Shown here piece after piece: positions 1 to 32,812 of a stretch of 32,812 nt of DNA. The first letter of the stretch is position 1. Every line of letters begins with the position of its first letter. Both the position numbers and the translations under genes were made by a program. The DNA comes from Vicinamibacteria bacterium (lineage in GTDB: Bacteria > Acidobacteriota > Vicinamibacteria > Fen-336). The notes below the pieces were generated by a model. That model was not told where the DNA came from, did no database searches, and saw nothing but the letters and a program-made list of their open reading frames with translations. The stretch lies in assembly GCA_035570235.1 (NCBI GenBank), contig DATMML010000127.1, positions 1 through 32,812 of the forward strand, in the 5' to 3' direction.

Positions 1-1183
1 CGAAGCGCTGCGGATGAGAGGCCAGGAACTGCCGCCCCTCCCCCTGGACGAGGCGGAAGCGTGGGTCCTCCACCCAGGCCCGGAAGTAGTCATGGTAGGT
101 GCGGGTGAGGATCCCCACCGTGGCCCCGTTGACCTCCACCCCCGTGACCTCTGCGGCCCCGAAATAGAGGGCGTTCAGGACGTCGAAGCCACCCCCCACC
201 CCGATGATCAGGACCCGCGGCGGCCCCGCCGATTGCACCTGATAGGCGGCCGCGTAGATGGTCTGCTCGATGCCTCTCAGGGAGCCCGGCTGGCCGTCGT
301 AGTCGACCGCGTAGGTGAAGGCATTGTTGTTCTGGGTCAGGAGGCGGCGGAAGCGAGAGAGGAAGGCGCGGTCATCGCCGATCAGGCTGGGAAGGGCGAA
401 TCTCTCGGGATCCGGCGGCTGGATCCGCGTGACCTCGATCCGGGAGAGGGGATCCCAGGCCACATGCTCGATTTGCGAGCCCGAACCGGGGGCGGTGGCT
501 TGGGCGAGGATGGAGCCGGCCGGGTAGACCATGTGGAACACCCGGCTGGGGTCGGCGGCCGCCCACGCGATGAAGGCGCCCGCGAGAAGGGCGAGAGTCC
601 ACTCAAGGCGGCCCCGAGGAGCGAAGGCCAGAGCTGCGCCCAGCATGATGACGCAGGCCAGGATTAAGCTCCTCTCGACGCCCAGGTCGCGGATGGCGGG
701 GAGCACGGCAAAGGCTCCCAGGGCCGACCCCGAGAGATCGGCAAAGTAGATCTGGCGGGTGGGGAGATCGGGCCGGGCGAGGAGCAGGCCGAGCACGAGT
801 CCGCACCCCGAGAAAGGGAGGGCAAATAGCAGCGCCCAGGGCATAAGGGCAAAGTAGCTCCGGACGAACTCGGGGCGGGAGGCCGCCCAGTCTTGGGCAG
901 GGGCTCCACAAAACAGCGCGCAGGAGCCGAGCAGGGTCACTGCGAAGATCATCGCGGAAAGCACGACGACCCTACCCTGGTTCTCGAAGATGGGCTCGCG
1001 CCACCTCGAGAGCACCACTCCTGAGATGGCAAAGCCCAGCATGGTGAGGGAGATGACGAGGAAGGCGAAGTTGTTGACGAGCTTCGCCATGACTAGGCGG
1101 TGCACCAGGACCTGAGTGAAGAGGGCTACGAAGGCCGTCGAGAAGGCGAGGGCCAGCGCGCGGAGGTGGAAACCAGGCTTCAT
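1..1183 (-). CDS. Spermidine-synthase-like polytopic membrane protein, 3' end cut off by the window edge
   Basis: The frame is open from ATG at 1183 to the left edge (394 codons) with no stop, so the protein continues outside. Residues 1 to about 215 hold several hydrophobic segments; a soluble part follows with a Rossmann nucleotide-binding loop GVGGGFD near residues 328-334 and an acidic strand end VTGVEVNG, as in spermidine synthase/methyltransferase folds. It aligns almost without gaps to the full-length protein at 11114-13570, about half the residues identical by eye, and shares segments such as AFLVISLTMLGFA. The missing part should hold the rest of the synthase-like domain and a C-terminal membrane block. 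The family is known as membrane-fused spermidine synthase-like proteins; the substrate is unknown. It is divergent from kdsB with 84 bp between the starts. Confidence 0.85.
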   Translation of the reverse strand, partial: MKPGFHLRALALAFSTAFVALFTQVLVHRLVMAKLVNNFAFLVISLTMLGFAISGVVLSRWREPIFENQGRVVVLSAMIFAVTLLGSCALFCGAPAQDWAASRPEFVRSYFALMPWALLFALPFSGCGLVLGLLLARPDLPTRQIYFADLSGSALGAFAVLPAIRDLGVERSLILACVIMLGAALAFAPRGRLEWTLALLAGAFIAWAAADPSRVFHMVYPAGSILAQATAPGSGSQIEHVAWDPLSRIEVTRIQPPDPERFALPSLIGDDRAFLSRFRRLLTQNNNAFTYAVDYDGQPGSLRGIEQTIYAAAYQVQSAGPPRVLIIGVGGGFDVLNALYFGAAEVTGVEVNGATVGILTRTYHDYFRAWVEDPRFRLVQGEGRQFLASHPQRF

Positions 1184-1193
1184 CAGGCGGGCA

Positions 1194-1202
1194 AATCTAC
1201 CA
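1194..1202 (-). promoter_or_regulatory. Possible extended -10 element for the left-edge membrane protein
   Basis: Reading on the minus strand there is TGG followed by TAGATT (extended -10 form TGN-TANNNT) ending 10 nt before the ATG at 1183. No good -35 hexamer is visible at the right distance. If used, transcription would start about 3-4 nt before the ATG, giving a nearly leaderless mRNA. It lies beside the kdsB promoter, so the divergent promoters would compete. Weak call. Confidence 0.25.
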
Positions 1203-1211
1203 TCGGCAAGA

Positions 1212-1240
1212 TTGACTTGCACCGCACCCGCGTTTACTAT
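1212..1240 (+). promoter_or_regulatory. Sigma70-type promoter of the kdsB operon
   Basis: TTGACT (1212-1217), a 17-bp spacer and TACTAT (1235-1240) make a near-consensus housekeeping promoter. Transcription should start near 1247, about 21 nt before the TTG start at 1268. Its position downstream of any ATG in the longer open frame excludes those upstream starts for this transcript. Confidence 0.75.
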
Positions 1241-1267
1241 TCCTCGTACACGAGGGCCCCAAGCGAA

Positions 1268-3681
<2,414 letters not shown>

Positions 3682-3725
3682 TGGGAGGTCGGTCGGCCCC
3701 CGGCACCGAGGGTCTCTGGCGCACG

Positions 3726-4514
3726 ATGGCTCGGGGGCGGAGCCTCTTCTTGATCGCGGGGCCCTGCGTGATCGAGAACCCTCGCCACCCCGGACAGGTG
3801 GCGGCCCGCCTCCGCGACATCACGGGCGAGCTGGGCGTCCCCCTCATCTTCAAGGCCAGCTACGACAAAGCCAACCGCTCCAGCCTGCGCTCCTACCGGG
3901 GGCCGGGGATGGAGCGCGGGCTGGAGATCCTGGCCGGGGTGCGCGCGCGCTACGGGGTCCCCATCCTCACCGACGTCCACGAGCTGGCCCAGGTAGAGCG
4001 CGTGGCGGAAGTGGCGGACGTGCTGCAGATTCCCGCCTTCCTTTGCCGCCAGACCGACCTCGTCCTGGGGGCATCCCGCACGGGGAAGATCGTGAACATC
4101 AAGAAGGGGCAGTTCATGGCCCCTTGGGACATGAAGGGCGTGCTGGACAAGGCGGCCTCGACCGGCAACCGCCGGATCATGGTCACCGAGCGTGGCTTCA
4201 GCTTCGGCTACAACAATCTGGTCGTGGACATGCGCTCCTTCCCCACCCTGCGTTCGTTCGGTTACCCGGTTATCTTCGACGTGACCCACAGCGTGCAGCG
4301 GCCGGGGGGGTTGGGCGATCGCTCCGGGGGCGAGGCGCACTTCATCGACACCCTGGGCCCGGCGGGGGCGGCCGCCGGCGTCGACGGTCTGTTCATGGAG
4401 GTGCACGAGAACCCGGCCCGGGCCCTCTCCGACGGCCCCAACTCGTACCCGCTGGGGAGGCTGAAGCGCCTTCTGGTTCGCCTCCTCAAGGTGCAGGCCG
4501 CCGCCCACGGATAG
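3726..4514 (+). CDS. kdsA: 3-deoxy-8-phosphooctulonate synthase (Kdo-8-P synthase), predicted metal-dependent type
   Basis: Condenses phosphoenolpyruvate with arabinose-5-phosphate to Kdo-8-phosphate. The 262-aa protein shows IAGPCVIE (10-17), FKASYDKANRSS (42-53), RGPGMERGL, ILTDVHE and FDVTHSVQ. Cys14, His188, Glu225 and Asp236 sit at the positions of the four metal ligands of the Aquifex aeolicus enzyme (Cys11, His185, Glu222, Asp233) with a constant offset of three; E. coli KdsA has Asn in place of this Cys and needs no metal. I chose ATG 3726 because it places the conserved AGPC motif as in short family members. A GTG at 3681, overlapping the pyrG stop (TAGTG), would add 15 residues and cannot be excluded. 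Confidence 0.96.
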   Translation: MARGRSLFLIAGPCVIENPRHPGQVAARLRDITGELGVPLIFKASYDKANRSSLRSYRGPGMERGLEILAGVRARYGVPILTDVHELAQVERVAEVADVLQIPAFLCRQTDLVLGASRTGKIVNIKKGQFMAPWDMKGVLDKAASTGNRRIMVTERGFSFGYNNLVVDMRSFPTLRSFGYPVIFDVTHSVQRPGGLGDRSGGEAHFIDTLGPAGAAAGVDGLFMEVHENPARALSDGPNSYPLGRLKRLLVRLLKVQAAAHG

Positions 4515-4557
4515 CTCGCCGCCGTCCAGGGGCGCGGCATCCCCTGCCCCCCGCGGG

Positions 4558-6078
4558 GTGGGGCCCCGGCCCGTTCTCCTGGCCTGGCTTCTGCTCGCCG
4601 GTCTAACCGGCCTCCCCTACCTTCGGGCCGCGCTCGACCCTCCCCCCGGCACCACTTTCGTCGGCTTCTTCTTCTACGCCGACGACCAGTACAACTACCT
4701 CTCTTTCGTCCAGCAAGCGGAGGACGGCGCCTTCCGGTTCCGGAACAAGCTGGTGGAGGAACCCCACCCCCCCGCCCTCCTCAACCTCGAATGGTGGCTG
4801 GTGGGCCGGCTCTCCGCCGCCCTGGGGCACCATCCCCTCGTGGCCTATCGCCTCCTGGGGCTGGCCGCGGCCCTGGCCCTGCTGGCTGGCCTCGATGCCT
4901 GGCTCCGCGCGATGGGGCTTCCCGACCCTCATCGGCTGCCCGCGCTTCTCCTCGTGACAATGGGGGGCGGCCTGGGGGGGATTCTCTTCACCTTCGGGGA
5001 CCAGGGGCGTTGGTACCTGGACCTCTTCACGGGCCTTTTCCCGTTCATCGGGCTTCTCGTCAACGCCCACTTCGTGACCGGAACCGCGCTCCTCTTGTGG
5101 ACGCTCTGGGCCTACTTAAGAGCGCGAACCCCCCTCGGCCAGGTTGGGGCGAGCGCGCTGGGGACGGTCCTGGGCCTGGTCCGCCCCTACGACCTCGTGC
5201 TCCTGGTCGCCATCCGCTCCCTGGGCGTGCTCGTCACGGAGCCGATCCGCCTCTCCTGGCGGCGCCTCCTCCCCCTCGCCGGCCTCGCCCCCGTCGTTCT
5301 CTACAACTACTGGCTCTTTTACCGAACTCCGGCCTTCGCCTTTTACCGCACCGCGTTCTATGAGTTCCCGGGCCTCGGTGACTTCGCCCTCGCTCTGGGC
5401 CCGGCCGCCCTCCTCGCCGCTCTGGCCATCCCGGGCGGGAGGGGAGCGCCGGACGCTCGTGGCCCGCGCGCCCACCTCTGGGCCTGGGCCTTGCTCGCGG
5501 CCGCCATCATCCTTGCGCGGCCGGTGCATTTTTCCCTCCAGTTCCTGGTGGGAGTGGGAGTACCCCTGCTCGCGCTGGGGGCGGTGGGTCTCGCGCGGTT
5601 TGGACCGGGAGTGATGCTCGTGGCCGTGCTCCCTCTGGCGGGCACGGCCCTGGCCGCCCTCCGCCTTGTTTCGGGCCCCACCGGCCCCTGGTTCGTGCCC
5701 TCGGAGCGACTGGCGGTAGCGCAGGCCCTGCGCGGGAGTTGCCGACCGGGTGACGTGCTGCTCTCTCCGCCGGACATCGGCCAGTACGCGGCCGGCCTCA
5801 CCGCCTGCCGGGCCTACGTGTCCCACCCCATCGGGCCGGACTACGCCCGCCGGACGGAGGAGGTGCGCGCATTCTTTGGGACCTGGGACCCCACTCTCCG
5901 CGCCGCCTTCCTCGACCGCCATTGCATCACCCATCTCACCCTGCCCGGGGACGCGGGCCCCGTCCCCGGCGCCTGGCTGGGCGAGGCGACCGCGTTCCGC
6001 GCGCTGGCGCGCGTGGGTCAGCCGACCGTGATCAGCGTCTATGCGCGGGAGGGCGGAGGAGGATGCTGGCCGCCATGA
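4558..6078 (+). CDS. Polytopic membrane protein, probable GT-C-fold glycosyltransferase
   Basis: Not assignable to a named family. The 506-aa protein starts with GTG and has about ten hydrophobic segments up to residue ~385, then a soluble C-terminal part of about 120 residues. An acidic pair (Asp42, Asp43 in YADDQYNY) lies just after the first membrane segment, where GT-C glycosyltransferases (ArnT/PMT type) keep catalytic acidic residues, and HPPALLNLEWWLVGRL follows in the same loop. It sits 43 bp after kdsA and before kdsD, inside the Kdo operon, which suggests a role in LPS or another envelope glycan, perhaps using a lipid-linked sugar. This is inference from topology and context. Confidence 0.6.
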   Translation: MGPRPVLLAWLLLAGLTGLPYLRAALDPPPGTTFVGFFFYADDQYNYLSFVQQAEDGAFRFRNKLVEEPHPPALLNLEWWLVGRLSAALGHHPLVAYRLLGLAAALALLAGLDAWLRAMGLPDPHRLPALLLVTMGGGLGGILFTFGDQGRWYLDLFTGLFPFIGLLVNAHFVTGTALLLWTLWAYLRARTPLGQVGASALGTVLGLVRPYDLVLLVAIRSLGVLVTEPIRLSWRRLLPLAGLAPVVLYNYWLFYRTPAFAFYRTAFYEFPGLGDFALALGPAALLAALAIPGGRGAPDARGPRAHLWAWALLAAAIILARPVHFSLQFLVGVGVPLLALGAVGLARFGPGVMLVAVLPLAGTALAALRLVSGPTGPWFVPSERLAVAQALRGSCRPGDVLLSPPDIGQYAAGLTACRAYVSHPIGPDYARRTEEVRAFFGTWDPTLRAAFLDRHCITHLTLPGDAGPVPGAWLGEATAFRALARVGQPTVISVYAREGGGGCWPP

Positions 6079-6171
6079 GGAAGACCGCCCCCACTCTCCC
6101 CCCTTCGACCGTGGGGGCGCAGGCCCACCGCCCGGGGCTGCCCTCCACGCGTCGCCTCTGCCCAGCGTCCC

Positions 6172-6201
6172 TTGATTTCGGGTCCGCCCTAAACCTACGA
6201 T
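6172..6201 (+). promoter_or_regulatory. Internal promoter giving a probable leaderless kdsD transcript
   Basis: TTGATT (6172-6177), an 18-bp spacer and TACGAT (6196-6201). The -10 ends only 6 nt before the ATG at 6208, so the predicted transcription start falls on or next to the A of ATG. No Shine-Dalgarno sequence is visible between the -10 and the ATG, as expected for a leaderless mRNA. It lies in the 129-bp gap that separates the two halves of the Kdo operon. Confidence 0.6.
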
Positions 6202-6207
6202 TGCCAC

Positions 6208-7167
6208 ATGTCCCGTAATATCGCCCGCCAGGTCTTGGAGATCGAGGCCCAGGCCATCCGCGATCTGCTCCCGCGCATCGACGCCGACTTCGAGCGCGCG
6301 GTGGAGACGGTGTTTGCCTGCGCGGGGCGGGTCGTCGTGACCGGGATGGGCAAGAGCGGCCTCATTGGCCAGAAGATCTCCGCCACTCTTTCCTCGACGG
6401 GGACGCCCTCTCTCTTCCTGCACCCCGCGGAGGCCATCCACGGGGACCTGGGTCGGATCGTCAAGGGGGACGTGGTTCTCGCCATTTCCTACAGCGGCGA
6501 CACGGGCGAGGTCCTGACCCTCGTACCCCAGGTCAAGCGCCTGGGCTCGCCGCTGGTGGCCCTGACCGGCAACCCACGCTCCCCCCTGGCCGGCGCGGCC
6601 GACATTCACCTCGACGTGTCGATCCGCCAGGAGGCCTGTCCCCTCGGGCTTGCTCCCACCGCCTCCACCACCGCCGCCCTCGCCATGGGCGACGCCCTCA
6701 GCATGGCCCTCCTGGAGCGGCGCGGCTTCACGGTGGAGGACTTCGCGGTGCTCCACCCCGGGGGTCGGCTGGGGAAACGGCTGCTGCGGGTGGAGGACGC
6801 GATGCACACCGGCGACGACATCCCGCGGGTGACCCCCGAGACGCTCATGAAGGATGTGCTCTTCGAGATGACCCGGAAGCGCCTGGGCCTGACCACCGTC
6901 ACGGACGGGGACGGCCGGCTCCGAGGGGTGATTTCGGACGGGGACCTCCGCCGGCAGATGGAACGGCACGGGTACACCCTCTTCGACCGCTCGGCCGGAG
7001 AGTGCATGACCCGGGACCCCGTCCTGGTGGGCCGCCGGGAGCTGGCCACGCGGGCCCTGGACTTGATGGAGACCCGCAAGATCACCGCCCTGCTCGTGGT
7101 CAACGAGGCGGGGGTCATCGAGGGAGTCCTGCACCTGCACGACCTCTGGAAGACGGAGATGATCTGA
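6208..7167 (+). CDS. kdsD: D-arabinose-5-phosphate isomerase (KdsD/KpsF/GutQ family)
   Basis: Interconverts ribulose-5-phosphate and arabinose-5-phosphate, the first step of Kdo synthesis. The 319-aa protein is the usual length. The N-terminal SIS domain (about 35-165) contains GMGKSGLIGQKISATLSSTG and SYSGDTGEV; DFAVLHPGGRLGKRL then matches the family's conserved His region. Two CBS domains follow (about 200-319), with DGDGRLRGVISDGDLRR and the terminal GVLHLHDLW. It comes after a 129-bp gap with its own promoter and lacks a visible ribosome-binding site. It could in principle be a capsule-type KpsF, but kdsC directly downstream supports the Kdo role. Confidence 0.95.
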   Translation: MSRNIARQVLEIEAQAIRDLLPRIDADFERAVETVFACAGRVVVTGMGKSGLIGQKISATLSSTGTPSLFLHPAEAIHGDLGRIVKGDVVLAISYSGDTGEVLTLVPQVKRLGSPLVALTGNPRSPLAGAADIHLDVSIRQEACPLGLAPTASTTAALAMGDALSMALLERRGFTVEDFAVLHPGGRLGKRLLRVEDAMHTGDDIPRVTPETLMKDVLFEMTRKRLGLTTVTDGDGRLRGVISDGDLRRQMERHGYTLFDRSAGECMTRDPVLVGRRELATRALDLMETRKITALLVVNEAGVIEGVLHLHDLWKTEMI

Positions 7168-7180
7168 GTGGGGCCGGTCA

Positions 7181-7726
7181 ATGGTCAGTAACGATGAGGC
7201 CCTGGCCCAGCGCTGCCGCGCCCTGAAGCTCATCCTGACCGACGTGGACGGAGTGATGACGGACGGGACGGTGCTCCTGCTTCCCGACGGTCAGGAGGCC
7301 AAGTCCTTCCACATCCGCGACGGGCTCGCCATCGTGATGGCCCGACGGGCGGGGCTTCTGACCGGGCTCCTCTCCGGGCGCGTCTCCGAGGCGGTGGCCC
7401 GGCGCGCGGCCGAGCTGGAGATGGCCGTGGTCCGGCAGGGCATTTCGAACAAGGGCGCCGCCCTCCGCGAGATCCTGGCCGAGCAGGGCCTGACCGCCCA
7501 AGAGGTGGCCTACATCGGCGACGACCTCAACGACCTGCCGGTCATGAACGCGGTGGCCCTGTCCGCCGCCCCCGCCGACGCCCCCTTCGAGGTGCGGGCC
7601 CAGGCCTTCATGATCATGGAGGCGAGGGGCGGCGGGGGCTGCCTGCGCGAGTTCGTGGAAGCGATCCTGCGCGCCCGGGGAGACTGGGAGCGCGCCGCGG
7701 CCGCGGTCGGCGTGCTCGCGCCTTGA
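7181..7726 (+). CDS. kdsC: 3-deoxy-8-phosphooctulonate phosphatase (KdsC)
   Basis: Removes phosphate from Kdo-8-phosphate to give free Kdo for KdsB. The 181-aa HAD-superfamily phosphatase has motif I LTDVDGVMTDG (nucleophile and acid/base Asp), HIRDGLAI, motif II LLSGR, then SNKGAALREIL and motif III IGDDLNDLPVM with the metal-binding Asp pair. These are diagnostic for the KdsC group, which lacks a large cap domain and works as a tetramer. The 13-bp gap after kdsD has only a poor G-rich ribosome-binding site. The C-terminus has an Ala-rich tail, and the stop overlaps the TTG start of the next gene (TTGA). Confidence 0.95.
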   Translation: MVSNDEALAQRCRALKLILTDVDGVMTDGTVLLLPDGQEAKSFHIRDGLAIVMARRAGLLTGLLSGRVSEAVARRAAELEMAVVRQGISNKGAALREILAEQGLTAQEVAYIGDDLNDLPVMNAVALSAAPADAPFEVRAQAFMIMEARGGGGCLREFVEAILRARGDWERAAAAVGVLAP

Positions 7727-8907
7727 CGGACACCGCCCTCCTCGCGGTCCTGCTGGCCGGGATCGCGGGCGTGCTGGCGGGACGGGCTTGGGCCGCCGGT
7801 CGGCGGCGGGGCAACTCCCGGGGCCGGCCCGGCCTCCTCTCCTCCCCCCACTACACCCAGGGGTTGCACTACCTGGCCGCCGGTCAGCTCGAGCTCGCCA
7901 TCAGCGAGCTGACCAAGGTGACCCGGGAGGACAAGGACGCGGTGGAGGTCCTGCAGGTGCTGGGCCATCTCCTCCGGGAGGCGGGACAGGTGGAGCGCGC
8001 CATCCACCTGGACCAGGACCTGCTCGCGCGGGGCGACCTGACCCGCGCGGAGCGGGCCCGCGCCCTGGCCAGCCTGGGCACCGACTTCCGCAAGGCGGGG
8101 TTTCTCGACCGGGCCACCCACACCTTCGGAGAGGCCCTCGCGGTGGACGCCAAGAACATCCACGCCCTCACCGGCCAGCAGAAGCTGCACGAGGAGCAGC
8201 GCCAGTGGCGCGAGGCTTACGAGGTCCAGACCCGGCTGGCCCGGTTGCGGAAGACGAACGACAGCCTCGTGCTGGGCTTCCTCCAGGCGGAAATGGGCCG
8301 GGAGGCGGCCGCCGCCGGCCACCCCGGGGAGGCCGAGAAGTCCTTCCAGACCGCCCTCTCCCTCGACCGCCGCGTCTTCCCCGCCTACCTCGGGCTCGCC
8401 GACCTCTGCGCGGCCAGCAACCCCCGCAAGGCGGCGGCCATCCTGGAGGACGCCATCCAGGCGGTGCCCGAGCGGGCCTACCTCACCTTTGACCGCCTCT
8501 CCCACGCCTACGCGGCCGCGGGTGAGCCCTCGGGTTTCACGACCCTCTGTGAGCGCATCATTGGTCAGGACCCCCAGGAGTGGCGGGGCCGCCTGGCCCT
8601 GGCCCGTCACCTGCGCGCCCAGGGGAAGACGGAGGAGGCCCTCGGCCTCCTCCTCCGCGCGGTCGAAGCCAACCCCCAGGTGCTGATCGTGCACCTGGAG
8701 GCCTGGCGGACGCTGCGCGCCCGCGGCTTGACCGAGGAGGCAGTCCGCTACGTCTCGGTGGCGGAGGAGTCCGTCTTCTACGCCGATCCCCACATCTGCA
8801 CTGCCTGCCGCTACCGGGCGGACGACATGTTCTGGCGGTGCCCGCACTGCCACGAGTGGAACACCTTCGTGGAGGAGCGGCTGGGGCTGGCGGCGGGGAC
8901 GCGCTAG
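7723..8907 (+). CDS. lapB: LapB/YciM-like TPR protein with C-terminal rubredoxin-type metal site
   Basis: The 394-aa protein has one N-terminal membrane anchor (about 4-25), then TPR-type helical repeats (about 45-345), and ends with a four-cysteine site Cys359-X2-Cys362 and Cys373-X2-Cys376 in a rubredoxin-like module. Order, length (E. coli LapB 389 aa) and metal site match LapB, an inner-membrane adaptor that controls LPS amount by directing LpxC to the FtsH protease and connecting LPS synthesis and transport. The gene starts with TTG overlapping the kdsC stop, so it is the coupled last gene of the Kdo operon. Its TAG stop overlaps the stop of convergent coaE. Family assignment is strong; the LpxC role here is inferred. 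Confidence 0.88.
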   Translation: MTDTALLAVLLAGIAGVLAGRAWAAGRRRGNSRGRPGLLSSPHYTQGLHYLAAGQLELAISELTKVTREDKDAVEVLQVLGHLLREAGQVERAIHLDQDLLARGDLTRAERARALASLGTDFRKAGFLDRATHTFGEALAVDAKNIHALTGQQKLHEEQRQWREAYEVQTRLARLRKTNDSLVLGFLQAEMGREAAAAGHPGEAEKSFQTALSLDRRVFPAYLGLADLCAASNPRKAAAILEDAIQAVPERAYLTFDRLSHAYAAAGEPSGFTTLCERIIGQDPQEWRGRLALARHLRAQGKTEEALGLLLRAVEANPQVLIVHLEAWRTLRARGLTEEAVRYVSVAEESVFYADPHICTACRYRADDMFWRCPHCHEWNTFVEERLGLAAGTR

Positions 8908-10193
8908 CCCGGCGCCTCGGGGGCGGGGTGCTCGCGCCCCTGGAGGCCGGCCATGCCGTCCACGGCCTCGAGCAGGGGCGGGGGTACCGTCTCCCCGGAC
9001 ACCCCCGCAGCCAGGCCCACCAAGGCCCCCCCCAGATCCGCCCCTTCCCCCTGGCCGCCCAGGGCGGCGCGGGCGGCGCGCGGGTCCCGGGGATGCTCCC
9101 GGGCGGCGTCGAAGACCGCGTCGAGCGACGCGGACGGAGGGCCGCCACCCCACCGATCGGCCAGGGTGCGCCAGGAGGCTCGTCGGTTCCGAAGATCGTC
9201 GGGTAGACCGCCCGCGACCGCGGCCTCCTGGAGGGCCAGCGCGAACACGATGGCGGTGGCCAAGGAGTCCGGTTCCGAGTGGGTGAGGCGGGCAAGGGAC
9301 GCGCTCGCCGCGGCCAGGAAGGGCGGGTCGGGGCCCCCGCGCGCGAGGGCCCACAGCACGACCGGCAGGGCCAGGGTGGCGGGACCGGGCGCGGGGTCGG
9401 GATGGCCGGCGGGGCAGCGATACCAAGCGTCCGGGCAGGGGGGCAGCAACCGTCGACCGATCCGTTCCATCTCGAGCCCGCCCGCGGAGGCGATCTCGGT
9501 CAGGAGGGTCAGGGGGTCGAGCCCGCGCGGGCCCGCGCTCGGCCCGTAAAGGAGGCCGCCCAGCCACCGCTCGCGGGGAACCTCCACGCGGAGGGGGCCA
9601 GCCGCGGCCAGGGCGCGGAGGTCGCGCAAGAGCGCGTCCGCGGCCCGGTTGGTGTCCGCCATCCTTCCTGACGTGTCCACCTCAAAATGGGCGAAGCGCC
9701 GCTTCTCCTCGATCGGCATCTGGGCGGCCAGGCGCGCCCGGGCTGAGGCTTCGTCCAGTCCGTCGCGCTCCCGGAGTCGACGGCGCTGCTCGGCCGGCGG
9801 GCAGTGCACCACCACCAGACGATCGAAGCGCAGGTGCACCCCCGCTTCCACGAGCAGGGCGCCATCGGTCACGAGCACGGGCCCGCGGGCGGCGGCGGCC
9901 CAGCGCGCCTCCTCCTGCCGGACCCGGGGGTGGACGATCGCGTTCAGGCGGGTGCGCACGCCGGCGTCCGCGAAGGCGATCATCCCCAGAGCCCTGCGGT
10001 CTATCCGCCCCTCGGAGTCCAGAACCGGCGGCCCGAAGGCGGCGCGGAGCTCGTCGTAGGCGGCCCCACCCGGGGCCATGACCGCGCGCGACACCTGGTC
10101 CAGGTCCAAGGTGTCGAGGCCGCCTTCCGCCAGCCGCTTCAGTACATGCGACTTCCCACAAGCTATGCCCCCGGTGAGGCCCACGCGAAGCAT
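8904..10193 (-). CDS. coaE: Dephospho-CoA kinase fused to an ADP-ribosylglycohydrolase-like domain
   Basis: Residues 1-195 are a CoaE kinase, the last step of CoA synthesis: P-loop GGIACGKS (8-15), DLDQVSRAVM with PGG, HPRVRQE, and an R-rich segment before the AQMP lid. Family members end near residue 200. Here about 230 more residues follow. These resemble the ADP-ribosylglycohydrolase fold: WLGGLLYGPSAG (210-221), PVVLWALARGG, LARLTHSEPDS (300-310), and GEGADLGGALVGLAAGVSG with VPPPLLEAV near the end. The metal-binding TDDT and DADT motifs of active ARH enzymes are missing, so this half is probably not a hydrolase. I chose ATG 10193 over GTG 10205 because MLRVGLTGG is the usual beginning. 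It follows folD by 18 bp. Confidence 0.9.
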   Translation of the reverse strand: MLRVGLTGGIACGKSHVLKRLAEGGLDTLDLDQVSRAVMAPGGAAYDELRAAFGPPVLDSEGRIDRRALGMIAFADAGVRTRLNAIVHPRVRQEEARWAAAARGPVLVTDGALLVEAGVHLRFDRLVVVHCPPAEQRRRLRERDGLDEASARARLAAQMPIEEKRRFAHFEVDTSGRMADTNRAADALLRDLRALAAAGPLRVEVPRERWLGGLLYGPSAGPRGLDPLTLLTEIASAGGLEMERIGRRLLPPCPDAWYRCPAGHPDPAPGPATLALPVVLWALARGGPDPPFLAAASASLARLTHSEPDSLATAIVFALALQEAAVAGGLPDDLRNRRASWRTLADRWGGGPPSASLDAVFDAAREHPRDPRAARAALGGQGEGADLGGALVGLAAGVSGETVPPPLLEAVDGMAGLQGREHPAPEAPG

Positions 10194-10211
10194 GGTCAGG
10201 AACACCCCCGC

Positions 10212-11117
10212 TCAGGGTTGCGCAGCCGCGGCCACCGTGTTCTTCATGAGCATCGCGATGGTGAGAGGACCGACCCCCCCCGGCACGGGGGTGAGGGCGG
10301 AGGCCACTTCGGCGACGGATGGGGCGTGCACATCGCCCACGAGGGCGTAGCCCTTCTTTGCGAACGCCGCCATCCTCGTCTCGTCAAGCAAATCGCGGGC
10401 CTGCGCCGGGTCATCCACCCGGTTCATCCCCACGTCCACGACCACCGCCCCCGGTTTCACGTGCGCGGCCCGAACCAGGCCCGCTCGACCCATCGCCGCC
10501 ACCAGGATGTCCGCTTCCCGGGTGACGGCCGGGAGGTCGGGGGTGCGCGAGTGGCAGACGGTCACGGTAGCATCGGCGTGCATGAGGAGCAGAGCCATCG
10601 GCTTGCCCACGATGTCACTCCGTCCCAGGACCACGGCCCGCCGCCCGGAGACGACGATGCGGTTCCGGGCCAGAAGCTCCATGATTCCGGCCGGCGTGCA
10701 GGGAACGAAGCGGGGGCGCTTCTGGACGAGGCGGCCCACGTTCTGGGGGTGAAAGCCGTCCACGTCCTTGGCCGGGTCCACGAGGTCGAGGACCCGGAGG
10801 GTCTCCACTTGTGGAGGCAGCGGCAGCTGCACGAGGATCCCGTGGATGTCCGACCGCCGGTTGTAGTCCTCGACCACCCGGGCCACCTCGGCCGTGGAGG
10901 CGTTCACCGTGAGATGGCGCGTCTCGTGACGGATCCCCAGCTCCTCGCAGGAGCGGGTCTTGCTGCGCACGTAGATCGCGGAGGCGGGATCCTCCCCCAC
11001 CAGGAGCACGCCCAGGCCCGGCCGGACCCCGCGCGCCTCCAGCGCGCGGATGCTCTCGCGAACCTCCTCGTTGATGGCCAGGGCGGTGGCTCGGCCGTCC
11101 AGGAGCATCGCGCTCAT
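10212..11117 (-). CDS. folD: Bifunctional methylenetetrahydrofolate dehydrogenase/cyclohydrolase
   Basis: Converts 5,10-methylene-THF to 10-formyl-THF in one-carbon metabolism. The 301-aa protein has the catalytic YVRSK (Tyr49, Lys53), GILVQLPLPP, DPAKDVDGFHP, CTPAGI, the NADP-binding segment VLGRSDIVGKPMA, and the family's terminal PVPGGVGPLTIAML. The frame is open far upstream, but MSAMLLDGR at ATG 11117 is the normal FolD beginning, and that ATG overlaps the stop of the upstream membrane-protein gene (ATGA), so translation is probably coupled. coaE follows 18 bp after the stop. The combination of folD with envelope genes looks like operon packing rather than a functional link. Confidence 0.97.
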   Translation of the reverse strand: MSAMLLDGRATALAINEEVRESIRALEARGVRPGLGVLLVGEDPASAIYVRSKTRSCEELGIRHETRHLTVNASTAEVARVVEDYNRRSDIHGILVQLPLPPQVETLRVLDLVDPAKDVDGFHPQNVGRLVQKRPRFVPCTPAGIMELLARNRIVVSGRRAVVLGRSDIVGKPMALLLMHADATVTVCHSRTPDLPAVTREADILVAAMGRAGLVRAAHVKPGAVVVDVGMNRVDDPAQARDLLDETRMAAFAKKGYALVGDVHAPSVAEVASALTPVPGGVGPLTIAMLMKNTVAAAAQP

Positions 11118-13570
11118 AGGGCCCGGGAGCGGTACCCCTCGAGCGCCGCCGCTCCCTCCCCCGTGCTCTCCGAGGGCAGAGCGAAGGAGGCCACCAGGTA
11201 CACCGGGATCGAGGCCAGGAGGAGGGCGCTGAACCCCCAAGTCACGGAGACGGCCACGCTCAGGACAGGAGAGATGACGGAGAAGATGCCGTTGAGCCCC
11301 CAGGCCCAGGGAACGGAGGCGGGATCTTGCCTCTTGAGGCGGTCGAGACCCGTGGGGAAGAAGAACCCGAGGCACCAGCCGATGGGGGCGACCACGCTGC
11401 AAACGATGATGACCCGCACCCAAAACGGGAAGCCTACCCCCCCCGCCGGCCGCGTGAGCACCAGCGCATGCCCCAGCAGCAACAGGCCCGCCAAGCCGTA
11501 GCTCAGGTAGCGCAGTTCGCGGACTCTGGCCATGAGCCATCCCGAGGACAAGACGCCCAGACCCGTGCTCAGGAGGAGGACGGCCAGAACCACGGACAAA
11601 GCATAGTTCGGATGTCCCAGGAAGAGCCCGAACTTCTGAACGAGAGCGACCTCGATGGCCATGTAACCGAGGCCCAAGCCCCCAAAGAAGACACCATAAC
11701 GGCCCGCCTGGGGCGTTTTGAGTCCCGCTCCCCCGAGCTCCCGGAGCGGCAGGTAGACGCAGGCTACCCCCACAAGCCCGGTGAAAACGAGCAGGAGGAG
11801 CAGGCCATACTCCATCACCGGGATGCTGGCCGCGACCACCGCGTCTTGGGGGAAGAGATGGCTCCAATAGGAGTACCGAAAGAAGAAGGGCCGGTCGTCG
11901 TCGACGGCACGCACGTCGAAGGGATAGACCTCGGTGAAAGCCGCTTCCCGCCTGGCGTCCCCCAGGGACAGGAAGGCCTGATAGAGATTCGCGCGCTGTT
12001 CGTTTAGGGCGGGCGCCGCGGACAGTCCGAAGAAGGGGCTGCGGCTCGCCCACGACTCCAGGCGCTGCAACTCGACGGGCAGGAGGGGCGTCCGCTTCAC
12101 CAGCAAGGCCGAGAACAGTCCATCCCCGGAGGTCAGCATGGCAATGTGGTCGGCCGGCCGGCTGACCCCTGCCCCACGCAGAGCCCCCACCGCCGTGACC
12201 AGGGCACGAAGCATCTCCCGGGGCGGCCGATACTCGGTCCGCATCATGTTCATGATGCCGTCGTCACTCAGACGGGCCAAGTACCCGTCAAACGCTTCCT
12301 TCGTGTAGAGGTAGTTCTCAGAGAAGACGTGGGCCATGGCGGGAGTGCCGCTCACCGAATCCACTCCCGAGAGCTGGATGACGTCGAAGCGCTTCGGGGT
12401 GCTGGCCAGGAAGTTCCTTCCTTCGGCGCGGATCAGGCGAACCCGCGGATCTTCCGTCCAAGCCCGAAAGTAGTCGCGGTATCGGCGGGTCAGGATGTCC
12501 ATGGTGGCGCCGTTCACCTCCACGCCCGTCACCTCCGCCGCGCCGGCATGAAGCGCGGTCAGGACGTCGAATCCCCCCCCTACGCCGATCACGAGCACCC
12601 GGGGGTGAGGGACGGAGGTCGCCTCGTAGGCCGCGGCGTAGAGCGTCTGCTCGATACCCGAGAGCGACGGCTTCCCGCCGTAGTCCACGGCGTAGGTGAA
12701 CGCGGTGTTGTTCTGGGTAAGGATGTGGGTGAAGCGGGCCAAGAAGAGAGGGTCCGCTCCCACCAGGTAGGGCCATTGGACGGTGTCGGGGCTCGGAAAG
12801 GGAATGCGGGAGAGTTCGATGCGCGCCAAGGGATCCCACGCCGCGTACTCGAGGGCGAAGCCACCCGAGGGGTCCTTATCCAGGTCCAGAACGGATCCAC
12901 GCGGATAGGCCATGTCAAAGACGCGGTCGCCGAAGAGCGCGCACAGCAAGACCGCGAGCAGGCTCAGAACCGCCGCCCCCCGGGCGACGCCGCGGCGAGG
13001 CCGGCTCAGCAGCCAGGCGCCGACCACCATCACCGCCCCCGCGAGCAAGCTCGCCCGTTCCACCCCCAGCCCGGAGATGGCGGGGATGACGGCGACCGCA
13101 CCCGCGGCGGAACCCAAGAGGTCGTAGGCGTACACGCGGCCCACGGGCAGGTCGGGTGAGGCCAAGAGGACGCCAAGAACCAGGCCGCAGAAGCCGAAGG
13201 GAACCGCGTAGAGCAGGGCCAGAGGAATGAGCCCCATGAAGGAGACAAGGAACTCCCCTCGGGTGGGCGCCCATTGGGCACCCGCGGGGGCGCGGTAAAA
13301 AGCGGCGGTGACGGCGAGCAGCGTCAAGGCGAAGAGGGCCCCGGACAGCAGAATGACGTCCTCACGCTCCGCGAGAAGCCTTGCTCGAGCACGGCTCAGC
13401 ACGGCCCCCGAACAGGCAAACCCGAGCATGGTCAAGGAAATCACCAGAAAGGCAAGATTGTTGGTGAGCTTCAACGAGACCATGCGGTGGACCAGGATCT
13501 GCGTGAAGAGGGCAACGAAGGCGGTGAGGAACGCGAGGGCGCAGGCTCGGGCGGTGGGATTCAATCGCAT
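11114..13570 (-). CDS. Spermidine-synthase-like polytopic membrane protein (full-length paralogue of the left-edge gene)
   Basis: The 818-aa protein has three parts: an N-terminal block of about seven hydrophobic segments (1-220), a soluble spermidine-synthase/methyltransferase-like domain (about 225-560) with GVGGGFD at 329-335, VTGVEVNGATM and a late strand DVIQLSGVDSVSG, then a C-terminal block of about six hydrophobic segments (590-800). Real aminopropyltransferases carry D-S/T-S/T-D-P at the last of these motifs; here it is DSVSG, lacking the second Asp, so polyamine synthesis is unlikely. Membrane-fused members of this family are widespread and mostly uncharacterised. It follows the 13595-15259 gene by 24 bp and overlaps folD by four bases. 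No Shine-Dalgarno is obvious before its ATG. Confidence 0.85.
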   Translation of the reverse strand: MRLNPTARACALAFLTAFVALFTQILVHRMVSLKLTNNLAFLVISLTMLGFACSGAVLSRARARLLAEREDVILLSGALFALTLLAVTAAFYRAPAGAQWAPTRGEFLVSFMGLIPLALLYAVPFGFCGLVLGVLLASPDLPVGRVYAYDLLGSAAGAVAVIPAISGLGVERASLLAGAVMVVGAWLLSRPRRGVARGAAVLSLLAVLLCALFGDRVFDMAYPRGSVLDLDKDPSGGFALEYAAWDPLARIELSRIPFPSPDTVQWPYLVGADPLFLARFTHILTQNNTAFTYAVDYGGKPSLSGIEQTLYAAAYEATSVPHPRVLVIGVGGGFDVLTALHAGAAEVTGVEVNGATMDILTRRYRDYFRAWTEDPRVRLIRAEGRNFLASTPKRFDVIQLSGVDSVSGTPAMAHVFSENYLYTKEAFDGYLARLSDDGIMNMMRTEYRPPREMLRALVTAVGALRGAGVSRPADHIAMLTSGDGLFSALLVKRTPLLPVELQRLESWASRSPFFGLSAAPALNEQRANLYQAFLSLGDARREAAFTEVYPFDVRAVDDDRPFFFRYSYWSHLFPQDAVVAASIPVMEYGLLLLLVFTGLVGVACVYLPLRELGGAGLKTPQAGRYGVFFGGLGLGYMAIEVALVQKFGLFLGHPNYALSVVLAVLLLSTGLGVLSSGWLMARVRELRYLSYGLAGLLLLGHALVLTRPAGGVGFPFWVRVIIVCSVVAPIGWCLGFFFPTGLDRLKRQDPASVPWAWGLNGIFSVISPVLSVAVSVTWGFSALLLASIPVYLVASFALPSESTGEGAAALEGYRSRAL

Positions 13571-13594
13571 CCGCGGGCGATGATATCCGATCCC

Positions 13595-15259
13595 TCAAGG
13601 CCCGCGCGCGAGGATGGCCCGGGAAGGGGGCAGGGGGCCCTCCCCCTCCACCCGCGACCAGGGCGCGTAGGCCGCGCCCGCGGGAAGGCGCGGCAACGCC
13701 TCCGGCCAGTGCTCCAGTATCGAGAGCTCCCCCTCCTCCGTCAGGCGCACGACCAGCAACTCCTCGTAGCGATGGGCCGTGGGCCGCGAATTCCAAGCGC
13801 TCCAGAGGATGGACCAGGGGACGCATAGAACTCCTTGCGGCTGGAAATAGGCCGGGTACAGGAAGTCCTCCGCCCCCCAGACAAGGCCGGTGGCCTCTCC
13901 CGGGTAGAGGTACTCGACGGCATGGCGAAACGTGAAGGTGGCCCGCCAGGCCTTGGCCTCATCGATGAGGACAACGAGGGTGTGGGGTTTGAGGCGGGGG
14001 GCCGATCGGGTGAGCTGGGCCAGCGTCCGGTGCTGGACGGAGAAGCGGCTTCTGGACTCGTCCCACTCTTTCTGCATCGCCACCGTGCGCCCCGCGCCCA
14101 CGGCCACGATCCAGGAGCCCAGAAGCAGGGCCCCCGCGGTACGCGCGCGGGCGGGCAGGAAGCTCACGGCCCCGCCCACCCCCGCGGCCAGGACCATCCC
14201 TATGCCGGGAGAGGACAGGACCTGGGTGCGCGCCGGGGTCAGGATCGACGGGCTGAGCATGAAGAGGCTGTAGCCGAGGAAGGCCAAGAGCAGCCCGAGC
14301 CCGAGCAGGCCCGCCAAGGGGGCGAGCGCCTCCCGGCCCTCGGGCGCGGCCCCGCCCAGGCGTCGGGCCAGGGCATAGGCGGCCGCGAAAACCACCACCG
14401 CGATGGGCACCGCCGGTACCGCCAGCTCCCGGACCGGACTGGTAACGAGGGGTAGCAGGTGTTGGCCGAAGAGCCGCAGCAAGCGCACGGCCACGTTTGC
14501 GGGGTTGAGATCGAGCCCGAGGGCCGAGCCCTGGTACGACCCCGGGCCCGAAGGCCGCAAGAAGGGGACCAGGACGAGAGCGACGTCGAGCAGGACCACC
14601 GCCTCCCATCCCGTCACCCAGCCCCAGAAGCGACGGGAGCGATCGGTGGTCATCCAGGCCAGCAGAAGCGGGGCGGCGGCAAGGAAGGGAACGACGCCTT
14701 CAATGCCGCGGGTGGTGACGAGGCCCACGAGGGCGCCCAGGGCTAGGAGGGGCACGCTCTGCCCGCTCCACGACTGCAAGAGAAGGAGGATCGCGAGCAG
14801 GGTCCCGAAGGCAAACCCGGAGTAACCGGTGAGGAGCACGGTATCCAGACGCAGGAAATCCAGGGGCGCCCAAACAACCGAGAAGACGCCGGCCAGGAAG
14901 GAGAGTAGCGGGTAGCGGGGAATGAGCAGTCGGCAGATCATGAAAACGAGACACCCGGACAGAGCCAGGTAGGTCGTTTCCGCCACATAGTAGGCGGCCA
15001 GATCATGCGGCCGGATCCTCACCCAGGGCAGCGTCCACAGGAAGACCCAGGGCCGGTTCGCGTAGGGTACGGAAAGGATGCCGCGGGAGACCAGGGAGAT
15101 GATGAGCCACTCGTCGCTCCCCCCGAAGTTCGTGGCTCGGACCCAGCCGAACTGGGCCCAGAAATTGGCCACGATGCCCAGCAGGAGCCCGACTACGCTT
15201 GCCCCTGCCGGCGGCGCCCCCGGTCCGCTCCCCCGCGCGAGCGCCCCGAACAGGGTCAT
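13595..15259 (-). CDS. Polytopic membrane protein, probable GT-C-type glycosyltransferase
   Basis: The frame extends upstream to 15343, but ATG 15259 has GGAGG seven bases before it and begins just before the first hydrophobic segment, so I take that start (554 aa). About ten membrane segments fill residues 20-415, followed by a soluble C-terminal part of about 140 residues. An acidic pair (Asp49, Glu50 in GGSDEW) lies in the first loop, the usual location of the catalytic acidic residue of GT-C enzymes. The overall plan matches the 4558-6078 protein, though sequence similarity is slight. I do not recognise a named family. It lies between the YfhO-like gene and the spermidine-synthase-like gene, all on one strand. 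Confidence 0.6.
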   Translation of the reverse strand: MTLFGALARGSGPGAPPAGASVVGLLLGIVANFWAQFGWVRATNFGGSDEWLIISLVSRGILSVPYANRPWVFLWTLPWVRIRPHDLAAYYVAETTYLALSGCLVFMICRLLIPRYPLLSFLAGVFSVVWAPLDFLRLDTVLLTGYSGFAFGTLLAILLLLQSWSGQSVPLLALGALVGLVTTRGIEGVVPFLAAAPLLLAWMTTDRSRRFWGWVTGWEAVVLLDVALVLVPFLRPSGPGSYQGSALGLDLNPANVAVRLLRLFGQHLLPLVTSPVRELAVPAVPIAVVVFAAAYALARRLGGAAPEGREALAPLAGLLGLGLLLAFLGYSLFMLSPSILTPARTQVLSSPGIGMVLAAGVGGAVSFLPARARTAGALLLGSWIVAVGAGRTVAMQKEWDESRSRFSVQHRTLAQLTRSAPRLKPHTLVVLIDEAKAWRATFTFRHAVEYLYPGEATGLVWGAEDFLYPAYFQPQGVLCVPWSILWSAWNSRPTAHRYEELLVVRLTEEGELSILEHWPEALPRLPAGAAYAPWSRVEGEGPLPPSRAILARGP

Positions 15260-15540
15260 CCTCCCGCCTCCGGGGCCGTGAATTCCCGCCTCCGTCTCGC
15301 GGCCGCTCCCCGCCCCCGGCCAGACCCCTCTCCGCGCGAGCACCGCGTGAGGGGGAAACGAGCGAACGGAGTAAGCAAGCGGATCGGAAGGCGGACGTCG
15401 AGGCCGGCCGCCACCGGGTCACGAGGCCCCCCCTCGCCCGCGGTCAGGCGCCGGAGCCTCCCTCCTTGCCGGCAACAGGCGAGGTCGGCAGCGCCGTGCA
15501 CTCCTTCGAGCACCATCCTCAGGCCCCCTCGGCAGTACGC
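15260..15540. other. Intergenic stretch without a convincing gene
   Basis: This 281-bp GC-rich gap lies between the YfhO-like gene and the 13595-15259 gene. Small open frames on both strands have no recognisable protein features. No promoter better than chance was seen before the start at 15259, apart from the GGAGG ribosome-binding site. Confidence 0.5.
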
Positions 15541-17907
15541 CTACACCCGGCGGGGTGAGCTCGCCGGGCCTGACTCCTCATTCGCGGGGCCCCGGCCACG
15601 GATCCAAAGAAGAACGATGGCCAGGACGCCAAGCCCGGTCCCGGCCAGCCCCAGGTTCAGTGCGCGTGGGCGGTAGCGCAGCACGACCTCGTGGCCGCCG
15701 CCCGGGACGGGCACCGCCCGGTGCTTGCCGTTGGCCCGCCGCACTCTCACGGCACGACCGTCCACGGTCGCGACCCAGTCTCGGGCGAAGCTGTCCCGGG
15801 TCACGAGATAACCCCAGCCATCGCTCTGCGTGCGGTAGTGCTCCTCGCCGGGTACGACCGAGACCCGTGCGGCCGTGCCATTGCTGCACGTCGCTTCCCC
15901 TGGCTCTTCGAGAGCCACCTCCCGCGAGGGATCGAAGGCGGCCTCGAAGGGGGCGCTCGCCGCTTGTTCCGGTCCGAGCGCGGGGAGGACGCCGCAGGCC
16001 AGAAAGGCGCGCGGCCACGGCCGTTCGACTTCGTAAACGTGGATCCGGAGGCCGGGCGCCCCGACGGGGATGGCGGCGCGCAGCTTGAGTTCGGGATGCT
16101 CCAGGGGGTCGAGGCTCAGGATTCGCGTCACCGCCGCATTGCGGAGCCGGGGGAGAATTCCCGCTATCGCGCCGGGCGCATATTCCTCCGGTAGGAACTC
16201 CGGGGGCCGCAGCACGAAGGAGGTGAGGTCCTTGGCCTCCGGGCTCTCGACCTCGTCCAGGATGTTGTTATAGGGGGCGAGCAGTTGGCGGTTGATGAAG
16301 AACGAGGCCAGACCGCGCCCAAGGGAGCCCTGGTTCAGGAACAAGAGGAAGGCGGGGCTGTAGTCCACGCCGTAAGTGAAGACCCGCCCCCCATCCTGTC
16401 GGTTCAGGCCCTGGGCCGCCATCTCGGGCAGAGGGTCGAAGAACCGGGGTGTCGTCTGCGGGTTGAGCCCAGACCCCGCCTCGGCCATGTCGAGGACGAG
16501 CACAACCATCACCAAGGCCGTGGCCGGACGCGCCCGCATCCATCCCCTGCTAACCGCGACGGCGAGGCTCACCCCCAGCAGGGCGACCACCGCCACCCTC
16601 AGGCAGCCCACGGACAGGACCTGCCCCAAAACCACGCGAAATGAGGGTTCGATCCGGGCCCAGGCCCCCACCGGGTCCGGAAAGGCGAGGACGACCCCAG
16701 CCAAGGCGAGGACCAGCGTGGCCGCCAGCCCGGCCGCCCGGCCATACCGGCCCCATCCCTGACCTCGGGAGAGGCGGTCCGCCCCTAGACCCGCGAAGAC
16801 CGAAACGACCAAATGGGGCAGGAGCAGGGCCTTGCTGGGGAACCGAAACGATCGAAGGAGGGGCAGGGCGGAGACCAAGGGAGCGAGCCCGCCCCGGGCG
16901 CCCAGAGCGTACCAGAGGCCCAGACCGGCTCCGCCGAGCAGGATCCACCGTCGCCGCTTCTCGAGGGCCGGGATTCCGCTCCAGGCCAAGGCCAAGGCAT
17001 GGGGCCCCAGGTAAAGGCTCAGGAAGTAGGGGAATCCCTTAGTAAAGAAGTGGCCCCCCCACCAAGACTCGACGGGCGAGGAGAGAGAGCCGAAGAGTCC
17101 GGGGATGACCGCCTGCACCAGGCTCAGGGGGTGGGCTTCGTTGCCCAGAGCGACCTCGGGGGGAAAGCCGCCCCCGCGAACGGTCTCCGCGAGCATCCCC
17201 CCCACCAGAGCGACCGGGACCCCGGCCAGCAGCAGACCGACGAGAACGGCGGTGACCATCCGCCCCACCCCTGCCCGACCGCGCGAAGCGGCCAGGCCCA
17301 GGGCCAGCCCCAGAGCCAGACCTTGGACCACAAATTCGAGGGCGAGCGTGGTCAGGGAAACGCCCAGGGCGAGACCGGCCAGGGGGACCCAGCGGCCGCC
17401 GCGAGCGGCGGCCCGCCGAAAGGTCAGGGCAACCACCGGAGCCAGGGCGAGGGCCTGGAGAAACACGTAGAGGCTGAGGGAGGAGAGACAAAGACCCCCC
17501 AGGGCATAGACGGAGCCGGCCACGAACGCCCCCTTGCGGCTCGCCTTGAAGTCCCGCGCCAGCGCGTAACCGCAAAGGGCGGCCAGGGGCAACTGCAGGG
17601 TCAGCAGCCAGGACACGGCGGCCGGGCTCGGCCAGAGTACGTGGAGCAGGTCGAGAGGGTAGAAGACAGGCAAGGCGAAGGAACCCTCGTGAATGTAGGG
17701 GTTCCAGAGCGGCCATCGTCCGCCCGCCCACTCCCGCGCCGCGAAGAGCCGGAGTGGATAGAAGGTGACGCTGAAGTCGCGGAAGTAGTAGCAGCGGCCG
17801 GGCACGGCCGCGCCCAGGTCGGGCAGGAGCGCGATCAGACCGAGCAACCAGGGGAGCCAACGGTTCCCATCCTCGCCCGCGCCGACCTCGGATGCCGTGC
17901 CGCTCAA
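15541..17907 (-). CDS. YfhO-like large membrane protein, probable glycosyltransferase
   Basis: The 788-aa protein has one membrane segment (about 17-35), then YYFRDFSVTFYPLRLF (40-55) and WPLWNPYIHEGSF, typical of the YfhO family, where an acidic residue in the first loop is thought to be catalytic. Some twelve further hydrophobic segments, RSFRFPSKAL near 355, a large soluble C-terminal region (about 480-750) and a final membrane helix (about 755-775) follow. YfhO proteins are linked to glycosylation of teichoic acids or lipids in Firmicutes; the substrate in a Gram-negative cell is unknown. The annotated start is TTG with no clear ribosome-binding site, so the start is uncertain. It follows accC by 33 bp and may be read from the acc transcript. 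Confidence 0.75.
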   Translation of the reverse strand: MSGTASEVGAGEDGNRWLPWLLGLIALLPDLGAAVPGRCYYFRDFSVTFYPLRLFAAREWAGGRWPLWNPYIHEGSFALPVFYPLDLLHVLWPSPAAVSWLLTLQLPLAALCGYALARDFKASRKGAFVAGSVYALGGLCLSSLSLYVFLQALALAPVVALTFRRAAARGGRWVPLAGLALGVSLTTLALEFVVQGLALGLALGLAASRGRAGVGRMVTAVLVGLLLAGVPVALVGGMLAETVRGGGFPPEVALGNEAHPLSLVQAVIPGLFGSLSSPVESWWGGHFFTKGFPYFLSLYLGPHALALAWSGIPALEKRRRWILLGGAGLGLWYALGARGGLAPLVSALPLLRSFRFPSKALLLPHLVVSVFAGLGADRLSRGQGWGRYGRAAGLAATLVLALAGVVLAFPDPVGAWARIEPSFRVVLGQVLSVGCLRVAVVALLGVSLAVAVSRGWMRARPATALVMVVLVLDMAEAGSGLNPQTTPRFFDPLPEMAAQGLNRQDGGRVFTYGVDYSPAFLLFLNQGSLGRGLASFFINRQLLAPYNNILDEVESPEAKDLTSFVLRPPEFLPEEYAPGAIAGILPRLRNAAVTRILSLDPLEHPELKLRAAIPVGAPGLRIHVYEVERPWPRAFLACGVLPALGPEQAASAPFEAAFDPSREVALEEPGEATCSNGTAARVSVVPGEEHYRTQSDGWGYLVTRDSFARDWVATVDGRAVRVRRANGKHRAVPVPGGGHEVVLRYRPRALNLGLAGTGLGVLAIVLLWIRGRGPANEESGPASSPRRV
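15546..15568 (-). terminator. GC-only hairpin at the end of the YfhO-like gene, no U-run
   Basis: A perfect 7-bp stem, CCCGGCG at 15546-15552 and CGCCGGG at 15562-15568, with a 9-nt loop, spans the last codons just before the stop. No T-tract follows on the minus strand, so it is not a standard intrinsic terminator. It may attenuate transcription or protect the mRNA end. Confidence 0.3.
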
Positions 17908-17940
17908 GAGGGAAGGGGCGGCTTGGCGCCGAGCCGGGGG

Positions 17941-19305
17941 TCAGGAAGCCGCGGGGACCACATTCTTGGCGAGCCGGTAACGCTCCATGAAGCGCGTGTC
18001 CACGCGCCCGGCTTGAAAGTCCGGGTCGTCCAAGATGCGCCGGTGCAGCGGGATGTTGGTCTTGATGCCCTCCACAACCATCAGCTCCAGGCAGCGGCGC
18101 ATGCGGGCGATGGCCTCCTTGCGGTCTCGGCCGTGGGTCATGAGCTTGGCCACCAGGCTGTCGTAGTAGGGCGAGATCTCGCAGCCCTCGTGGGCGAAGG
18201 TGTCGATGCGGACCCCGGGGCCCCCGGGAACGTGGAAGTGGCGGATGATGCCGGGGGAAGGGACGAAGGTGAACGGGTCCTCCGCGTTGATGCGGCATTC
18301 GATGGCATGGCCACTAAAGGTCACGTCCTTCTGGGTAAAGGAGAGGGGGGCCCCCGCCGCCACGTGGATCTGCTCCTTGACGAGGTCCCGCCCGGTGATG
18401 AGCTCGGTGATGCCGTGCTCCACTTGGATTCGGGTGTTCATCTCCATGAAGTAGTAGTCCCCTTCCTCGTCGACCAGGAACTCCACCGTCCCCGCGCTCA
18501 CGTACTGGACGGCGGCGGCCGCCTCGACCGCGGTGCGCCCCATCTTCCGGCGCAGCTTCTCGGAGACGACCGTGGAAGGGGCCTCTTCCAGGATCTTCTG
18601 GTGGCGGCGCTGGATCGAGCACTCCCGCTCCCCCAGGTGCACCACGTTGCTCTTGGTATCGGCCATGACCTGGATCTCGATGTGTCGGGGCCCTTCGATG
18701 TACTTCTCGACGTAGACATCGGGAACGCCGAAGGCCGCCGCGGCCTCCGCTTGGGCGGCGCGGAACGCCTGGGCCAAGTCGGCGGGGCTGCGGACGACGC
18801 GGATCCCCCGGCCCCCTCCCCCCGCCGAGGCCTTGAGGACGACGGGGAAGCCGACCTCCCGTGCCACCTTCACCGCTTTCTCTTCGTCCTCCAGCACTCC
18901 CACCGAGCCGGGGAGGACCTTCACCCCCGCCTTCATCATCGCCTTCCGCGCTCGGCTCTTGTCGCCCATGAGCCGGATGGCCTGGGGCCCGGGCCCGATG
19001 AACTTGATGTTGCAGGCCTCGCAGATCTCGGCCAGGTAGCTGGACTCGGACAAGAACCCGTAGCCGGGATGGATGGCGTCGGCCCCCGTTATTTCGGCGG
19101 CGCTGATGATGGCCGGGATGTTCAGGTACGAGTCGATGTTGCGCGCGGGTCCGATGCACACGGCCTGGTCGGCGAAGCGCACGTGGAGGCTGCCCTGGTC
19201 GGCCTCGGAGTAGACGGCCACGGTCTTGAGCCCGAGCTCCTTGCAGGCCCAAAGGACCCTGAGGGCGATCTCGCCCCGGTTGGCAATCAGTACCTTCTTG
19301 AACAT
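17941..19305 (-). CDS. accC: Biotin carboxylase subunit of acetyl-CoA carboxylase
   Basis: ATP-dependent carboxylation of the biotin on AccB, the first half-reaction of malonyl-CoA synthesis. The 454 aa match the family (about 450). Visible are the [16 protein letters not shown] start, [17 protein letters not shown] with Lys116, the ATP-grasp glycine loop [12 protein letters not shown] (158-169), [12 protein letters not shown], and the active-site set Glu275, Glu288, Asn290, Arg292 and Glu296. One oddity is Gly298 where nearly all homologues have Pro (VEHPVTE becomes VEHGITE). No carboxyltransferase or biotin domain is attached, and accB lies 39 bp upstream, so this is the standalone AccC rather than a pyruvate or propionyl-CoA carboxylase subunit. 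Confidence 0.96.
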
Positions 19306-19344
19306 GACTCGGAGCCGGGGCCGCCCGCGGCCGGGGCTGCCATG

Positions 19345-19824
19345 CTAGGGGGTGGGACGGATCGTGAACAACGAGTCGCCGTATTGGACGGGCTGGCCGT
19401 TCTCGGGATGGATGCGCAGGATCTCTCCCGTGATCTCCGCCTCGATCTCATTCATTAGCTTCATGGCTTCGATGATGCAGAGCACCTGCCCTACCTTCAC
19501 TTGGTCCCCCACGTTCACGAAGGCCGCCGCGTTGGGGTCGGCAGCCCGGAAGAACGTGCCCACGATCGGGCTCTTGACGATGGTCCCATCGGAATCGGGG
19601 GCCGCCGTTTCCGGGGCGGCGGCGGGGGCCGGGGGAGCGGTGGCGCCCGGTACGAAGAAGGGCGGGGGAGAAGCGGGGGGAAGCCCGGGTCCCGTCGGTG
19701 CCGCGTGATTCCCGCGCGCCGCCTTGCACACGCGGAGCTTCATCCCGTCCTGCTCGAGCTCGAACTCCGCGATCTGCCGGTCCTCCAGGATCTGCAGGAT
19801 TTCCTTGAGGTCGCTGAGGTCCAA
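19345..19824 (-). CDS. accB: Biotin carboxyl carrier protein of acetyl-CoA carboxylase
   Basis: Carries the biotin carboxylated by AccC. From TTG at 19824 the protein is 159 aa: an N-terminal helical part starting LDLSDLKEILQIL, a Pro/Ala-rich linker (about 42-78), then the biotinyl domain with the biotin-accepting Lys122 in EAMKLMNEI and the thumb-bearing IVGTFFRA. TTG is preferred because AAGGAGA lies directly upstream. The upstream ATG (19875) overlaps the -10 box of the promoter at 19874-19903 and would not be in the mRNA; it would also add 17 residues that do not look like AccB. Operon with accC. Confidence 0.95.
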   Translation of the reverse strand: MDLSDLKEILQILEDRQIAEFELEQDGMKLRVCKAARGNHAAPTGPGLPPASPPPFFVPGATAPPAPAAAPETAAPDSDGTIVKSPIVGTFFRAADPNAAAFVNVGDQVKVGQVLCIIEAMKLMNEIEAEITGEILRIHPENGQPVQYGDSLFTIRPTP

Positions 19825-19873
19825 TCGCTCTCCTTTGGTCGGGGGGGTTCCTCTCGGTCTCGCGGAAAGCCCC

Positions 19874-19903
19874 ATTATTTGCCCCCCCCGGCAATGTTGT
19901 CAA
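19874..19903 (-). promoter_or_regulatory. Sigma70-type promoter of accBC
   Basis: On the minus strand: a perfect TTGACA (19903-19898), an 18-bp spacer containing a run of eight G, and AATAAT (19879-19874). The expected start of transcription is near 19867, about 43 nt before the TTG start of accB. This separates accBC from the roadblock gene, which ends at 19925. Confidence 0.7.
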
Positions 19904-19924
19904 GGAACGGACGCGGGCGCGGCG

Positions 19925-20290
19925 TTACTGGAACTCGCTTTCGAGGCTGAGGCTGGCCAAGCGGAGGACGAAACGGGCGCGCCCGGTGAGGGCGCCCGGG
20001 GAAAGGGCGGCGAAGAGGAAGTAGTCGCGGGTGATCCCTACGAGGAGGGCGATCATCTTCTCCGTCACCACCGTGAGCTCCCGCAGCTCGCCCAGGCCGG
20101 TGTCGCTGGCGGTGGAGACGCTGGCGCGCAGAAGCGTGGTGTACTCCGCGGCCACCGCATCCAGGTTGGGGTCGGGCCGCACGGTCAGGCGCTCGATGGG
20201 GATGCCGTCGGTGCCCATGATCATTAGGACCTGGGTCTCCGGCACCCGCTCCGCGACCCCTCTCAAGACGTTTGCGAAAGCAGCCGCCAC
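19925..20290 (-). CDS. Roadblock/LC7 domain protein (MglB-like)
   Basis: The 121-aa protein is a single roadblock/LC7 fold. It has an N-terminal helix FANVLRGVAERVPETQVLMI, a strand-turn MGTDGIPIERL typical of the family, a central Ala-rich helix, and the later strands VTEKMIALLVGITRDYFLFAAL. Bacterial roadblock proteins bind small Ras-like GTPases (MglA, activated by MglB) and set cell polarity and pilus position. No GTPase gene is in this window. It starts with GTG just 3 bp after the TPR gene stop, so the two are cotranscribed. Proximity to pil genes makes a motility or polarity role attractive but unproven. Confidence 0.8.
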   Translation of the reverse strand: MAAAFANVLRGVAERVPETQVLMIMGTDGIPIERLTVRPDPNLDAVAAEYTTLLRASVSTASDTGLGELRELTVVTEKMIALLVGITRDYFLFAALSPGALTGRARFVLRLASLSLESEFQ

Positions 20291-20293
20291 CCC

Positions 20294-21637
20294 TTACCCC
20301 CTCTTGATCGCCGCCAACATGTCCTCGAAGCGCGCGATCGTCTGCTCCAGGACGCGACGCCGCTCCGCCCGCGCGTCGGCGGTGGGCCCTCCGGATGTGG
20401 GCGGGCTCGCGCCGTGGGGAGCCCGGTCGACGGCGGTGATCTCCGCCAGCCGCGCCCGCAAGCGCTCGTTTTCCGGCTCCTTTTGCAGAAGCTCCTTGTA
20501 GACCTCCACGGCCTGCTCGGTGAAGCCCTGCTTGAAATAGAGCTCGGCCAGGGTCGAGGACGAAAGCCCCGGGGTCTCGGAGGGCGGCGGCGGGACTGGG
20601 GTTGGCTCGGGCTCGAAGATCAGGTCGGGCTCCCTCGGCGGGGGCAGCGGCTCCCGAGGGAAAGGAGCCACCACGGGGGGGGACACCGTCCGGGCCTCGG
20701 CCTCGCCCTGGTCGGTCAGCCGGCGCCCGGGGCTGGGCTCGGGGGCGAGGGGGGCCCCACCACGCGTCTCGAACGGCGCCTCCAGGTCGAAGCTCACTTC
20801 GGTCGCGGGGGTGAACGGGATATCCAGGGGCAGGGGGGGAGCGGGTGGGGGCTCGACCGCCCGCGGAGTCTCGAGCGGCGGGGCCGCGGGAGGGGGTGGG
20901 GGGGGAGGTGGCTCCGGTGGGGACGGCACCGCGGACGCCACGGGGCCGGGCGCCTCCGGCGCCGCTTCGAACGGCGCCTCCAGGTCGAAGCTCACCTCGC
21001 TCGGGGGCGTAAACGGCACCGGGGGCGGCGCCGGAGCGGATGTGGGCTCGGCCGCTCTCGGAGCCTCCATCGGCGGGGCCGCGGGCGGCAGCGGAGGCTC
21101 TTCCACCGGGGAGGGCTCGCGGGCGACCGGCGGGGCGGGCGCCTCGGCCATCGCGGTCGGCCCGGGAGGGAGGGGCGGCCGAGCGGCTGCCGGCGGAGGT
21201 GGGGGCGTAGCCTTGCGCAACGTGGGGGCGCCCAGCCTCTCTTCCAGGACACGGATCTGGCTCTCGACCTGTCGGTCCCCGGGAGCCAAGCGCAGCGTCG
21301 CGCGGTACTGCAACAACGCCGAACCGAGATCCCCCATGGCTTCCAGGGTCTCCCCCAAGAAGCGGCTGGCCAGGATGTTGTCGGGGGCGCCCCTCAAGAC
21401 CGCCTCGAATTGGGCCCGGGCCCCGGCGAGGTCGCCCGTGTCTAGGTAAGCCCGCCCCAGGGTCATATGAGCGGAGGTGTAGGCCGGATGCTGGAGCAAG
21501 CCCGTGCGGGCCACGCGGATGGCATCCGAGAGCTCTCCCTCCTTGCGCAGTTCCTCCGCCAGCTGGGCGAACAGCCGGGAGCCCGGCTCTTTGTCCAGGC
21601 GCCTACGAAGCTCGTCGATGCGGGTGTTGTCGGCCAC
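20294..21637 (-). CDS. TPR protein with long proline-rich middle
   Basis: The 447-aa protein has three to four TPR-like helical repeats at the N-terminus (about 5-125; for example AHMTLGRAYLDTGDLAGAR), a very Pro/Ala-rich low-complexity middle (about 140-360) and one more TPR near 365-400 (LAELYFKQGFTEQAVEVYKELL), then a short helical end. No signal peptide or membrane segment is visible, so it is probably cytoplasmic. The middle contains two copies of a 38-39-residue unit ending EVSFDLEAPFE. It has its own promoter (21705-21733) and is followed 3 bp later by the roadblock gene, suggesting a scaffold working with it. Function unknown. Confidence 0.8.
   Translation of the reverse strand: MADNTRIDELRRRLDKEPGSRLFAQLAEELRKEGELSDAIRVARTGLLQHPAYTSAHMTLGRAYLDTGDLAGARAQFEAVLRGAPDNILASRFLGETLEAMGDLGSALLQYRATLRLAPGDRQVESQIRVLEERLGAPTLRKATPPPPPAAARPPLPPGPTAMAEAPAPPVAREPSPVEEPPLPPAAPPMEAPRAAEPTSAPAPPPVPFTPPSEVSFDLEAPFEAAPEAPGPVASAVPSPPEPPPPPPPPAAPPLETPRAVEPPPAPPLPLDIPFTPATEVSFDLEAPFETRGGAPLAPEPSPGRRLTDQGEAEARTVSPPVVAPFPREPLPPPREPDLIFEPEPTPVPPPPSETPGLSSSTLAELYFKQGFTEQAVEVYKELLQKEPENERLRARLAEITAVDRAPHGASPPTSGGPTADARAERRRVLEQTIARFEDMLAAIKRG
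20768..21085 (-). repeat. Two direct copies inside the TPR gene, 198 bp apart
   Basis: Copies at about 20966-21085 and 20768-20890 encode 38-39 residues from APP(M/L)E(A/T)PRA to EVSFDLEAPFE. A 28-bp core is identical in both (20968-20995 and 20770-20797). The spacing of 198 bp equals 66 codons, so the duplication keeps the frame. Confidence 0.85.
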
Positions 21638-21704
21638 GGTCCCTCAGGGGCTTCCGCGCCCCGGACTGGCAAGCGGAGAGCGGCGCTGGGTCGAGGTCGC
21701 GGCT

Positions 21705-21733
21705 ACGCTATCACGGAGGCCGGGAACGTTCAA
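21705..21733 (-). promoter_or_regulatory. Sigma70-type promoter with extended -10 for the TPR-roadblock pair
   Basis: On the minus strand TTGAAC (21733-21728), a 17-bp spacer and TAGCGT (21710-21705), the latter preceded by TGA so that it fits the extended -10 form TGN. The expected start near 21698 gives a leader of about 60 nt before the ATG at 21637. It lies in the 151-bp gap after the pilus-linked lipoprotein genes. Confidence 0.6.
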
Positions 21734-21788
21734 AACACTGCGGAGCCGCGCGCCTCCTTCAGCGGCCGGGGCGGGCCGCCGGGCGTTC

Positions 21789-22247
21789 TTATTCCTGGAG
21801 GATCATGACGGTGCCAAAGAGCGCGTTATTCGCGTCGAAGCTGTACGGACGCGCTGCTATCGTCGCGAATGTGCCCCGGGCGGTGCCCGCGTTGTAGACG
21901 ACCTGGGCCACGCCGTTGGTGTCCGTCGTCACGGAGACACCCGTTTGTAGGAGCCCCACCAGGATGCTGCCCGCTATGATGAATCCGTCCCCTCGCGCGA
22001 GCTGGACGAAGACAGCTTTGCCGGGGGCGGGAGCGCCGTTCTGATCCCTGAGCGTTATCCTCACGATGGACTGGCTGATGCCGTCGGCGTTCAGGACGTC
22101 GGGCGTCGCCGTCAGCTGGACGGAGAGACCCAGTTCGGAGGGCCCGACCAGGCCAGGAACGGAGACCCGGTCGAGCTTGTCACATCCGCTCAGCCCGAGG
22201 ATCAGAGCAAGCGGCCACAGACGTCTTTGAGTGCTGGAAAGTCTCAT
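21789..22247 (-). CDS. Small lipoprotein with invasin-like Ig (Big_1-type) domain
   Basis: The 152-aa protein has a charged start, a hydrophobic stretch and the lipobox LSGC (Cys about 22), so it should be lipidated after signal peptidase II cleavage. Residues about 40-150 look like a bacterial Ig-like domain of the invasin type: LSVQLTATPDVLNADGISQSIV, LRDQNGAPAPGKAVFV, and TTDTNGVAQVVYNAG. Such domains are beta-sandwich spacers on cell surfaces. It starts 15 bp after the preceding lipoprotein gene with GGGAGAGG upstream and is the last gene of the pilus cluster. It may be an outer-membrane partner of the secretin; that role is inferred from position only. Confidence 0.75.
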   Translation of the reverse strand: MRLSSTQRRLWPLALILGLSGCDKLDRVSVPGLVGPSELGLSVQLTATPDVLNADGISQSIVRITLRDQNGAPAPGKAVFVQLARGDGFIIAGSILVGLLQTGVSVTTDTNGVAQVVYNAGTARGTFATIAARPYSFDANNALFGTVMILQE

Positions 22248-22262
22248 GGCAGCCTCTCTCCC

Positions 22263-22883
22263 CTAGCCGGTTATCGCGCCCGGCGCGCAGGCGGTCAGCT
22301 TGTCCCCGAAATCGGAGAAATCGATCTGCAACCGCCCGGTGGCCGTCATCGTTTGACCAATCGTCGTCTCGGCATGGAGGGTGATCTGGGCAAAAACGGT
22401 CAGGACCGGGGCCCCACTGTTCCCCGCCGCGAGCTGGATGAGGGGGGGCTCCAGTTTGGCCTGCCGCCGGACCACTTCGATAGGGATGACTGCATTCCCC
22501 CCGGAGAGCACCTGCACCGTGACGTTCCCGCTGATCGCGTAGGGCACGTCCACGCCCTGCACTCCGCGGCCATCGGAGCGGAAGTACTGGACTTCGTACC
22601 GAGTGACGACGACGTCGCCCCGGAAGTCGAGGTTGGTGAGGTTCGGGTTCTTGAGGTGGTTCTCCACGCGGACACCGACGAGATCCGGACAGATGAAGGA
22701 CAGCGGCGGCGTTGCAAGCTCCCCCGAGACGACATCCGAGTCGAGCTGGCCGCCGCCGTTAATGCTCGTGATGTTGAACAGAATCGGCGAGTTGCCATTG
22801 TTGGCGTAGTTGGGGTTGAGGTTGCAGGAGGTCATGGCCAGACCCCCCAGCGTGACCAGGGAAAGGGCGGGCAGCAGCTTCAT
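22263..22883 (-). CDS. Predicted envelope lipoprotein of unknown function, downstream of pilQ
   Basis: ATG 22883 has GGAGGAG six bases upstream and starts a 206-aa protein with a signal sequence ending LAMTSC, an imperfect lipobox (Met at -3). The mature part is rich in beta-type segments: DFRGDVVVTRYEVQYF, ISGNVTVQVLSGG, and a C-terminal VFAQITLHAETTIGQTMTA followed by FSDFGDK. I do not recognise a named family; similar small beta-rich lipoproteins occur near pilus genes in other bacteria as far as I recall. The frame is open upstream to an ATG overlapping the pilQ stop (TAATG at 22985), which would put about 34 residues before the signal sequence; the inner start is better supported. Confidence 0.7.
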   Translation of the reverse strand: MKLLPALSLVTLGGLAMTSCNLNPNYANNGNSPILFNITSINGGGQLDSDVVSGELATPPLSFICPDLVGVRVENHLKNPNLTNLDFRGDVVVTRYEVQYFRSDGRGVQGVDVPYAISGNVTVQVLSGGNAVIPIEVVRRQAKLEPPLIQLAAGNSGAPVLTVFAQITLHAETTIGQTMTATGRLQIDFSDFGDKLTACAPGAITG

Positions 22884-22984
22884 TTGACTCCTCCGGAGCT
22901 CGCGCAGGGGCCGGGAGCACGGCGGGCGATCGGACCCCTCGCGCGGGGCTGGGTTCGTGGCGGGCAACATGACGTTCATGGCCA

Positions 22985-25396
22985 TTACCCCTTCGTGATC
23001 CGAGGCGTGATGAAGAGGAGCAACTCGTTGTTGGTGGACGTTACGAAGCGGTTCCGGAAGAGGTAGCCCAAGAGCGGGATCTTGCTCAGGAACGGCGTCC
23101 TCTGTTGGTTCGTCTGCTCGTTGCTCTGGTAGATGCCACCCACGACCGCGGTGGACCCGTCTTTCACGAGGACGATGGTCTTGGCGGACTGCGTGTTGAT
23201 GGGCGGAATCCCGTTCACCAGGTTGCTGAAGTCGGCGGCGTTGTTCTCCACCTCGAGGTTGAGGATCACGGTGCCGGCGTCGGTGATCTGGGGGGTCACT
23301 TTCAGGGTGAGCACCGCGTCCTTGAAGACCACGGTGACCGTGTTGTTGGCCACGGTCTGGATGGGGATCTGGACGCCCTGCTTGATCTCGGCCGCCTGAT
23401 TGTTCTGGGTCGTGACCTTGGGCGTGGACAGGAGGCGACCCCGGCCTTGCCGCTCGAGGGCGGTCAGAGCCAGATCCAGGTTGAAACTGCCCAGGACGTT
23501 GCCCAGGGAGATGCCGATCGCGGAGTTGAACTGGGATGCGGGCAGGTTGACGGCGTACCCGCGGCCGGCGGTACCGATGCCCGCTTTGGATGCCTGGCCG
23601 CTCTGGTCCGCGGGCAGGCCGGAGCCCGGCACGGAGCCGCCGTTGAGGATGATCGAGTTGGGGAAGGCCACACCGGTCGTGTTGCCGAGGCGGGGGGAAT
23701 ACTCTTGGTTGAATCCCCACTGGATGCCGAGGTCACGCGTGAAGTTTCGGGTCGTGACCACGATCCGGGCTTCGATCTCGACCTGGGGCGTGGCTCGATC
23801 GAGCTCCGCGATCAGGTCCTTGGACTTCTCCACGTAGTTCGGGAGGTCCCGAATGATGATGGTGTTGGTACGGGTGTCGACGTTGATCTGACCGCGGGCT
23901 GAGAGGGCTCCCGCCTTCTTGATCACGTCCGACATCTCGCCGGCCTTCGCGTAGGAGATCCTCTTGGTGAAATCGATGAGGTCTCCAGCCAGAGCCTTCT
24001 CCTCCTGGAGCTTGCGCCGGTCTTGCTCTTCCTTCTGGAGGTCGGTGAGCTTGGCGATGCGAATGACGTTCTCCTCCAGGGTGTAGCCGAGCCCATTGGT
24101 CTTGAGGATCAGGTCCAGGGCCTGGTCCCAGGGCACCTCCGTGAGCTTGAGGGTGACCTTCCCGCTGACCCCGGGGTTCACGACCACGTTCAGCCCGCTG
24201 ATGTCGGCGAAGAGCCGGAAGATGTCCTGGAGGTCGCCGTCCTTGAAGTCGAGGCTTATGGGGGGGCCGGTGAAGGTCTTGCCCGTCTGTCCGAGGGTCT
24301 GCCCCTCGAACGACTCCTTGGGCGGAATCTGGGGCTCGGGGAGGGCGGGCATGGTCAAAGCCGCGGGGGCGGGGCTGAGAGCCGCGGGCGCGGCCGCCAC
24401 TACGGGCACGGGCACGGGGGCCGCCGCCGCCGGCTCGGGAGCCGTCCGCAGCGCCGCCAGCGGGGCGGGCGTCGGCTCTTGTCCACCTTCCCCGAACAGG
24501 ATCTTTAGCCCGTCGGCGCCTTCAACGATCCGGTAGGGGGCCCGGGCGGAGAGGTCCAGGACCAGTCGGGCGACCTTCGGGGAGGCCGCGCTGAATTGGG
24601 CCAGGCGGACCTTGCGCACCGGCTTCTGGTTTACTTCCAAGGCCCGCACCGAGGCCCGGGCGGTCACATCCGGAAAGTCCACCACCAGCCGGTCGGGGTT
24701 GCCGAGGAAGAAGTCCTGATACTGCAGACGCCCGTTGGCGCGGACCGTGAAAACGAGCTGGCCAGCGTCCTCCGCCTGCGCGACCCCGAGGATCTGGGTG
24801 GCATGCGGGGCGTTCTTGGGCACCGCCTTCTCGGCGGCTGCGGCCTTCTCTGGGCGTGGTGCCGGTACCTTGTCCGCGCTCGGGGCCGGCGGCTCGTCCT
24901 TGGCCACCTCGACGACGGGGGCGGGTGCGGGCGCGGCTGCGGAGGGAGCCACGGGGGCGCTTTCGGGCGGCCGCGCGGAGGCGGTGGCCGTCGGGCGCTC
25001 AAAGACGAGGTTCAGGTCCTTGCCTCGCGAGAAGATCTGGTAGGGCACGAGGCTGGCCAGACGCACCTCCAGCCGGGCAAGGTTTCGCCCGTCCGCGCGG
25101 GCCAGGCTCGTGACCCGCAGCGACTCCACTTCCCGCGTTCCCACGCTGATGCGGGAGGGGATCTTTGAGGCGTCCACCTCCGGGACATCCACCACGAGGG
25201 TCAGAGGGTCGGGACTGTAGTAGGTGTAAGCCAGAGGACCCGTGCACACGATGATTAACCGTGTGGAATGGTCGTTGCTTTCCTGGCGAATGTCGGAAAT
25301 GGCCGTCGGGGTGTGCTCCTGGGCCAGCGTGGGCTGAGCCCGCGCGGTCAGGATGACGGCCGCAAAAAGGGCTGACCCAGCGAGCTTCGCTTTCAT
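22985..25396 (-). CDS. pilQ: Type IV pilus secretin PilQ
   Basis: Forms the outer-membrane pore through which the pilus passes. From ATG 25396 it has 803 aa: a signal peptide ending near QPTLAQ (about 26), a first AMIN domain (about 30-130), a Pro/Ala linker, a second AMIN domain (about 197-305), a second Pro/Ala linker, the STN-type N0 domain (about 380-446, ISLDFKDGDLQDIFRLFADI), an N1/NolW domain (about 470-550) and the secretin core with VEIEARIVV, LLSTPKVTTQNNQ, GVQIPIQTV, VGGIYQ and the terminal NELLLFITPRI. AMIN domains bind peptidoglycan. The start overlaps the pilP stop (ATGA). The frame is open further upstream over pilP, but that part is antiparallel noise without a signal peptide. 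Confidence 0.96.
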   Translation of the reverse strand: MKAKLAGSALFAAVILTARAQPTLAQEHTPTAISDIRQESNDHSTRLIIVCTGPLAYTYYSPDPLTLVVDVPEVDASKIPSRISVGTREVESLRVTSLARADGRNLARLEVRLASLVPYQIFSRGKDLNLVFERPTATASARPPESAPVAPSAAAPAPAPVVEVAKDEPPAPSADKVPAPRPEKAAAAEKAVPKNAPHATQILGVAQAEDAGQLVFTVRANGRLQYQDFFLGNPDRLVVDFPDVTARASVRALEVNQKPVRKVRLAQFSAASPKVARLVLDLSARAPYRIVEGADGLKILFGEGGQEPTPAPLAALRTAPEPAAAAPVPVPVVAAAPAALSPAPAALTMPALPEPQIPPKESFEGQTLGQTGKTFTGPPISLDFKDGDLQDIFRLFADISGLNVVVNPGVSGKVTLKLTEVPWDQALDLILKTNGLGYTLEENVIRIAKLTDLQKEEQDRRKLQEEKALAGDLIDFTKRISYAKAGEMSDVIKKAGALSARGQINVDTRTNTIIIRDLPNYVEKSKDLIAELDRATPQVEIEARIVVTTRNFTRDLGIQWGFNQEYSPRLGNTTGVAFPNSIILNGGSVPGSGLPADQSGQASKAGIGTAGRGYAVNLPASQFNSAIGISLGNVLGSFNLDLALTALERQGRGRLLSTPKVTTQNNQAAEIKQGVQIPIQTVANNTVTVVFKDAVLTLKVTPQITDAGTVILNLEVENNAADFSNLVNGIPPINTQSAKTIVLVKDGSTAVVGGIYQSNEQTNQQRTPFLSKIPLLGYLFRNRFVTSTNNELLLFITPRITKG

Positions 25397-25932
25397 TGCC
25401 TCGCCTCCTCGGACCCATACAGGCTCTTCTTCAGATCTCGCGTCTTCACCGGTGACAGGGGGTCGGTGACCTCCTGGCGGAAGCTCACGGAACTGGCATC
25501 CACCGCGGTGATTACGCCGTCGAACATCCGCTGGCCCACGGTGACGAAATAGGACTTGCCATCCGTGCCTAGAAAGATCGCGATGTACCCGGACCTCGAC
25601 GCCACCCCGGCACCGCCCCCCGCGGTCTTGACGATGCCTTTCAGGGCGACCTCCTGGATCAGGAAGCCCTCCATGCCCGGCTTGCGCGTCTTGGGCCCGC
25701 GGTCGGCCGCCACCGGCTTCTGGAGGCTCACGAACGGGTCCCGGCGCCCCTGGGGGTTGTAAGTGAAACCTCCGGGGGGAGGCTCCAATTCCTGCTCGAG
25801 GATGCCTTTGATGACGTCCGGCCCCCCTTCCGCCTTGGGTGCCGGGGAGGGGGGGGCCTGGGCCGAGCTGGACACGGCCACCAGGAGGGCGGCCGCGAGC
25901 AGAAGGGGGAGCCTCATCATGGGGTTCCTCAT
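25393..25932 (-). CDS. pilP: Type IV pilus assembly protein PilP
   Basis: Links the PilN/PilO inner-membrane complex to the PilQ secretin in the periplasm. The 179 aa begin with a hydrophobic signal (about 7-25) ending SSSAQA; then come YNPQGRRDPFVSL (the conserved RDPF segment), LKGIVKT, the beta-rich HR-type domain with YFVTVGQRMFDGVITAV, and a charged end. There is no cysteine in the leader, so unlike PilP of Pseudomonas or Neisseria it is not a lipoprotein. The ATG at 25932 overlaps the pilO stop (ATGA); a second ATG at 25920 with GAGGAA just upstream may be used instead. Its own stop overlaps the pilQ start. Confidence 0.93.
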   Translation of the reverse strand: MRNPMMRLPLLLAAALLVAVSSSAQAPPSPAPKAEGGPDVIKGILEQELEPPPGGFTYNPQGRRDPFVSLQKPVAADRGPKTRKPGMEGFLIQEVALKGIVKTAGGGAGVASRSGYIAIFLGTDGKSYFVTVGQRMFDGVITAVDASSVSFRQEVTDPLSPVKTRDLKKSLYGSEEARQ

Positions 25933-26534
25933 CGGCCGGCCGGCCGCGGCGCCCCGGGCGGGGGCGCGGGTGGCGTCTCCACGTAGACAAACGTCGTCGC
26001 GACCGCGGAGGCGCCGATGGTGTTGGAGGCCGTCTGGTTCGGCTGGTTGTGGATCTTGATGCTACCCATGTTGACCAGCCGAGAGAGGCGGCTCACGCGG
26101 TCGAAGAACTGCCCGAGCATGTGGTAGGTGCCTTCCACGTCCACGTTGATGGGAACCTCCTGATAGAAGTCCTTGGTCACGGGCGTGGCGGGCGTGAACC
26201 TCCGGATGACGAGGTTCGACTGGGCGGCCAGGTACTGGACCCGCCGCATCAAGTCCGGGGTCTCCCTCTCCGGTGGGAGGATGCGCTTCAGGGTCTCCAG
26301 CTTGGCCTCAAGCAGTTGGACCTCGCGCTGGAACTCCTGGAGCTTGTTGGCCGTCACCTCGAGGGCCCGGATGTCCTTCTGGAGCTGTTCCAGCCGCGCT
26401 CGCTTGGCCTTCTCCTCGTCGAGCTTGTCGGAGTACCAGAAGTAATAGAACGCCCCGCCCATGAGGGCGGCCAGGAGCAGAGAAACCCCCAGTTGCCCGG
26501 CGAGTGGGAGCCTAGTGAGGCTGTTGTCCGCCAT
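25929..26534 (-). CDS. pilO: Type IV pilus assembly protein PilO
   Basis: Inner-membrane partner of PilN in the alignment complex. The 201 aa have a short cytoplasmic start, one membrane helix (about 13-34), a charged coiled coil (about 37-88, with RARLEQLQKDIRALEV), and a ferredoxin-like periplasmic domain containing RRVQYLAAQSNLVIRRF, VPINVDVEGTYHMLGQFFDRVSRLSRLV and the closing strands. The YHMLGQFFDRVSRL segment is typical of PilO. A Pro/Ala tail follows. It starts 19 bp after pilN and overlaps pilP by four bases. Confidence 0.94.
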   Translation of the reverse strand: MADNSLTRLPLAGQLGVSLLLAALMGGAFYYFWYSDKLDEEKAKRARLEQLQKDIRALEVTANKLQEFQREVQLLEAKLETLKRILPPERETPDLMRRVQYLAAQSNLVIRRFTPATPVTKDFYQEVPINVDVEGTYHMLGQFFDRVSRLSRLVNMGSIKIHNQPNQTASNTIGASAVATTFVYVETPPAPPPGAPRPAGR

Positions 26535-26553
26535 CGCGTTTCTCCCTCCTGCC

Positions 26554-27189
26554 TTAGGGTTTCTTGCCCGCTGCAGCGGGGGGCGGGGGCGCGGCCGCCG
26601 CGGCCGCGGCCGCCGCTCTCTGCTTGGCCGCTAGCTCGGGATCCAGGAACTGGCCCTGCAGGTTGAACTTGATGATGTTGTTGTTCTCGTCGCTGGAGAC
26701 CAGGTCCATGGAGGGAAACCAGCCGCTTCTCTGGAGGGCACTGATGAAATCCGCCACCGAGGTCAAGCCGTTGCTCTCGCCAATCAGCGTCACCCGACCG
26801 GCGTTCTCGTCCAGGTTCGTGAGCCACACGAAGTCGGGCAGGGACTTGGAGATCTCGTCCAGCAGGTGGACGGGGCCCTTCTGCTCCGCCTTCAACCGCT
26901 CGATCAGATTCACCTTGTTTTCGAGCAGCGTCTTCTTGGCCTGGAAAGCATCCACCTGGACCTTGATGGCCTGGAGCTCCCGCTGGCGCTTTTCGTCGGC
27001 CGCGATCTTGGTGTCCAGGTCCTGGAGCACGGAGGTCTGGTACCACCAGGCCGCCGCGCAGGCGAAGGCCATGCCCCCCGCAAAAAGAGTGAGGAGGAGA
27101 TAGGCCTGGAGAGCGCCCGGAGTGGAGGGCGCAGTCGCCTTCTTCTGCTTGGTCGGTCGATCCGGGGCGAGGAGGTTGACGCGGATCAT
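26554..27189 (-). CDS. pilN: Type IV pilus assembly protein PilN
   Basis: Bitopic inner-membrane protein that contacts PilM through its cytoplasmic N-terminus and pairs with PilO. The 211 aa start MIRVNLLAPDRP, a close version of the conserved INLLP motif that docks into PilM. One membrane helix lies at about 27-48, followed by a coiled coil (about 55-100) and a periplasmic domain with WLTNLDENAGRVTLIGESN and the helix VADFISALQRSGWF. The C-terminus is a low-complexity Ala/Pro run encoded by GCC-rich repeats around 26575-26625. The start overlaps the pilM stop (ATGA). Confidence 0.94.
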   Translation of the reverse strand: MIRVNLLAPDRPTKQKKATAPSTPGALQAYLLLTLFAGGMAFACAAAWWYQTSVLQDLDTKIAADEKRQRELQAIKVQVDAFQAKKTLLENKVNLIERLKAEQKGPVHLLDEISKSLPDFVWLTNLDENAGRVTLIGESNGLTSVADFISALQRSGWFPSMDLVSSDENNNIIKFNLQGQFLDPELAAKQRAAAAAAAAAPPPPAAAGKKP

Positions 27190-28253
27190 CGGTCCCCCAC
27201 CTTTCGCGCGGCCAGACCCACGGCGATGGCGGCCGAAGGACCCATCTCATTGATGAACTCGGGGTCGAAGTCCCGGGGGTTGTAGGTCACGCTGTTGAAC
27301 GGGTTCAAAATCTCGACCCCAGCCTCGAAACGCTCCGCGAGCAAGTCCCTGAGCCCCTGGATCTTGGCCGTTCCCCCGGAGAGGAAGATCCGGTCGATTC
27401 GATCCTCCGAGCTCGTGGCCCGGAAGAAATCGAAGGTCTTCTGGATCTCGAGGGCAATGTTCTCCGAAACCGCCTGGATGATGGGGTGAAGGTTCTCGGG
27501 AGCGGCTCCCTCGACCCGGGCGCCCTTCTTCAGGGCCTCCGCCTGATCGAAGGAGAGGTTGAGCTCTTTCTGGATGGCGTCCGTGTACTGGTTGCCTCCG
27601 ACCGCGATGTCACGGTTGAAGATGGAGGTGGCCCCTTTGACGATGTTGATGTTCATGATGGAAGCCCCGATGTTGAGCAGGGCGACCACCCGGCCGGGGT
27701 CGATACCGTAGTTGATTTCGTAGCAGTTCTGGAGGGCGAAGACGTCCACGTCGACGACCAGAGGAGACCGCCCGGCCTGGGAGATGGCCGAGGTGTAGTC
27801 GCTGATCTTGTCCTTCTTGACCGCGACCAGGAGCACGTCCATGTTACCCCCCGACCCTCCCCCGTCGATGACCTCGTAGTCGAGGGACACATCCTGGATG
27901 TCGAAGGGGATGTACTGCTCCGCCTCCCAGTGGATCGACTCCGCCAGCTCCTCCGTGCTCATCTGGGGCAGGCTGATCTTCTTGACGATCACCGCGTTGC
28001 CGGAAACACTCGTAGCCACTTCGTTGGTCTTGATCTTCTGGGAAGTGAAAAGGCGCTGAATGGCGTCGATGACCGCTCCCGAGTCCATGATGGCGCCGTC
28101 CACGATGGCCTCGGGGGGCAGGGCTTCGGTGCCGATGTTGATGAGCTGGTACTCATCGCCCCCTTTCCCGCCGGGTTTCAGTTCAACCGCCTTCACTGCG
28201 GAGGACCCAATGTCGACGCCAACAAGTCCCTTCCTTTTCCCGAACAGAGCCAC
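27186..28253 (-). CDS. pilM: Type IV pilus assembly protein PilM
   Basis: Actin/FtsA-like cytoplasmic ATP-binding protein that recruits PilN and connects to the pilus motors. At 355 aa it matches the Pseudomonas length. Visible motifs are the phosphate-1 loop GVDIGSSAVKAVEL (12-25), KKISLPQMSTEELAESIHWEAEQYIPF typical of PilM, the second phosphate loop LLNIGASIMNINI, and the adenosine motif IFLSGGTAKIQGL. The start is GTG with AGAGAGG upstream. First gene of pilMNOPQ, preceded by a promoter at 28390-28418 with a leader of about 130 nt. Confidence 0.96.
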   Translation of the reverse strand: MALFGKRKGLVGVDIGSSAVKAVELKPGGKGGDEYQLINIGTEALPPEAIVDGAIMDSGAVIDAIQRLFTSQKIKTNEVATSVSGNAVIVKKISLPQMSTEELAESIHWEAEQYIPFDIQDVSLDYEVIDGGGSGGNMDVLLVAVKKDKISDYTSAISQAGRSPLVVDVDVFALQNCYEINYGIDPGRVVALLNIGASIMNINIVKGATSIFNRDIAVGGNQYTDAIQKELNLSFDQAEALKKGARVEGAAPENLHPIIQAVSENIALEIQKTFDFFRATSSEDRIDRIFLSGGTAKIQGLRDLLAERFEAGVEILNPFNSVTYNPRDFDPEFINEMGPSAAIAVGLAARKVGDR

Positions 28254-28389
28254 GGGCGCCTCTCTCTCTTCTCGCTGCGGCTGGTCCCGACTCCGCCCCT
28301 CACCGGCACGCCCGGTTCCTGGAACGGCGCTAACGAATTAGAACCGAAGCTAGGCCCACACTTAGGAAAAATAGTTAAAGTGCTACCTG

Positions 28390-28418
28390 AAGCTAGCAAA
28401 GGGCACCTCCAATGTCAA
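28390..28418 (-). promoter_or_regulatory. Sigma70-type promoter of pilMNOPQ
   Basis: On the minus strand a perfect TTGACA (28418-28413), a 17-bp spacer and TAGCTT (28395-28390). Transcription should begin near 28383, giving an untranslated leader of about 130 nt before the GTG of pilM, long enough for leader regulation. A GG/GC sigma54 arrangement does not fit here. Confidence 0.7.
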
Positions 28419-28554
28419 GGGAAAAGTGAGGGTTCCGCCAGTAACTCATCAAGGGGACTGGACTCCGCGGGAAGTGGCCCCCGAGTGGCAGGTCGCAGCC
28501 CGCTTTCGCCCCTCGCGGCCTACGACGCGGCCGTGAGGAACGAAAGTCCTTTTA

Positions 28555-28635
28555 CACGAGATGGTTGTGTTGGGAAGTGCCAACCATCACAGCGGGCAAG
28601 GGCCGCGAAAGCCCCGCCGGCTCTCACTTTTCGTG
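28555..28635. ncRNA. Possible structured RNA: three-way junction between glpX and pilM
   Basis: Three complementary pairs nest cleanly: CACGA (28555-28559) with TCGTG (28631-28635) as closing stem; GATGGTTG (28560-28567) with CAACCATC (28581-28588) as an 8-bp hairpin; and GCGGG (28592-28596) with CCCGC (28613-28617) as a second hairpin. Direction is undetermined because perfect stems read the same on both strands. It lies upstream of the pilM promoter, so if transcribed it would be in the glpX 3' end or a separate RNA. I could not match it to a known riboswitch. Confidence 0.3.
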
Positions 28636-28678
28636 GCCTGGGGATGCGATTTGGCCGACCTCGGAGAAGCCTGTTCCC

Positions 28679-29647
28679 CTAGAAACGGATCTTGATGTTG
28701 GGATCGTCCTTGGCGTGGATGGTGTCGATGAACCGCACCTGGTGGGGCACGGTCGTCATGACCAGGCAGTGGGTGCGGATGCCTTCGCCGAAGAAACGGA
28801 CGCCCCGCAAGAGGGAGCCGTCGGTCACGCCCGCAGCGGCGAAGACCACCGTCCGGCCGGGGGCCAGATCCTCGGTGCCGTAGACCCGCTGGAGGTCGAA
28901 GATCCCCATCTTCTTGAGCCGCTCCGCGTCTGCGGGCTTGGTCAAGACGAGCTTGCCCTGGATTTCGCCGTTCAGGCAGCGCATGGCCGCGGCCGTGAGC
29001 ACGCCCTCCGGCGCCCCCCCCGTGCCCATCACCGCGTGCACGCCGGTACCCAGAAGGGCGGCCGTGATGCCCGCCGAAAGGTCACCGTCGCCGATGAGCC
29101 TTATGCGGGCTCCCGCCCTGCGAATCTCCGAGATCAGCTTCTCGTGCCGGGGCCGATCCAGGACGATGATGACCAAGTCGTTGACCGCCCGGTCCAGGCA
29201 CCGGGCAATCGCCTTCAGGTTGTCCTCGACGGGTGCGTTGATGTCCACCTTTCCCTTCGAGGACGGCCCCACCACCAGCTTCTCCATGTAGATGTCAGGG
29301 GCGTTCAGGAGGCCCCCCTTCTCGGAGGCGGCGAGGACGGCGATGGCGTTGGGGGCCCCGGTCGCGCAGAGGTTGGTGCCCTCCAGGGGGTCCACGGCAA
29401 TGTCCACCGGGGTCCCTCCGGCCTTCCCCACCTTCTCGCCGATGAACAGCATGGGGGCCTCGTCGCGCTCCCCCTCGCCGATCACGATCGTGCCCTCGAT
29501 GTCGACGCTCTCCATCTCCTTGCGCATGGCCTCCACGGCCACCTGGTCGGCGTACTTGCGGTCGCCCTGGCCCATGGTGTGGGCCGCGGCGATAGCCGCA
29601 CGCTCCACGACCCTCACGAACTCCAGGGGCAGATCGTCACGAATCAT
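28679..29647 (-). CDS. glpX: Class II fructose-1,6-bisphosphatase
   Basis: Hydrolyses fructose-1,6-bisphosphate to fructose-6-phosphate in gluconeogenesis. The 322 aa are close to E. coli GlpX (336 aa). Motifs include [29 protein letters not shown] (metal site), [13 protein letters not shown] (the Li-sensitive phosphatase signature), [18 protein letters not shown] and [10 protein letters not shown]. The ATG has AAGGAG eight bases upstream. It follows the acyl-CoA dehydrogenase gene by 33 bp on the same strand and may share its transcript; growth on fatty or organic acids would need both acyl-CoA breakdown and gluconeogenesis. Confidence 0.96.
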
Positions 29648-29680
29648 AGATGGGCTCCTTGGCTTTGCGGTCGGGTGGTC

Positions 29681-30898
29681 CTACTTGGTGGGGGCCGCTA
29701 ACGAGAAGGCGGGTAGCTCGACGCGCCGCGGCCGATCCTGCCGGTAGCCGAGGGCGTAGTCCGCTTGCATGATCTTATGGATCTCGCGGGTGCCCTCGTA
29801 GATCACCGCGGCTTTGCTGTTTCGGAAGAAGCGCCCGGCCGGGTACTCGTCCGAAAAGCCGTTGCCACCGTGGATCTGGACGCAGTCGGAGGCCGCCCGC
29901 TCGCTCTTCACGGTGGCGAACCACTTGGCGAGCGAGGTCTCCCTGGTGTTGCGCTTGCCTTGGTTCTTGAGCCAGCCCGCGCGCAGCCAGAGGAGCCGGG
30001 CGGCGTCGTAGTCCGAGACCATCTCCGCGATCATCTCCTTCACGAGTTGGTGCTCGCCGATCGGTACCCCGAAGGTCTTCCGCTCCCGGGCATACTTCAC
30101 GGAGGCGTCGAGGCAGGCCCGGATCAGCCCCGTGGCTCCGGCGGCTACCGTGTAGCGGCCGCTCTCGAGGGCGAACATGGCCACCCGGAAGCCCTCGCCC
30201 TCCCGGCCCAGCAGGTTCTCGGCGGGCACCTCCACCTCCGCCAGGTGGAAGCCCCCGGTGTTGCCGGCCAAGATCCCCCATTTCTCCTTCATGCTGTAGG
30301 AGGTGAAGCCCTTGAACCCACGCTCCACGATGAACGCGCTCAGGCCGCTGTGGTCGCGTTTCTTCTTCTTGTCCTGGTCGGTCCAGGCGATGACCAGGAA
30401 GTGGTCGGCCACGTCGGCCAGGCTGATCCAGGTCTTCTCGCCGTTCAAGACGTAGCGGTCGCCCCGACGGACCGCGGTGGTTTGGATCCCGACCGCGTCC
30501 GAGCCGGCGTTGGGCTCGGTGAGGCCATAGCTGGCGATCTTCTCCCCCTGGGCCTGGGGGAGGAGATACTTCCGCTTCTGCTCTTCCGTACCCCAGCACC
30601 AGAGGCTCATCGAGTTGAGGCCCACGTGCACGGATATGATCACGCGCAGGTGGGTGTCCACGTACTCGAGCTCCTCCGAAACGAGGCCGAGGCTGATGTA
30701 GTCCATCCCCGCTCCCCCGTACTCCTCGGGGATGCAGATCCCCAGGAGCTGGAGGTCGGCCATGTCCTTGAGGAACCTCCTCTCGAAGCGGTGTTCGCGG
30801 TCGAGGTCGTGGATCCGGGGGGCCACCTCCTTGCCCGCCCAGTCCCGGACCGTCTTTTCAACCGCCCTGTGCTCCTCCGACAGCTCGAAATCGATCAT
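29681..30898 (-). CDS. Acyl-CoA dehydrogenase
   Basis: FAD-dependent alpha,beta-desaturation of an acyl-CoA. From ATG 30898 it has 405 aa. Seen are [24 protein letters not shown] (flavin and substrate segment), LNGEKTWIS, the central beta domain, [33 protein letters not shown], and [11 protein letters not shown] with the likely catalytic base Glu368, as in medium-chain enzymes. The closing [18 protein letters not shown] recalls, from memory, glutaryl-CoA and cyclohexene-carboxyl-CoA dehydrogenase relatives, but the substrate cannot be set. The start overlaps the stop of the DUF2007-like gene (ATGA), which indicates coupling; the frame extends upstream, but that part is a shadow of the neighbour. 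Confidence 0.93.
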
Positions 30899-31200
30899 GA
30901 ACGCGGCTCCTCGATTCGGTCCGGGGCCTCCGGCAGCTCCTCCGCGTCCTCGGGGAGGCCCACGCCCTCGGCAAGGACCCGGCGGGCAGCGGCTGCGTCC
31001 TCCACCGGGACCAGCACCCGCACCAAGGCAAAGGAGCGGACGCTCGGCAGCGGCTCCTGGCGGTAGCTCTGGTCCAGGACCCGGGCCTCCAGGCCCGCCT
31101 CCCGCAGCCGCAGGGCCATCAGCTCCGCCTCGTAGAGCTGTCCGGATTCCGCCACCGTGTCCCAACCCCCGTGCGACCCACCGGCTCCCGCCTCCGCCAT
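30895..31200 (-). CDS. DUF2007-like small protein
   Basis: This 101-aa protein has residues about 12-80 resembling DUF2007 (putative signal-transducing) domains: a beta strand WDTVAESGQL, the helix YEAELMALRLREAGLEARVL, a strand ending ALVRVLVPVEDA and the helix AAAARRVLAEG. These small ferredoxin-like domains are of unknown role. An acidic tail follows. It overlaps the hydratase stop by one base (TGATG) and the dehydrogenase start by four (ATGA), so it is locked into the acyl-CoA operon. No metal-binding cysteines are present. Confidence 0.75.
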   Translation of the reverse strand: MAEAGAGGSHGGWDTVAESGQLYEAELMALRLREAGLEARVLDQSYRQEPLPSVRSFALVRVLVPVEDAAAARRVLAEGVGLPEDAEELPEAPDRIEEPRS

Positions 31201-32024
31201 CAGCGGTCCTTCCAGGCAGGCCGGCGCTTCTCCATGATGGCCCGCAGGCCCTCTTCGGCGTCCGCCGTCCCCATGAGCTGGTTCAAGTACACGTCCTCGG
31301 CGTGGCGCAAGGCCTCCGTGAAGGAGAGGTCCAGCCCCCCCACGATGGCCCGGCGGGTCAGCTGCACGACGGGGGCGCTCGACTCCTGGAAGCGCTGGAT
31401 GAGGGCGCCCGCCTCCGCCTCCAGCTTGTCGTCCGGGCAGACCCGGGACACCAGGCCCAGACGCTCCGCGTCCCCCGCGGTCAGGCTAGCGCCCCCCATG
31501 ATCATCTCCAGCGCCTTCTTCCGGCCCACCAGCCGGGGAAGGAGGGCAGCGGCCACGGTGTTGAACACTCCGCCCTTGATCTCGGGATGGCCGAACTTGG
31601 CGCTCTGGGCCGCCAGAACCATGTCGCAGCCCACGGCGAGGAGGCTGCCCGCGCCCAGGGCGGGGCCGCCCACGACGGCGAGCGTGGGCTTGTCGAGCTT
31701 GCCCAGGTTCTCGAAGATCCGCCCGAAGGCCTCGAGCATCATGTAGGCGCGGTCTCCCAGGTGATCCGCGAGCTCAAAACCGGCCGAGAAGTACTTCCCC
31801 GCGCCCACGAGCACGACCAGCTTCACGTCCCGCTGGTACTCCAACGACTCGAACGCGGTGTTGAGGTCCAGCATCATGTCGATGGAGAGGACATTGGCGG
31901 GGGGCCGGTTGAGGGTGATGCGGGAGATCCCCTGCACGGTGGCGAGCTGGATGAACTTGTAGCTCGTGTCCCGCGGGGGGGCGTAGATGTCGGAATCGTG
32001 GGGATCTTCCAGATCGTCGACCAC
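31200..32024 (-). CDS. Enoyl-CoA hydratase/isomerase family protein, one catalytic Glu replaced
   Basis: A 274-aa crotonase-fold protein starting with GTG (AAGGGGA upstream). Motifs are LNRPPANVLSIDM, FSAGFELADHLGD (oxyanion hole region, 79-91), PALGAGSLLAVGCD (121-134) and KFGHPEIKGGVFN (143-155). The first catalytic Glu of classical hydratases (rat Glu144, in GGGCE) is Leu128 here, while the second (rat Glu164) is kept as Glu148. The ADHLGD and GHPEIKGGVF segments recall, from memory, dienoyl-CoA hydratases of the Dch group from benzoyl-CoA degradation. The reaction may thus be hydration of a special enoyl-CoA, or isomerisation. It lies between the thiolase and DUF2007-like genes. Confidence 0.88.
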   Translation of the reverse strand: MVDDLEDPHDSDIYAPPRDTSYKFIQLATVQGISRITLNRPPANVLSIDMMLDLNTAFESLEYQRDVKLVVLVGAGKYFSAGFELADHLGDRAYMMLEAFGRIFENLGKLDKPTLAVVGGPALGAGSLLAVGCDMVLAAQSAKFGHPEIKGGVFNTVAAALLPRLVGRKKALEMIMGGASLTAGDAERLGLVSRVCPDDKLEAEAGALIQRFQESSAPVVQLTRRAIVGGLDLSFTEALRHAEDVYLNQLMGTADAEEGLRAIMEKRRPAWKDR

Positions 32025-32045
32025 TCAGGTCCCCTTTCTACCCGG

Positions 32046-32812
32046 TCACGGAGATTCGAAGGCCGCGGCCAGGCCCATGCCCCCGCTGACGCAGAGGGTG
32101 GCCAGGCCCCGGTGGGCCCGCCGGCGGGCCATCTCGTGGAGGAGCGTCACCGTGATGCGGGCGCCGGTGGCCCCGATGGGATGTCCGAGGGCGATGGCGC
32201 CTCCGTTCACGTTGAGGCGCTCGGAGTCAATCTTGAGCTCGCGGTCGCAGGCCAACACCTGGGCCGCGAAGGCCTCGTTGACCTCGACGAGGTCGAACCC
32301 GTCGAGACCCGTCGCGAGGCGCTCGAGGAGGCGACGGACCGCCGGCACCACCCCGATGCCCATCCGCCGCGGCTCCACGCCCGCCGAGGCGACCCCCAGG
32401 ATCCGGGCCATGGGACTCACACCCAGAGCGACCGCGCGCTCGCGCGAGAGAAGGACCATGGCCGCCGCTCCGTCCGTGATCCCGGAGGAGTTGCCCGCGG
32501 TCACCGTACCCCCGTTGTCCGTGAAGACGGGGGCCAGGTTGGCCAGCGACTCCCGCGTGGTCTCCGGGCGCGGGTGCTCGTCCTGCCGAACCTCTTCTTC
32601 TCCCTTCCGGCCCGGGACCGCCACGGGAACGATCTCGGCTTCGAAGCGGCCCGTGCGCAGGGCGCGCCCGACCCGCTCCTGGCTGCGCAGGGCGAAGGCG
32701 TCCTGCTCCTCGCGGGAGATCCGGTAGTCGGCGGCCAGTCGCTCGGCGGTCTCCCCCATCAGCTGCTCGGCGAGCGGGCAGAGAAACCCGTCCTGGTACA
32801 TCGCGTCCACCA
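32046..32812 (-). CDS. Thiolase (acetyl-CoA acyltransferase), N-terminal part outside the window
   Basis: About 255 residues of the C-terminal portion are present, running off the right edge. Seen are [14 protein letters not shown] (loop with conserved Asn/Ser), [26 protein letters not shown] with the catalytic His, and CVSGGMGLA with the second catalytic Cys. The nucleophilic Cys of the first half lies outside. This is a condensing or degradative thiolase; the pairing with hydratase and dehydrogenase genes favours a beta-oxidation type role. The stop is 21 bp before the hydratase start, so it heads the same operon as far as can be seen. Confidence 0.93.

Follow-up and report, generated by a model that had tools for sequence, protein, structure and literature searches.

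We identified a gene in which the only dephospho-CoA kinase (CoaE) of a soil bacterium continues, in the same reading frame, into a second domain that by Pfam and predicted structure has the fold of the ADP-ribosylglycohydrolase (ARH) superfamily. The gene lies on the minus strand at 8904–10193 of the window, the 32,812-nucleotide stretch of DNA that was analysed; positions 8907–10193 translate as an uninterrupted frame of 429 aa with a stop codon at 8904–8906, and the plus strand of 8904–10193 contains in-frame stops. Neither a sequencing error nor faulty gene calling accounts for the fusion, because it recurs without interruption in independent assemblies of all 14 family genomes examined.

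A dephospho-CoA kinase with an ARH-fold tail

The kinase half (residues 1–198, 9600–10193, minus strand) matched Pfam PF01121 over residues 4–179 (E = 1.8e-44, 152 bits against a cut-off of 27), and the fused protein scored 120 bits with TIGR00152 against a cut-off of 65.6, which assigns it to CoaE. The P-loop GGIACGKS (residues 8–15, 10149–10172, minus strand) was present in every family member whose contig reaches that position. The predicted structure of this half was compared with solved CoaE structures, giving a Z score of 21 and matches that included the Mycobacterium paratuberculosis enzyme (6n39). Given that this gene is the sole CoaE in the host genome (5.7 Mb, 99.6% complete), the kinase half is predicted to be functional and to phosphorylate dephospho-CoA. 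A second CoaE copy that would have freed the fused gene to diverge was ruled out by the same count.

The tail, a pseudo-ARH domain at residues ~203–421 (8931–9587, minus strand), matched PF03747 (ADP_ribosyl_GH) over residues 257–385 (34.4 bits; gathering score 26.2). A profile of the tail was aligned by hhalign to canonical ARHs of the host's own family and phylum, with E = 1.1e-6 over residues ~255–411, and a PDB sequence search with the tail only gave no significant match. AlphaFold returned a mean pLDDT of 92.8 and a pTM of 0.90 for the full chain with the family alignment, suggesting that the two domains are held in a fixed arrangement, and an ARH fold with a pLDDT of 92.1 for residues 197–429 alone. 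In Foldseek, DraG was the top match of the predicted tail (E = 2e-3, probability 1.00). Structural comparison with human ARH3 gave a Z score of 18.3 and an rmsd of 2.9 over 209 aligned residues, followed by DraG, ARH1 and other ARH-fold chains; every neighbour down to Z 14.2 had the ARH fold, and the next row was at Z 4.4. The predicted fold of the tail is thus that of ARH1, ARH3 and DraG (PF03747) over about 209 residues, and the relationship is recognisable by sequence in its second half. The NCBIfam model PRK03333 aligned to residues 1–191 only, reaching 155.6 bits where the cut-off is 215, and a UPF0157 identity of the tail was ruled out by the absence of a Pfam match to UPF0157/GrpB.

The first-pass annotation, made from the letters of the DNA, had described one frame coding for CoaE and an ARH-like domain, which the scores of both Pfam families above their cut-offs bear out, and had expected an ARH-like fold for the tail, with which the models agree. 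Its statement that CoaE normally ends near 200 residues also holds, as unfused CoaE proteins of relatives end near 200–216 aa (~202 aa in the sister family and ~202–216 aa in another family of the class). It named no strand for the gene, which is on the minus strand. The landmarks that it quoted were located at residues 212–217 (GGLLYG), 300–305 (LARLTH) and 384–400 (GADLGGALVGLAAGVSG).

Loss of the ARH active site

ARHs have characteristic metal motifs and a usual domain length of 290–360 residues (PMC9738213, PMC7050489), whereas the tail spans ~220 residues, lacks the metal motifs and the GNG loop and is fused to a kinase. TDDT, the catalytic Glu or Glu flap, GNG and DxDT were found neither in the window protein nor in the relatives covering those positions, so the first-pass annotation was right that TDDT and DADT (DxDT) are missing, and the protein lacks the metal motifs of active hydrolases, TDDT (SDDT) and DxDT. 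Where active ARHs carry the Glu flap and TDDT, the tail has the family-specific GPRGLDP (residues 221–227, 9513–9533, minus strand), and the Glu-flap region is deleted. The position of the DxDT metal motif is taken by GADLGGALVGLAAGVSG (8994–9044, minus strand), which was aligned to GGDxDTxAAxxGA by both hmm and hhalign. In the profile–profile comparison with canonical ARHs, the segment GADLGGALVG aligned to the same motif; GEGADLGGALVG was likewise set against GGDxDTxAAxxGA and a GPxP loop against GNGS, and a second alignment gave the same register. The GNG loop that contacts ADP-ribose has thus become GPG-P.

The one ARH motif that is kept is LTH (residues 303–305, 9279–9287, minus strand), with L and T in 11 of 11 aligned family tails and H in 10 of 11. 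By motif, its histidine (His305) is the probable equivalent of ARH3 His182, which adjoins the ADP-ribose phosphates (PMC5727137). Family-specific conserved motifs were also found in the tail, namely GPRGL, PPxxGPWYRAAR, LWxLARxGxD and RWGG. From these motif comparisons, the tail is predicted to persist as a pseudoenzyme from which the dinuclear metal site and most contacts to ADP-ribose have gone. Its PF03747 match would nevertheless suggest an ADP-ribosylglycohydrolase annotation for the gene, and caution is warranted.

The inactivated pocket might still bind the substrate, the product or an ADP-ribose-type signal and thereby tune the kinase. Dephospho-CoA, CoA, ADP-ribose and NAD all carry an ADP moiety, and its presence in both dephospho-CoA and ADP-ribose gives the idea of such sensing its appeal. 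The ARH fold binds ADP-ribose, structures of ARH3 in complex with ADP-ribose or ADP match the tail at Z 18, and the retained LTH histidine and the strongly conserved GPRGL, GPWYRAAR and RWGG would fit such a pocket. Against it, every metal ligand and the GNG loop are gone, three genomes lack LTH, in these three and in G008 the C-terminal quarter of the domain is missing, and a cis-regulatory role of the tail was tested and excluded in Mycobacterium CoaE (PMC2765170). We therefore consider a regulatory pocket for an ADP-containing ligand unlikely, and the fuller proposal, a dead ARH domain serving as an internal sensor of an ADP-containing metabolite (dephospho-CoA, CoA, NAD or ADP-ribose) and so controlling the final step of CoA synthesis, rather unlikely. 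The sensing of NAD or ADP-ribose raised in the first-pass annotation has found no support so far: the metal motifs and the Glu flap are lost, only the LTH histidine is kept, and one genus (three genomes) has a truncated domain without even LTH.

Distribution and descent of the fusion

All 14 genomes examined of one Vicinamibacteria family (Acidobacteriota) carried the in-frame tail without internal stops; contig ends cut three of the 14 copies at the N-terminal side. The tail profile gave no CoaE-fused match among 179 further genomes of the class, nor beyond the family in a phylum sample of 396 genomes, and the order-mates of the family lacked the tail on CoaE. Two phylum matches outside the family at E ~1e-4 (L147 and L148) were rejected as fusions, since they are canonical ARHs that retain TDDS/TDDT and DxDT. 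A bacterial pseudo-ARH thus appears to be fixed across a whole family.

In the window, coaE follows folD (10212–11117, minus strand) after a gap of 18 bp; the order folD–coaE is kept in relatives, and the two genes are likely co-transcribed. The stop codon of coaE is overlapped by 4 bp by a convergent LapB-like TPR gene (7723–8907, plus strand). This gene is the last in a row at 6208–8907 on the plus strand, after genes for a SIS/CBS protein (KdsD-like) and a HAD phosphatase (KdsC-like); the row is convergent with coaE, and its order is conserved in relatives. Unfused relatives have the same folD–coaE arrangement next to lapB or kdsC, and no ARH gene lay between folD–coaE and lapB/kdsC in those checked by synteny, which rules out separate coaE and ARH genes there. 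The concern that a sequencing error had joined two genes is thus answered by relatives that carry the fusion itself and not adjacent separate genes.

The pseudo-ARH might also serve as a docking module through which CoaE is tethered to a partner protein. A precedent for docking by an ARH fold is DraG–GlnZ, solved ARH-fold chains occur in the chloroplast Ycf2–FtsHi motor and in a trypanosome mitoribosome assembly intermediate, and 3o5t, 8xqw and 6sga were among the structural neighbours of the tail. The conserved family-specific motifs and the precedent of ARH2/ADPRHL1, a known pseudo-ARH with non-catalytic roles, would also suit docking, but no linked partner gene was found and folD, lapB and kdsC flank tail-less CoaE in relatives as well. 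We regard this reading as distinctly improbable.

Pairwise distances of tail and kinase were correlated (r = 0.68, a value reached in 0 of 2000 permutations), and this agreement of the trees, together with the distribution, fits a single fusion event that was then inherited vertically. Mean identity was 37% for the tail versus 60% for the kinase, and in moderately diverged pairs dN/dS was about 0.3–0.5 for the tail versus 0.26–0.32 for the kinase, rough values because dS approaches saturation in most pairs. These estimates point to purifying selection on the tail that is looser than that on the kinase. G005, G011 and G013, which belong to one genus, have an eroded tail that lacks LTH and the last ~60 residues; G008 is truncated much as in this genus, and the G002 tail stops earlier than the rest.

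The greater divergence of the tail and its truncation in G005, G011, G013, G008 and probably G002 could also indicate that it is no longer needed, the remnant of a fused ARH that once functioned and now decays under weak selection. However, the frame is open in all 14 genomes, dN/dS is below 1, invariant residues are common to several genera and the fold predicted by AlphaFold is confident, so that a decaying remnant seems no less improbable than a docking module.

A possible structural role

As the preferred explanation, to which we give about an even chance, the pseudo-ARH tail would be a structural-support pseudoenzyme for CoaE. An ARH domain would have been gained once at the C-terminus of a working dephospho-CoA kinase, in the common ancestor of this Vicinamibacteria family. 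The domain would then have lost its dinuclear metal site and most of its contacts to ADP-ribose, and it may now pack on the kinase and aid its folding, stability or oligomeric state. This role is favoured because the unrelated C-terminal UPF0157 domain of Mycobacterium CoaE is required for a soluble, active kinase, other tested roles having been ruled out (PMC2765170). By this analogy, a role in folding or stability is better supported than NAD or ADP-ribose sensing. On the other hand, related CoaEs (f2 and f10 relatives) manage without a tail, and the conservation of GPRGL, PPxxGPWYRAAR and RWGG, which seems to go beyond the needs of a passive tail, could mark a putative binding site and thus also argues against structural support.

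The Mycobacterium CoaE (Rv1631, CoaE–UPF0157/GrpB) is likewise a single polypeptide of CoaE and an extra C-terminal domain of ~210 residues, and 6n39 matches the kinase half of the fused protein; its tail has the GrpB fold, whereas that of the window protein is predicted to have the ARH fold. The vertebrate heart protein ARH2/ADPRHL1 is similarly an ARH-family member without catalytic residues that was retained by evolution, but it is stand-alone and eukaryotic and has no link to CoA. CoaE proteins with tails and pseudo-ARHs are therefore each known separately, and as far as our searches show their combination is undescribed; no published description of a CoaE–ARH fusion was found, which is weak evidence of absence because most subscription journals lay outside the search. 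Besides UPF0157, a second and unrelated fold has thus been recruited as a tail of the essential enzyme CoaE, and the fusion offers a way to test whether such tails generally assist folding or act as regulators.

Another ARH fusion in the family

The host genome (L111, G000:C94:48156-48932) and relatives (L127–L132 and L134) also encode a protein of ~600 aa in which a phosphatase-like domain, judged by eye to be of the inositol-monophosphatase type, is joined to a complete ARH domain. The metal motifs of the host copy are altered, with SADT for TDDS and DTDH for DTDT. In one relative (G003:C98:32407-33139, L134 and L142), the phosphatase–ARH gene is split over two reading frames, possibly by a frameshift or an assembly error.
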